Shown here: piece after piece, positions 1-64,000 of the stretch
How positions within the stretch are numbered: position 1 is the stretch's first letter
Layout of the letters: every line of letters starts with the position of its first letter
NCBI GenBank assembly: GCA_019448385.1
Contig: JAGTXO010000045.1
Location: forward strand, 1-64,000
Source of the DNA: Diacronema lutheri
Taxonomy: Eukaryota; Haptophyta; Pavlovophyceae; Pavlovales; Pavlovaceae
Direction: 5' to 3'
Length of the DNA stretch: 64,000 bases
Made by a program: the position numbers and the translations under genes
The notes under the pieces: generated by a model
The model's input: only the letters and a program-made list of their open reading frames with translations
What the model was told of the DNA's origin: nothing
Database searches by the model: none

Positions 1-3000
1 ACCGCCTCGCCGGCAGCGTGCGCCGGCCGCGCACGCCGGCGGTGCGGCGGCAGGCGCGAGCGCGGGCGCGCCGTCGGCGCCGTCAACGCCGACGGCGCCG
101 TCGGCGCGCCGCCACGCGAGCTTCGCCTCGATCTGCTGCCGGACGGCGTGGCAGTTGCCGGTCGATGCCGCGCGCGTCGTCGAGCGCGGCCAGCGCGTCC
201 TCAGCGGCGGGACGGCCGCTCGCGTCCGCGACGGCCTGCAGGCAGAGCAGCGCGGCCGCACGCGCGTTGCACGCGCTCTGCGGCTCGGGCGCGAGCGCGA
301 GCTCGAGCTCGAGCGGCGACGCGCCTCGCGCCCGCGGCGATCGCGTCCATCAGCACGTCCAACCGCTGCACCAGCGCCCTGTGCGCGTCGCGCGGCGCGC
401 CCGTCGACGGCGCGCGCGAGCGGCGTCGCCAGGAGCCCGAGCGCGCGCGCCGGCGCGCCCGCCGGCGTGTGCAGCACGAGCAGCGCCGCGCCCGCCAAGC
501 TCGCGTTGCGCGTGACGAGCGCGAAGATGCGCGTCGCCTCGTGCGCGCCCACCGACGCCCAGATCGCAGCGCGATCGGCGTCCGTCTGCGCGTCGCACAG
601 GTCGCGCACGTCGTCCGGCGCGAGCAAGCGCGCCGCCGCCGGCGGAGCGCGCGACGATCGCCCGCGCCTCCGCCACGAAGACGGCCTGCGGCAGGTCGGC
701 GTGGCGCGCGTCGACGATGGCGCGCGTCGCGTGCACGCCGAGCTCCACGCCGCGGTAGAAGGCGCGCGCGTTGGCCGCGCGCGCGTGCGCCGGCCGTCCG
801 TCCGCGTTGCGCCTCGCGCGCGCCTGCTTGCTCGTGCGCGCGAGGCCGTCGCGTGGCGGTGGCGGCAGCGTGGCGAGGAAGCGCGCGGCGGGCGGCGGCG
901 CGCGCACGCCGCGCTGCCGCCGTGCGATGGCCGCGAGCCGCCGGCCCGCCGCGCTGCCGCCCGCGCCGACGTGCTGCCGGCGGCCGAGCGCCGCCGGTGG
1001 CGGCGGCGGCGGCGGCGCGGCGGCGGGCGGCGGCGCGACGGCGGGCGGCGGCGCGGCGGCGGGCGGCGGCGCGGCGGTGGGCGGCGGCGCGGCGGCGGGC
1101 GGCGGCGCGGCGGCGGGCGGCAGCGGGCGGCGGCGCGGCGGCGACGGCAGCACCAGTCGGCTTGTCCGCCCACGCACCCGAGACTCTGTCCCAGACCTTG
1201 CCCCATGGCGCGCGCCCACGCGGCCGCGCGAACTGCCCCGGCTCGAGCGCCTGGCCGCGCTTGGCGGCGGCGGCGGCGGCAGGGGGCGGGCGGCCGGCGC
1301 GCCAGTCGAAGACAGGTGCAACCGTGGCGGCAGGCGCCGAGTGCCGCGCGTCGGTCACAGAGCGCGTGGTGCGCGCGGCGACCGTGGCACGCCTGGCGGG
1401 CGGGCGGTGAGCAGCGCCCGCCGGCGCGCCGGCGGGCGCGGCCGCCTCGAGCCCGGCGGAGGCGCCGCGCTTGCGCTTGCGCGTGCCGCCGCGCGTGCGC
1501 CTGCGCGCGCGCCCGCCGCGCGCCCGTTCGGCCTGCGCGTCGCCAGCCGCGTCGCCGGCCGCGTCGCCGCGCCGCACGTAGACGACCGCGAACGCCTCCT
1601 CGCCGGTCCCGTCGACGCCGCCGCGCGCGCGGCGCAGGACCGACCGCCACTGCAGCCGCCGCGCGCGGCCGGGCTCGCACGCAAACCAGCGCCCACCGCG
1701 CCTGACGACGGCCACAAAGTCGTCGTCGCGCCGCCCGCGCCGGCGCGTGCGCAGCAGCACGCACTGCACGTCGAGCCAGCCCTCGTGCCAGTCGGCCGTG
1801 CTGGGGGCGACGCGAATCGACTGCGGGAGCTCGACGCCAAAGCCGGCGAGGCGCACGATGTGCGCGACGATGACGCTCGAAATGGCGGGGGCGCTCGACG
1901 GGTCGCCCGCTGCAGCGAGCACCGCCCCGCCCCAGTGCTCACGGCGTGACGCAATCCGCGTCCTCGACGTGCACGTGCGCCACGCTCGCGCCGAGCTGGT
2001 GCAGCAACGCGCAGATGTCGGCGTCGACCGTCCTCTCCTCCTCGGCCGCCTCGGCCGTGCCGCGGGCGGCGGCGTCGCCTGTCGGCTGCCCGAGGTACGC
2101 GATCGCCCGCTCGACGGCCGCGCGCCTCCGCACGCGCTGCGCTGTCGATCGCCGCATTGCCGACGGGCGCGCGCAGCGCCGCGACCGCGTCTTGCAACGC
2201 CGTCGCGTCGCCCGTCGCCGCCGCCGCCGTCACCGCCGCCGCGCTCGCGGTGCCGTGCGCGACGGCGTGCAGCGCGGCGGCGCGCGCGGCGGGGATGCGC
2301 CCGTCCAGCGCGAGCACGAGCGGCGGCCCGGCCGGCGTCTGCTGCCGCCGGTGCCGCCGGCTCGCAGCCGGGTGGTCGGCGCGCGCGCGCTCGAGCCGCG
2401 CGCGCCGCTCGACGACGCGCGCCCAGAAGGCCTGCACCCTCGGCTGCGCGAATGCAAGCCAGCCGGCGCCGCGCGTCACGACGTGCACGACGATCCGGTC
2501 CTCGTGCCTGAGGTACTGCACGTAGAGCGCTTTGCTCACGCCGAGGACGTGCATGCCGAGCTGCAGCTGATCGCGGTGCGGCTGCGGCGGCCCGTCCTCG
2601 TGCGCCGTGGCGCCCGCCTTGGTGAGCGTCTTCACCTCGACGAGGACCTGCTCGTTGTTTTCGGGGAGGATGGCGAGCCCGTCCGGCGAGAAGGCGAACG
2701 GCGCGCTCTTGTCGTGCGGGTCCGCACGCACCATCGGCAGGTTGCACACGACGGTGATGCCGTACGCGGCCGCCAGCTTGCGCAGCGCGACGGCCTCGCC
2801 GAGGATGCCCGCGGTCGTCGCCTTGGTCCGCACCTCGCGCCGCCGCCGGTGCACGTACTCGTCGGTGAGCGTCTCGTGCGCGACGCCGGCGTTGTCGTTC
2901 ACGACGTCGCCAACCTTGCTGCCCGTGACCTCCTCCCATCGCTCGTCGTGCCAGCGCGGGCTGCGCTGCGCGGGCGCGCACGCGCCGACGGCGTCGAGCA

Positions 3001-5053
3001 CGCGGCGCAGCGCTGTGCCGTCGGGCGCAGCAGGCACGCGCGCGCGGTCCTGGGCCTCGCGAGCGTCGAGGACGCGGCCCGTAGTGGAATCTTGGGGTAG
3101 GTCGAGCTTGCTCGCCTCGCCGTAGCGGCTCTCCAGCTGGCGCGGTGCGTCGGCAGGGCCGCCGTCCGTGCGCGCACCCGACGCGCCCGCCAGTGCACGC
3201 GGCGCAGCGTCCGAGGCGCCCGCCGCGCCCGCACCGCCGCCAATCGCGCCAGCGCACGCGCGCGCCGCGACCTGCGGACGGCCAGCCGCAGGGACCTCGT
3301 CCCGCTCGGCCGGCCGCTGCGTCGGCCGTCCGCTTGGCCACCTCGCGCACGTCTCCGAGCGCGAGCGTGGCTGGCGCCGTCCAGCTCCCGTTGCGTTTGT
3401 CCCAACATTTGAGCAGCCCGCCAAGGAAGGGCGTGCCCCGTCGGGCGGTCCTCGGGCACCTCCGCCAGGATCGCGTCGACGCGCAGCGCGGCCGCCACAT
3501 CGCAGAACGCGCGCGCGGCGCGCGCCATCCGCTCGGCGCGCGCGCCGCCGTCGTCCGCCGCGCGGCGGATGGCGTGGCTCACGTGCGCGACGCGGAGCGA
3601 GACGACGGCGTGCGCCGGCGCGTCGGCGCCCGTGCCGAGCGTGGTGCCGCCGGATGGCCAGCTGCCCATCGCCCATGCGCGGCGGCAGCGACGCGCACGC
3701 CGCGACGGTCGTCGTGCCGGCCGCGCTGTCGCACAGCCAGCTCGCCTCGCCGCCGCCCGCAAACTCAAAGGTCGCGAAGCCCTCGCGGCCGAAAAGCGCG
3801 ACGAAGTGGTCGAGCACCGCCTTGTTGATCGCGCGCGCCGCCGGCCGCGTCGATGCGCCGCGGGCAGCGCCACCCGCCGCGCCGCGCGCATCGCTGCACG
3901 TCGCAGGGCAGGTGCAGCCGGACGCGCGCACGCCGTCCGACCGCGTCCGCGGCAGCTCGAGCTCGCGCACCTTGGGGCAGAACCAGAGCGGGTTGGACGC
4001 CTCGAGGCACAGCACGACGAGCCGCCCGTCCGTGCCGGCCAGCGCGCGCGCGTCGCGCAGCAGCTCGACGGCGAGCTCGGACGTCGCCGCGTGCACCGCC
4101 GGCTCGCCCGTCGCGCGGTCGGGCGGGAAGAGGCCACCGCCGACGAGCGGGCTGGGGCAGCGGCCGAGCATCACGAGCAGCGGCGGCGGCGGCGTCTGCG
4201 GCGCCTGCTGCCCGACCGCAGCCGCCGTCAGCCCGGCCAGGTCGGAGCTCGTGCGGAGGGCCTTGAGCGCGACGCGCGAGCCGGTGCCCGCCTGCTCGGA
4301 AAACGTGGCGAGCATGGCGCACGTGCTCGCCCTCGCGCCGCACTGCCAGCTGACGCGCGAGGAGGCCTTCCAGCGTGTCGTTTTCGCGCGGCCGCGTGAC
4401 CGCGTCGAGCGCCGCCGGGCCGAGCTGGAGGCTGCCGGGCGTGACGCACAGCACCGCCTCGTGGTAGGCGCGCAGCAGCTCCCTCGGCAGCTGCTCGGCG
4501 GGCGTCGCCGCCTGCCCGCCCACCCACCGTGCACCGTGGCCGCCGTCGCCCGCGCCCGCGAGCCGGACCGCCGGCCCGCCCGTGATCGCCGAGGTCGGTG
4601 GCGTGCCGAGCGCGTCGACGAGCGCGCGCACGGGCGCGACACGCCTGCGCGCAGCGTCCGCGCCGACGGCGAGCGCGGCGATCTGAGCGCCCTCCCATGC
4701 GCGCTCCCTCGCGTCGTCCCGCGCGGCCGCCGGCGCGGCGCCCGGCCGCGCGCCGGGCGGCACCGCGCACGCCGCCGCGACGACCTCCGCGCGCGCGCCG
4801 GCGGCGTCGGGCGCGTGCAGCTGCGCGAGCGCGCCAAAGAGCGCGGCGGCCGAGCGGTAGCGGCCGTGCGCCGCGACGAGCGCGTAGAGCACGCGCAGCG
4901 CGGCCACGCCCGCCTGGTCGGGCGCGTCGCCAGCGATTTGCTCGACCTCCCACGTGCGCGTGGGCGGCGGGCTGCCGTCGGCCGGGTCCGGACGCAGCGC
5001 CCACGCGCGCTCGACGATCGCGTTGAACACGCCGCGCGCGGCGCCCTCGTCAA
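1..5053 (-). pseudogene. Coding-like block with a YqaJ / lambda-exonuclease-type nuclease domain (element fossil)
   Basis: Minus-strand coding-like sequence that runs off the left edge. Between about 2960 and 2400 it encodes a PD-(D/E)XK nuclease of the YqaJ viral-recombinase family: 'GILGEAVALRKLAAAYG' (Glu), 'SPDGLAIL' (Asp), 'QVLVEVKTL' (Glu-x-Lys) and 'HRDQLQLGMHVLG' (Gln) are in the family order. Such nucleases resect DNA ends for single-strand annealing and are found in phages, large DNA viruses and some eukaryotic transposons. Upstream (about 4330-3350) is an unrecognised region; downstream (about 1950-1600) lies a segment with 'EHWGGAVL' that I could not assign. The coding-like sequence is not in one continuous frame, so I treat it as a fossil with several breaks. 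GC-driven composition makes all six frames long here, so only the motif-bearing part is firm. Confidence 0.55.
1000..1150. repeat. GGC/GCG-rich short tandem repeat
   Basis: A run of 18-24 bp GGC/GCG units, read on the minus strand as Pro-Ala blocks such as 'APPPAAAPPPTAAPPP'. It is low-complexity sequence inside the coding-like block and carries no recognisable function. Confidence 0.7.
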
Positions 5054-6668
5054 ACTCGGCGGCGCCCGCCGCGTGCGCGCACCACCCGTGCACGCGCGAC
5101 GTGGGCGCGTCCACGGCGCGCTGCACGACGAGCACCGCCGGCCGGTCGACGCAGCCGAGGCTCACCGCCGCGTGCTTGCCCTCGAGCAGCGCCGCCGCCG
5201 CAGCCTCGACCAAGGCGTCATCAGGCGCGTCGCCGACGACGACGGCACAGCCGTCGCCGTACTCGGCCTGCATCGCGGCGACGCACGACGCGACAAAGTC
5301 GCCGCCCGCGGCCGCCGCGTGTCGCGCCGCCAGCATCCGGCGCGCGATGGCAAGCCAGACGTACTCGGCCGGCGCGCGCGCGGCGCGCGCGCGAGGCGCG
5401 CCGGCCGCGCCGCGTGCGCCCGCGCGTGCGCCTCCAGCGGCCGCAACGGCCGAGGCGGCTGGAGCGGCGGTGAGCGTGCGCCGCGCGCGCTTCGCCGGCC
5501 GCGTGATGGGCGATGCACCCGCCATCGCACCGCCCGCAGCAGCCGGTGCGGCCGCCACAGCGCCCGCCGCAACGCCACTCGTCACGACGCCCGTGGCGGG
5601 CGGCGCGGCGGCGGACGTGGCCGCCTCGACGGGCGTCGCGCAACTACCGCCAGCGGTCGCGGACGCGCCCGGCGACGCGTCGGCGAGGAGGTGGCGCAGC
5701 ACGCCGCGCGCGAGCGCGACTGGCACGGCGAGCGTCAGCGCGCGCAGGCGGTCGGAAGGCGAGGCGTCGCGCTCGGCGTCGGCGGACGTGGCGGCAGCAG
5801 GCGGGGCGGCGGGCGGCACGGCGGCGGGCTGGGCGGCCGCCGGCGCAACCTCGTCGGCCTTGGCCAGCCAGACGAGCCCGGCGACTGCGAGCACGACGCT
5901 GTACGCGCCGACATCGTCACCCGCAACGCGCGCCAGCCGGGCGTGGGCGTCGGCCTCGGACACGGCGACGTGGAAGAGCACGTCGTCGCGGGCAGCTTGC
6001 TCGGCAAACTGACGCAGCTGCTTGGCCATCGTCACGCCGGCGACGCACGCCTCGCCCGCCTCTGCCTCGACCTGCTCGTCCTGGCCGATGGCGGACGCGC
6101 CGGCCTCGGCGCCAGCGTCGAGTGTCCGGCGGCGCTCGAGGGCGAAGCCACGCACACAGACGCGCTGGAGGCCGCCGAGCGCGCCCGCCTTCTCGTGCAG
6201 CGCGCACGACAGCTCGACCACCGAGTCCACGCGCCTCGCGGCGGCGCCCCCCCGCTCGCCGCGCGTGGCCGCGCGCACGACGAACACCGTGAATTGCGCG
6301 CGCTTCGCCGCGCGCGCCGACGCGCACGCGTGCTTCAGGAGCCGGCAAAGCGCGGGCCTTTGCGCCGCTGCGCCCCGCGTGCACAGCAGCAGTTGGCCGC
6401 GCTCGTCGCCCAGCTCCTGCTCGACGGCGGCCTCGAGCGCGTCGTCCGTCAAATCGCCGTGCTCCGTCGAGGCGAGCGCGCGCGCAGCCGCGAGCGCCAG
6501 CTCGCCTGCGCCCGCGCGCCGCCGGCGGCGCGCACCGGCGGGCGCGTGCGGCGCCGACGCGTGTGACGACGCCGCCGCGTCCGCGCGCGCACACGCGGCG
6601 CGCAACGCCTCACGCGCCGAGGCGGCCGCGCGCGCCCTGGGCGCGAGCTTCAAGAACGTGCGCGCGGC

Positions 6669-6732
<64 letters not shown>

Positions 6733-9700
6733 TCGCCCGCGTCGCCGGCCGGCGGCGGCGGTGGCGGCGGTGGCGGCGCGGCCACGGCGGCGGCAGCAGC
6801 GGCGGCGGCGGCGGTGGCGGCGGCGGCGGCGCCCAGCGCGGGCGGCGGCGGCGTGGCGGCGGCGGTGGCGGCGGCGGTGACGCCAGCGGCGGCCTTGGCG
6901 CCGCGCGTCTGCGGCGGCGTTTCGGCGCGATCGGGGCTGCCCCCGCCACGCACCGCGCTCGTGACCGCGCAGACGCCGCCCGGCGCACGATCGCTGGCCG
7001 CGCCGGTCAGCGCGACGCGGAGGCGCTCGCCGACAGCGTACATGTCCGCCACGCTGAACGTGCGCGGCGCGGACGAGCAGCCCGCCGCGGCGAGCGCGTC
7101 GTTGAGCGCGCCCACTATCGCGAGGCCGCACGTCGCGCCACGCTGCGCCGCCTCGTTGAGCAGCAGCGCGCGGCGCACGCGCGAAATGTCGAGACCCGCC
7201 GCGTGCAGCGTGGCAGTTATCGCCTTGGCGAGCATGAGCGCCTGCCTGCAGGGCGACGCGAGCGTGTCGACGAGCACCGCGTCGTAGCGATGCTCGCCCG
7301 CGCGCGCGACGCGCACAAGGCGCAACGCGGTGAAATGGCCGGAGGCGAGCTGCGCGCCGTCGTCACCGCCCGCGCCGCCGCGCTCGTCCGACGGGCTCCA
7401 CACGCCGATGACAGCCTGCGTTGTCGCCTCGCTGCGCAGGCGGTGCAGCAGCGCGGCGCGCTCGGCGTCGTCCTGAAACACCGCGGGTTGCGCGGCGAGC
7501 GGCACGTGGCAGACATGCCCGCCGCCGGCCTGCCCGTGCACGCGCAGCACGACCTCGCAGCACGCGTCGACGGTTGAGGCGAGCATGTCGCCGCTGGCGA
7601 TGCGCTCCACCTCTGCCTGCGGGAGGCCGGCGCTCGCGGCGGCGGCGGCCAGCCGGCGCGCAGCCGCGTCGCCCGCCCACGCAAGCAGCGCCGAGTTGGC
7701 GGGTTGGAGGGGAAGCTCAAGGGCGGCTGGTTCGGTGGCGGTAGCCTCGTTGGCAACGGGCACGTTGGCGGTGCGCGCGTTGGCGGCGGGCGCGGCGGCG
7801 ATGGCTGGTGGGGCGGAAGACGCGCCCGCGGCGGCGGGCGCGGACGCGGCAGCGGCAGCGGCTAGTGGGGCGGGGAAAACGCCGTCGGTGGCAGGCGCGG
7901 AGGCGAATGCAGGAGCAACTAGTGGGGCGGGAAAATCGGCGGCAGGCGCGAAGGCGGATGCAGCAGCGGCTAGTGCGGCGGGGAAAACACCGTCGGCGGC
8001 AGGCGCGAAGGCGGATGCAGGAGCGCCCAGCGGGGCGCAGAAAACACCGTCGGCGGCAGGCGCGAAGGCGACAGCAGCAGCGGCCAGTGGAGCGGAGGCG
8101 CAGGGCCACGCGCGCGCCAGCCGTGCAAGCCCAAGCCGCGCGCGAGCGACGCACGCGCCGATGGCCGAGGCGGCGGCGCAGGCCACGACGTGGCCTGGCA
8201 CCGGTGTGGCCAGCCGCTCGCGGGTGTGCACGTCGAGCCGCGCCCCACGCCAAGAGCGGCGGCGCGCTGAACGGAGGCGCGCGACCCCGATCGATCCGCC
8301 CGCGCACGCGCGCGCCGGCTCAGTGTGGCCAACGCGCGCCGCTATGCAAGGCGCGCGCGCGATAACGGCGGCTGTCGGCCGTGGCGTGCGCGTGGCGGCG
8401 CCGCGGCGACGGGCGCGGCACACGAGCCGCTCGGGCGCGCCGCCGCCGCGCGGCACGATGTCGAGCAGCACGGTCACGCCGCGCGCGCGCGCGACCGCCG
8501 TGCACGCGAGCCGCACGGGCAGCGGCGGCCCGTCCGGGCGCGCGAGCGCCGCCACCTCGGCGTCGGTGAGGCTGTGCAGCTCGCGGCGCGCGCGCGCGAA
8601 CGCGGCGATGTCCGCGCGCAGCTCCGCGTCCGTGCCGAGCGCGGCACGCGCGTGCACGGGGAGCGACGCGCGCAGCGCGTGGAGCACGCCGCCGCGCGCG
8701 CCGCGCGGCGCCGGCGCGCGCTCGCGCTCAGCGCGCGCGGCGCGCGTGAGCTCGCGCACCGCGCGCGCGAGATTGCGCCGCGCGGCCGCGACGGGAGGGC
8801 TAGGTGCGCGCGCGCGCCGGTTGTAGCGCGGCCGCGCCGAGTCGAGGGGCGGCGGACGCGGTGCGTACGCCGCGGCGCGGCCCGCGCGCCAAAAGGCCGG
8901 CGGCGGGCGCAGCTCCGTCGCGTCGACCGCGGCCGCGAGCGCGCCGAGCGCGGCGTCGCTGTCGCCCGCCGCGTCGGCCGCGTCGACGAGCACGAAGAGC
9001 GCGCCGAGCGCGCGCGACGCGGCCGCCTGCGCGGCGGTGGGGCGGGCGCAGGCAGCGACGCATGCGGCCGCCATGCCGCGCGCCGCGGCGAACGCCGGTG
9101 ACGTGACGGCCGCGCCGATGGCAACGGCGGCGGCGGCGACGGTGGAGGCGGCAGCGCCGGCGATGGAGGTGGCAGCGGCGGCGGCGCTTGCCATCGCGCG
9201 GCGCGCGAGACGCGAGGCGCCACCGACCGCCGCCGCCGCAGCGCGCGCTGCGCGCGCGCCGGTGGCGCGCATCGTCGCCGCGCCAGGCGCCGCCGCGCCG
9301 ACGCCGCCGGCGCCCGCGCCGTCGCCGCTCTCGGCCGTGCAGGGCTCCGATGGCGAACCCGGCGTGCGCTGGCGCGTGATGCGCGCGCCGAGGCGCGCGC
9401 TCCGCGCCGCGCGGCCGGCGACGTCGAGGAAGCGCCGTGCGCGCGCCGCGCGCAGGCCACGCGCGCGCGGCGGCGCACCGACAGGCGCCGAGCGCCGCGG
9501 CGCGCACGCCGGCGCGTCGCTGTCGGGTTGCGCAGCGCGCGCGCGGGAACTCGGCGCGGCGTGTGCGGGCGGCGGGCGCGCGCCCGCGCGGCGCAGAGGC
9601 GCGAGGCGCCGGCCGCAGACGAGGCGTGTGCGCAACCAGGACGGCGAGGGCCGCAGGGCGCCGTCGACGTCGCGCATCGGCGGGCCGCGAGCCCGCCGCG

Positions 9701-10101
9701 CAGCCGTGCGGCGCGCGCGAGGCGCTCGGCGGCGCGCGCGCCGCACGGCGCGCGCGGCGGCGCGCACGCCAGCGACGGCTGCGGCCACGCCGCGCGCCAA
9801 CACGGCCGCGGCGTGCGCCATCGCACCGAGCACGGCGCGTGGCGCGCCGAGCAAGCGCAGCAAGCGCGACGCCGTCGCGCGCGCCGGCGCACCGTGTGCA
9901 GGGGCCTCGCCAGCGCCAGCACCGACGCCGCCATCGCCGCAGCCGCAGGTGGCGTCGCCGCCGCCGCAGGCGTCGCGACGGACGCCGCCGCCGCCGAAAC
10001 AACCGCCGCACACGTCGCCGCCGACGTTGCCATCCCAGCCGCCGTTGCGTGCGCAGGTGGCTGCGGCGCGTGCGTGCGGGAGGCGTGCCGTGCGGCGCGC
10101 A
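5054..10101 (-). pseudogene. Ulp1/adenain-like cysteine protease block, Ala/Arg-rich (element fossil)
   Basis: Long minus-strand open stretch, mostly Ala/Arg/Pro low complexity. At about 7570-7060 it carries a C48 (Ulp1/adenain-like) peptidase pattern: His in 'SGHFTALRLV', Asp in 'AVLVDTLASP', Gln and Cys in 'NEAAQRGATCGLAIV'. That is the His-Asp-Gln-Cys order of SUMO and viral maturation proteases. A second, weakly conserved segment follows poly-Ala/Gly codon runs (6660-6860) and contains 'GDLTDDALEAAVEQELGD' and 'LFHVAVSEADAHARL'; I do not recognise it. Together with the nuclease downstream and another Ulp1-like domain upstream, this suggests a large mobile DNA element or virus-like integrate. 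No capsid, polymerase or integrase was seen, so the class is open. Confidence 0.5.
7840..8095 (-). repeat. Degenerate tandem repeat of about 50-60 bp, 4-5 units
   Basis: Units beginning near 7860, 7918, 7968, 8028 and 8088 share 'GCTAGTGGGGCGGGGAAAA'-like cores. On the minus strand they read as Ala/Pro-rich repeats of the type 'SAFAPAADGVFPAPL', inside the Ulp1-like block and just upstream of the protease domain. Confidence 0.65.
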
Positions 10102-13100
10102 TCACACGGGCTGCGCGACGCGAGCGACGCCGCCGGGGTCCCCGCTGCGCCAGGCGCGCCGTGCGCGCCAGCCTCGCCGGCCTCGCCGGCGCGCGGTCGC
10201 GCGCTCGCCTCGACGTGGCCGCCTCCGCCGCCATCGCCGCCGTCGAACCGGGCGGCGGAGGGCTGCCGCTCGAACCGCTCGTCGGCGTCGGCCGCCACCG
10301 CCGCCTCGCGCTCCGCCGCCGCGGCGGCCGCACGGCGCGCGTGGCGGAGCGCGCGGGCCGCCGTCCGCTGCGCGGCGTGGCGGCGCGGGCGCGGGCTTCG
10401 GCGCGCGCGGCCCCTCGGCGCGCTCGCGGAGCACGGCGAGCGGCGTGCCCGTGGCGACGCTCGTGCAGACGCGCCGCAAGGCGGCGCTTACGCACGCGTG
10501 GACGACGCGCGCCGTCCGCTTGTCGGCGGCGCGCGCGGCGCGGCGCGCGGCCTTGGCGGCGGCCTTTTTGGCGCGCCTCTGCTCCGCCTGCTCCGACAGC
10601 GCGCGCGCCTGGCGCTCGGCTGCGAGCGCGTCCTCGGGCGAAACGGTCGGCCTCGGCGGCCGCGCGCGCGCGCTGCGACGCTGCGCGCTGCGGCGGTCGG
10701 ACGGCGGCTGCCGCGGCGGCGAGGACGGCGAGCGCGAGCTCGGCGTGGGCGACCAATCGCCGCTGACGGTTGCGAGCGGCGCAAACGGGTTGTCGTCCCC
10801 GCGACCCGCGGCGTGCGACAGTGCACGCGGCGTCGGGCGCCGGCCGACCGCTGGCGGGCCCCACTCGGACGGCGGCTCCGAGGGCGAGCGCGCCGTCGGC
10901 GCCGCGCGTTGCGCGGCCGGCGGCGCCTCCCGGTCCAGCGCCGCCTGCTCTCTCGCCGCGGCCTGCTCGTCACCCTCCGGCACGCCACGCGGCGCGAGCA
11001 CCGCGGTGGCGCAGCGCGTCGCGTTGAGCAACGCCGCCTCCATCTGCCGCACGCTGGCCTTGGCGCACGCCACACCCTCTCTCGCCCGGCGCAGCGCCTC
11101 GTGCGCGCGGCGCACATCCGCGTCGGCATCTTCGCGCATGCCAAAGTGCGCCTGTTGCAGCCGCAGGTCCGCAGGGCGCCCCTGCGCGCGAGGGGCACGG
11201 GCGCGGCGGCGCGCAGGTGACGGAGCTGGCGCGCCGTTCTGCGCTGCGCGCACGCCAATCGACGGGCGCGCGCGCGGCGGGGCGCGCGCGCGCGCGCGCG
11301 CGCGCGCTGCCTACCCAGCCGCCGGCCGGCTCGCGCGAGCGCGCCAGCTGCTCCGCCGCCTCGGCGTCGAGCACGCGCTGCTGCGCCTCCTCCTCGCCCA
11401 GTGCAGCGAGGTGCAGCCGGCGGGCTGCCTTGCGGCAGTTGCCCTCCGCCTTGCCCACGGCCTTGCGCGCCGCGTCGACGGGGTCGTCGTTGGCTCTGGC
11501 GCGCCTGCGCTTGCCCTTGTCGGCGGGCGGCGGCTTGGCGCGCTGCAGCGTGCCGAGCGCGTCGTCGGCTCCGCGCGCGGCCGCCCGCGGGCGGCGGGCC
11601 CCAAAAAGCGCACCGGTCGCCGTGCGCGCCGCGCAAGCAACGACCAGCGCTGACATGCCGGCGAAGACCGCACCGCCCAGCGCCACGGTTGCCACGATGC
11701 GCAGCGTCCCGTGCGCAAGCTGCGCTGCCTCCGCCGCTTTGGCGGCCTCGCGCGCGCGCGCATCGGCGGCTCTCATCTCGTGCAGCAGCCCGGCCGCGCC
11801 GCTCGCGCCGTCGCGGCCGCGCGCGAGCTCGCACAGCACCGCCGCCGCGCGCCGCGTGGGCTCGCGCGCGAGCAGCTGCGCGCCGCCGTCGGGGCGCAGC
11901 TTCTCAACGAACTCGACAAACGTCGCGTCGCGCCAGAGGGACATGCGGAAGGCCCTGTGCACCGCCCCCTCCTGCTCGCGCATCCGCCGTGCCGCCCGCC
12001 TGCCGTCGCGCGCGTGCGCGTGCGCGGCCGCGTCGAATCCCGCGACGCCGCGCTGCGCGTCGCGCGCGGCCGACGACGGCGCCGCCGCGCTGCCCGCCAA
12101 GGGCGCCGCAGCGGCGACGCGCGCGTGCGGAGCGACGGGATCGCCGGCGGCCGGCGGCTCGGCGCGCTGCGGCGTGCCGTTTGCTCCGCGCGCGGCCGTC
12201 CCGGGGGAGATGGCCGCGATGGCGCCGCCAGCCGCGCCGCGCGCCAGCCACGCGCATAGGCTGCCGACGAGCTCGCCGAGACCCCCGACGGTCGCCGCGG
12301 CGGCGAGTGCGCCGGGCTTGCCGGCCGACAGCGGCTCGCGAGCGTCGTCGTCGCAGCCGCCGGCACCCGTCTTGGCGAGTGCGTCGCGCTCGCCCTCGAC
12401 GCCCGCCACGACCGCCGCCCCTCCGTCGTCCGCCGCGCCGGCCGCGCGCGCGGCCGGGCGCAGAGGAGGCGTGCCGGTGCAGCCGTCGCCGCTCGTCTTC
12501 GCCGTTTCCTCCACTTTGGTCACTTCGTCGCCACCTGCGCCATCTCCGACGCCGGGGCCCTTGGTCACGCTTGCCGCCATGCGCGCCGTGCCCGCCGGCC
12601 AGCCCGCCGACTGCTCGAGCGCGGCGGCGAGCGGCGCGACGCGCGTCGACTCGGGCGCGCTCTCGTCATCGGGCTCGAGCGCGTTGTGCAGGCGCGCGAG
12701 CGCGCGCTCGACGGCCGCGGCGCCACTGCCGGGGGCGCGGCTCGCCGCGCGCACCGCGCGCCGCCAGGCCGGCGCGAACATGAGCGCCGGCTCGAGCGCC
12801 GCGAGCGCGCGCGCCTCGCGCGCGTCGCTCGCGCCGAGGCGCGGCGGCACGCGCGCGGCTCCGCGCGGCGCGGTGCCTCGGAAGCGTGGGCTCAGCGTGT
12901 AGGCGAGGTGCTGCGGCACGCCGCGCGCCTCCGCGCGCGCGCGTCCGTCCTCGACCTCGCGCCGCGCCTTCGCGATCGCCGGCGTGGCGCGCGCGAGCCA
13001 GTCGGGGTCGGCGGGCAGGTGGATCACGACGAGAATCGGCGCCCAGTCCAGCCGCGGGTTCTTGTGACGGTCGGGCACGACCCACACGAGCAGCACCGTG

Positions 13101-14989
13101 CCCTCCGCGCCGCACGCCGCCTCGTAGATCCTGGGCTGCGAGCGCCAATCGGGCCTGACGCGCAGCGCCCGCGCGTGGTCGATGGCGGCGGCGCGGTCGC
13201 CATTGAAGTGAACCGTCGTCACCTCGCCGATGACGGACCGGCCGGACCGCCAGCAGAACACCGCGTCCGCCGACCCGCCGGCGATGGCCGCGAGCGATTC
13301 GGGCGCGGCGAGCCGCGGCAAGCCCTCGAAGGCGGCAAAGTCCTCGTGCGCATTGTACACGCCGCCCCAGCCGTCGTGCGCGTACGCGCGCGCGGCCGCT
13401 CGTACCGCGCGCGGCTGGTTCTCCACGCCCGACGTCATGTGCCATGTCGTCCCCGCGAAGCCGGGCTCGCCCAGCTCGGCCCGCACGACGGTACCGTACC
13501 CCGCGCCCTGCGTCGGGGCGGCGAGGTGGTGCATGCCCGCGCCGGTCACGCCCTCCGTGCGCTGCCGCGTGACGATCGTGCCCGTCGCGTGCGCGAAAAG
13601 CGTGTCGACCACGGCGGGCGCGCGCCCGCTGTTCGCCCGTAGCCGCGCCCTGCCCGCTTTTAGCTGCTCGGGGTCCTTGGCGTCGTACACGCGCGCGTCC
13701 GCGTCGCCCTCATCAGGCGCAGTGTAGACGCAGCGGCGTTCGAGCGGCGCCGAGCCACCGCCGTCCGCCGCCGCCGGCGAGGTTGGCGCCGCGCCCGCCG
13801 CCACCGCGCTCGTCGCCGCCGTGCCCGTCGCCACCGCCGCAGCCGCCGCGCCCGCGGGGTCGTCGTCCCCGTCCTCCGCGCCCTCCCCGTCGTCAGCGGT
13901 GGTGGCGTCGCCATCGTCCCCGTCGCCCTCGCCCCCGCCGAGGCTGCTGAATGGTCGGGGCCCCCACGCCGAGGCGGCGCGCCGCTGCGGCGCACGCGGC
14001 GGTGGCGCTCGCGACGGCGGCCTTGGCGCCGCCGCGCCGCGCGGCCTGGCCGCCGTCGACAGCGCGCGGCCTGCAGCGCCCGTGAGCGCGTCGAGCGCGG
14101 CCGTGCGTGCGATGCGGTCGTCGGGCGCGCGCAGCGCCGCCTCGACGGCCTGCAGCAGCCCGTCGGGCGCGGATCCGCCGACACTGGCATCGCACGCCTC
14201 GGCGAGCCGCGCGGCCTCGGCGAGCCGCGCGGCCTCGCGGGTGAACGGGCCGAAGCGCCTGGCGCGGTCGCCGAGCAGAGCGCCGATGGCGGCGCGGAGC
14301 GTGCGCGCGCGGGTCTCCTCGTACGCGGCCGTCGTGAGGCGCGCGAGGCGCGCGTCCAAAGCCTTCTTGATGTCGACAAGGACACTCGCGCGGCGGCCGT
14401 AGAGCGTCGATGCGCTCGCCACGACCTCGGCCGCGACTGTTGCCGCGGCGAAGCAACACGCGGCCCCACTCTGCGGGGGCGCCTTGAAGGCATCGATGGG
14501 CGGCGCTGTTCTGCCGATGCGCTGCGCAAGCTTCTTGATGAGCACGCCGGCCGCCGTGGCGTACGCCGATTCGCCGTTGCCCAAGGTGCGCGAATCGGCG
14601 AGCAGGGCGAGCGCGGCGCCGGGCGGCGCGCCGCGCTGCGCGGGCGGCGCGAGGAGCAGGTACGCCGCCGTCCAGTGCACGAGGCCGCTGGACGCGCGGA
14701 GGCAGAGCGGTAGCACGACCACGAGCACCTGCCCAAACCGGTCCGCATCCGCGCATGCTTTGCGCAGGTTGCGCAGCGCCACCTTGAGCGCATGCTGCGA
14801 GCACCCCGTGTCGCCCACCCTAACCCTGCTCGTGCCGAAATCCGCGTAACGCAGCAGGGCGATGAGGCAAGTGGATGGGACCACGTGGGGGTGGGTATCT
14901 CCCGGCGACAGAATGGTGCTGAGGGCCAGCGAGAAACTGTCCGAGCCGCCCCGCCCGCCGGGCAAGGCGTCCTTCACGGAGTCCTCCAT
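10102..14989 (-). CDS. Large protein with N-terminal Ulp1-like protease, membrane segment and coiled coil (element-associated)
   Basis: ATG at 14989 opens a frame of 1339 codons. Residues about 95-190 show a second C48-type pattern: His in 'GLVHWTAAYLL', Asp in 'LALLADSRTLGNG', Gln and Cys in 'PPQSGAACCFAAATV' (roughly 14690-14420). A middle region near 13500-13000 has 'SADAVFCWRSGRSVIGEVTT', which could be a nuclease-like fold but lacks clear catalytic residues. Near 11710-11640 is one hydrophobic segment ('TLRIVATVALGGAVFAGMS'), flanked by Ala/Glu/Arg coiled-coil sequence. The coil resumes in another frame (11183-10102) after a probable GT-AG intron at about 11318-11184 that is full of CG dinucleotides. 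Part of the same element as the blocks to its left, by strand and composition. Assignment of the protease fold is by motif only. Confidence 0.5.
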
Positions 14990-16369
14990 CTGCAGACTGT
15001 GGGCACGTCAGTGTCCGGATGGCGGCCCGGATGATACTTGGGAGAATTTACATGATGCCCTGGAGAATGCCCCGCTCTCCCACAACCAGGACCCGCCAGC
15101 GCGCCGAGCCTACTCGTTTGCCCGCGCCGCCTCTCTTTGCGCGCCCGAGCGCGGCCTCCGAGCGCGGCCAACGTCCTCCGGGGGCGTGCATCGTGGCTGC
15201 TCGGAGGGGCTGCGACGCGGCGAAAGCTCGCTGCGCGGCCGCAACGTGAGCGCGCGCGCGCGGCCGCGCGCCGGCCTGCGCTGCTCTGCACGGCCGCGCG
15301 CCGGCCTGCGCAGCCTCGTCGCGCAGCGTGAGCGCGAGCGCGCGCGAGGTGAGCTCGGCGGATGGGTGCGCGGCGGCGTTGGCGGCGGGTGCGGCGGCAG
15401 GCTGGGCGGCGGGTTTGGACGGAGAGTGTCGGGGAAGAACGGGGCGCATCCTGGCTGGGAGTTGGACGGCGCCCACCACGCGCTGGCGGATCCTGGTTGC
15501 CACCACCACCCCCCCCCCCCCCCCGGAGACGAGGACCAGGGGCATGGCCGACTCGCTGCGCCGCACAGCGCGCGGCGCGCGGCATGCTGCGCGACCTCAA
15601 GCACATCCAGCCGCGCTCCGCCCACGCAACGCGCGCAATGCCGCGTTGCACTGCAGGTGTGCACGTGCGGCTCTCACGCGCACTGTGTTGCACGAACGGC
15701 ATCACGCCACCGAGCTGCGTCCGGACCACGCGCCGCGCGCAGGCGACCACACAGGGGCGCGCCGCGCCGCGCGTGCGCGCCCTCGCAACCGTTGCAGCAC
15801 GCTCTGCCTTGCACTGCGCCGAGCCGCCGCGCGCTGTGCGCGTGCATGCAGGGCGCACGCGTGCGACGAAGCGCGCGCGCGGCGAGGCGCGCGGGCGGCT
15901 CGCTGCGCGGGCGGCAACGCGCCCAGCTGCGCCCAGGCCAGGCGCGCGCCCGCGAGTGCCACCGGGACGCACTGCCCCCGCCGGGGTCGCCGCGCGCTCT
16001 GTGTGTGCGCTCGCGCGCTGCGAGCGCGGCGGAACGTTCGTGCATGGCGCGAAGAGCGCGGCACCCGAAGACGGCTGCCCCGAGCCCGCGCCGGGTGGCA
16101 GCGAGCGGCGGCACCTCCTCGGCGAGCCCGCCCCGCGCCTTCCCCTCCACGTGGCGTTTTGAGGCAGACGGACACGCGCCCACACTGCGACTGGGCACGC
16201 TGCTCGAGGCAGACACGCACCCAACGCGCGCGCACCACGCGCCCGCGTCGGCGGGCCGGTGTGAACGAGCGAGAGCTCGGTGTCGCCAACGGGGGCACGG
16301 GCGCGACTTCGGTCCGCCTCTCGACGGACGCAGGCGACGCTGCCGGGAACTTCCCCGACGCCTGCACAT
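14990..16369. other. Low-complexity GC-rich spacer without a supportable gene
   Basis: Upstream side of the ATG at 14989. It contains CG dinucleotide runs and a C run near 15508-15525. All frames are open for long distances because of base composition, but I see no domain, start context or splice pattern that supports a gene. Confidence 0.5.
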
Positions 16370-17640
16370 CCAGGGCTTCGAGGTACAGAGCTGGGCAACA
16401 GTGCCGCTCGTCACCGATGAGGCGGCCAAGCTCGCTATCCTTGCTGCCCTCGGCTCCACCAAACAGCCGGGCGACCCAACGGTTCGTGATCGCCTGGCCG
16501 CCAGGTGCGAACCGCGCCCGTGCAAGCGCTTCACCCGCATTCTCCGCCCCGCTGCGGACGTCCGCCTGCCGGCCGCGAACACGGCCGGTGCGCGTTGCCG
16601 CCTGGCCCAACACGAAAACCCGCCCGCCCCCGAGGCCGCAGGTCCTACCTGCCCAAGCGCAGCCCAACGGCACGCAGACAGCCCGCCTTGGCAACCGACT
16701 CGTGCGCGAGCGCTCCGCCCTCCACAAGAGCCTGCCCCACGCCACCGCCGACGCGGAGCCAGCGCAGCCGACGCCCCTCCGCGACGCTCGCGCCGCAAGG
16801 CGCAAGGGCCCCGGCGAGACGGCGTCAACCAAGCCCGCCGCTGGCACAGCGCCGGCACCCGGAGCCCACCCCAAGCCCCCGCGCACGCCTCGCCCCCCCC
16901 CCCCCCCCCCCCCCCCCCCCCGATCGGCGGACCGATTGCGTTTTGGTGCGCCAGGCTCAATGCGCCATCGCAGTGGCGGGCCCGCAGACGCAGACGCTGA
17001 CATGCCCAACGCTGGGCACTGAGGCCGCAGGCCGGCCCTCCTGGACCTGGCGGGCGAGCTGCCCGCGCAGCGGCCACGCGAGCCTCGCACTGACCGTGGC
17101 GGTCGCTGCCACCGTGATAGCTGCGGGTGCGGCGGCCTTGGCCCCAACCCCATCATCCGTCTTCATCCCCGCCCTGCTCGCGCTCGCGGCCTACGTCGGC
17201 AATCCCTGCACCGGGATCCGCCCCGCGAAGTCCACACAAGACTTATCCGTGCTGCACGCCAGCCGCGCGCGCCGACGCGCGCCGCTCCCACACGCTCACC
17301 TCCGTTTCCGCGGGCGGCCCAACGCCCCCCCCCCCCCCCCCCCCTCCCCCCCCCCCCCCCCCCCCCCCGGCAGGCGGCCATCGAGCCGCATTAGCACACC
17401 CGCCCGGGGCCTCCCGCCGCACCCGCAGCGGCTCGGCGCCTTGAATCCTCCCGTCCCCCGGGGTGAGGCCTTCAACCCGGGCCCAGCGCGCTCCGACTGC
17501 CTCACGCGCGCCAGCGCCAACCTCGGCGGCATGGTAGACCCCGAGCGAAAAGCCGCACTTCTCGCCGTCCTCGTCAGGCGCAAGTACGTTATCCTGCTCC
17601 TACTGCCGACGCGGCTCCCGCGCGCGCGGACTACTACGCC
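16370..17640 (+). mobile_element. LINE-like (non-LTR) retrotransposon remnant, endonuclease start
   Basis: Plus-strand fragments in different frames. About 17090-17215 is hydrophobic ('LALTVAVAATVIAAGAAAL', then 'VFIPALLALAAYVG'). Near 17464-17490 follows 'RGEAFNPGP', resembling the NPGP end of 2A-like peptides found at the front of many LINE ORF2s. Directly after it, 17500-17610 reads 'RASANLGGMVDPERKAALL' and 'VLVRRKYVILLL', matching the start of an apurinic-type (EEP) endonuclease ('...LNxxGLxDPxKRxALL...DVxLLQET'). Upstream, 16370-16560 has a coding-like stretch ('TVPLVTDEAAKLAILAAL') that could be ORF1. No reverse transcriptase remains and the fragment stops where the deubiquitinase gene's 3' end begins. 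Two homopolymer C tracts interrupt it. Confidence 0.4.
16892..17368. repeat. Two homopolymer C tracts (about 16892-16921 and 17327-17368)
   Basis: Runs of 20-30 or more C on the plus strand. Similar runs are spread over the whole window, most within introns on the sense strand; these two lie in the LINE remnant. Confidence 0.85.
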
Positions 17641-17706
17641 GGGCAGATCGCCGCAGACGCACGTGAGTGCACACGTGCGGACAAGGCGCACACGCTCGAC
17701 GTCCAG

Positions 17707-17911
17707 TTAGCGCACGTGCACGTGCGCGCCACTGATCACATTTGAGCGTCCGTGCTCGCCCACAGCGTCGCCATCCACAAGATGCGCGCTGGAGCCATCC
17801 AAGCAGGGCTCTGCCTGCTCGGCTTCCGCAAGGCAATTTGGGCCGCGGACAGCGGACAGCGGACGGCGTGCGCGTGCGAGGTGCGAAAGGAGGAAGAAGG
17901 TAGGGAGAGTT

Positions 17912-17961
<50 letters not shown>

Positions 17962-19385
17962 CGGCCGCCGGAGACGAGGACGCACTCACCGCTGTTGGCA
18001 ATGCGCGCGTCACGGAGACAACTTGGCGGGCCTCGCACGCAGCTGGGCCGATCGCCGCCGTAGAGATGTCTGCAGCAGTCTCCGCGATGCCGATCGTCGC
18101 ATCTGTTGGCACCGCTGCCATCTGCCGCACCCGCGGCCAGGCTGCCGGCAAGGTCGGCGCGTCGGGCTCCGAGCTCGGCCACGCAGGCGATGCGGCCGAC
18201 GGCGGTGACGCTGAGCCCAGCGCCGGGTCCAACGGCTCCACGTCGAGCCGGCTGTGAACGAGCATGCTCGCACCACTTGCCCACGCCAGCGCGTCGGACT
18301 CAGGCACGTTGTAGATCTGCGCGGGCAACGCGCGTGCGTGCGGCAGGCGCGCGCGCGAGCTTTCAGGCCACGCGCGCGTGCCGCGCGGGAGGACGGGGCG
18401 GTCGCGGCTGCGCTCGACCGCCGGTCGCGGCACCGAGCGACCGTGCGCGCCGCCGCACGTTGTAGTCGTCGCACGGAAACCAAGCCTCGTTGCGGAGCAC
18501 GATGGCGACAAGGTGCCCGCTCATCGGCCCCTCGCCCACGTGCACCACGCCGGCGACGGGGAGGTGGTCGCGCCCGCCGAGCAGCAGCCGCGGCGCGCAC
18601 ACGAGCGCGCGGTTGTTCTTGCACTGCGAGCCATTGCCGCGCGTCGTGCGCGGCGCCTCGACAGCAATGCTGGCTGGCGTGAGCACGCCCGAGTGGCCCG
18701 CGTTCGTGTGGCGATCCCGCGGCGGCCCAGCGGCGCCCCCCAGAGCGTGTGCAAGCGCGCGCGCCGCATCGCCGCCGACGCTGACGAGTACGGCGATGCC
18801 CTCGCCGGCCTCTGAAGGCACGGCGATCTGCTCGAGCACTGGCCCGACGCGTGTGTCGGCTTCAAAGGCCGCAGCGAGCCCGGGCACTCGGCCGAGCAGC
18901 AACCGGAAGAACTCAGCGGCATCCTGCGGCGTCCTTCGCGCGCCACGGCCCGAGATGACGTCGATGACGGACACAAGACACAGCCGTGTCGGCGCCCTGG
19001 TGTCCTCGATCAGCGTGCCAAAGTCCCGAAAACGCGCCCTCTCGACGCTGTTGGCACGGCGCGAAGCGGAGCGAAGCATCGCACGGAGCATGTTCAGGGC
19101 GAAGAGCGATTGCATAAGGACGGTCGTGTAGCACGCGCTGCCCTCGTTTTTCGCGCCTGCGCCGCGCCGCGCAGCGCCGGGTGTGCGGGGTGCGCACGCA
19201 CGGTTTGCGGCGGGATGGAGGGAGGCTGGCTGGGCGCGCGCCGAGCCCGGCAAGCCGTGCAGGCGCTCACCACGCGGCACGCCGGGCACTCTCACCGGCC
19301 ACATCGGGCCGTCAAACGCGTCTTCCACAGGCTGCCGACCGACGACGTAAAACTTGCTCAAGGCGCCGCGCCGTGCACGCGCCAT
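17707..19385 (-). CDS. USP-type ubiquitin-specific protease (deubiquitinase-like)
   Basis: Four exons join in phase with GT-AG introns: 19385-19271, 19156-18459, 18316-17990, 17814-17707 (415 codons). The first intron starts GTGAGCG and the third GTGAGTG. The Cys box is 'KNEGSACYTTVLMQSLF' near residue 45, the 'TPQDAAEFFRLLL' helix follows, and the His box is 'GPMSGHLVAIVLRNEAWFP' followed by 'CDDYN', with 'SDALAWASGASMLVHSRL' as the usual C-terminal strand. This is the peptidase C19 order, so the product should cleave ubiquitin or a ubiquitin-like tag. The catalytic core is short, with no zinc finger or accessory domain. The third intron holds a sense-strand C run and a CA repeat. Because splicing is clean it looks like a living gene, unlike the decayed blocks on both sides. 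The last exon boundary is the least certain. Confidence 0.7.
17905..17958. repeat. TG repeat followed by G homopolymer
   Basis: A (TG)n run is followed by about 30 G on the plus strand. It lies inside the third intron of the deubiquitinase gene, so on the sense strand it is a C run followed by CA repeats, about 110 nt upstream of the final acceptor. Confidence 0.85.
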
Positions 19386-20296
19386 GCGCGCGCTGTTGCG
19401 GGCTGCGCAGCAGGGACGACGGGGGAATTGGCGAGCGAGGGTTAGGCGCAGATCAGCGTGGTGGCGCGGCAAGACGAGCGCGCGCCGGGCGCCTGGCGCG
19501 GAGGCGCCCCGCGCGAGGACGCGAGCCGCTTCTCGCACCGGACGGGCGCCCACGCGCAAGCCGGCTTTCGAGGGCTGGTGGATGGTGGCAGATGCCGAAA
19601 CGGACACATGGAATGATGCGTCGGCGGCGCGAGCGCGGGACGATCTTGCCCGGGCAATTTTGCGCACGCTGCCAGCGCGCGTATGCGTGCGCATGCAGCG
19701 GGCGGCGCGCACGTTGCGCGTGACGGGGCGCCGAGCGGCACACCGGCGGGGACGCGCTCGCCGCTGCCGTGGCATCGTACGCTGCCTGCGTGCTGGCCCG
19801 CACGCACGTTGCCGGCGCGAGGGGACGGCGAGTGCGCCTCGGCCGAACAGGCGCGAACGTTACGCCCGAGCGCGTGGCCGGGCCCCGCCGACTGCACGCA
19901 GCGCCGGCCCAGGCGCGCATCCGCCCGACGCGGATTTGGACGACGCATCGACCGGCACGCCGAGCGTCTGCGCCCGCCTCGCGGCCGGTCGCGCCGGCCC
20001 CTCTTCGGCCCGAGGCCGCACGTCCGCCGCGCGCCGCTTTGGCGCGCGGCGCGGCGCTCCCGGAACGCGCATGGCACACGCGCGGTGCGCGGGCACGCCC
20101 GCAACGCGCCATTCCAGCGCGAGCAGTTCGGCAAGCTTGCAGCGCGCGAGCAGCCGGGCATGTGCCGCGGAAACACAGTTCGCTGTGTGCGCCGGCCGCG
20201 ACGACACGGCGTAGCGGCGCGAGGCTGGCCGCCGGGGCCACGGGCGTACTGCCGTGGCGCGACGCCATGGTATGAGCATTAAATTCATCGGGGGGT
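19386..20296. other. GC-rich interval between deubiquitinase start and helicase remnant; no supportable gene
   Basis: It would contain the deubiquitinase promoter on its left side. I see no TATA box, CCAAT box or conserved ORF; open frames on both strands look like composition effects. It ends at a G run (about 20303-20320). Confidence 0.4.
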
Positions 20297-20631
20297 GGGG
20301 TGGGGGGGGGGGGGGGGGGGCGCGTTGTGCGCACTTGGCGCGCGAGTAGTGCGAGTGGCGGGCGAGCCTCGTCGCCCACGGAGCCCGCCCCCGGCTCGGC
20401 GGCGCGCCGCCTGCTCGCCGGGTCGCGCACCGCCGTCGCCGCCGCTGCGCACTTGCCCAGCTTGCCGGCAGGCGGCAGGCGGCGGCGACGGCGGCGGCGG
20501 CGGCTGCGGCTGCGGCGCGAGCGCGACGCCGGGCGGCGGCAGCGCCGACGGCACGCGCGCAGCGGCGACCCACGCGGCGGCGGGCAGCGCGCCAGCGTGA
20601 GGCCCCTGCGCGCCGGCCGCATTGGCGCCGC

Positions 20632-20763
20632 CCTGCGCGCCCTAGAAGGGCGCGCAGGTACGCGGGCCGGTCGCGCGGCGCGCGGTGCTGGCGAGCACCC
20701 GACGGCTGCGCGTCGGCGCGAGCGGCGCGGCGGGCGTCGCGCCGGCGGGTGCTGGCCAGCACC
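20632..20763. repeat. Cluster of three hairpin-forming inverted repeats
   Basis: 20632-20658 is a 12-bp-arm hairpin (CCTGCGCGCCCT, loop AGA, then its complement). 20684-20699 is GGTGCTGGCGAGCACC, palindromic but for one pair. 20748-20763 is the perfect palindrome GGTGCTGGCCAGCACC. The latter two are near-copies 64 bp apart. They lie downstream of the helicase remnant's conserved C-terminal motif on its sense strand. Confidence 0.7.
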
Positions 20764-20879
20764 GCGCGCCGGCGGCGCGCCCGCCGCCAGCGCGCCGCCC
20801 GCCGCCGGCGCCGCGCGCGCCGTCCGCGCCCGCCGCCACCGCGCGCCGCCGCCGCGCATTCGCGCGCGGCGGCGACGGC

Positions 20880-23289
20880 GGCCGCGGCGAGCGCCGCCGC
20901 CGCCGCCTCGCCACCGCTGACCGCGCGGAGCACCTCTTTGAAGACGACGCTGCGCGTCACGAGGTCCGGGCCGAGCGCAAAGCGGACGCGCGACGTGTGC
21001 CCGACGCGCGAAGCGGCCACGTGGAGCTGGCCGTGCGTGAAGCACGGCTCGGCGAGCCACACGCCCGCGCACCCGAGCGCTTGCCCCTGCGCCTCGTTAC
21101 GCCGGCCGCACCGGGGAACTGGCGGCGCATCCGCACAAGCGCGAACGTGCCGTCGTCGGGCGAGTGGTGGTCGACACGCGCGACGAGCACGGTGCTGTCG
21201 CGCCCGGCGGCCGCGCCGGGGCGTGCGCACTCGAGCAGCCGGCCGCCGGCGCGCACGCCGCGCACGATCAGCCGCGTGCCGCCGCACAGCCCCTCGCCGG
21301 GCGAGAGGTTGCGCGGCAGCATCACCACCATCCCGGGCTTCAGGTCGAGGACGCGGTGCGGCATCTGCGCGTGCTCGAGCGAGTCGAGGAATTCGACCGA
21401 CGCCCGCGCAATCTGCTTGCCCGCCCCGTCGTCGCGCCAGCTCGTCCGCCGACGCGCACCTCGCCGCCGCGCCCGGGAAGCGGCCGATCGCCAGCCAGTT
21501 GATCCGCGCCACGTCCGTCTGCTTGGCGCAGAGCACCGCGCGGTCGCACAGCGAGCCGTCGTCGGTCCAACACGTCGCGCCGTGGACAAAGTCGTCACGA
21601 GCTCCGTCGGGTAGGCCGAGCCCACGCGGATGGGGACGCCGCCGACGGCCTCGGGCAGCTGCACGGGATCGAGCGGGAATGCGCCGGGCATGGCCCCGGC
21701 CGCCGGCACCGCCGCGGGAACGGCGCCGTCGCCGGGGCTGCGCAGCAGCTCCGCCCACTCGCCCGCGCCGAGCGCGTCGCCCGTGTCGCGCGCCGCGCTC
21801 GAGGCGCGAACGTTCTCGACCAAGGCGTGCTGCCGATCGTGCTGCCACGGCGCCGAGTACTTGAGGCAGGAGCGCACGATCTGCGCGCGCGAGCCGCGCC
21901 GCACCACCGGCAAGCACTGGCGAAAGTCGCCGGCGAGCAGCAGCGTCTCGCCGCCGAAGCGCTCGTCGACGCCCGTCACGTCGCGCAAACACCGATCAGG
22001 CGAGTCGAGGTGGCACCGCGTCTGCATCGGCGCCTCGTCCCACACGACCAGCCGCCGCGGCGGCCAGGGAGCGCCCGCGCTCGGAGCGCGGCACGCCATT
22101 GAACGGCTTGCCCGTCGGAGTCGGCACCGCCGGGCACCTTGAAGGTCAAGTGGAAGGTGCGGCCGTCGGGCAGCAGCGTGGCGGCGACGCCCGAGGACGC
22201 GCCCACGACGACCGCGTGCCCATCCGCGCGCACGGCGGCGATAATGGCGCGCTCGACGAACGTCTTGCCCGTTCCGCCCGGCGCGTCGCAAAGATGCAGC
22301 CGGTTGCCCACGCCGCGCAGCGCCGATTTGACGACCGCGCCGTGGAGCGCGCACTGCTGGCCGCCCTCGGCCATCGCCGCGCGCGCCGCCGCCGCGCTCG
22401 CAGCCCGCTCGGCGCGATGGTAGCCCTGCGCGCGCGCGAGCTCGCGCCCGCCCGGCCCGGCCGGCGCGCGCGCCGTGCGCAGACCGGCCACCGCCGCGAG
22501 CGCCGCCGCGCGCTCGCGCTCGTCGGGCACGTACAGCCCCGTGGAGTCGAACGTGTCGGCCCAGGCGGGCACGCCGTACGAGGCGAAGGCGTCCGAGCCG
22601 GGCTGCGGCCGCTGCTCGGCGCGCTTCAGGAGCATGACCCCGCACACGTTCCACTTGGTGCCAAACATCGAGCCCGTGAGCCCCGTGTAGACGCGGTCGA
22701 GCTGCGTGGCGATGGCGCAGACGTCCTCGTGCCGGATCTCGTCGACCGGTTCGCGCCGCGCGTCGACGAGCGGCACGACGCGCTCGGAGCCCGCCCACGT
22801 GAACGTGCGCGTCGACATGTTCAGCCGCGTGTGCGCGAGCGTGTCGTCCTCGTACTTGGGCTTGACGGCGGGCGAGAGCTTGCCGCGCACCTCCTCCTTC
22901 GAGAGGCCGCGCGTGTTGAGCAGCTCCTTCTGGCGCGCGTGCACCGTCTCGACGCGCTGATCGTCGATGGCGCGCAGGGCGCCAAAGTAGGCGTCCATCT
23001 GCGCGAGCGGCGCGCCTTCAATCGGCAGCTCCTTGTCGGTCACGCCGGCCGTGTACGCCGCCTTGTCGACGTCCGTCGGCCCGTACATGGTGCCAAAGTT
23101 GCCGTCGCCCGTGAGCTCGGGCCAGTCGACGACGCAGGGCGGCGAGACGAAGGCGAGCGCGCGGCGCGACGGCCCGTAGCTCAGCTTGTCGACCGTGCGC
23201 GCCTGCTCGCTCGGCTTGACCGGCCGCGTGCTCACGATCTCGCAGTTGACGAGCGCCGCGTCGAAGGCGCGCAGGTCGATGGCGGCCAT
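20880..23289 (-). pseudogene. Decayed PIF1-family helicase with N-terminal SSB-like domain (element fossil)
   Basis: ATG at 23289 begins 'MAAIDLRAFDAALVNCEIVS'. The first 250 or so residues are an unrecognised globular domain ending in 'TGLTGSMFGTKWNVCGVMLL', which I tentatively compare with ssDNA-binding (OB-like) proteins of large DNA viruses. Next come PIF1 helicase motifs: Walker A 'DAPGGTGKTFVERAI' (about 22287-22250), motif II 'LVVWDEAPM' (about 22050), motif III 'LLLAGDFRQCLPVV' (about 21925), then 'MVVMLPRNLSPGEGLCGGTR' and the C-terminal 'FTHGQLHVAASRV' (about 21030). PIF1 helicases of this type occur in Helitrons, large DNA viruses and other mobile elements. The conserved parts are spread over more than one frame, with a handful of breaks, so it is a fossil. 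No HUH replication domain precedes it, which argues against a typical Helitron. Confidence 0.7.
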
Positions 23290-23501
23290 GGTCGTTGTGC
23301 GCGGGAGATCACGCTGCAGGCGGGCTCCACAGTAGGTTCGAGAAAAAAAAAAGCTGGGCCAACGGTCAGTCGAGCGCCACAAGCAATCCTCGGGAGCCGG
23401 TGGCCCAACCCAACCCAACGATCTTCGTCGCCACCCTTCGCGCGTTTTCCGTTCGCGCCCAAGCAGACAATGAGACCACAATCTCGGTGCTGCTCGGCGC
23501 G

Positions 23502-23765
23502 ATGATGGGCCTCAGCGGCTCGGTGGCGATCGTGCTCTACGTGCGCGCGCGACGTCGCGAGGTGCAGCACGGGCGCGTGGCGACGCCGCGCATCATCCAG
23601 CGCCAGCTCGAGCTGCAGCTGCCGTGGGGCCGGCCGGACGAGGCATCCGTCGCCTCGCGTGCCGAAACGCCGGGCGTCGAGGCCGCGTCGCGCTCGGTGC
23701 GCGACGCGGCGCCCGAGCCGGACCCGGACGAGGGCTACGTGCGCGTGGCGAGCGCGGCGTTCTGA
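23502..23765 (+). CDS. Small single-pass membrane protein, hypothetical
   Basis: The frame around 23430-23765 contains one strong membrane segment ('ISVLLGAMMGLSGSVAIVLY') followed by a basic stop-transfer patch ('VRARRR') and a hydrophilic acidic tail ending 'YVRVASAAF'. The first in-frame ATG is at 23502, inside the membrane segment, which would give only 87 residues with the segment at the N-terminus. Alternatively the true start lies in an upstream exon, since the frame is open back to 23295. The divergent helicase remnant starts at 23289. I recognise no family. Confidence 0.4.
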   Translation: MMGLSGSVAIVLYVRARRREVQHGRVATPRIIQRQLELQLPWGRPDEASVASRAETPGVEAASRSVRDAAPEPDPDEGYVRVASAAF

Positions 23766-23870
23766 GGCGCGCACGACGTCGCCCAGCCAGAGCAGCCCGG
23801 GGCGGGGCGAGTCCGGCTGCGCGGAGGTCCGGCTCGAGCGGGCGGGCGCCATGCTCTGAGGCGCCGCCGC

Positions 23871-24173
23871 TTTCTAAAAGGGTGTAGGGTGTAGGGTGTA
23901 GGATGCAAAACAAGCCCTCCCCACATTTGGGCCCGACGTCATTCCTTCTTCGAAGCCGTGACGTTACTCACATACGAGTACTTTTACTTAGTGTAGGATG
24001 TATCTATTCTCTAAGTATTTGCATAGTGTAGGGTGTAGGATAAGTACGGTTACGAAAGTCCTACAGGGAGTGAAGGAATGACGCTGTGACGAAAGAAGGA
24101 ATGACGTCGGGCCCAGATGTGGGGAGGGCTTGTTTTGCATCCTACACCCTACACCCTACACCCTTTTGAAAAG
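23871..24173 (+). mobile_element. MITE copy 1, about 300 bp with about 85-bp terminal inverted repeats
   Basis: Ends are CTTTCTAAAAGGGTG and its complement. Each terminal repeat contains three TGTAGGG units, then 'CAAGCCCTCCCCACAT' and 'GGGCCCGACGTCATTCCTTC'. The interior (about 125 bp) also contains AGTGTAGG motifs and has no coding capacity. A non-autonomous DNA transposon is the simplest reading; the target duplication is not obvious because the homology extends into the flanks. Confidence 0.8.
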
Positions 24174-24420
24174 CGGCGGCGCCTCAGAGCATGGCGGCTC
24201 GACAGCATGGCGCCTATACAGCATGGCGTCGTCCAGCGTCACGCCGCGTCGTGGTCCTGCCGCTCCTCCGTGGCGCACGGATGGCGCTCCTCCGTGACGC
24301 AGCCGAACGACGTCGCGGCGTCACGGCCCGGGCGCAGTCGCCATCCTGGACGCCACGCTGGACGACGCCATGCTGTCGAGGCGCCATGCTGTCGAGCCGC
24401 CATGCTCCGAGGCGCCGCCG

Positions 24421-24725
24421 CTTTCTAAAAGGGTGTAGGGTGTAGGGTGTAGGATGCAAACCAAGCCCTCCCCACATTTGGGCCCGACGTCATTCCTTCT
24501 TTCGTCACAGCGTCATTCCTTCTCCCCCCTATGGGACTTTCATAACCGTACTTATCCTACACCCTACACTATGCAAATACCTAGAGAATAGATACATCCT
24601 ACACTAAGTAAAGGTACTCGTATGTGAGTAACGTCACGGCTTCGAAGAAGGAATGACGTCGGGCCCAAATGTGGGGAGGGCTTGTTTTGCATCCTACACC
24701 CTACACCCTACACCCTTTTAGAAAG
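24421..24725 (-). mobile_element. MITE copy 2, inverted relative to copy 1
   Basis: Same element as copy 1 in the opposite orientation: the interior motif order is reversed and complemented. The two copies differ by a small number of substitutions and short indels, for example near the block after the second GACGTCATTCCTTC, which suggests a recent duplication or insertion. Confidence 0.8.
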
Positions 24726-24829
24726 CGGCGCCGAAGGTGGAAGGTGCCACCCGTATGCGCGCGTTTGAACGTGCGCGGACGGCCGTTGGCTTCGCGCCCT
24801 TTCGCCCACGGTTTGCGCGCCAACGGACC

Positions 24830-25979
24830 AGTCCTCCGCGGGCGCCGCGCATCGTCTCAGGGGCGGTCGGTGTGGTACGCCGCGCGCATCGTCAGCGCCG
24901 CGGCGTCGAGCTCGGCGAGCGAGGGCGCGTACGTGACGCCGCTCAGCACCTCGTCCGCGCCCGCCCTCGTCGCGCTCGCCGCCTCCGCAGTGCGCGCAGG
25001 CGGCTTCGTGACGGCACGCGAGGCCACGCCGCGCGCCGCAGGTGCCTTCGCGCGCTGCATCGTCTGTCTGCCGGTCCGACGCGCTCTGCTCTGAACGAAC
25101 GGACGGCACGCCCGACGAGATCTCGTCGCGTGCACGCTCGCACAGCATGTACCCCCAGAACGTCTCCGAGCTGCTGCCCGACGAGATCTTCGGCGACGAG
25201 CTGCTCGTCGACCGGCACTACCGCGTGCGCATCCTTCAGCGCGTCGCCCGCCGCCGCGATGCGGCCGAGGCCAACTTTAGGCTCGACGGCGGGCCCGCCG
25301 ACTCGGTCGTCGGCGCGTGCATGTGCGGCCGAATCTACGCGCTCAAGTGCATGGGCCGGCTCGTCCGCGGCGCCCGGATCCTCGCGCTGCTGCGCAAAAA
25401 TGTGGCGCTCGCCACGTGCCGCGCACACCTCATGGGCCACATGCTCCAGCGCATCGTCGGCGACAGCGGCGTCGCGCGGCTGCTGCAGCTGGTTGCAGCT
25501 CGTTCGCGAGGATCACGACACGCTCAACGCCGAGCACCAGGCCTTGGAAGCACAGCATGACACCGGCCAAGTCATGCGACGGCATGTGCGCGCGCGCCGA
25601 CGCGCTCTCCAAGGACCTCGCACGGGCGCACGAGCACGCTCACAAGCTCGATGGCTATCTGGTGTGGTGCAGCGAGCGCCTCGGTGAGAGTGACTCTTTC
25701 AACGGAGCGCTCGAGAACCTGAACACGCGGTGCAGCATGAGATGTGCTGGCTCCACGCCGAGATGTCGTCGCTCGTTGCGAGTTCGCCCGAGGCTTACGC
25801 GAACGACAGCGAGGCCACCGACTTCAAGGACCACGGCGTGTGCGTCGAGTTCGATGTCTTCAACCGCGACGGGGTCGAGGGCGCGCCCGTGCCCGCGACC
25901 GCGCCCACGAAGGCAGAGCCGGGCATCGAGTCCGAGTGCATCGCGCCCGCACAGGCAGAGCCGGGCAGCGAGTCCGAAG

Positions 25980-26012
<33 letters not shown>

Positions 26013-26040
26013 GGCAGAGCCGCGCACCGAGCCCAAGTGA
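24830..26040 (+). pseudogene. Broken coding region of unknown family
   Basis: An ATG at 25147 opens 'MYPQNVSELLPDEIFGDELL', a leucine-rich helical region of about 120 residues to about 25490. Coding-like sequence then continues in other frames: 'REDHDTLNAEHQALEAQ' (about 25500-25570), 'RADALSKDLARAHEHAHKL' (about 25590-25650), and 'MCWLHAEMSSLVASSPEAY' to an acidic tail with 'AEPGIESECIAPAQAEPGSE' repeats (25740-26040). No intron-sized gaps separate them, so small indels or assembly errors broke the gene. The order globular-helical, coiled coil, acidic repeat tail is all that can be said. It starts just after the MITE palindrome. Confidence 0.4.
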
Positions 26041-26640
26041 GCCAACGTGCCGCCGAACTCGCCCAAGCTCTCGTCGGTCGACAGTCAGGCCACCGAGTAC
26101 AAGACCTCCTACGCGAACTCACGTGCTCGCCACGTGCAACGCCTCGAGTTTACGCACGCGTTCGAGTCTGTGCAGGCCGAGGTCGCTTAGCCAAAGCGCG
26201 CCAAGGTTCCGGCCACCGGCGCATCCAGCCGCTGGCTGCGCAACACGGCGGTGCGCAACACCCGCAGCTCGGCCAACGGCAAGTAGCGCGCCGGCGCAGC
26301 GCACGGTATGCCGCGGCGAGCTCAGTCGCGAAGAGTGTCCGACTGGCCGCGCCCTCCACGGGGTGCACGCGCACTCGGCGCGGTCCGGTCAGTCAGGGGG
26401 CCTCAGCTTGCGCGATGCCAGTTGCGAGCCCCCCCGGAATCCGCCATTCTATTCTACTAGGCGTAAATCACCCAAGCCCTTCCGGTCGCCCGCATTCCGG
26501 GGTCGGACCCTCCGTCGGCCCGGCTCGGGCCCTCCGTCCGCCGCGCCCGCTCGACCCCGAATTCTACTCCAAATCGGCCGGTCAGGAGGGTGTCTCGGTC
26601 CTAGGCTCGTCATAAGCCTCGCCCCGACCCCTCGAGCGCT
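26041..26640. other. Spacer without a supportable gene
   Basis: Moderately GC-rich sequence with no conserved frame on either strand. Positions 26445-26475 are locally AT-richer than the surrounding DNA. Confidence 0.4.
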
Positions 26641-26730
26641 CATTGGCTGGCTTTTAACCCTTGATTGTACGACCCGGGTCGTACTCTCAGCCTTACACTG
26701 GCCGGACCAGCCCGGACCGCGCCGTATATA
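26641..26730 (+). promoter_or_regulatory. CCAAT-box / palindrome / TATA-like cluster
   Basis: An inverted CCAAT box (CATTGGCTGG) at 26641-26650 is followed by the perfect 18-bp palindrome GTACGACCCGGGTCGTAC at 26667-26684 and by TATATA at 26725-26730. The order and spacing are promoter-like on the plus strand. However, the next gene (26896-27408) is on the minus strand, so it would drive an antisense or non-coding RNA, or belong to a lost gene. Confidence 0.4.
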
Positions 26731-26741
26731 GCCAAGCCCCC

Positions 26742-26746
<5 letters not shown>

Positions 26747-26774
<28 letters not shown>
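26747..26774. repeat. Homopolymer C tract
   Basis: About 27 C on the plus strand, just downstream of the TATA-like sequence and 120 bp past the 3' end of the F-box/LRR gene. Confidence 0.85.
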
Positions 26775-26775
<1 letters not shown>

Positions 26776-26895
26776 CCCGCCCTCAAGGTGGCTGGCGGGC
26801 GTCGCGCTCAACGGATGTCATGGGCGACGCGCGTCTGGGCGTGGGCCCTGCCTGGCCCCTGGCCCGCAGCCACCGCTTGCACGCGCAGCCAAGGC

Positions 26896-27408
26896 TTAAT
26901 CCGTGGAGCCCATGTTCCCGTCCTCGTCCTCCTCGAGCTCGACCAGGTGCGCAAAGTGCTTGCGGATGATCGTAGCATCGAGCGCGGAGCCCGCGAGGTG
27001 CAAATCCTCCAACGGGCACGCGCGCGCGAGCGCACGGATCGCGTCGAGGCCAAAGGAGCGCACGCACGCGATGTTGACGGCGCGCAGCTCGACACAGTTC
27101 GCGGCGAGCGCGCCGAGGGCCACGTCCGTGAGCAGCGCGCAGCCGCACAGGCTGAGCTCTCTCAAGTGCGGGCACGCGCGCGCGAGCGCCGCGACGCCGC
27201 AGTCGTCGAGGCTCGCGCGGAAGCGGTGAAGATCGAGGCGCGTCTCGGCGGCAAAGGCGCCGTCCATCCCGGCACGCCACGCCTTGCTGACGCGGCGGAG
27301 CCGCGCGCGCGTTGGCAGCTCGAGCCAGCGCCCGATGGCGCACAGGCCGTCCGCCGGCAGGTCGGCGGGCGCGCTCGAGTGCGATTCTCCATCGCCCTTC
27401 ATGATCAT
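26896..27408 (-). CDS. F-box / leucine-rich-repeat protein
   Basis: Single exon of 170 codons from ATG 27408 to TAA 26896. The N-terminal 'LPADGLCAIGRWLELPTRARL' and 'RRVSKAWRAG' is an F-box-like helix set (about residues 17-50), which in this family binds SKP1 of an SCF ubiquitin ligase. Then come about four cysteine-containing LRRs of the AMN1/FBXL type: 'CPHLRELSLCGCALLTDVAL', 'CVELRAVNIACVRSFGLDAI' and 'CPLEDLHLAGSALDATII', ending in an acidic tail. It is short for the family, so it may recognise a small substrate or be an AMN1-like protein. Its start codon is 38 bp from that of the divergent pyruvate carrier gene; a second in-frame ATG lies two codons in. Confidence 0.75.
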   Translation of the reverse strand: MIMKGDGESHSSAPADLPADGLCAIGRWLELPTRARLRRVSKAWRAGMDGAFAAETRLDLHRFRASLDDCGVAALARACPHLRELSLCGCALLTDVALGALAANCVELRAVNIACVRSFGLDAIRALARACPLEDLHLAGSALDATIIRKHFAHLVELEEDEDGNMGSTD

Positions 27409-27446
27409 GGCCGACTTGGCACAAAACGATCCGACGCGAATAAAAA
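27409..27446. promoter_or_regulatory. 38-bp divergent start-to-start interval
   Basis: The whole interval between the two start codons is 38 bp and ends with AATAAAAAATG, the only A-rich piece nearby. The 5' UTRs of the F-box and pyruvate carrier genes must be very short or overlap each other's coding sequence. Confidence 0.5.
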
Positions 27447-28298
27447 ATGTCGCTCCTCCGCTGCCGACTCGGCCCCCTCGGGCGCGGCCGCCAGCCCGCA
27501 CTGGCGCTGTTTCGCCGGCGCTTTGCCTCGGAGGCCAAGGACGCGGCCGGTGCGGCCGGAAAGGACGGTGTGCGGGCGGCCGGCGCGTCCGCGCCCGCGG
27601 CGCCAGCGCCGGCAGTCGGCTGGTGGCACTCGGCGCAGTTTTGGGGCGGGATGGGCGCGCTCGCGGGCTGGGGGATGACCGGCTCGGCGATCTACGACGC
27701 GCAGTTTCACGGGCCGGAGGTGATCTCGCTTTCGATGACGCCGGTGATGATCGTCTACTCGTCACTCTTTGCGCGCTGGGCGTTCGTCGTCAAGCCGCAG
27801 AACCTGCTGCTCGCCGCGTGCCACGCGTCCAACGTGGTCGCGCAGTGCAACCAGCTGCGCCGCGCGATCGAGTACAAGCTGTCTCTCGGTGAGGAGGCGC
27901 GGGTGCGTGAGATGGGCGTCAAGGCTGCCGCCGGCGCCGCCGTCATCGGCGGCCTCGCCCTCGCGCGGCCGGTCCTGCAGCCGGCGGTTGTCGCGATGGG
28001 CATCCCGGGCGTTTCGTCGTTCGCCGCCGCGCCCGCCGGCCCGTTCACCGTGCACTTCTGGGCGCCCATGTCCAAGTGGCTGATCTCGGGCGCGTCCTTT
28101 TTCGACCTCAACCGGCCAACGGACAAGATCTCCATCGCCCAGTACACCGCGCTCACGTTGACGGGCACCTTCTTCACGCGGTATGCGCTCCTAGTCGTTC
28201 CCGTCAATTACCTCCTCTGCTCGGTCAACATTGCACTCTTCGCGTCGTCGGGCTGGCATCTCGGCCGCAAGGTGAAGGCTGATTACGTCGACAAGTGA
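27447..28298 (+). CDS. Fused mitochondrial pyruvate carrier, MPC1-like plus MPC2-like in one chain
   Basis: Intronless, 283 residues. Residues 1-30 ('MSLLRCRLGPLGRGR...') are a typical basic mitochondrial presequence. Residues about 62-146 match MPC1: 'QFWGGMGALAGWGM', 'GPEVISLSMT', 'YSSLFARWAFVVKPQN', 'ACHASNVVAQ'. Residues about 197-277 match MPC2: 'AGPFTVHFWAPMSKW', 'RPTDKISIAQYTAL', 'TGTFFTRYALLVVPVNY', 'SVNIALFASSG'. In animals, fungi and plants these are separate three-helix subunits that pair in the inner membrane to import pyruvate for the TCA cycle. The linker (about 147-196) contains a hydrophobic stretch ('AAAGAAVIGGLALARPVL') that could add a membrane helix and keep both halves in the same orientation. 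ATG at 27447 follows AATAAAA. Both halves are well conserved, so the gene looks functional. Confidence 0.9.
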   Translation: MSLLRCRLGPLGRGRQPALALFRRRFASEAKDAAGAAGKDGVRAAGASAPAAPAPAVGWWHSAQFWGGMGALAGWGMTGSAIYDAQFHGPEVISLSMTPVMIVYSSLFARWAFVVKPQNLLLAACHASNVVAQCNQLRRAIEYKLSLGEEARVREMGVKAAAGAAVIGGLALARPVLQPAVVAMGIPGVSSFAAAPAGPFTVHFWAPMSKWLISGASFFDLNRPTDKISIAQYTALTLTGTFFTRYALLVVPVNYLLCSVNIALFASSGWHLGRKVKADYVDK

Positions 28299-28670
28299 CC
28301 GAGGAGTCAGCACGCTACCGCCGTCGTGCGAGAGGGTGCGCCCTGTTGCCCGCGTACCACGCGTACGCATCAAAAAAGGCGGGGGGGCGCGGGCCAGGAC
28401 ATGAACCCCCGCGAGCAGGAAAGTCTACTTCCACTGTCATCTGCGCAGGCCGACCACTGCGCATCCGCCGTTTCAGCTTGGCCTTCTCGAATCTCATGCC
28501 TTCCGCCGCCCCCCTCCCTCCCCCCTCCCTCCCTCCCCCCCCCCCCCCCCCCCCGATCCCATTCTCCCCTCACGCCCCCGACGCACACACGACCACGGCA
28601 GCGCAACCGCACGGTCGCTCGCCAAAAGTGCCGCGCCCACCACGCCGCGCGGCGATGGCCGCAGCGCGCC
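28299..28670. other. Convergent 3' intergenic region with C tract
   Basis: Between the stop of the pyruvate carrier and that of the RINGv-FHA gene. It holds a pyrimidine-rich stretch and a C run near 28539-28554. No ORF or RNA is recognised. Confidence 0.5.
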
Positions 28671-31138
28671 CTACCGGCCACCGGCCGGCAGCGCGGCCGC
28701 GCCGCCCGCCGCGCCAGCAGCAACCGGCGTCTCGCGCTCGCCATCGGTCGTCTGCCTGTTGAGCTGCTGCGCCGCGTCCGCCGGCGAGCCGCGCCTGCCT
28801 GCCTGCGTGAGCGGCGGAAGCCATCGTGTGAGGTAATTCATCCATGACAGTTTCGGCGTGAGCACAAGTGTCGACTTGCCCACTGTCATACTCAGCTCCT
28901 GTCCCCACGCGAGCTTGAGTGGCGAGCGGATCGGCGCGAAGGTGCCGCGGCTCGAGAGCGTGTCGTGCAGGATGAACTTGCCGCCCGTGTACCTGCGTGC
29001 ACGGTCGGGTGGACAACAGGGGCGGCCCCAAGGGAAGGGGGCGGGACAGGGCAGGGGCGGGTTTGCGAGGCGAGGGGGAAAGGGGGGGGGGGGGGGGGCG
29101 AGGGGATCCGCGCGCGCAGCGACGTGCGGCACGCGGCGAGCGCGCGGAGCAACACGGCGATGCCGGTGCGGCGCGCCGACCCTGCGCTGCCCGCGCATGG
29201 TGTGGTCGGGCACACGATGGGGGAGAACGACTGCGCGCGCGGCGCTGCTGCGTGGCGCTCACTCGATGCGTGCGTGCCTGCGCGAGACGGTGTGGTCCGG
29301 GATGACAATGTCGTTGTCCTCCATCTTGCCGATCGTCGCTGTGTTCCGCGCGGCGAAGGTGACCCACTGGCAGCGGCGTTGCCTGTGGTGTGACCAAAAG
29401 ACTTCAAGCAGGAGCGCGGGCGGCATCACAAGCTTCTCCTGCACGTCCGGCCGCAGGTCGCGCTTGCACGTCGGGCACTGCGCGGGCACGCGGCCCGAGC
29501 CCTGCGGCGACGACCACCGGCGCAAGCACGACAGGTGCACGTATTGAACCGAACCTCTGCACTCGCGGCACGCGCGCATGAGTGGGTCGGCGCGCGTGCC
29601 CGGCTGCGCGGCGAGGCGAGGCGCGGGCGACGGACGGCGACGCGAGCGGTCGGCGCGAGCGGCGTGCGGAGGGCGGGGGGTGGGGGGAAGGGGGAGGGGG
29701 GTGGGGGGAAAGGGGAAGGGGGGGGGGGGGGGCAGTTCGCTTTCAGCGGCGTGCGCGCGCGCCTGCGCGTGCCGCCGCGCAGGCAGCGGAGGCGAGGGCG
29801 GTTGAGGCGAGGGCGGCGCGGTGGAGCGAGCGGGCGTGCCAGGGCGGGCCAGGGCGGGGCGTGCCAGGGGCGAGGCGGGCCAGGGGCAGGACGGGGCGGG
29901 GCGGGGCATCGCGCGGCACCTCGTAGCAGAAGCAGCACTCGGCCGGGTCGCCGTCCGCCGTCATCACGTTGCCAAAGATGAGGCCGTCCGACGCTTCGCC
30001 CGCCTCTGCCTCCGCCGCGCCGCCCGCGCCCTCCTTGCCGCCCCCGCCTCCGCCCCCGCCTCCGCCTCCGCCTCCGCCTCCGCCGCCTACACCCGCGCCG
30101 CGTGCGCTCGTCAAGCCATCGTCAGAATCACACTCATCAGCAGACACCGGCCCGCCCGTCTCGGCGCGCGCGACCGCCGACTCGTCAAGCACGAGCTCGG
30201 CGCCGCCCGTTTCGTCCATGCCAAAGCCCGCGTAGCCCGCCGGGTCGATCGCGTGGTGTAGCACGCGCAGCACGACCACGTACCTTCGGCGGTGCGCGCG
30301 AACGGCGCGAGGCGACCATCGCGCGCGCGTGAGCGGCGCGAGCCTGGCGGCGTGCGCGCGCGGGCGCGCGCGGTCTCACGTGCGCTCTCGCACGGCACAG
30401 AGCGCGCGCGCACGTGTGCCCGATGCGGAAGCCATCGCCCGCCTGCAGGGGCCATGACATGCTCGTGGAACCGCGCTCGCCCAGCTGCACAAAGATGTCA
30501 CGCCTGCGGCTGGGCACGACGGTGGAGGCTGGCGTGTGGAAGGCGGGGCACGAGGCGAGCGGCGTGAACCAGAACGAGTGGTCGTACTGGTCGTAGTGGA
30601 TGCGCGCCTTCCACTGCGGCTGCGCGGCACGCGGAGCGGCGTAACGGCGGGCACGGCGCGTCGGAGCGTCGAGCGCTCGCGCGGGGCCGCGCGTTTCGCG
30701 CGGGTGCGTGCGCGTGCGGGCGCGCGCGCCGCGCGCGCGCCGCGCGGGGGCGCGCATGCGCGCTTGTTTGCGCGCGCGCAGCCGAGCACGCGCCGCGCGC
30801 GCATGCCCACGCCGCGCGGCGTGCGCCCGGCCACGCGGGCTGTGCGCGCATAAGGGCGAGCGGTCGGGCGCGCGCACCTGCGCCTGCGCGGGGTCATCCC
30901 CGTCGGTGCGCCCGACGGCGAGCTCGCTGCCACGTCCAGAGTCAGCCGACCACTCGCCGTGCGAGATCGAGCAGCTCGACGCCGACGCGACCATCAGCGC
31001 GCCGTGTTCGTCGACGCGGTACTCATGCGTGACCTCATTTTGCCGTGGCACGCGGTCCGACCGGCGGGTCGAGACCTTGACGGCGATCCAGCCGCTGTTG
31101 ATCCGGCGCGAGCGCTGTTTGCCGGCGTCGCCGCTCAT
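28671..31138 (-). CDS. RINGv (RING-CH) and FHA domain protein, putative E3 ubiquitin ligase
   Basis: Five exons join in phase: 31138-30878, 30619-30414, 30283-29920, 29603-29263, 28992-28671 (497 codons, all GT-AG). The N-terminal half is unrecognised ('WIAVKVSTRRS', 'WKARIHYDQYDHSFWF', 'DGFRIGHTYVVVLRVL'). A poly-Gly run encoded by CCGCCT-type repeats (30045-30090) follows. The RINGv spans exons 3-4: 'ECCFCYE', then 'ADPLMRACRECRGSVQYVHL', 'SCLRRWSS' and 'CPTCKRD'. The third and fourth cysteines are spaced C-x2-C, not the usual C-x-C. Then comes an FHA domain: 'TIGKMEDNDIVIPDHTVSRR', 'HARIEY', 'GKFILHDTLSSRGTF'. RINGv proteins are usually membrane E3 ligases, but no membrane helix is visible here; the FHA would bind phosphothreonine and could direct ubiquitylation to phosphorylated targets. 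The last exon may continue past this stop. Confidence 0.8.
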
Positions 31139-31361
31139 CGCGCTCGTGCCGCTGGCGCCGGGCTCGCCGCGGTCACTCGCGCCGCGGCCCTCAACCGCCT
31201 CTCCTCCCCTCTCACCCTCTCTCGCTCCGTTTTGGCCTTTTCCCCCAAAAGGTGCTTTGGGCCAATGGCCAAGAGGTTCCCCGGTCTCTCCCCGCCGCAT
31301 TTGAAACCCTCCCAAGGGGTCCCCCCCGGTCTCTCTTACGCGCGCCCTCGCGGTGCACACG
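31139..31361. promoter_or_regulatory. Divergent promoter region, RINGv-FHA / PA28
   Basis: 223 bp between start codons. It contains pyrimidine-rich CTCTC blocks, an A/T-flanked inverted motif around 31230-31266 (TTTTGGCC...CCCAAAAGG) and a GGGCCAATGGCC CCAAT-type element near 31258-31269. Confidence 0.4.
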
Positions 31362-32333
31362 ATGCAGGCGCGCGTCGAGCTTGCGGAGACGGTGGGCGCC
31401 ACGGCATGCTCCGCCGCGCGCGCGCGCGGCGCGCGCGCGCGCGCGCATCGTGCCGACCGCCCGTGCGCCGCTTCGCACGCGCCGCCCCATCCGCCTGCCA
31501 GACGGGCAAGGCCGTGCTCGCGTCGATGCCCGCGCGCGCGGACGTCGCGGACGCGCTCCTCGCAAAGTGCTTCTCCACGCCCGTCGCGGCGTTCCGCGCG
31601 GCCGCGGCGCGAGCGCTCGCGCCGCGCAAGGCGCACGCCGAGCTTGTCGCCACCGGCGAGGCCGTGCACGCGCTGCTCGTCGACGGCGTGGCCGATTTTC
31701 GCGCGCTCGAGTTTTGGATCTCCACGCGCGTGCCGCCTGTGTCGGACGGGAACAACTTTGGCGTCGAGGTGCAAAACTACGTGATCGAGCAGCTCAAGGC
31801 ATATCGCGTCTCCCTCGCGGCGCTCACCGAGGCCCTCGCCACGTACCACTCGTCGCGCGCGGCCGCGCTCGAGAAGCTCGGCGGCGCGGCGACGACGATC
31901 GAGACGAGCGCCGTCGAGAGCACGGAGAGCAAAGTGGAGGAGGGGAAGGGGAAGGAGAGCAAGGGGAGCAAGCTGGACAAGACGACCAAGACCACCACCA
32001 AGGAGGACTCGGACGATCAGCGCGCGCACATCGTCGAGCTCGACGTGCGGCAGTGCGCGCCGCAGAGACGCGCGCCCCGCCCGCTCGCGGCGGGCTCGCG
32101 TGTGCCAGCCCCCGCGCGCGTTCGCTCGCCCGCCCGCGCGCCCAGCGCCTCGGCCCGCCTTGATCCGCGCCCCGCTCGCGCCACGCCGCAGCTACGTCGC
32201 TCTCGAGGGCATGGTGCGCGAGCTCTCTCAGTCGTACGTCAAGGCGCACGCGCTCGTCGAGAAGAACCGCGAGAAGTGCGAGTTCCCGCGCGGCGCCGAG
32301 ACGGGCGGCGGCCGGATGAACTCGATGTATTGA
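31362..32333 (+). CDS. Proteasome activator PA28 (REG) subunit
   Basis: Three exons, 31362-31391, 31502-32052, 32192-32333, give 240 residues with phases that fit. The diagnostic stretch is 'ALEFWISTRVPPVSDGNNFG' and 'VEVQNYVIEQLKAY' (family: 'IPRIEDGNNFGVxVQEE', the activation loop). The last exon gives 'HYVALEGMVRELSQSYVKAH', matching the C-terminal helix, and the chain ends Asn-Ser-Met-Tyr; a C-terminal aromatic tail inserts into the 20S alpha-ring pockets. PA28 forms a heptamer that opens the 20S proteasome without ATP. Between helices is a charged Lys/Glu/Ser/Thr insert ('KVEEGKGKESKGSKLDKTTK') at the place where PA28 paralogues carry variable loops. Single PA28 genes are usual outside vertebrates, and the sequence resembles PA28-gamma (PSME3). 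Confidence 0.85.
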
Positions 32334-32559
32334 GGCTCGTGGCGCGGCGGAAAAGGATGCGCGGCTGGTGCGGCCGACGGCGAGACGGTTGCCGGCAAGC
32401 TGGCAGCAGGCAAGCGGCGTCACGCTCGTCATCGGGCATGCTTTCCCTGCAAGTGCAGGGGTCGCTCGTGGCCTCGTTGGCCTGTCCTGTGAGGTGCGCA
32501 GGGGCCTGGCGCTTGCCGGCTGCAACGATGCGGATGTTGCACGCAGAGTCGAGGGGTGG

Positions 32560-33010
32560 CCGAGCTGCGGCAGGCGCAGCCGCTTGCGCGGGAAAAGCTT
32601 GCCGAGGCCCTCGGGCGACCATCGGACGGGCGCAAGCGGGCGCGTGCCCGTCGCCATGTCAAAAGAGGCCGCCCGCCGTCACGAGCGCGCCAATGCTCGG
32701 GTCGGAGGACGCGGCGAGGGACGCGTTTTTTGCACCCATACTCTCACCGAGGAGGACGAGGGGCACGTGCGGCCGTGCGGACTTCTCTGCCGCGCACGCC
32801 GCCGATAGGTCGCACTGCACGTCCGCCCATTTGGTCCAGCACGTGACGCCGCCGCTCCTGTTCAAATAGCCGTGGCCCATCGCGTCGAGCGCGTTTTTCC
32901 GCGCGGCCCAAAATATCCCGAAGGCCAGCCGCTGTGCCTACGGCCGCCCGGACGATCCAAAGGCGATCGACTCGGCCCACTCCGTCGGCTCGCCGAGCGT
33001 GCCGAGCGCG
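32560..33010 (-). pseudogene. Alpha/beta hydrolase fragment, monoacylglycerol-lipase-like
   Basis: Minus-strand frame 32880-32659 encodes 'MGHGYLN', 'TCWTKWADVQCDL' and the nucleophile elbow 'VPLVLLGESMGAKNASLAA', then 'GALVTAGGLF' and a stop. GESMG with a preceding 'GHG' is the pattern of monoglyceride lipase-type serine hydrolases. Coding-like sequence continues in another frame on both sides ('SPEGLGKLFPRKRLRLP' downstream). The acid and histidine of the triad were not found. It is either a decayed gene or a multi-exon gene I failed to resolve. It faces the WSC gene head to head. Confidence 0.4.
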
Positions 33011-33121
33011 GACGTGCAGCAGCTCCATCAGGCGCGAGCTCTTTTCATCGTGCGCTCGGAACTTTTTTTAAGATCTTGCCAGGCCACCGATCCGCCACGC
33101 CCGCTTCCGAATTGTTGCGGA

Positions 33122-34486
33122 ATGCGGCTAAAAGCTCTCAGTATGTCTCGCTTTTGCGCCGCAGCGTGCGTCGCGCTGCTGCTGCCGGCGGCGGCGGCGG
33201 TGGCGGAGGCGCAGCGGACGGTGGGCGCGTCGGCGGCGGCACGCGCGCGATGCAACTATCGCTACCCGTCGGCGATCCACAAGACCTTCGTCTGCCTGAC
33301 GAACGTGTGCTTCCGCGAGAATGACACCGAGCCTCTCGCGGCGGCCGTCGATGCGCCGCCGTCCGCCGAGCCGCTGGCTGGCCCGCCGGACGAGTGCCCT
33401 GAGGGTAAATGCTGCCTAGAGAACGCCTTCGTCCAGTGCACGCGCGACGACACGTGCGCCGGCTTCAGCTTCTCCTTCAAGGACGACACGATGCCTCGGA
33501 TCCACGGGCCGAACGAGGGCGTCCGGTTTGCGCGCGGCTGCCCGCAGCAGCGGCTGCTGCCGCGCGACGAGTGCGTGAGCGCGCTCGGCGCTCGGCCCGA
33601 GGACGGCTTCGCCGCCTGCTTCCTCACCACCCGCTGCCCGCCCGCGCTTCCAGCTGGCGCGGGCGAGTTCCCCCGGTGCTTTGGCAATGCCCCCGACACG
33701 TGCTCCGCCGCCGACTGGCTCGCGCAGGGCCTCGCGCGCACGTCGGCTGAGCTCGGCGAGGTGTCGAGCGGCGAGGCGGTGGTGCGCGCCGAGGTGCTCA
33801 ACGGCTCGATGGCCGTGCTCTTCGACGGCTGCTTCGCCGACTCGAACGACCGCGAGCGCTCGATCACCCACCTCATGCAGAAGCACTCCAGCGGGACGCA
33901 CTCCGTCTCGTCGTGCGCCGCGGTGTGCGCGCCGTCACAGATCCTCGCGCTCAAGGACGGTGAATGCCACTGCGGCGACGTCCTTCTCACGCCCGTCGGC
34001 TCGCGCGCGCCCACGGCCAAGTGCGGCCATGGCTGTCGCGCAGAGCAGGCGCGCGCACGCCCGACTGCCGCCGGCGCGCACGCGCCGACGCTGCCGTGTG
34101 GCTCCGCGCACTTCGTTGCAGTCTACTCGCTGTTCGGGAACATGCCCGCGCCGCCACCGCCGCCGCCGAGCCCGCCGCCGCCCCGCGCGCGCGCCGGCGC
34201 ACGTGCGCGCGTCCAGGCCGCCGCGCGGCAGCGTGCTGCCGCGTTGCATGCGCAGGCCGCGCCCCAGCCCGCAGCCGCGCGCGCCGAGAGCGGGGCGCAC
34301 AGGGTGGGCGCAGTTCGCGCGCCGGACGCGCTCGGCGCGCATGCCTCCATCGGGCTCGCGGCCACGCTCGCACTTGCGGCCAGCGCGTTGCTGCTCGCCG
34401 CGTGGCATGGGCGCGGAGCGCTGAGCGGTGCCGCGGCGCGCTCGTCGACGCCGACGCGGCGAGCGCAACCGGCCGCTCTCATCTGA
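33122..34486 (+). CDS. Secreted/type I membrane protein with WSC domain
   Basis: Single exon, 454 residues. ATG at 33122 (or 33143, seven codons on) gives a signal peptide ('FCAAACVALLLPAAAAV'). Residues about 40-200 are cysteine-rich with unassigned repeats ('CCLENAFVQCTRDDTCAGFS'). Residues about 233-337 form a WSC domain: 'FDGCFADSNDRERSITHLM', 'SVSSCAAVCAPSQILALKDG', 'ECHCGD', 'CGSAHFVAVYSLF', the cysteine pattern of carbohydrate-binding WSC modules of fungal stress sensors and algal surface proteins. A Pro-rich then Ala/Arg-rich stalk leads to a membrane helix ('IGLAATLALAASALLLAAW') and a short cytoplasmic tail. A cell-surface or scale/matrix glycan-binding role is likely. Confidence 0.8.
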   Translation: MRLKALSMSRFCAAACVALLLPAAAAVAEAQRTVGASAAARARCNYRYPSAIHKTFVCLTNVCFRENDTEPLAAAVDAPPSAEPLAGPPDECPEGKCCLENAFVQCTRDDTCAGFSFSFKDDTMPRIHGPNEGVRFARGCPQQRLLPRDECVSALGARPEDGFAACFLTTRCPPALPAGAGEFPRCFGNAPDTCSAADWLAQGLARTSAELGEVSSGEAVVRAEVLNGSMAVLFDGCFADSNDRERSITHLMQKHSSGTHSVSSCAAVCAPSQILALKDGECHCGDVLLTPVGSRAPTAKCGHGCRAEQARARPTAAGAHAPTLPCGSAHFVAVYSLFGNMPAPPPPPPSPPPPRARAGARARVQAAARQRAAALHAQAAPQPAAARAESGAHRVGAVRAPDALGAHASIGLAATLALAASALLLAAWHGRGALSGAAARSSTPTRRAQPAALI

Positions 34487-34618
34487 AGGAGCGCGTGGCA
34501 AGGTGTGCGCGCGTGCTTGACCTCGGACGGGGATGACTCAGATGAGGCTGCACGTGCTGACTGTAGTGTGAATCAAGGCTTCCGGCAGCACCCGTCGCTC
34601 TCGGTGGCCCCACCCCTA

Positions 34619-34620
<2 letters not shown>

Positions 34621-34651
<31 letters not shown>
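34621..34651. repeat. Homopolymer C tract between convergent genes
   Basis: About 31 C on the plus strand, immediately after the stop codon of the coiled-coil gene on the minus strand (34652), so it is a G run at the very start of that gene's 3' UTR. Confidence 0.85.
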
Positions 34652-34653
<2 letters not shown>

Positions 34654-37410
34654 ACGAGACTTCACCAGCAGCTGCAGTCACGCGCGCGCTGCCAAGGCAG
34701 CCGGCGAGCATCGCATCAAAATCAGCTCTGCTCGTTCTGACGGGCGGCGCGCCCTGGGCAGCCATCGCTGGCGGCCATAGCTGATGCGCCGCTTGGCGCG
34801 GCTGTGCCGGCTGCCAGCCCGCGCCGCCGCGCGGAGAAGCTCCGGGCCGCTCGCTCCCACTCAGCGCCGCGCCGTGCGCTGCGAGCCCACCAGCGGGCGG
34901 CTGCGCGCGCGTGATCGCTCCCGCGGCCTCGAGCAAGGAGGCCGTCGCGGCCGCGCTGCCCGTCGACGCCGCGGGGCCTGCGCCGCCGCATGCCGCCGCG
35001 GCGGCCGCGCTCGCGATGACAGCGTCGAGCGCGGCGTGCTGCGCGCGCGCCCGCTCGAACTGCGCGGCGTGCGCGTGCTGCTGCTCCGCTGCGTGCGCGC
35101 GCTCCCGCGCCAGTTGCAGCAGCCGCGCACTCTCAGTGTGCGTACGCGCTGACTGTGAGATCGATTGCTCGTGTGCCGCGTGGGCGGCGATATACTGCGG
35201 ACTGGAGGAACGCGATGGCGGAGGAAGCCACGCTGCTGCGGATGGCTGGGAGGCGGCGGGCGGGGTAAGCCGGGGCGCATTGCCGCTGGCTGCCACCGGC
35301 ACGCGCCCCGCCCATTCCTGCTCGGGCGGCACGTCGCTCACGTCACCGCGCAAAGCCGCACGGGCTGTGCCGAAGGCCCTCGCGTCTGCGCTTGACGCCA
35401 GGCCTTGCACCCACCGCTCGCCCTCCTCCCACGCAGCCTCGTCCACCAGCGTGCCTCGCCCCGCCCGATCGCGCGCCCACTGCGCGCGCGCCGCGCGGTC
35501 GAGCGCCGCGCCGTGCGTGCGGAGCGGAGCAGTCGCGCCGAGGACCAACAAGGAGTCCTCCATCGCTTCGAGCCGAGCACGTACGTCGTGCGATGCGCGT
35601 GCCTCGAGCGCGGCGAGCTCGAGCGAGAGTACCTGCGCAGCGCGACGCCAAGCGGCGGCGCGACGCACGGGCAGCTCGGTCGTAAGGGGCGGCAATGGAC
35701 TCGCCACGATGGCCGCGCGGGCGGGCGGGCGGGCGGGCGTCAGCGGGCGTCAGCGGGGACGTGGCGGGGACGTGGCGGGGACGTGGCGGGGACGTGGCGG
35801 GGACGTGGCGGGGACGTGGCGGCTGCGCCGCGCCTGCACGCCGACGCTCGCCTCTGCGCGCGCGCGCTCGAGCCCAAAGCCTTGCGCCATCGCCACGTCG
35901 AGGCCATCGCGCGTCTCGCTCGCCGCCAGCCACTGTTCGGCTAGCCGCGCTTCGAGCGCCGCAATTCGAAAACGGGCGTTCTTCTCGAAGGCCGCCTTCT
36001 CCTCCTGCGCCGTGGCGCGTGGGCGCGGAGGGCGTGCGGGCGAGGGCAGCGCGAATGGCGTGCGCGCGGGCAGGGGCCAGCGTCATGCGGCCCGGCCGAG
36101 CCCGTGCCCGCAAATTGCGGCGCGCGGCGCGAACGCGTTCGCGCGCGCGGCAGAGCAGCCAGGGGCCGTCGACGGCGGCGCCGCGCAGCCGCGTGGGCGG
36201 GCGGCGCACGCACGGCGCGCGCGCACCTTGAGCGCACGCAGCGTCCTGCGCGAGTGCACCAGCTCGTCGCGCATCAGCTGCAGCGCGAGCTTGGTGCGCG
36301 CGTGCGGCGTCGCGCCGTCGCCCACGCGAAAAGCGCGCGCTCCCGCGTCGGCCGTGCCAGCGCCAGCTCCAACGGCAGCGGGCGCAGCCGGCGCATTTCC
36401 GACGGCGAGGTCGTTCGTACGCGCCGCGGCCAGGTGCGCGTGCGCCGCGAGGGCGACAACCACTTCACGCAACTCGTCCGCCCTCGCGCGCGCGAGCCAC
36501 GCCCTGTCGTCGGCGCGCGTGAGCGCGAGCGCCACGTGCTGCTCGTCGAGCGGCTGCTCGTCGTCTGGCGGCTCTTCGGCCATCGTGCGCATGGAGGCGA
36601 ACGCCAGCTTGGCCTCATCGCTCGCGCCCACCGCCACGTCGCGCGCGCCCGCTGGCCAGCCGCTCGCCGCGCTCGCCGCGTATGGCGGGAAAAGGCCGGT
36701 GCGGTCGAGCCAGATCGACGCTGCGTGCCTCTGGCGTAGCTCGGCGAGCGGGGCGGACCTGCCGGCGGGCGCGAGCGCGGAGCGCGCGGACGCGTCGCCG
36801 GGCGCCGCCATCTGGCTGGGCCCGCTGCCCGGAGGCGTCATCCTGCGCGCGGTCTGGACGGCGTCCGCCTCGGCGTCCGCGACGCGGTACATCGCGTTGG
36901 CCGACTCGCACGAGGCCTCGAGCGAGGAGGTGGCGCCGATAAAGGCGGCATCGACGGCGCTCTCGCGCGACGATGCCTCATCGGACACGCTCTCAGCGCA
37001 CGCACCCGCGAGCTGCCGGCCGGGCCGAGCGCGGCGTGCCAACGACTGTGCGCGGCGAGGCGCACGCGCGAGAGCGCGCCGCGCGCGCGCGCGCGGATGT
37101 GCTGGGTACGCGCGCGCGAGAGAGCGATAGAGCGCGCGCGCGCGCATTCGTGCCCGCGCGCACGCAGGTGCCGCACCTGCGCTTGCCGCAGCTCGGGCGT
37201 GTCCGGCGATCCGGCGGGCGCAAGGTGCTCGGAGCGCGAGTTCACGAGCGTGCGCTTGCGCTGGAGTTCCTCGCGCCACGAGGCAGTCTGTGCGCGGAGT
37301 TGGTTCTGCTGGTCCGCCTTGTACGCGTCGAGCAATCGCCGTCGCCTGTCCACCTCCCGCACCAGAGGGGATGCGGATAGGTCAACCCGCGGGCTGGGGA
37401 AGACGGCCAT
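34652..37410 (-). CDS. Multi-exon coiled-coil protein, unknown function
   Basis: ATG 37410 opens 'MAVFPSPRVDLSASPLVREV'. Exon 1 ends at the GT donor after 37177; exon 2 is 37012-36227 (in phase, GT-AG); exon 3 starts 36004 ('EEKAAFEKNARFRIAALEAR', a strong coiled coil); the last exon runs from about 35720 to 34652. The exon 3/4 boundary is unresolved because the intron is filled with an 11-bp tandem repeat. The product is rich in Ala, Glu and Arg with heptad patterns in exons 1, 3 and 4 ('EREHAAEQQHAHAAQ'-like), plus an exon 2 helical region containing 'PLDEQHVALALTRADDRAWL'. Such proteins are often cytoskeletal or basal-body parts, but I see no diagnostic domain. Its promoter is shared with the phosphatase gene. 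Confidence 0.6.
35750..35824. repeat. 11-bp tandem repeat GGGGACGTGGC, about 6 copies
   Basis: Perfect head-to-tail copies of an 11-mer, lying within the unresolved exon 3/4 intron of the coiled-coil gene. It is preceded by a (GGGC)n run and a repeated GTCAGCGGGC. Confidence 0.9.
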
Positions 37411-37476
37411 TTGAACCAAGGGCCCTCCTCAATAAGTTGGTTTCGTCGTTGAGACCAAGGCCAGACTGTCCAAGCG
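37411..37476. promoter_or_regulatory. 66-bp divergent promoter, coiled-coil / phosphatase
   Basis: The start codons are 66 bp apart. No TATA or CCAAT box is visible. A pocket of lower GC (CTCAATAAGTTGGTTTCGTC, 37427-37446) is the only compositional feature. Confidence 0.45.
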
Positions 37477-38543
37477 ATGGAGCAGGCCGAGGCAAGGAAG
37501 GCGATGCCGGCGGCGCCCGCGGCTCCAGCGACGTCGCGAGTGCCGCCGTTGAAAGGGTCCATCAAGCGGCCCGGCCCGATGATGATGAGCCTCGATCTCG
37601 ACGGCCTCCACGAGGAGAAGGAGAGCCACGCACTCACGGTCGAGTGCTCGTCGAGCCGGTCGCCCCGGATTGGCGGCCTCTCGCTCGAGCTTGGCTCGAG
37701 CCCGCGCGGGCCGCACGTGATGGAGGACTCGTGGAAGGTACGCCAAGGCGCACGCTACGCTGCGAGCTGCGCTACCGTCATTGCGCGACGCGGCACCGCT
37801 CACGTGGCGACGCGGCGCGCGCACGTCGCGCGGCGCGCGCGGCGCGTGTCTCCGCTCCGCGCGTCGCGCACACGCGCGCGCGTACAGGGCGAAATCCTGC
37901 CCGGCTTCCTGTACCTGGGCGATCGGATGACAGCGGGCGAATCCGACCGGCTCAACTCGCTCGGCATCACGCACATCCTCAACGTGACGCAGGACATCCC
38001 GAACTTTTACGAGAACAAGGATGTCGGCACGTCCGAGCGGCGCCTCACCTACAAGCGGTGCGCGCTCAAGGACAGGATAGATGCGAACATCGCCGAGCAC
38101 TTCTCGGGCGCGTGTGACTTTATTAACCGTGCGAGGTGCGACCGCGCCGCCAACAGGCGCGCCGACGCACGCCGGCCGTGTGCGCGCCGCGCGCCGCGCG
38201 CTCAGAGCAGCTGCGCCGCGCCGGTCGCTCGCGCGCGCTGCGCGCGCACCGCACGCCGCGCAGGGAAAGCGGGGGTCGCGTGCTCGTGCATTGCCGCGCT
38301 GGGATGTCGCGCTCGGCCACCGTCGTGATTGGCTACCTGATGGTCGCCAAGAAATGGACGTTGAAACGGTCGCTGCACCATGTCGACAGCTGCCGTTTCG
38401 TGCAGCCCAACTCGGGCTTCATGCAGTTCCTCATCAGCCTCGAGCGCGACATGTACGGGTGCACGTCGCTCACGCCGCAGGACCTTTATCCCGGCGCGGG
38501 CTCAGGCGCCTTTGGCGACAGGCCGCCGCCGACGGGCGCCTGA
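37477..38543 (+). CDS. Dual-specificity protein phosphatase
   Basis: Three exons, 37477-37737, 37888-38135, 38264-38543, give 262 residues with matching phases. The first exon is a low-complexity N-terminal tail. The DSP core starts 'GEILPGFLYLGDRMTAGESD', followed by 'LGITHILNVTQDIPNFYE', 'ACDFINRARESGGRVL' and the P-loop 'VHCRAGMSRSATVVIGYLM' (Cys-x5-Arg present, so catalytically competent). The C-terminal helix 'FVQPNSGFMQFLISLE' is typical. Atypical DUSPs remove phosphate from Tyr and Thr/Ser, often on MAP kinases. No kinase-interaction domain is present. The Asp acid is likely in the 'DRIDANI' segment. Confidence 0.9.
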
Positions 38544-38687
38544 CGCCGGCGCTCTGGATTTGAGAGCCCGGCTTTGACAGTGGCTAGGGCTCTGACGTGA
38601 GATTGTCAGGACGTCAGCAGCAGGCGATGTGCACAGAGCGGTCCCCTCTCGTCACCGCTCGACGCATCGTCCTTGGCTCGCAGTTGA

Positions 38688-41600
38688 CTAATCAAGGCCT
38701 GCGGCCTCGAGGCCGACGACGATGGCGAGGCCGAGCGGGTAGAGCAGCCCGACGAGCAGCCCGTCGAGCAGCCGGTGGTCCGTCTTGGATGCGAAGAAGA
38801 GCATCGCCAGCTCGACGATGAGGATTGAGACCGTCTCTGCAGTGAACTCCCAATATCTGCAAAATTGGAGGGGTGGGTGGGTGGGTGGAGGGGGGGGGGG
38901 GGGGGGGGAAGGCGAGTGAGCGGTGCGTTGAACGGCATTAAGTCGGAGGGCTGAGCTCTCTGCGCGCTTGCGCAGCCCGCGTGCGCACGCCGAGGTCACG
39001 GCGGCGGAGCAAGGGGTGCGCCGACGAGGCGAGCAGGGCACACACGCGAGGACGGCGGAAGACGCGCACACGCGGCGCGCACAGGTCGCCGCGCGCGACG
39101 ATGAGCGCCATGAAGACGGCGAGGCAGAAGGTGTTGTTCATCACTGCAGCGCCGATCAGCGTTGAGAATGAGATTGTGGTTGCACGCACCGACTTGCGCT
39201 TGGCAAAGGCGTACGCCGAGAGGACCTCAGCGCCGTTCGACTGAGGGGAAGCACGCGCAGTGTGCGGCGGTGTGCGCGCGGGTGGCGAGCCGCGAGGGCG
39301 GCGAGAAAACGGTTGGCGGTGCCACGCGGCGCGGGGCGGCGCGGTGGGTCTACGCCGTGCGGCAGGCGCGCACCGCAACCGGCGCAAGGATGAAGGCGAC
39401 GTAAAAGGGGGCCACGCCCGACCGTGCGGCAATTTCCGAGAGCACGCCGACCATGGGCTCGGAGAAGAGCACAACGAGAGCCGTGCCACCGAGCAGCTTC
39501 TTGCCCGCGGTCGCCATCGCGCGAGCATACTGCTCGTCCGGGGGAAGGTCCTGCAATTGCCGGGGTGCATGTAGAGGCGTGGGCGTGCACGCGGGCGGCG
39601 CGAAGGGCGCAGCAAATGGAAGCAGGGTCGGGGTGAGGGGCGCGTGATGCCATGCGGCGGTGCACACTCATGACATAGGGCATGTGCGGCCCTTCCCCCT
39701 CTGGCAAGGCGGAGAGGGGTGCATGTGCGGCCCTTCCCCTCCTGGCAAGGCGGAGAGGGGTGTGTGTGCATGTGCGGCCCTTCCCCCTCTGGCAAGGCGG
39801 AGAGGGATGTGTGTGCATGTGCGGCCCTTCCCCCTCTGGCAAGGCGGAGAGGGGTGTGTGTGCATGTGCGGCCCTACCCCCTTCTGGCAAGGCGGAGAGG
39901 GGTGTGTGTGCATGTGCGGCCCTTCCCCCTCTGGCAAGGCGAAGAGGGGTGTGTGTGCATGTGCGGCCATTCCCCTCTGGCAAGGCGGAGAGGGGTGTGT
40001 GTGCATGTGCGGCCCTTCCCCTTCTGGCAAGGCGGAGAGGGGTGTGTGTGCATGTGCGGCCCTTCCCCTTCTGGCAAGGCGGAGAGGGGTGTGTGTGCAT
40101 GTGCGGCCCTTCCCCTTCTGGCAAGGCGAAGAGGGGTGTGTGGGCATGTGCGGCCCTTCCCCTTCTGGCAAGGCGGAGAGGGGTGTGTGTGCATGTGCGG
40201 CCCTTCCCCCTCTGGCAAGGCGGAGAGGGATGTGTGTGCATGTGCGGCCCTTCCCCCTCTGGCAAGGCGGAGAGGGGTGTGTGTGCATGTGCGGCCCTTC
40301 CCCTTCTGGCAAGGCGGAGAGGGGTGTGTGTGCATGTGCGGCCCTTCCCCTTCTGGCGAGGCGGAGAGGGGTGTGCATGCATGTGCGGCCCTTCCCCCTC
40401 TGGCAAGGCGAAGAGGTGTGTGTGTGCATGTGCGGCCATTCCCCTCTGGCAAGGCGGAGAGGGGTGTGTGTGCATGTGCGGCCCTTCCCCTTCTGGCAAG
40501 GCGGAGAGGGGTGTGTGTGCATGTGCGGCCCTTCCCCCTCTGGCAAGGCGGAGAGGGGTGTGTGTGCATGTGCGGCCATTCCCCTCTGGCAAGGCGGAGA
40601 GGGGTGTGTATGCATGTGCGGCCCTCCCCCCTCTGGCAAGGCGGAGAGGGGTGTGTGTGCATCGCGACGGCTGGCGCGCGCGCCCGCGCACGGCGCGCGA
40701 AGTTCAGTGCACACGCTGTGCGCGCACCCGAAGCTCATCAGGCATTTCGTCGTCTGCCTCCGCCTCCTCCTCGCCGTCGCCTTCGCCGTCGTCATCGCCG
40801 CCGCCCGGCGCTGCCGCCTGTGCGCCCGACGGGCCTCGGAGAAGCACAGCCTCCGTCTCGCGGTACGCCGAGCCGTGCGCACCTGCGCGCAACACGGCGC
40901 CACGCCGCTTGATGTACCCGATCACCACGCGCACGAACTGTTCAAAGGAAAGCGCAGGCTCGGCGCTCAGAAGCTCGCCGCCGCCGCTCGCCACGCCTAC
41001 CGCGCCGGGCGTGGCGGAATCCGCCGCCTCGCCGCCCGCGAGAAGGAACGCGCCGATCTCCATCGGCCCGAGCTTCTCGTGCAAGTCGGCGAAGAGGAGC
41101 GGCAGCTCGTGCTTGTCAATTGTGCGCGAACCGTCCACGTCATACCTGCGGGTGTGGGTGGCGAGGAAGTCTACACGCGCGCCACACCGCGCGCTGCCCT
41201 CGCGCGCGCGCACGCGCCCCACGCCCCACGCCCCGCGCACTGCCCGCATCGCACGGCCGTATCGCATGGCCGCTCTCGCGCGCGCCAGCGCCTCACCGCT
41301 GGAAGAACGGGCGGAGCGTATCGCGGATTTCGGCGAGGATCTCCTCGTGTTCGACGCTCGCCGGCAACGGGCCGCCGTGAGCACCGCCCGCACCCGCCGC
41401 GGCGCCGGGCGCCTCGAGGCGCGCGAGCGGCGCGCACAGATCGTTATGTGCGCCTGCGCCGTACGCGCGCTCAAGACCGTCGAGTTTGTCGACAAGATGT
41501 GCCATCGCGCCGACGAGCGTGAGCCGACCTTCTTTGATCAGCGCGATGCGCACCTCCTCCACCCGGTACGTGAGCACCGCGTCGTGGTCGGCGCCCGCCG

Positions 41601-42348
41601 CCTTGTGCGCCAAGTAGGCGAAGAAGGCCGCGAGGGACACGACGAGCGCCGCGATCGCATACGGGCGCTCGAAGCGCGCGACGGCGAGGGCTTCGGCGTC
41701 GGTGACGGGCGCCGAGATGGAGCGGTACGAGCGAGTCATCGCGGGGCCCTGGATCATCACGTAGAGCAGCGCCGTTAGACCCATGGCGCGCGCGGACTCG
41801 CGCACGCCCGCCTGAACCGTCACGCCCGAGCACGTCAGCCCGCCGACGAGCGGCGTGGTCAGCTTGCGCCACGCCCCGCGCTCGGCGCTTCGCCAACCGA
41901 TGGGCTTGGTGTATTGCGGGCGACCCGACGCCGGTGACAGGTCGACACGCCCGGCAACCACCGACATGGCCCACGGCAGCGTGAGCAGCAGGATCGTCGA
42001 GCCCGCGAGCGCGCCAACGCCGACGGACAGCTGCTCCTGCGCGGCCGCGCGGTCGCCCGCAAGGCCCGAAAAGAGGATGATGGCACCGTCCGGCACGGCA
42101 CCAAGGACGGGCAGCACTATCGAGCCGACCAGGTGCTCGAGGGAGGGCACGACCTGCAAAAGCTCCGCGCCATCAGAGATCAGGCTCGAGCCGTGCGACA
42201 ACACGCCCGCGTACACGGCGGCGAGGCCGAGCACCTGCACGAGGCCGTACACCGATCCCTCGCAGTACTCGGCGTCGGACGAAAGGCAGTCCGCGCCGCC
42301 GGGCAGCGCGGACGGCTTGACGAAGACGCCCTCAAGAACCGCGCCCAT
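38688..42348 (-). CDS. EF-hand Na+/Ca2+ exchanger-like protein (plant NCL type, CaCA superfamily)
   Basis: Five exons join in phase: 42348-41297, 41145-40728, 39550-39374, 39240-39083, 38856-38688 (657 residues). The N-terminal half holds the alpha-1 repeat ('VGSIVLPVLGAVPDGAIILF'). The central loop holds a canonical EF-hand loop 'DVDGSRTIDKHE' split by intron 1, with a weaker second EF-hand ('ALSFEQFVRVVIGY') and an acidic Gly/Asp/Glu stretch. The C-terminal half holds the alpha-2 repeat ('APFYVAFILAPVASNGAEVL') and more membrane helices. This is the plan of Arabidopsis NCL: cation exchange across an organellar or plasma membrane with direct Ca2+ sensing. Intron 2 (about 1.2 kb) is filled by a 47-bp minisatellite. 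The acceptor of the last exon is preceded by a sense-strand C run. Confidence 0.9.
39678..40662 (-). repeat. 47-bp minisatellite, about 21 copies, inside an exchanger intron
   Basis: The unit contains GCATGTGCGGCCCTTCCCC followed by TCTGGCAAGGCGGAGAGGGG and a GTGTGTGT stretch. Copies are 47 bp with small variation (44-47 bp) and occupy almost all of intron 2 of the EF-hand exchanger gene. Since 47 is not a multiple of three, frames rotate, yet several frames on both strands stay open throughout, so long predicted proteins here are artefacts. Confidence 0.95.
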
Positions 42349-42439
42349 TGGTGGCGAGTGGGCACAGAGTTCAAAACGCGCACGGCGCGGGCCAAAGAAT
42401 AGGTGGTTGCATGGAAACCACCTATCGGTCGAAACGGCC
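42349..42439. promoter_or_regulatory. Divergent promoter with 10-bp inverted repeat
   Basis: 91 bp between the exchanger and hydrolase start codons. It contains the inverted repeat ATAGGTGGTT (42399-42408) and AACCACCTAT (42416-42425) with a 7-nt loop, ending 14 nt before the hydrolase ATG. It could be a dimeric factor site or a 5' UTR hairpin of the hydrolase mRNA. Confidence 0.5.
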
Positions 42440-43432
42440 ATGCCGACGGTGCGCGCGCGCGACGGCTGCCGCATCTTCTACGAGCTGGCGGGCGAGGACG
42501 ATGGGCGGGCGCGCGTCGTGTACTGCCCGTCGTGGGGCTCAGATCTGCGCAAGGTACCGTCGCTCGCGCATTCTCCGCTCGCGCGATCCTCACGGCTCCT
42601 CCTCTTCGACCTTCGAGGCACCGGCCGCTCCGACCGCGTGCCTGAGCCGCACTGGGCGGCGCCGCCGTCGATGCGCATCCTCGCCGACGACGTCGAAGAT
42701 CTCCTCGACGCGCTTGGCTGGCGGAGTGCCCACGTGCTCGGTTGCTCATTCGGCGCGCAGCTCGCCCTCACGCTCGCCGCACGCGCGCCGGGCCGGGTCG
42801 CGTCGCTTGCGCTCGTCAACTCGCACGCGGGCTCAGGCGAGGCGGGCGGCGAGGCCGATGGCGGCGCCAGCAGCGGCGCCGCGAGCCCCCGCGCCGGGGT
42901 ACTTTTGGTCGAAGAGCTCGAGGCGCTGAGCGTCGCCGAGCGCACTCGACGAATGATTGCGCTTGCCGACGTGCGGCGCGACGGTGCGTGGTTCGCGTCG
43001 GCGCACGGCGCTGCGCTCGTCCGGTACGCCGTCGAGCAGGAGGAGGTGCTCGCGCACAGTGACGGCGCCGACAGTGCGGCGCGCGAGCGCACGGGCGCGC
43101 CGTTTGCTCCCGGCTACGTCGAGGGGCGCGCGTGGCTGCTGCGCGCGAGGCGGGGGTACGACGCGCGCGCGGATCTTGCGCGCATTGGCGCGCGTCTCGC
43201 CGGCCGGCTGCTCGTCGTCGCCTCGCGGTTCGACGGTCTCGTGCCGGAAGGCGGGCCACAGGCGCTGCACGCCGGCCTCGCGGCCGGCGCGGCGGCCGCG
43301 CGCGGCGGCGCCGAACTGGCGCTGATGGACGCTGGCCACTGGCCTAGCGTCACTGCCGACCCCGCCTTTTGGCCGCGGGTCGTGGCCTTCTTCGCCACCC
43401 ATCACTCGGCGCTGAGCACGTCAGTGTCCTGA
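42440..43432 (+). CDS. Alpha/beta hydrolase
   Basis: Single exon, 330 residues. The start 'MPTVRARDGCRIFYELAG' is the usual first strand pair of the fold. Motifs in order: 'LLFDLRGTGRSD' (oxyanion-side loop), 'DDVEDLLDALGW', nucleophile elbow 'VLGCSFGAQLAL' (Gly-x-Ser-x-Gly), 'LLVVASRFDGLVP' with the acid Asp, and 'LMDAGHWPS' with the catalytic His. The triad is complete. This is the epoxide-hydrolase/3-oxoadipate-lactonase-like group with a cap insert of about 90 residues; the substrate cannot be told. No targeting peptide. It converges on the cupredoxin gene, the stop codons being only 25 bp apart. Confidence 0.85.
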   Translation: MPTVRARDGCRIFYELAGEDDGRARVVYCPSWGSDLRKVPSLAHSPLARSSRLLLFDLRGTGRSDRVPEPHWAAPPSMRILADDVEDLLDALGWRSAHVLGCSFGAQLALTLAARAPGRVASLALVNSHAGSGEAGGEADGGASSGAASPRAGVLLVEELEALSVAERTRRMIALADVRRDGAWFASAHGAALVRYAVEQEEVLAHSDGADSAARERTGAPFAPGYVEGRAWLLRARRGYDARADLARIGARLAGRLLVVASRFDGLVPEGGPQALHAGLAAGAAAARGGAELALMDAGHWPSVTADPAFWPRVVAFFATHHSALSTSVS

Positions 43433-43457
43433 CTCCTGATGCGTTCCACAGTCACGG

Positions 43458-46400
43458 TCACTGTCCCGTCGCCTCGCAGCAGCCAAGGCGGCCAGTCGGC
43501 TGCCGGTGCGACGCAGCCACGGCGACGAGCCAGCGCGCGTGCAGCAGCTCCGCGACCGCCCCGCGCTGCCGCAAGCTCGCCACGCCGCTGCTGCCATCCG
43601 CGGTCGGCGCGCCGAGCGCCCATGCGTCCACCTGGCATGCCGCGTCCGCAGAGCCGCGGCCGGTGAGCGCCCGGCCGGCGGACGGCGCTCGCCGCACGCG
43701 CACGTCGGAAGCGGGGGCGCGCAGCCGCTCGGCGGCGGGCGCGGTCGCGCCGACGCCGCTCGCGATGGGCGCAGGACGCGCCGACAGCCGCAGCGGCCCC
43801 TCGACTGGTGGCACTGCCGGCTCGGCCGTCGGCGGCGGAGGCGGCGCAGTCGCTGCGCGCGCGCCGGGCACGCGCGCTCTCGCGGGGCTCGCGTGCGGCA
43901 CGATGCGCGCCCCCGTCTTTGCGATGAACAGACCTTGGGAAGGGCAATGGCCGTCGGGTGGCGCGGCTGCCGCGGCCATGGCCGCAGGGACGGGAGCGGG
44001 TATGCTTGGCGATGCGAGCGGCGGCGTGGGCGGCGCGGCTGCTGCAACGGGCGTAGCCATGCTCGGCGAGGCGAGGGCATGCGCGAGCGTGCTCGCTGCC
44101 ATCTGCGGTTGCAACTGCGGCGGCTGCTGGGGCTGTGGCTGCTGCAGCAACTGCGGCTGTGCCGCCGTGCTCGCTGCCATCTGTGGTTGCGGCTGCGGTG
44201 GCTGCTGCGGCTGTGGCTGCTGCAGCAACTGCGGCTGTGCCGCCCTGTGCGAAGTTGCACGCGCCCTTGTTGTGCTGCGCGCAGCAGCGCTTGCCGCCTT
44301 CGCGCACCGGCCAGAGCCATGCTGTAACGGCCCATGCTGTAACGGTCCGGCCGGCGCGCATGGCGCCGCGAGCGGAAAGGCGCGAGCGGCCGCTGCTGCC
44401 GATGCGGGCGCCTGCGGGGCGGAGGCGGCCGTTACGCGCGGGCAGGCCGTTACGCGCGGGCAGGCCGTTACGCGCGGGCAGGCCGTTACGCGCGGGCAGG
44501 CCGTTACGCGCGGGCAGGACGTGCACGCGCCGCTTGCCGGCGCCGCGCCTGCCGCGCGCGCCGCGGCCGCCGCCTCCGCGGCGAGCGCTGCGGCGACCGC
44601 CGCGACAGCGGCAGCCGCCTCTTCAGCCTCCTCCGCCTCCGCCACGGCCCTCGCCACGGCCTTCGCCTCCGCCGCCTCCGCCGCGGCCTTCGCCTCCGCC
44701 GCCGCAGTCGACACACGCTCCAACCGGCGCGCAGCGCGCGCGCTCAGCCGCGCTGCGCCGGCGCGCGACGCGCCGACTGCGCGCGCGCGCGCCGGCGCGA
44801 AAGCGCGAAGGAGCTCGTCTAGCCCCTCTTGCTCGTCCGGCCCCTCGTGCTCGTCCAGCCCCTCGTGCTCGTCCGGCCCCTCGTGCTCGTCTAGCCCCTC
44901 GTGCTCGTCCGGCCCCTCGTGCTCGTCCGGCCCCTCGTGCTCGTCGCTGCCGTCCGCGCTCTCGCGCCGCGCCTCTGCAGCGCCGCGCGCCGCGAGCTCC
45001 GACGAGCGCCCGCCCGCCCCTTCCGCCGCCTCGCGCGCGCTATCGCAATTGGGCGGTTGGGGGATGCGCGTAGGTACGGCGGTTGGCGGCAGCGGTGGAA
45101 CGATGGGCGACGATTCCCCACTGGCGAGCGGTGGCGCCGCGCTCGCGCGCACGTGTCGCACGCCGCCGCCGACGACGTCATCACCGATACCGCCGCCACC
45201 GCCACCGCCACCGCCACCGCCGCATCGTGCAGGTGGCGGGCCGCACCTGCCGCGGGCGTCCGCTACGCACGGCACCTCCGCGCCCGGTGAGCTGAGCGGC
45301 GAGGGCATGCGCGTGTCCGCCAAGTGTGTGCGCTCGCGTGCGGACGCTGCGGTGCTGCACTCGCTCGAGCATTCCGACGCTTCGGCGGAGGCGGAGGCGA
45401 CGGTTGCGCCGCGCACCGCGCGCCGTGCGCGCCCCGCCTGGCGCGCACGCGCCTCGTCGGCCGTCGCCTCAACGCCGCCATCGCTGGCTTCGGACGGCGC
45501 GAGCGACGCGCGGTGGCTGCGCACGCCGCTGCCCGCGCCCGACTCGCCGTCCGATTCGTCGCAGATCAGCGCGGCGGTTTCGGCGGTTTCGACGGTTTCG
45601 GCGGTAACGGCATGCATGCGTCCCCGCTCGCGCGCGCCGGCCGCAGCGTCGGGCGCTGGCGCGGCGGCAGGCGCAGGCGCGACGCTGTCGCTGCACGCGG
45701 TTGATGCGTCGCCCGCGCGCCCCTTGGCGCGCCGCCTGCGCGCGCGCTTGGCAACGGCCACCTCCTCGGCTGCTGAACCGCCATCGTTGGGCAGCGAACG
45801 GTGTCCGCCATCGTTGGGCAGCGAACGCTGTCCGCCATCGTTGAGCAAAGCGCCCGCTGCGCCCGACGCCACGTGCGCCGCCCGCTGCGCGCTCGGCGCG
45901 AAGCTCGGCGGCCGCACGTCGGCGCTCACAACGCGCACGACGCTTGGCGCAGCGGCCGCGCGCGCCGACGGCGGCGGCAGAGCGGGCACGAGCACGTGGC
46001 CCCATGCGCCAGACGCTTCGCCAAGCGCGAGCGCGCTCGCGTTGAGCGCGCTCGCGGCGGGCGTGCGGCACGGCTGCGGCTGCGCCCGGTGCGGGGGCGC
46101 CGACGTTTGCAGCGGCAGCGCTTGGCTCGAGCTTGGCGGGGGCGCGGCGGCGCGCATGGCGGGCGCGCGCTTGCCGGCAGCCGAAGCCGCGCGGCGCGTA
46201 GCGTGCGCCGGCGGCGCGCTCAGCGACACCGCCGCGCCCTCCGCCCCGGCGGCCGCGCTCGCGACCTCGTCCGGTTGTTCTGCGCGCGCGTCCGCGCAGC
46301 GCACGGCCGCATTCAGCGGTACATTGCCGTTCTGCTCGGATTGCTTGTCGCCCTCCTGCTCGCATTGCTCGTCGTCGTCCTGCTCGTTTTGAGCGCTCGC

Positions 46401-48755
46401 TTTGGAGACCGCGGCGAGCGCGTCGCTCGCGCTCACGCTGACCGCCGAGACCGTCCTCGTCTCGCCCTCGCGCACCGCGGCGCGCAGCACGCTCGCGCGC
46501 TTGCGGCCGGAGCGCGAGGCGAGTGCGCGCACGCCCGGAGGCACGACCACGCGCCACGCGCTTGCAGGCCCGGGCGGCGCGCGTGCGGCGAGCGGCGAGC
46601 GGCGCGCGGCCTGTGCGCGCGCGTCGGGCGCAGGTGCGGGCGCGGACGGAGCGCTGCTCGCGGCGCGCGACACCTGCGCGTCCTCTGCCGCCGCGTGCGA
46701 TTGGCTTGGCGAGCCGGACGGCCCCTCGCCGGACGGCCCCTCACCGGACAGCCCCTCACCGGACGCGACGCCCGCACCAGCACCGCCGCCGTCGCGCGGC
46801 CGCGCGCCGCTCGCGCCGGCGCCGCCGGTGGGCCGCGCAGGCCGCGCCGCGCTCGCCTCCGCCTCGCTCCCCTCGCCCTCTGAAACGTCCGCCATCGTTG
46901 CCAGTCGGAGCGAGCCAATAGCGCCGCCATGGCTGAGTGCCGGTCCGCTCGTGCCGAGCGCGAGACGCCCCCGCGCGTGCCCGGGCCACGGCCCAGGGAT
47001 GCTCGGCAGCACCGCGTTGAGCAGCTCGCTGCCGTACGCGCCGCCGCCACCGCCGCCGCTCGCGCCGCGCGCGCCGCGCGCGCCGTTGGTAAGCGGCGGC
47101 GTCCGCGGCGCGCTCGCGGTGAAGTCGGGGGGCCCGCCGCCAGCGCGCTGGCCGTGCGGGGCAACAACTGCGCCGCGCGCGCGCGCGCGCGCGTGCAGCC
47201 GCGCGCTCCGCTTGGGCGAGGGCGAGCTGGCGTGCCCGCCGCCATGCGCGCCGCCGTGCGCGCCGCCGCCGCGTGCGGAACATGAGGAGCGCGCGGACGA
47301 CGAGGCGTCATCCGAGTCCGCGGCGGAGAGGTCGGTCGAGCTGGCCGAGTCGGACGCCGCCTCCTCCTCCTCGCCCTCGCCCTCGCCATCGCTCTCGCCC
47401 TCGCCCTCGTCGACGCGCGCGCCGCTCGCGCCACTGGGCGCCCGGCCCGCGCGCTCGGCGCGCAAGCTGCACCGCCGCCTTCCGCGCGTGTGCGCCAACA
47501 AGACGGCCGTCGCCACGTCGGTCGGCGCGACGCTGCTCAACGCCATCGGCGCGCGCGCGGGCGCGGCGGGCGCGACGACGGGCGTAGCAGCCGCCGGCGC
47601 GGGAGGCCACGTGCGCGCGCCGCGCGCCGCTGGCAGCGCGGCGCTGTGCGGCACGCGCTTGGCCTCGGCCGCGCCGACCGGTGCAGGCGCGTGCGCGCGG
47701 CCCTTGCCGATCGCTGCGATGCGCGCGGGCGCGCCCGTGGCCTCGTCCTCCTCCGCCGTGCTCGCGACGCTCGCCGCGTAGCTTGCGCTCACCGCGTCAG
47801 CGATGGTGGCGGCGGTGGTGGCGGCGGTGGTGGCGGCGGCGGTGGCGGAGGCGGCGGCGGAGGCGGTGTGCGAGGGTGGTGCGGGCGCGGGCGGAGGCGG
47901 CGGAGGCGGCGGCGGCGGCGGCGGCGCACGTGGCGCAGTCGCGTCCGCGGCGGCGGTGTCGCCGTGGGCGAGCGCCGGCCCGGCGACAGGTGTCGCCCCG
48001 GCGCAAGCGCCGACAGCCATAATTGGCGCGCTCGCTGCCGAGGCGGGAGCATGGTGGCATGGCGCGTCCGAGGCGCCGTCCGCGCGCGGCTCGCCGGCGC
48101 CTGCGGCGCGTGCTGCCGGCGGGAGCATGGCGGCGCGATGCGAGCGCGTCGGCGCCGCGTGCGCGTTGCCGGCCGGCGCCACCGCCGCGCCGGCCAAGGC
48201 CGCACCGCCGCCGTCGCGCGCAGCCGCCGCCCTGCGAGCTGTGCTCGCGGCAGGCGCCGCGACCGAGCTGCGCGCCAAGGCCAATGCGTCCGCAGGGCGC
48301 GCGGGCGTGCTCGTCACCAACGCCGCGCCCACGTGCGCGCCTGAGGCGCGCTCGCCGAGCGGCGCGCGGCAGAGCGGGGCCAGGACGATGACGGCGCCTT
48401 GCATACGACCGTAGAGCGCGCACTCGAAGTGGTGCTCGCCCTCGTGCGCAAAGCGGTGGGTGAAGCGCGCGCCATGCTCGAGGAGCGCGGACATGAACTC
48501 GCCGGCGCCCGCGTCCTCCGCCGCCGCCGCCGCATCCGCCGCCGCCAGCTCGCCGTCGGCGCACGCCGCACCGCCCACACGCGGCGCGTCCGTGCCCGCG
48601 ATCACGTGCCCGAGCCTGCCAACGACCTCCCAGGTGACGGTCCCGCCGGCGCGCACGCAAACGCGCGCGGGCTTGAACGTGGTGTCGCTCACGCGCACGC
48701 GCACCTCCGCCTGCGGCTCCCGCGACCCGCCCTCGTCCGCCACGACGGCGGGCAT
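43458..48755 (-). CDS. Giant low-complexity protein with N-terminal cupredoxin-like domain
   Basis: One uninterrupted frame of 1765 residues from ATG 48755. Residues about 16-125 are a plastocyanin/azurin-like fold: 'VRVSDTTFKPARVCVRAGGT', 'VTWEVVGRLGHVIAG', 'RFTHRFAHEGEHHFECALYG', 'RMQGAVIVL'. His50, Cys112 and Met118 sit where copper ligands belong, but the second His (C-x2-H) is Tyr115, so classic type 1 copper binding is doubtful. The remaining 1600 or so residues are Ala/Ser/Pro/Gly-rich and disordered, with in-frame repeats: 'DEHEGP', 'CPRVTA', 'QPQLLQQPQPQQPPQ', 'SLPNDGGHR'. There is no signal peptide. All internal tandem repeats are multiples of three, which favours a real coding sequence; still, part of the length could hide introns. 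Confidence 0.6.
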   Translation of the reverse strand: MPAVVADEGGSREPQAEVRVRVSDTTFKPARVCVRAGGTVTWEVVGRLGHVIAGTDAPRVGGAACADGELAAADAAAAAEDAGAGEFMSALLEHGARFTHRFAHEGEHHFECALYGRMQGAVIVLAPLCRAPLGERASGAHVGAALVTSTPARPADALALARSSVAAPAASTARRAAAARDGGGAALAGAAVAPAGNAHAAPTRSHRAAMLPPAARAAGAGEPRADGASDAPCHHAPASAASAPIMAVGACAGATPVAGPALAHGDTAAADATAPRAPPPPPPPPPPPPAPAPPSHTASAAASATAAATTAATTAATIADAVSASYAASVASTAEEDEATGAPARIAAIGKGRAHAPAPVGAAEAKRVPHSAALPAARGARTWPPAPAAATPVVAPAAPARAPMALSSVAPTDVATAVLLAHTRGRRRCSLRAERAGRAPSGASGARVDEGEGESDGEGEGEEEEAASDSASSTDLSAADSDDASSSARSSCSARGGGAHGGAHGGGHASSPSPKRSARLHARARARGAVVAPHGQRAGGGPPDFTASAPRTPPLTNGARGARGASGGGGGGAYGSELLNAVLPSIPGPWPGHARGRLALGTSGPALSHGGAIGSLRLATMADVSEGEGSEAEASAARPARPTGGAGASGARPRDGGGAGAGVASGEGLSGEGPSGEGPSGSPSQSHAAAEDAQVSRAASSAPSAPAPAPDARAQAARRSPLAARAPPGPASAWRVVVPPGVRALASRSGRKRASVLRAAVREGETRTVSAVSVSASDALAAVSKASAQNEQDDDEQCEQEGDKQSEQNGNVPLNAAVRCADARAEQPDEVASAAAGAEGAAVSLSAPPAHATRRAASAAGKRAPAMRAAAPPPSSSQALPLQTSAPPHRAQPQPCRTPAASALNASALALGEASGAWGHVLVPALPPPSARAAAAPSVVRVVSADVRPPSFAPSAQRAAHVASGAAGALLNDGGQRSLPNDGGHRSLPNDGGSAAEEVAVAKRARRRRAKGRAGDASTACSDSVAPAPAAAPAPDAAAGARERGRMHAVTAETVETAETAALICDESDGESGAGSGVRSHRASLAPSEASDGGVEATADEARARQAGRARRAVRGATVASASAEASECSSECSTAASARERTHLADTRMPSPLSSPGAEVPCVADARGRCGPPPARCGGGGGGGGGGGIGDDVVGGGVRHVRASAAPPLASGESSPIVPPLPPTAVPTRIPQPPNCDSAREAAEGAGGRSSELAARGAAEARRESADGSDEHEGPDEHEGPDEHEGLDEHEGPDEHEGLDEHEGPDEQEGLDELLRAFAPARARAVGASRAGAARLSARAARRLERVSTAAAEAKAAAEAAEAKAVARAVAEAEEAEEAAAAVAAVAAALAAEAAAAARAAGAAPASGACTSCPRVTACPRVTACPRVTACPRVTACPRVTAASAPQAPASAAAAARAFPLAAPCAPAGPLQHGPLQHGSGRCAKAASAAARSTTRARATSHRAAQPQLLQQPQPQQPPQPQPQMAASTAAQPQLLQQPQPQQPPQLQPQMAASTLAHALASPSMATPVAAAAPPTPPLASPSIPAPVPAAMAAAAAPPDGHCPSQGLFIAKTGARIVPHASPARARVPGARAATAPPPPPTAEPAVPPVEGPLRLSARPAPIASGVGATAPAAERLRAPASDVRVRRAPSAGRALTGRGSADAACQVDAWALGAPTADGSSGVASLRQRGAVAELLHARWLVAVAASHRQPTGRLGCCEATGQ
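44095..44260. repeat. 75-bp tandem duplication (Gln/Pro-rich coding)
   Basis: Two copies of a GCTGCGGCTGTGGCTGCTGC-type unit, reading 'QPQLLQQPQPQQPPQ' on the minus strand inside the cupredoxin gene. Confidence 0.8.
44432..44522. repeat. 18-bp tandem repeat GTTACGCGCGGGCAGGCC, about 5 copies
   Basis: Almost perfect copies, in frame on the minus strand as 'ACPRVT' repeats within the cupredoxin gene. The near identity indicates recent expansion. Confidence 0.9.
44812..44945. repeat. 18-bp tandem repeat, about 7 copies (Asp-Glu-His-Glu-Gly repeats)
   Basis: Units CTCGTGCTCGTCCGGCCC and CTCGTGCTCGTCTAGCCC alternate and read 'DEHEGP' or 'DEHEGL' on the minus strand. Higher-order alternation suggests a 36-bp unit was itself duplicated. 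Confidence 0.9.
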
Positions 48756-48859
48756 GGCTGCCAAACCGCCTTTTAGTAGATGAGCTCGGTCAAAAGGACA
48801 GAGGTCAAAAGGACACCCCCGCCATCGTGCATGCCGGACGCGGCGGGAAGGGCGCGCCG
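48756..48859. promoter_or_regulatory. Divergent promoter with two 13-bp direct repeats
   Basis: 104 bp between the cupredoxin and epsilon-tubulin start codons. GGTCAAAAGGACA occurs at 48788-48800 and again at 48803-48815, 15 bp apart, in otherwise unique sequence. No TATA box. Confidence 0.5.
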
Positions 48860-50603
48860 ATGCCGCGCGAGCTGATCACGATCCAGGTGGGGCAATGCGG
48901 CAACCAGGTGGGCGTGCGCTTCTGGGACCTGGCGCTGCGCGAACATGCCGCCGCCAACCCGCGCGCTGTCTTCGACGAGCCCCTCTCCTCCTTCTTCCGC
49001 AACGTTGACTCGCGGTACGACGACCCGCTTGAGCTGCCGCTCGGCGCGGGCGCAACGCCGATCCGAACGCTCAAGGCGCGCGCAGTGCTCGTAGACATGG
49101 AGGAGGGCGTGATCTCGCAGCTCGAGCGCGGCCCCCTCGCCGACCTTTTCGACGCGCGCCAGCGCGTCACGTCGCACGCGGGCGCGGGCAACAACTGGGC
49201 GCACGGCCACGCGGTCGACGGCCCGCGGCACGCGGACGAACTGCTCGAAGTGGTGCGGCGTGCGGCCGAGTTCTGCGATTCGCTGCAGTGCTTTTCGCTC
49301 GTCCACTCGCTCGGCGGCGGCACCGGCTCCGGCGTCGGCACGTTCCTTCTCCCGCTGCTCGCCGACCACTTTCCCGGAACCTTCCGCTTCGTCACGTGCC
49401 TGCTGCCGGGCGCGGACGACGACGTGATCACGTCGCCGTACAACACGCTGCTCGCGCTCGACCAGCTGATTGACCACGCCGATTGCGTGCTCCCTGCCGA
49501 CAACGGCGCCCTCGCCCACATCTGCGCGCGCGCGCGCGGCGGCGGGCGCGGCAGCGCAGGCGCCGCCGCGGCCGGCGCCGACCGCACGGCCGGGGCCGAC
49601 GGCCTGAGCACCGTCGCGAACGGCGGGCAGCCGGGCGCAAAGCTGCGCGCGTTTGACGAGGCGAACAACGTGGTGGGCGCGCTTCTGTCCAACCTCACCG
49701 CCGGCATGCGCTTCGAGGGGAGTGTCAACGTGGATTTAAATGAGATCACCACCAACCTTGTGCCGGTGGGGGCCGTCCGTCTGCCTTCGCCCCGTCTGCC
49801 ACCACCCACGCCCCGCGCGCCTGCTCGGCGCTGGCCACGCGCAAGCTGGCATGCCCCGCGCGGCGCCCATCGACGTGCGCGGCACGTGCGCGTGCACGGA
49901 GTACCGCCGGGCGTCGCGCGCGTTAGACGGAGCCATCCTGGCGCTCCCCACCGACAACGCGCGGTGCCCTTGCCCCTGCCTGCCCTGCCCGTCGTGCCCA
50001 CGCACTGCCCCGCTACCCCGCCCCGCCCGCGCGCAGTTCCCCCGCCTTCATTTCCTCCTAGCAGCGATGGCGCCCTTCTCCGCGCCGCGCACTGCGCCTT
50101 CGTCCGCCTCGAGCATTGACGCGCTCTTCACCGACGCGTTCGCCAAGGAGTCGCTGCTTCTCGACATCCGCCGGCCGTCGCTCGCGCTCTCGGCCGCGAA
50201 GACGCTCGCCGCCGCCGCGCTCGTGCGGGGCGACGTCGCGATCTCCGACGTGTCGCGCAACCTCGCGAGGCTCACGCCCGCACTCGACATGGCGCACTGG
50301 AACGAGTGCGGTTTTAAAATCGGGCTCTGCCGCGTGTCGCCCGCGTCTCAGCCGCACGCGCTGCTCGCGCTCGTCAATTCGACCGCGTTCGGTGCCGTCC
50401 TTGACGAGCAGCGTCGCCGCTTTGACCGACTGTACACGCGCAGGGCGCACGTGCATCACTACACGCAGTTCATCGAGCTCGAGCAGATGGAGCATGCGCG
50501 CGCCAATGTGGTCGATCTGATCGGCGAGTACGCTGCCGTGCAGAGCGCGCCGCCGCCCGCGCGCGTCGAGCTGCCGCTCGACCGAGCGATCGCGCTGCGC
50601 TAG
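48860..50603 (+). CDS. TUBE1: Epsilon-tubulin
   Basis: Two exons, 48860-49765 and 50037-50603, joined in phase (490 residues). The start 'MPRELITIQVGQCGNQVGV' is a tubulin N-terminus, 'SLGGGTGSGVGTF' is the GTP-binding signature, and 'FWDLALREHAAANP', 'SSFFRNVDSRYDD', 'LKARAVLVDMEEGVI', 'DDDVITSPYNTLLAL' and 'DLNEITTNLVPFPRLHFL' are specific to the epsilon class. A Gly/Ala insert (about residues 220-260) sits where epsilon-tubulins vary. Epsilon-tubulin is needed for triplet microtubules of centrioles and basal bodies, so the organism should build a flagellum at some stage. The upstream in-frame region from 48827 has no ATG with better context; 48860 is favoured. Confidence 0.95.
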
Positions 50604-50709
50604 AGCATTGAAGCCCAACTGGCCGCGCTGTATGTAGGACTGAGGACTCGGGGGGATTTAGTTCCGTCGCTTGCGGCGACAGGAGTCTGTCCCCGGCCCG
50701 GAACCGTTC

Positions 50710-51492
50710 TCACGTCATCGGCGCCTCCTCGTGCGCATGCACGCACTCGCGCGGTCGCTCGGGCTCGGGCTCGTCCCATGGCACCTCGTATTTTGTGACG
50801 CGCGGCTTGTCGTGCAGCACGTTGCGCACGACGCGCTCCAGCTCGACGACGTCGGGCGGGTTGTCGCGCAGCTCGGGGTCGTCGTACTCGTTGGACACGT
50901 AGTAACCGATTCGCACAAATTCCTTCTCCTTGTACAGGCACGAGAGGATGACGACCGTGACGCCGAGCAGGTCCTCGGGCGGGATTTTGGACGGGTCGGG
51001 CGCGTCCGCCTGTACGCGCGGCGTGTGCACGGCAGGCGAAGGCGCGTACCTGGCGTGAGCAGGGGGCCGCAGCGAAGCGCAGGGCGCTGGGCGCCTCCAG
51101 GGCGATGTGCTCGCGTGTGCTGCCCGCGCTGCGCGCCGCACCTGCACGACGATTTTGTAGGAGCCGACGTTGATCGGGCCGACGAGGACGCTGTCGAGCT
51201 CCTGGTCAAACTCTTCGCTCTCCGCCGAGCCCACGTACGTCACCTTCCATTCGATGTCTGCGGCGCGCCGCGCCGGAGAATTGCGGCGGCGAGGAACAGC
51301 GCGTGAACGTGCGCGCGCGGAGAGGCTGGTGCGCGCGCGCGCGCGCGCGCGCGTAGGGCGCAGGGCCAGGAGGCGCCGCGCACCGTCGCTGATCGCGGCC
51401 AGGCACTCGAAGGAGATCTCGAACTGGAGCGGGTTCTTGAAGGACGCAGGGTTGTCGAGCACCTGCACGCCCGTCACGTTGATGCACGCCAT
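50710..51492 (-). CDS. ASF1: Histone chaperone ASF1
   Basis: Three exons, 51492-51384, 51257-51142, 51009-50710, joined in phase (174 residues). Sequence follows the conserved ASF1 core: 'MACINVTGVQVLDNPASFKN', 'PLQFEISFECLAAI', 'DIEWKVTYVGSAESEEFDQE', 'LDSVLVGPINVGSYKIVVQ', 'DLLGVTVVILSCLYKEKEF', 'VRIGYYVSNEYDDPELR', 'KPRVTKYEVPWDE'. ASF1 binds H3-H4 dimers and hands them to CAF-1 or HIRA during replication and transcription. The C-terminal tail is very short and lacks the long acidic extension of yeast ASF1, as in animals and plants. Intron 1 carries a CG run. It converges on epsilon-tubulin with 106 bp between stops. Confidence 0.95.
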   Translation of the reverse strand: MACINVTGVQVLDNPASFKNPLQFEISFECLAAISDGARRLLALRPTRARARARTSLSARARSRAVPRRRNSPARRAADIEWKVTYVGSAESEEFDQELDSVLVGPINVGSYKIVVQVRRAARAAHASTSPWRRPAPCASLRPPAHARYAPSPAVHTPRVQADAPDPSKIPPEDLLGVTVVILSCLYKEKEFVRIGYYVSNEYDDPELRDNPPDVVELERVVRNVLHDKPRVTKYEVPWDEPEPERPRECVHAHEEAPMT

Positions 51493-51965
51493 CGAGGGGG
51501 CGAAGATGCGTGCGGCGGCGCGCGGCGAGTACGGGCGGCGTGCAAGGATGCACCGCGGCACGCGCCAGCGAGCTCGCTGACGGGAACGGAACGGCGGCGC
51601 CTTGTCGACGACCACGATGCCCGACAGGCCGTTGTCGAAATTCGCGCTCAAACAAAGCCTGCCGGAGAAAATCAGAACGATGGTGGCCACTGCTCTCGTC
51701 CGCACGAGACGAAGCGGCACCTTTTACACTCACAGAATGCGCGCAGGCAGATCGAGGAGCAGCGTGCGCGCATGCCGCGTGCCCCCTTGCTTAGGTGCTG
51801 GCGTTGACGTTGCTGGCGTCCGCTGTGCCCTTGCCTCTGCCTCGAGCCATGGTTGCATCCGAGTGATCCGACTTCGAATCAAATCGTTAGAGACTACAGC
51901 GCCAAGCTTGAGATGCTCTCCGAGTCGCGCACTTACTGACTGTTCGCCGAGCAGCAGCGCAAAGC
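51493..51965. other. Intergenic region between ASF1 start and threonine dehydratase stop
   Basis: About 470 bp between two genes on the same strand, the only tandem pair in the host part. It contains the ASF1 promoter and the dehydratase 3' UTR. The stretch 51650-51740 is locally less GC-rich. No further gene recognised. Confidence 0.5.
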
Positions 51966-54900
51966 TCAATTGCAGTAGAGCTCGTACGCGGGGTTTTTGG
52001 TCTCGTCGACGCACTGGTAGCCGAGCTCCTGAAGGAAGGCGGCAAAGCGCGCCTCGTCGCCCTTTGGGATCTGGATACCGGTCAGCACCTACGAGGGAGG
52101 GAGCAGCGAGCACACACTCCGCGATCGGTGTGGGCGCAAGCGGCGTGAGCGCGGGGCGACGCAAGCGGCGCATGCAGGCAGGCGGCGTGAGCGGCGTGTG
52201 CGGGTCAGCAGCACGATGGGTGCCCGTGCGCACGTTCGCTGCGCGCACCTTTGAGACCTCTGCGCCGCGGTACCGATAATGAAGCAGGGTTAGGTTCCAG
52301 TCCGGGCTTTGCTTGCAGAAGCTGCAGCCATCGCCATGCGGCGCGCGTTCGGAGCGGAGGCGACATCGCGTGAGATATGCGACGTCAACGCGCGTGGCGC
52401 GCGTGGGGCGGCAGGCGAGCGGGCCGTGCATGAAGGGTGCGATGACAGCCCCCCCCCCCCCCCCCTCCCCCCCCCCCCCCCCTCTCCCTCGCGCACGCCT
52501 TCGGCAGCACTGCGTAAGCACCCCAGCTGGGCAGGCGGCGGTCAGGCGTGGAGGCAGCAGACGCTCCGCCCACAAGGCGATTGCTGCGCGCCACGCCGCG
52601 CCCGCCCGCCTGCGAGAGAGCGCACGGCGGAGAGGGCAGGGCGTGCGCATGCATGCATGCGGCCATTCTCACGTGTTCAAGAATTTGCGCAGGGCGCCCG
52701 GCTGCTCGGGAAAATCGAAGCGGTAAAGCAGCTCGCCCTCCGCAGGCTGCGCGGGCGATGGCGGAAGGAGCGGAGGTAGAGGCGGAGGCGGAGGCGCGCG
52801 CTTGTCGCCGCCTCAGCAGCCGCAGATTTGTGATGGGCCGCAAGGAGGGGGATAGAGGGGGGGGGGGGGGGGGGGGAGGGGGGCAAGGGAGGTCAACGGG
52901 CGCGCATGCCTTGACGCCGCCCGACATGTATCGCATGTGCGACTTTGCGAGCTCATTGTCGGACATGTCATGAGCGCTCACACCCGCCGCCTGAAGAGAC
53001 GCGAGGATGGCGGCAACCTCCCCCTCGCCACGCCGCTCGTCCGCGGCGCCCGCGCCAGCGCCCGAGTCGAGCGCGACCGAGACGAAGATGGTGGCTGTGC
53101 CGTCGTAGGTGGGCGCGGTCTTGGCCGCGCTGCGTCGGGCGGGGCGGGCGGGGGGAGCGGGGGGCGGAGCGGCGGCGGCGGCACGTGTCAGGGCGGGCTG
53201 GGACGGGGCGTGAGAGGGGCGCGTGCGGCACGGCACGGCGCGAAAAGCGCGCGCGTTGGGGACCGCAGCGCGCGTGGCCAAGGCGAGCAGCGCCGCGCCG
53301 CGGACGGGGAAGGGGGGGAATGGGGAAGGGACGGAGGAGGGAGGGGGGGGGGGGGGGAAGGGGGTAGGGGGGGGAAGGAAGACGGGGGGGGGGGGGGGGG
53401 GGGAGGTTGGGTGACTGCGCTGTCCTGGAAGGGCTCACCGGTAGATAAGCTCCGTCACGCTCCGCTCGGCAAGGGCGGCGTGCAGCTTGGCAAGCGCCCC
53501 CGGCACGTCGGGCACGCGCGTGGCGAGGAGTGCCTCCGTGCGGTTGCCGAGCAGCGCGCGTTCGGCGAGGAGGCGGAGGCGGTCGAAGGTGATGTTGGCA
53601 CCTGAGGTGATCGCAACGAGCACCTCGTCGCGCGCGCCTGTCTGCCGCGCCCACTTCTTGAGGCCGGCGATCGCAAGGGCGCCCGCTGGCTCGAGGATTG
53701 CGCGCGAGTCGTCAAAGCCGTCGTGCACGGCCGCGCAGATTTCGTCCTGCCGTGTGCGTGATTTGAAAAAGGGCGGGAGGGAGGGGGGGGGGGGGGGGGG
53801 GGGGGGGTAGCAGGGTACAGAGCACAGGAGGGGAAGGCATGGGTGCGTGAGGCCGCATGAGCGCAGAGGGAGGGAAAATTGGAGGCGGGTGGAAAGGGGC
53901 TTGCGTACACACTCGCGCTAGGCATGCTGCAGGCACACCCAACACCCCCCGCAGGCCAAGGCAGCGCGGAGGTATGGAATTCAAAAGCAAGCAGCGCGCA
54001 CTTGCGTCACCACGATCATATCATCGACCAGCTCGTCACAGACGCGGAAGGTCTCCTCGCCCGGCTTCTCCACCGCCGCACCCTCGGCGAACATGTCGAC
54101 GTGCGGCAACGTGACGATCTGACCCTCGCGCAGGGAGCGGCCCATCGCGTCCGCGCCGATCGCCTCGACGCCAATGACCTGCGCCGTGGAGGAAGGGGGG
54201 GGGGGGGGAAGGGAGTGGGTGGGTGGAGGGAGGCGTGGAGAAGGAGGAGGAGGGGGGGAGGGGGGGGGGGGGGGGAAGGGAGTGGGTGGGTGGAGGGAGG
54301 CGTGGAGAAGGAGGAGGAGGGGGGGGAGGAGGGGGGGGGAGGGGAGGGAGAGGGACGGGCGGCGTGGCGTGGTTGCCGAGCGGGCAGCGGCGGTGCGCCA
54401 GCGCTCGGCCGGACGTGGCGGCGCGCCGCTCGGCCGCGCGGAGTGCGCTCGCCTTGACTGCGGGGCTGATCGCCTTGACGTACGCCGCGACGCCCGCGAG
54501 CAGCCCGCCGCCCCCGACGCAGACGAAAATTGCGCATGGCGGCCTCTCGGTGAGCTGGCGGAGGATTTCGAGGCCGACAGTGCCCTGGCCCGCAATCACG
54601 TAGCTGGGTGGGGAAGTGGATAGGATAGGGGGGGGGGGGGGGGGGGCAGCAGCAGCAGCAAATGGCCGACACAAGGGGAACGGGGGAAGGGGGGGATGGG
54701 GGGGGGGGGGGGCGGCGGGCAGCCCCTGAGCCGGGCGATACACTCCGCGAGCCGCGCCGTGGAGCAGCGTGTACGCCGCGCCTGGCGCGCGGGCGGGGCG
54801 GCGGATGGCGGGAGCGCGCGCGGGCGCGCTCCGCGCACGGGCGGGCAACGCCCGTGCGGGCGCGGCGGCGGGGCAGCAGCTGGCGCGGCCCGAGCAGAGG

Positions 54901-56421
54901 CGCGCGGCGTCGCTGCGTACGGATCATCAAAGGATGGGATGAGCGGCCTGCCCGACTGCTTGGCGAGGGCAACGCAATGCTCCATCGCAGCGCTGTGAGA
55001 GCGGCCGTGTAAGATGACTTTGGCGCCAAGCCGCTCGAGGCCGCGTTGCTTCCATGCGCCCGTCATCTCGGGCAGCACGATGGTTGCCTTAGGGGGAAGG
55101 GGAAAGGGAAGGGGAAAGGGAAGGGGAAGGGGAAGGGGGGGGGGGGGGGGGTGCGAGGATGAGGGCGTGGCTTTGTGCGTGTGTGCATGTGTGTGTGTGG
55201 CATCAACACAGGCGCACACAGGCGCACAGAGCCACGCGACCGGCTGCACGCGCGTACACGCGGCAGCAGCGGCAACGGCAGCGGCGGCCTCACCTGTACA
55301 CCCAGCCTGTGCGCAGCAATGGCGACCCCCTCAGCATGGCCGCCAACAGCATGCGCGAGGACGCCCCGCTGCAGGTCGTCGGGCTTCATCGCCGCCATCT
55401 TGTTGTACGCGCCGCGCACCTGCGGGGCGGTGACGGCGGGGCGGTGACGGCGGGGCGGTGACGGCGGGGCGGTGACGGCGGGGCGGTGACGGCGGGGCGG
55501 TGACGGCGGGGCGGTGACGGCGGGGCGGGGCGGTGACGGCGGGGCGGTGACGGCGGGGCGGTGACGGCGGGGCGGTGACGGCGGGGCGGTGACGGCGGGG
55601 CGGTGACGGCGGGGCGGTGACGGCGGGGCGGTGACGGCGGGGCGGTGACGGCGGGGCGGTGACGGCGGGGCGGTGACGGCGGGGCGGTGACGGCGGGGCG
55701 GTGACGGCGGGGCGGTGACGGCGGGGCGGTGACGGCCCATGCGGCCACGCGCATGCGAATTTGACAGCCGTTGCGGCGCAGTCTCTTGGCAACTGCTTTG
55801 CCACAGCGGTGACAGCTCGCCCAAGCACGCAGCGGCTGCGCCCGCTCGCTTTGCGCATGGCACGCCCGCCCCTGCTCAATGAACGCTTGCGCGCGCCAGG
55901 GCTTGAGAGACATGGCCGCCACGGCATCGCTCGCCAGCGCCCGCGACGCGGCCCCGCGCGCCGCGCGACGAGCGCGCGGACCTTGAAGGAGAAGCCGGGC
56001 TGCAGGTCCTCGCGCTTAAAGTAGACGCTGTTCCCAAGCCGCTCGCTCAGCTTGCTCGCCGGCTGCATCGGCGTCTCGGATGCGACGTCGTACACCTGCC
56101 GATGCGGCCGGGCGCACGGCGTGTCAGGCGGGCGCGGGGCGCATGCGCGCGGCAAAAATTGCCACTGGGTGGCCTGTGGGCGAGCGTGCGCGCGCGGACG
56201 CAGCGACGAGCTCGCCAGCGGCAGTGCGCGCGGTGCGAGCGCGAAGGCGCGCGCCGCACCTTCGACGTGAGGATCATGCGCAGGTAGTCGGGCTTCGAGG
56301 AATAGTCCCAGAGCTCCTCGGCGGCCACGAATGAGCCGGGTGGCGCCTTGGGCAGCGCCTGCTTGGCGTGCAGGATCTTGGCCAGCGGCACGCGCAACCG
56401 GAAGGGCAACGGCCTCGACAT
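51966..56421 (-). CDS. Biosynthetic threonine dehydratase (threonine deaminase, IlvA type)
   Basis: Eleven exons, 564 residues: 56421-56260, 56095-55982, 55419-55294, 55087-54921, 54603-54453, 54178-54002, 53746-53439, 53129-52910, 52746-52673, 52321-52249, 52088-51966; phases all fit. It deaminates threonine to 2-oxobutanoate, the first step to isoleucine. Landmarks: '[20 protein letters not shown]' (Lys holds PLP; intron directly after it), 'SFDDP', '[12 protein letters not shown]', '[16 protein letters not shown]' (phosphate-binding glycines), '[19 protein letters not shown]'. The C-terminus has both ACT-like halves ('[20 protein letters not shown]' and '[19 protein letters not shown]'), so isoleucine feedback is expected. 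The usual 'SAGNHAQG' reads 'AVGGHAEG'. Introns after exons 5 and 8 fit best with GC donors (AAG|GC). Many introns hold sense-strand C runs. The first 30 residues are basic and may target an organelle. Confidence 0.92.
52451..52482. repeat. C tract giving a G run on the sense strand of an intron
   Basis: Nearly uninterrupted C (one T) on the plus strand, inside the intron between exons 9 and 10 of the threonine dehydratase gene. It is the reverse of the other introns, where the sense strand has C. Confidence 0.85.
53295..53404. repeat. G-rich tracts (sense-strand polypyrimidine) in a dehydratase intron
   Basis: Runs of G up to 18 bp with GGGGAAGGGG spacers on the plus strand, within the intron between exons 7 and 8. 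On the sense strand this is a long pyrimidine tract. Confidence 0.85.
54190..54345. repeat. Tandem duplication of about 66 bp in a dehydratase intron
   Basis: Two copies of a unit containing GGGAGTGGGTGGGTGGAGGG and GCGTGGAGAAGGAGGAGGAG, separated and followed by G runs, in the intron between exons 5 and 6. Confidence 0.85.
55430..55737. repeat. 14-bp minisatellite GCGGGGCGGTGACG, about 21 copies
   Basis: Nearly perfect head-to-tail array with a single shortened GGCGGGGCGGGGCGG variant near 55525. It fills the intron between exons 2 and 3 of the threonine dehydratase gene, next to the exon 3 acceptor, whose CAG follows directly on the sense strand. Confidence 0.95.
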
Positions 56422-56567
56422 TCCGCCCGAGCGAAATGGCCGCCACGAGGACGTCCAAATTGCGCTCGATCAGTCAAGGGCGGACACACAGCGACAGTGA
56501 GCAGCATTTTTCCGGTCCCCAACGGGCACGTGCCGGTTCGACGACACGCTCGCCCGCGCGCGCGGGC
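56422..56567. promoter_or_regulatory. Divergent promoter, threonine dehydratase / ankyrin protein
   Basis: 146 bp between start codons, with no clear TATA or CCAAT box. The left part (56450-56520) is the less GC-rich portion. Confidence 0.4.
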
Positions 56568-57812
56568 ATGCAGGCGCCGAGCGCCGGCGACACGAGCGCG
56601 GAGACGTCGGAGGCGCGCGCGCGCGCGCCGCTTATCGCGTGCTTGCCGCTCGACTTGCTCCTCTTCGTCGCCTCGCTCGTCGACCCGGCGTACGCGTTGT
56701 GCGCGCGCGCGTCGTGCCGCGCGCTCCGCGATGCGATCGATGCGCCAGCGCGCACGCCACGCTCGGCGATGCTCGCCACGCCCGCGCTCGCCGTGTGGGC
56801 GTGGATGCTGCACGGCTTTAGATCCGATACACCCGACGCGCACGAGCAAGCGCGGCTGTGCGCGCACGCCGCGCGCGCTGGCCACGGCGACGTGCTGCGC
56901 TTGTTGCGCGGCCTCGGCTGCGCCTGGAGCGGCGCGACGTGCTCGGCGGCGGCGGCGGGCGGCCACCTCGCCGTGATGCAGTGGGCACGTGAGCACGGCT
57001 GCGACTGGGGCGCCGCCGTGTGCGCCGCGGCCGCCGGCAGCGGCCACCTCGCCGTGCTGCAGTGGGCTCGCGCGAACGGCTGCGAGTGGGACGCCGCCGT
57101 GTGCGCCGCGGCTGCGGCCAACGGCCACCTGGCCGTGCTGCGGTGGGCGCGCGAGCACGGCTGCGTGTGGTGCGAGCGGACGTGCTTGGCCGCGGCCGCC
57201 GCTGGTCATCTCGCCGTGCTGCAATGGGCGCGCGCGCACGGCTGTGCCTGGGACGGCAGCACGTGCTCCGCAGCCGCGGCGGGCGGCCACCTCGCCGTGC
57301 TGCAGTGGGCGCGCGAGCACGGCTGCCCGTGGGACTCGTACACGTGCTTCAAGGCGGCGCGCGGCGGACACCTGGCCGTGCTGCAGTGGGCACGCGCGCA
57401 CGGCTGCGACTGGTGCTGCCTCACGTGCCTCGCCGCGGCCGCAGGCGGTCACCTAGCTGTGCTGCAGTGGGCACGCGCGCACGGCTGCGAGTGGGACAGC
57501 GCGACGTGCGGGCTTGCCGCGGCGGGCGGTCACCTGGCCGTGCTGCAGTGGGCGCGCGAGCACGGCTGCCCGTGGGACTCGCACACATGCTTCAAGGCGG
57601 CGCGCGGCGGACACCTGGCCGTGCTGCAGTGGGCGCGCGCGCACGGCTGCGAGTGGGGCACCGCCGCGTGCTACGCTGCAGCTGAGGGTGGCCACCTTGA
57701 GGTGCTGCAGTGGGCGCGTGAGCACGGCTGCGAGTGGGATCCGCACGAGTGCGCGCGCGCGGCCGCGCGCTACGGCCGCGCGCGCATCATAGAGTGGGTT
57801 GGCAGCCGCTGA
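56568..57812 (+). CDS. Ankyrin-repeat protein with F-box-like N-terminus
   Basis: Single exon, 414 residues. ATG 56568 gives a short tail, then 'LPLDLLLFVASLVDPAYALC' and 'ARASCRALRDAI', which resembles an F-box. From about residue 100 follow eleven or so repeats of about 26 residues of the type 'GGHLAVLQWAREHGCPWDSY' with 'TCFKAA', the degenerate ankyrin form abundant in haptophytes, oomycetes and large algal viruses. Conserved Cys pairs (HGC...TC) recur in every repeat. F-box-ankyrin proteins act as SCF substrate receptors; this role is inference. Near identity between repeats (57290-57390 against 57530-57630) shows recent internal duplication. The stop codon lies inside the first unit of a 46-bp tandem repeat. 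Confidence 0.8.
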   Translation: MQAPSAGDTSAETSEARARAPLIACLPLDLLLFVASLVDPAYALCARASCRALRDAIDAPARTPRSAMLATPALAVWAWMLHGFRSDTPDAHEQARLCAHAARAGHGDVLRLLRGLGCAWSGATCSAAAAGGHLAVMQWAREHGCDWGAAVCAAAAGSGHLAVLQWARANGCEWDAAVCAAAAANGHLAVLRWAREHGCVWCERTCLAAAAAGHLAVLQWARAHGCAWDGSTCSAAAAGGHLAVLQWAREHGCPWDSYTCFKAARGGHLAVLQWARAHGCDWCCLTCLAAAAGGHLAVLQWARAHGCEWDSATCGLAAAGGHLAVLQWAREHGCPWDSHTCFKAARGGHLAVLQWARAHGCEWGTAACYAAAEGGHLEVLQWAREHGCEWDPHECARAAARYGRARIIEWVGSR

Positions 57813-57945
57813 TTAGGGTTGGGGTCAGGGGGGAGCCGCGTGGGTTGGCAGCCGCTGATTAGGGTTGGGGTCAGGGGGGAGCCGCGAGGAGGCTTAGGAG
57901 TGGGTTGGCAGCCGCTGATTAGGGTTGGGGTCAGGGGGGAGCCCG
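57795..57945. repeat. 46-bp direct repeat, three copies, starting inside the ankyrin gene
   Basis: Copies at 57795-57840, 57841-57886 and 57901-57945, the last after a 14-nt insert. Each contains TGGGTTGGCAGCCGCTGATT and AGGGTTGGGGTCAGGGGGGA. The first supplies the last codons and the TGA of the ankyrin gene. Confidence 0.9.
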
Positions 57946-57982
57946 CGCAAGAGGCACGTGCGCGGCACCGGCACACGTGAGT

Positions 57983-58162
57983 AGCGCCACGCTACGACCC
58001 GGTCACAACAGCACAACTTCTGTGACAGTGAATCTGACGTCGTCTTCACTCATCGTCCGACGGCCGCCCTCAGAGCAGCGCCACGCTACGACCCGGACAC
58101 AACAGCACAACTTCTGTGACAGTGAATCTGACGTCGTCTTCACTCATCGTCCGACGGCCGCA
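57983..58162. repeat. 86-bp direct repeat (94-bp period), two copies
   Basis: 57983-58068 and 58077-58162 are almost identical. The right copy contains the end of the transporter gene including its stop at 58140-58142, so the left copy is a duplicated gene tail plus 3' UTR. Confidence 0.9.
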
Positions 58163-59615
58163 CGCCCTCGCGGTCGAGCACGCGCGTGACGAGCGCGAGC
58201 GTGCAGATTGAGCCGGCCGTCGTGGCCAGCCGCTCGCCGATCACGAGCGCGCGCTGCACCGCCGCGCGCGACTCTCCGTATGCCTCATCGCTCGAGATCG
58301 TCCGAAAAATGGCGGGAACAACGAATCCCTCCAACCCACGCGCGGCGGTGCAGCTCAGGACGAGGGCGATGGCGGCGGGCGTGCCGCGCATCCGGCCGTG
58401 CAAGTCGAGCGCAAACGCGAGCGGCACCGCCGAGTTGAGCCCGATCAGCGCGAACGTCGCGCCGACGTGCGCGTGCACGTCGACGGCGAGCGCGGCGGCG
58501 GCTCCGACGAAAAGTCCGAGAAACGACGCCTGCATGCACAGCGCGAGGAGCTCGTGCGAGTTGAGGCCGAGCGGGCGCGCGCCGAGCGCGCTCGCGTGCG
58601 CCGCCGCGTACGGCAGCACGCCCGGCGTCACGCCCCAGACGAGCGACTGTGCGAGGACATAGGCACCTCCAAGCGCAAGCGCGCGTGGCGCCCAGCCAGG
58701 CAGGCGCGCGCACGTTGGGCGGAGGGCAGCGGCGGCGGCCGCGTCGAGCGGCGGCGTGTGCGCAGGGCGCGACGACGGACGCGGCAACTCGGCCGCCTCG
58801 TCTGCTGCGAGCGCAGGCAGCGCGGGCCGGTCGAGGCCGTGGAAGTCGTGCAGGCTCGGCGCACGGCGGGCAGCGGGAGCACGGCTCTGCGTGGGCGGCT
58901 CAGCGCGCGGTGCGAGCTCGCCGAGTTTCCAATAACGAATGGCGCTGAGCGCGGCGGCGGACGGGATCGACAGGAGCGAGACGAGCGCGAGGAAGGCCGA
59001 CGGGCCAAAGCGGCACGCGCCACCCGGCTGCTGGATCGCCGAAAGCGCCGCGACGAGCAGTGCTGCGACCGTGCCGCCGAGCAGGTTGGCGGAGATGAGG
59101 CGCGGGTCGTAGCGCAGGTGCCACGGCATGGAAATGGCCATGCGCAGCGCTCCGATCGCGCCCGAGAAGAAGGCGAGCGCGAGGATCGCGACGGAGTGCG
59201 AGCTCGCGGGCGCGGCGCCGGCGAGCAGCGCGGGCGCGGCCGGTGGCGGCAACGTTGCGGTCGCGTCCCACCCGACGGCGCCGCAGAGAAGGCAGGCGAC
59301 GGTGGCGAAGATCATGCACGCAACGGACGCGTCTTCGACAAGCTGGCTCGTGCGCACGTGCAGCACCGTGAGCAGCGCCACCACGCAGAGCGAGAGCATC
59401 GAGCCGGCGGTCGTCGCGCCGCCCATGTACGCGGCAAGCGCGGCGCCCTCGGGCTGCGTGCGTTGGAACTGCGGGACCTGCTGGAAGAGCGCGTCGGAGG
59501 AGAGCCAGCCCTGCCCGAGGCCAAGCATTGTGAATGCGACGTACGTGCCCAGCGACAAACGCGGCCGCTCCTTGGCCGGCAAGAGCGCGACGTGCGCGGA
59601 CTTGGCGTCGGCCAT
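58140..59615 (-). CDS. Multi-pass membrane transporter, family unresolved
   Basis: Single exon, 491 residues, ATG 59615. It opens 'MADAKSAHVALLPAKERPRL' and has about 10-11 hydrophobic helices, for example 'LCVVALLTVLHV', 'ACMIFATVACLLCGAVG', 'VAILALAFFSGAIGALRMAI', 'LLGGTVAALLVAALSAI', 'ALALGGAYVLAQSLVWGV', 'SFLGLFVGAAAALAV', 'GATFALIGLNSAVPLAF'. A long Pro/Ala loop splits two halves, as in many 11-12-helix carriers. The N-terminal 'GLGQGWLSSDALFQQVPQF' and 'EGAALAAYMGG' recall riboflavin transporters (SLC52), but only weakly. The substrate is unknown. Confidence 0.65.
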   Translation of the reverse strand: MADAKSAHVALLPAKERPRLSLGTYVAFTMLGLGQGWLSSDALFQQVPQFQRTQPEGAALAAYMGGATTAGSMLSLCVVALLTVLHVRTSQLVEDASVACMIFATVACLLCGAVGWDATATLPPPAAPALLAGAAPASSHSVAILALAFFSGAIGALRMAISMPWHLRYDPRLISANLLGGTVAALLVAALSAIQQPGGACRFGPSAFLALVSLLSIPSAAALSAIRYWKLGELAPRAEPPTQSRAPAARRAPSLHDFHGLDRPALPALAADEAAELPRPSSRPAHTPPLDAAAAAALRPTCARLPGWAPRALALGGAYVLAQSLVWGVTPGVLPYAAAHASALGARPLGLNSHELLALCMQASFLGLFVGAAAALAVDVHAHVGATFALIGLNSAVPLAFALDLHGRMRGTPAAIALVLSCTAARGLEGFVVPAIFRTISSDEAYGESRAAVQRALVIGERLATTAGSICTLALVTRVLDREGVRPSDDE

Positions 59616-59681
59616 TTCTTTCGCGCGCCCGCCACGCAGGGCGCGGCGGAACGCCGCACTGAGCTCGAGAGGTGCAGCGCG
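59616..59681. promoter_or_regulatory. 66-bp divergent promoter, transporter / F-box-RCC1
   Basis: The start codons are 66 bp apart, with no obvious core elements. Confidence 0.4.
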
Positions 59682-62600
59682 ATGGACGGAGAGCTGCCGG
59701 TGCCCAGCGTGGATTGGAGCGACGTCGATCCGAACATCCTCGCGTGCGTCTTCGCCAAGCTCCCCTTCCGGCTGATGGGCCGCGTCTCGCTCGTGTGCAA
59801 GCTCTGGGCGTCGGTGGCCGCCGACCCGTTTTGGAAGCCAGCGCGCGTCGTCTACGCGTGGGGCGAGGCGCACGTGACGGGGCTCGCCGCGTGGTGTGCG
59901 CGGCCGACGTTGCTCGAGTTCTCGCTCGCCCAGCCGATTGTGCAGATCGCGTGCGCCAACGCCGCGACGCTCGCGCTCACCGCCGATGGCGGCGTGTGGC
60001 AGTGGGGCGTTTGGTGCGCGCGCGCACCACGCGCGCGCGCGGGGCCGCGCGGTCCGCCGACCGGATGGCGCGCGGACTCCCGACGAGTGCCAGTTGGCGC
60101 CCTCTCACCCGCATGGTCGGCCGCGCTGCCCACCGCGCGGCAGGTGCGTGCAACCCTCCGAGGGCGCGCTGCTCGTGCACGCGCAGCCGACGCGCGTGCG
60201 CGGCCTGCGCGACATTGCGCACGTTGCCTGCTCGTCCCCGGGCTACTTCCACTCGCGCGCGCACTACCCGTTCCTGTACCATTGCATGGCGGTGGGCAAG
60301 GACGGTTCCCTCTTCGCGTGGGGCAATGCCGACGCCGGCCAGCTCGTCGAGCAGGTGCGGCGCGGCCAGCGCGAGCCGTGCGAGCGCCATGCAGTTCGCG
60401 CGCGAGCGTCGCGCGAGCCGCGCGCGGACCACCAACCCTCCGTTGCCGCCTCTGCCCACGCCCGCGCCACCCTCGCGCGCGCCCTTGCCGCCCGGCGTGC
60501 GCGCGCGCGCGCGTGCGCACGTGCGCGCCCGCCCACGTGCGCGCCAACACCAGCCTGGCGAGGCGGGGACGATCATCTCGGAAGAGGACGAGGCGCACGT
60601 CACCGAGCAGCTGCGCGCGCTCAACCACGTCTCGTGGGTGCGCCAGCCGATGCGCATCTGCCAGTTCGGTTCGGACGCCGACAGGTCGGGCGGCGGTGTC
60701 GACTCCGTGGCCGCAGCTCCGCGCGGCGCGGGCGACGTCCCCGCCGGGCGCGGCGTGGCGTGCGTCGGCGGCGCGCGCGAGGTCGTGGTGCGCAGGCGCG
60801 TGCTGCGCGCCTCGTGCGGGCTGTGCGTGACGGCGTTGCTCGTCGAGACCGAGGCGGTGCTTGAGCTGCCGGACGGTGACGGTGACGGTGACGGTGACAT
60901 TGACAGTGACGGTGGCGATGACGGTGACGGTGACGGTGACGGTGACGACGCCGAGGGCGCGGGCGCGGGCGCGGGCGCGGACGGTGGCAGCGGCGAAGCC
61001 GACGCGCACGCGCGCCACGCGGACGCTGGGGCAGGCGGCGGCGACGGCGACGGCGCGGCGGTGCCAGCCAACGGCGCGAATATGATGCCCGCGCCGATCG
61101 TGCCGCCCCCCGCAGAGCTCAGCGCGAGTTCGAGCAGTGACGCTGCGAGCGAGAGCGATGGCGGCCGGTCGTCTGCGCCACTCCTCACGCCTCCCGAACA
61201 CGAGGACGACACGGGCGGCGCGGCGGGTGGCGCGGCCGGTTTGGCGGCGCAGACGGTGGCGGCCGGCGCGGCGGCTGGTTTGGCGGCGCCGTCAGAGGTC
61301 GGTTCGTCAAGCCATTCGTCCGGCGAGTTTGATTTTGATGGCGAGGAGGAGGAGGATGAGATGGACGATGCGGAGATGAATGAATTGATCCAGGCGGAGT
61401 TGGTGGCATTGGGCGAGGCGGAGTGGGCGGAGGGAGGCGACAGCGACGGCGACGGCGACGACGACGTGGGAGGCGACGGCGCACAGGATGGAGATATGCA
61501 CGTTGCACCGCACGGCTTCCAAGTTGGCATTGCTCTCGACGAAGATGATGATGAGGAAGAAGTCCCGTGGGACGCCGGAGCCGTCATTGACACATTCGCG
61601 CCACTCCTCGCCGCGCCCACCCCGCCGCTTGCCTGCCTCGAGGCGTTCGCGCGCCGCGCGCTCCGCAAGGAGGTGCGCGCGGCGAGGCGCACGGCGCGCG
61701 CGCACGGCACGGAGCAAGGCGAGCGCAGGATGGCTGCGTCGGCCGCACCCACTCGCAGCATGGCTGCGTCGGCCGCACCCACCGCGGCCGCGACGGGCGC
61801 CGGCCAGGACGCACTGTCCGTTTCGCTCGGAGCCACGCTCGGCCGCGCGCTGCATTTCAAATTCGCGGGCGCTGCGCAACTTGTCGTCCCGACGACGAGC
61901 CGGCGCGCGCGCGCGTGGCGCGCGCTGCTTGAGAGCAACGCGTTGCCCGACGGCGCGGCGCTGCTCACGCCGTGCGGGCGGGCGCTCACGCTGCGTGCGG
62001 GCCGCCTCGTCTCGCGCCGCACGAGCGTTGAGACGTGCGGCAGGTGGTGCAGTGAGCGCGCGCACACACTCACAGCATGGCCAGAGCTTTGTGGGCTGCC
62101 CGTTCGCGAGCTGGCGTGCGGCGCGTTCCACTGCCTTGTGCTCACGCATGCGGGCCGCGTCTACGCCTTTGGCGACCAGGTGCGAGCGCGCGCGCGCGCG
62201 CCGCGCCGGCCGCCGCGCGCTGCCCGCTTGGTTAAGCACGTCCGGCACGTGGGGGCAAAGGCCGCGCAGCGGTCCGCGTACGGGCGGCTTTGGTTCCGCC
62301 ACGCCGCGCGCGACGCCGCACGCGAACCCCTTCTTCTTCTTCTTTTCCCTCCTAAACCGATTTCCCCGCCCGCCCATCCCCCCCCCCCCCCCCCAACCTC
62401 AGATCGGCAAGGACAGCTCGAACGGCAGCATGCTCGGTGTGGCGCCTTCCGGCAGGCTCACGCGTGGCGTGCACAGGCCGCAGCCCGTGCGCTTCGCACA
62501 GCCCGTGGTTGAGCTACACGCGTCCACGTACTGCTCCATCGCCGTGACAGCGAGCGGGAAGGTGTTCAGCTGGGGCGACTCGGATGGTGGCGCGCTCGGC

Positions 62601-62918
62601 CATGCCGTGCGCCGGTGCCACGTGCCGACACAACTGCCGGCCCTCGGTGCGCTGCGCGTGATGCACGCGTCGTGCTGCTACACGAACGGCGCGGCAAGCA
62701 CGGCCGACGGGCGCGTCTTCGTGTGGGGCGGGCAGCGGTGGGAGGGAGGCATTTCGCGCGAGGCGCAGGGCGGGATGCCCACCGAGGTGCAGTGGGCGGG
62801 CGTGCCCGCGTGCTACCGGTGCGAGTCGGTCTCGCTCGCGCACCGGCATGGCTTCCTCATCTTCCGTCTCACGGCGGGCGAGCCGCGGAGTGCGGTGCCC
62901 GTTGAAGCGAAACGATGA
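59682..62918 (+). CDS. F-box and RCC1-repeat protein with long acidic insert
   Basis: Four exons, 59682-60013, 60144-60354, 60554-62179, 62403-62918, joined in phase (894 residues). Residues about 12-50 are an F-box ('VDPNILACVFAKLPFRLMGR', 'VSLVCKLWASVA'). RCC1-type blades follow ('ARVVYAWGEAHVTGLAAW', 'HCMAVGKDGSLFAWGNADAG'), then about 240 residues of Gly/Asp/Glu/Ser low complexity (including a GACGGT-repeat Gly-Asp run, 60880-60950), then more blades ('LACGAFHCLVLTHAGRVYAF', 'CSIAVTASGKVFSWGDSDGG', 'TNGAASTADGRVFVWGG'). The fold predicts an SCF substrate receptor using a beta-propeller. Intron 3 ends with a C run just before CAG. Confidence 0.85.
60876..60955. repeat. GACGGT hexanucleotide repeat in coding sequence
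   Basis: About 12 units (with a few GACATT or GACAGT variants), reading as Gly-Asp repeats in exon 3 of the F-box/RCC1 gene. Confidence 0.85.
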
Positions 62919-63139
62919 TCGCTTCCGCTGAGCTGAGTCAACACCGCGCGACGCCGGTGGCGGTCACGGCGATGTCTACATGCGCCTCCTCGCGGTGCAG
63001 CTGCGCGAGCAGCGCCTCCGATCTGAGCCACGCGAAGGGACGGGATGCACATGCACGTGACTCTGCACCTACTTAAGATTCTGCGATGAGTTGACTAACC
63101 TGCCGTCGCGTGGCTCAGAATCGGACTCAAGGCTCCAAC

Positions 63140-64000
63140 TCAGAGACTGCCGTCGAGGAGGGCGCGCACCCTGTCGGTGATGAAGGCGTTCTCTGCCTCG
63201 AGCCCACGCCGGTGCGGGTCGCCCGCGCGGTGCCCGGCAGCGCTCTCGATCGGCGCGAGCACGCAGCGCTTGCCGAGCAGCTCCGCCTCGGCGCGCGCAG
63301 CGTCGGCCGTGAAGTAGCGGTCGGTGGTGCCGGGCATGAGGAGCACGCGCGCCTCGACGCACGCGAGGGCGGTGGCGAGATTGCCGCCCGCGTGTGCGCT
63401 CGCGTCCGCATTTAGCCACGTGTCCAGTTGACAGAGCAGGTCGTCCGGATCGGAGAGGGCAAAGCCGGACTCGTACGACTCGCTGACGAAACTGGCGACC
63501 GTCGCGTCGGTGCGCTGGCCGTGAAGCGCGCTCCTGTACAGGCCTTGCTCGTACCACTCGCCGCCGACGCCCCAGCCCGCGTAGACGCGCGCAAAGGCGC
63601 GCAGCCCGTCGGCGGGCATTGCGTCGAAGCAGCGCGCGGCCGGGTCGTACCGCGCGTCGGCGGTGAGCGCGGCCTGCAGCGAGAGGAGGAAGGCCTGGTT
63701 GACTGGCGAGCAGCGCGCCGCGCCGCACACGACGGCGATCGCCTTGGCGGCGCGCGGGAAGCGAACGGCCCACTCGAACGCCTGCAGCCCGCCCATTGAA
63801 TACCCGAAGATGAGGTCGAGGGGCGGCGGGCCGTCGGCGGCGTCGAGGTCAACGCCGAGCGCGCGCAGCACCGCAGCCTGCGCGCGCACGTTGTCGCGCA
63901 CGGTGACGGGCGGAAAGCGCGCGCGCGCGAGCTCGACGGGCGCGTTGGACGGGGAGAGGGAGACCCCGTTGCCCAGCATGTTGACGACGAGCACGGCGTT
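63140..64000 (-). CDS. Homoserine-O-acetyltransferase-like alpha/beta hydrolase (partial, 5' end outside window)
   Basis: The frame is open from the right edge to the stop at 63140 (286 codons seen). Landmarks: 'NMLGNGVSLSPSN', 'FPPVTVRDNVRAQAAVL', nucleophile elbow 'DLIFGYSMGGLQAFEWAV', 'CGAARCSPVNQAFLLSLQAA', 'LRAFARVYAGWGVGGEWYEQ', 'LLMPGTTDRYF' with the acid Asp, 'SAAGHRAGDP' with the His. These match the MetX-like branch of the family often annotated as homoserine acetyltransferase; in that branch acyltransferase activity is not assured. The triad Ser-Asp-His is complete. The first 60 or so residues should lie beyond the edge. It converges on the F-box/RCC1 gene. Confidence 0.85.
   Translation of the reverse strand, partial: NAVLVVNMLGNGVSLSPSNAPVELARARFPPVTVRDNVRAQAAVLRALGVDLDAADGPPPLDLIFGYSMGGLQAFEWAVRFPRAAKAIAVVCGAARCSPVNQAFLLSLQAALTADARYDPAARCFDAMPADGLRAFARVYAGWGVGGEWYEQGLYRSALHGQRTDATVASFVSESYESGFALSDPDDLLCQLDTWLNADASAHAGGNLATALACVEARVLLMPGTTDRYFTADAARAEAELLGKRCVLAPIESAAGHRAGDPHRRGLEAENAFITDRVRALLDGSL

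Follow-up and report, generated by a model that had tools for sequence, protein, structure and literature searches.

In the haptophyte Diacronema lutheri a nuclear gene very probably encodes MPC1 and MPC2, the two partners of the pyruvate carrier, as one polypeptide with a hydrophobic linker, which would work as a single-chain 1:1 carrier. Positions are given in the window, by which we mean the whole stretch of 64,000 nucleotides that was analysed. It has long been debated whether the two MPC subunits combine 1:1 and whether they sit the same way in the membrane. A fusion found in nature, in a genome that apparently has no other MPC gene, provides evolutionary evidence for the 1:1 carrier, and parallel halves would also be supported if the crossing linker is confirmed.

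An MPC1-class and an MPC2-class half in one open frame

The gene (Table 1) consists of 283 codons and is open when read with the standard code; stop codons in the same frame lie just 5' of the ATG. The Pfam family PF03650 (MPC) matched twice within the translated protein, with an E-value of 5.9e-46 and 155.6 bits for the whole, and when the halves were taken separately residues 1-153 scored 64.2 bits and residues 154-283 scored 95.4 bits (cut-off 27). At E ≤ 1 no Pfam family other than PF03650 was listed, either for the whole protein or for its two halves, and the SWEET domain MtN3/saliva (PF03083) was not among the matches at this threshold. Against all PDB chain sequences (E ≤ 0.1), residues 1-153 gave four distinct matches, all of them MPC1 or MPC1L (best E 6e-15). 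Residues 154-283 gave ten matches, the best six being MPC2 (60-62 bits) and the remaining four MPC1 or MPC1L (21-28 bits). Over the aligned fragments, half 1 is identical to human MPC1 at 37/81 positions, to MPC1L at 36/80 and to MPC2 at 17/73, while half 2 is identical to MPC2 at 32/78, to MPC1 at 22/81 and to MPC1L at 24/80; between the two halves the identity is 17/85. From the PDB matches and the pairwise identities together it follows that the halves belong to different MPC classes, and by its sequence the chain is an MPC1-class unit followed by an MPC2-class unit.

This order was first proposed in a sequence-only reading of the DNA on the basis of short motifs (FWGG..GWG, PEVISLSMT and CHASN, then VHFWAPMSKW, DKISIAQ and SVN), all of which are present in that succession, and it is borne out by the double Pfam match, the PDB matches and the identities. 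The same reading had named a best match of both halves to one MPC class as evidence that would count against it; what was found is a best match to MPC1 for half 1 and to MPC2 for half 2.

Table 1. Features of the fused MPC gene (positions in the window; residues are those of the 283-residue protein)
Feature	Positions	Strand	Remarks
Fused MPC1-MPC2 gene	27447..28298	+	single ATG..TGA frame, 283 aa, Pfam MPC twice
Presequence-like N-terminus, residues 1-30	27447..27536	+	from charges; targeting inferred
MPC1-class half, Pfam match residues 64-150	27636..27896	+	H126 (= human MPC1L H86), Y104, F108
GT..AG segment, 78 nt, phase 0	27903..27980	+	possible in-frame intron, yet coding-like
Putative crossing (inversion) helix H4, residues 157-182	27915..27992	+	from hydropathy
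Residues 183-190, first part of the uncharged connection from putative H4 to the MPC2 half	27993..28016	+	
MPC2-class half, Pfam match residues 191-281	28017..28289	+	K210 (= human MPC2 K49), N261 (= N100), F243 (= W82)

The residues of the transport site are largely conserved. The essential pair that handles pyruvate and protons, a histidine in MPC1 and a lysine in MPC2, is retained as H126 and K210. Two passages of PMC12007569, which we pooled, yield 13 pocket residues, namely S35, L38, Y64, F68, F71, L82 and H86 of MPC1L and K49, T78, W82, L96, N100 and Y85 of MPC2; nine of these are identical in the D. lutheri protein and four are changed (S35 to G, L38 to M, F71 to W and W82 to F). The inter-subunit salt bridge E51-K66 and the cis-prolines P77 and P91 are retained as well. 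In the passages on inhibition in PMC12007569, W82 of human MPC2 is required for the binding of three inhibitor classes, and since it corresponds to F243 here, the inhibitor response of the fused protein may differ. As aligned, helix H1 of the MPC1 half (27636-27710) carries a three-residue insertion after FW, and beside this insertion the conserved H1 proline, P32 of MPC1L, is replaced by A71.

The N-terminal 30 residues hold seven K/R and one D/E and end in RRRFASEA, and no ER-type hydrophobic signal was seen in their hydropathy. From this composition the stretch looks like a mitochondrial presequence.

Two open frames on the minus strand flank the gene. The first, at 26896-27408, is divergent and of 170 aa, and has weak F-box/LRR similarity (four families, all under the Pfam cut-offs). 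Its start is separated from the MPC start codon by 38 bases, so that, if both starts are right, the two genes would have a very short promoter region in common. The second, at 29259-29909, matches a RING-variant (RINGv) domain and the initial portion of an FHA domain. Both matches exceed the Pfam cut-offs, and this gene may extend into another exon.

The linker and the alternative readings of the locus

According to the structural account in PMC12007569, the human MPC is a 1:1 dimer in which each subunit has three transmembrane helices preceded by an amphipathic helix at the N-terminus, both subunits having the N-terminus in the intermembrane space and the C-terminus in the matrix; the same account notes that other topologies were proposed in earlier studies. 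If both subunits are indeed N-out and C-in, the link between two tandem units must cross the membrane once. The Kyte-Doolittle hydropathy of the linker (19-residue windows, step 2, over residues 155-199) was 1.13-1.56 with one dip to 0.91, and compared with the accepted helices of the same protein residues 157-182 appear hydrophobic enough for a crossing, the hydrophobicity sums of the linker, which are uncalibrated, lying above some accepted MPC helices and below others. The connection before putative H4 (residues 136-160) contains six K/R and four D/E, and the connection after it (residues 183-204) contains neither K/R nor D/E; such a charge-rich segment at 136-160 would be as expected for the matrix side. 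Since the putative helix includes R174, P175, Q178 and P179, it may be kinked or not transmembrane. AlphaFold2 models from the single sequence had a mean pLDDT of 38.5 and 35.3 and were too poor for a reading of topology. The hydrophobic stretch at about residues 157-182 would suit the crossing and give a putative SWEET-like 3+1+3 plan, and to this extent the comparison with SWEETs that had been made from the sequence alone agrees with the hydropathy.

The gene had also been described as one intronless frame. The single open frame stands, with no stop codon between the MPC1 and MPC2 halves, while its being intronless is likely rather than certain, given an in-frame 78-nt GT..AG segment (27903-27980) whose splice score falls within the range of called introns. 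Were this segment an intron, the halves would remain joined in one frame, but most of the putative linker helix would be deleted, leaving a short mature linker without a full crossing helix. We consider this unlikely. The segment is of phase 0 and, at 11.7 bits, outscores every other in-frame candidate in the frame under the stricter splice model (11.6 bits and rank tenth under a looser one); called introns can also be about as short, one of them having only 74 nt. For the splice model, 24 exon-exon pairs of chaperonin (PF00118) genes were used, 23 of which yielded a candidate intron and one none, and introns with a GT donor and a good fit of profile positions were picked by hand, 14 of the 23 for the splice model and 10 for the coding model, the doubtful ones being dropped. 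Leave-one-out scores of these 14 ranged from -1.2 to 20.2, with five below 11.7 and nine above, in a model that is small and somewhat self-selected and in which the two introns that score below zero when left out may be wrong. Ten open frames of carriers and chaperonins were given as controls, three of which were without a candidate (no upstream ATG was located); in the seven that could be scored, some of which may hold real introns or be truncated, the best in-frame candidates reached 7.1-20.8 and exceeded 11.7 in five, so the splice score cannot decide on the segment. Composition argues against an intron. With a coding model built from 38 of 60 chaperonin and carrier loci (L007-L066), the segment scored +0.47 bits per codon in favour of coding as against intron, compared with a mean of 0.75 in the 199 exon blocks and of -0.68 in the 87 intron blocks, the latter overlapping and read in three phases and hence not independent; scores this low occur in 21% of the exon blocks, and scores this high in 1% of the intron blocks. 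Its G+C content is 0.54 at codon position 2 versus 0.92 at position 3 (Fisher p 0.004). Moreover, after splicing about 16 hydrophobic residues would be available to make the membrane passage required by the reported topology. Residues 157-199 scored 0.16 bits per codon (lowest 7% of exon blocks, reached by 2% of intron blocks) and residues 179-199 scored 0.04 (lowest 3% of exon blocks, again reached by 2% of intron blocks), so that by these measures the linker reads as coding, its outer part less clearly.

Three further explanations bear on whether a single chain is made and how it arose. The locus might yield separate MPC1 and MPC2 through an internal promoter, an internal start (M156 or M183) or proteolysis of the linker, which we regard as quite unlikely: internal methionines are present and human MPC1 and MPC2 are separate proteins, but there is no stop between the halves, the linker is coding-like and the presequence-like stretch would serve the first half only. 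There is very little probability that two neighbouring genes were joined artificially during sequencing or assembly. Although the reading draws on one assembly and chance open frames are common in this G+C-rich genome (seven of the 14 called introns are free of stops in all three forward frames), one frame of coding composition runs through both halves and the linker, the published assembly is described in the relevant part of PMC8379373 as having about x315 PacBio coverage, and the same architecture has been reported in other proteins (PMC7176098). For those 7-helix MPC proteins, the corresponding passage of PMC7176098 prefers duplication of a 4-helix precursor and leaves fusion possible. A recent intragenic duplication, as opposed to the joining of MPC1 and MPC2, is nonetheless highly improbable as the source of the D. 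lutheri halves, each of which shares more with its human class (37/81 and 32/78 identical) than the two share with each other (17/85); these identities favour the joining of two already distinct classes.

The introns called in the chaperonin genes have features of their own. Of the 14 (from L007, L008, L011, L016, L020, L023, L028 and others), eight start with GTGCG and eight end with GCGCGCAG, and their G+C content is up to 89%, unlike the usual pyrimidine-rich intron end.

Known relatives and a proposed mechanism

The sequence-only reading implied that the fusion was new, and this has to be given up, since 7-helix proteins made of an MPC1-like and an MPC2-like part have been in print since 2020. 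In the section concerned, Medrano-Soto et al. 2020 (PMC7176098) state that there are "several" 7-helix MPC proteins of the 3+1+3 type and name one, UniProt C5K6B0 (TC 2.A.105.1.8). In this protein helices 1-3 have their best alignment to an MPC1 homologue (46.7%), and for the last three helices the best is to an MPC2 homologue (55.3%). Compared by description, the D. lutheri gene has the same plan and the same order, that is, one chain with the MPC1-like part before the MPC2-like part and an extra central helix, the latter being putative here. We take C5K6B0 to be from the alveolate Perkinsus marinus and thus probably from an organism other than D. lutheri. The word "Perkinsus" is absent from the main text of PMC7176098. 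No haptophyte MPC fusion was found among the matches listed by title or start of the abstract in the open-licence literature, and the word "fusion" does not occur in the main text of an MPC review (PMC10909473) or of a biochemical paper (PMC6517818). The fusion architecture is already known, and what is added here, as far as the sequence tells, seems to be its occurrence as the apparent sole MPC gene of a long-read genome.

The MPC1 and MPC2 proteins of animals and yeast (SLC54, PF03650) are of the same family and the same classes, with the nine pocket residues noted above in common. They differ in being two separate proteins, whereas the D. lutheri protein is one chain with phenylalanine in place of W82 and with the H1 insertion in its MPC1 half; furthermore, the place of the amphipathic helix of human MPC2 is taken by the hydrophobic linker. 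SWEETs (PF03083), which consist of two three-helix units and an inversion helix, and the bacterial SemiSWEETs offer another comparison. The putative 3+1+3 plan of the D. lutheri protein would be shared, but its halves are of MPC classes and match PF03650 only, which makes the likeness an analogous or repeated step and not membership of the SWEET family.

From the gene we infer expression, targeting, topology and transport along the following lines. The N-terminal presequence would direct the fused chain to mitochondria, where the MPC1 half would form three helices in the inner membrane and a fourth helix would return from the matrix to the intermembrane space, so that the MPC2 half would be inserted in the same orientation as a separate MPC2. 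Packed together within one chain, the two halves could make up a 1:1 dimer of pseudo-twofold symmetry in which H126 and K210 would be the site for proton and pyruvate, and pyruvate would be imported with protons through the usual alternating-access cycle. It is reasonable to suppose that covalent fusion would remove the stoichiometry problem, as the sequence-only reading had suggested.

The MPC complement of the genome

The genome searched comprises 43,492,796 bases (43.49 Mb) in 103 contigs. A search for separate MPC1 and MPC2 genes, which the earlier reading had called for, returned none: at E ≤ 10, PF03650 had no match beyond the two halves of the fused gene, and fragments of human MPC1 and MPC2 found the fused gene alone. 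With the whole 283-residue protein there were four matches, the gene itself and three others that are weak and short (E 0.04 to 1.8, 29-36% identity) and that we attribute to chance. As a positive control, a chaperonin profile search recovered intron-split genes exon by exon, with 38 matches, the shortest covering 39 profile positions (E 4.7e-11), and for mitochondrial carriers there were at least 155 matches (150 of 213 candidates scored). BUSCO values given for the published D. lutheri NIVA-4/92 assembly in the pertinent part of PMC8379373 are 80.8% complete, 6.3% fragmented and 12.9% missing. The missing sequence might therefore harbour a separate MPC gene, whose absence from the genome is likely, though not proven. 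Relatives of the fused protein were also sought with the whole protein and the queries A2 and A3, and none were present in the contig collections, which hold viruses, bacteria and archaea, so that this empty result says nothing about other algae.

A wider proposal can be made, which we hold to be somewhat better than evenly balanced: in this haptophyte lineage the obligate heterodimer would have been permanently replaced by a monomeric 3+1+3 chain, with no second pyruvate carrier of the family in the cell. The step from SemiSWEET to SWEET would thereby have been taken again, this time in mitochondria, and it may have happened independently of the earlier case. Joining of this type would then be shown outside the SWEET family. 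The surprise is limited by the published architecture, while a fusion as apparent sole gene makes the single-chain carrier testable and offers transport and structural studies a single polypeptide that is ready to use and free of the problem of non-functional homodimers.

The carrier search also brought out two contigs, C87 (about 107-109 kb; L041/L065) and C88 (about 35-37 kb; L042/L066), with parallel sets of mitochondrial-carrier matches. Five of the six corresponding pairs are equal in score and in one the match is shorter in C87, and it is likely that the two represent a duplicated segment or an unmerged haplotype.
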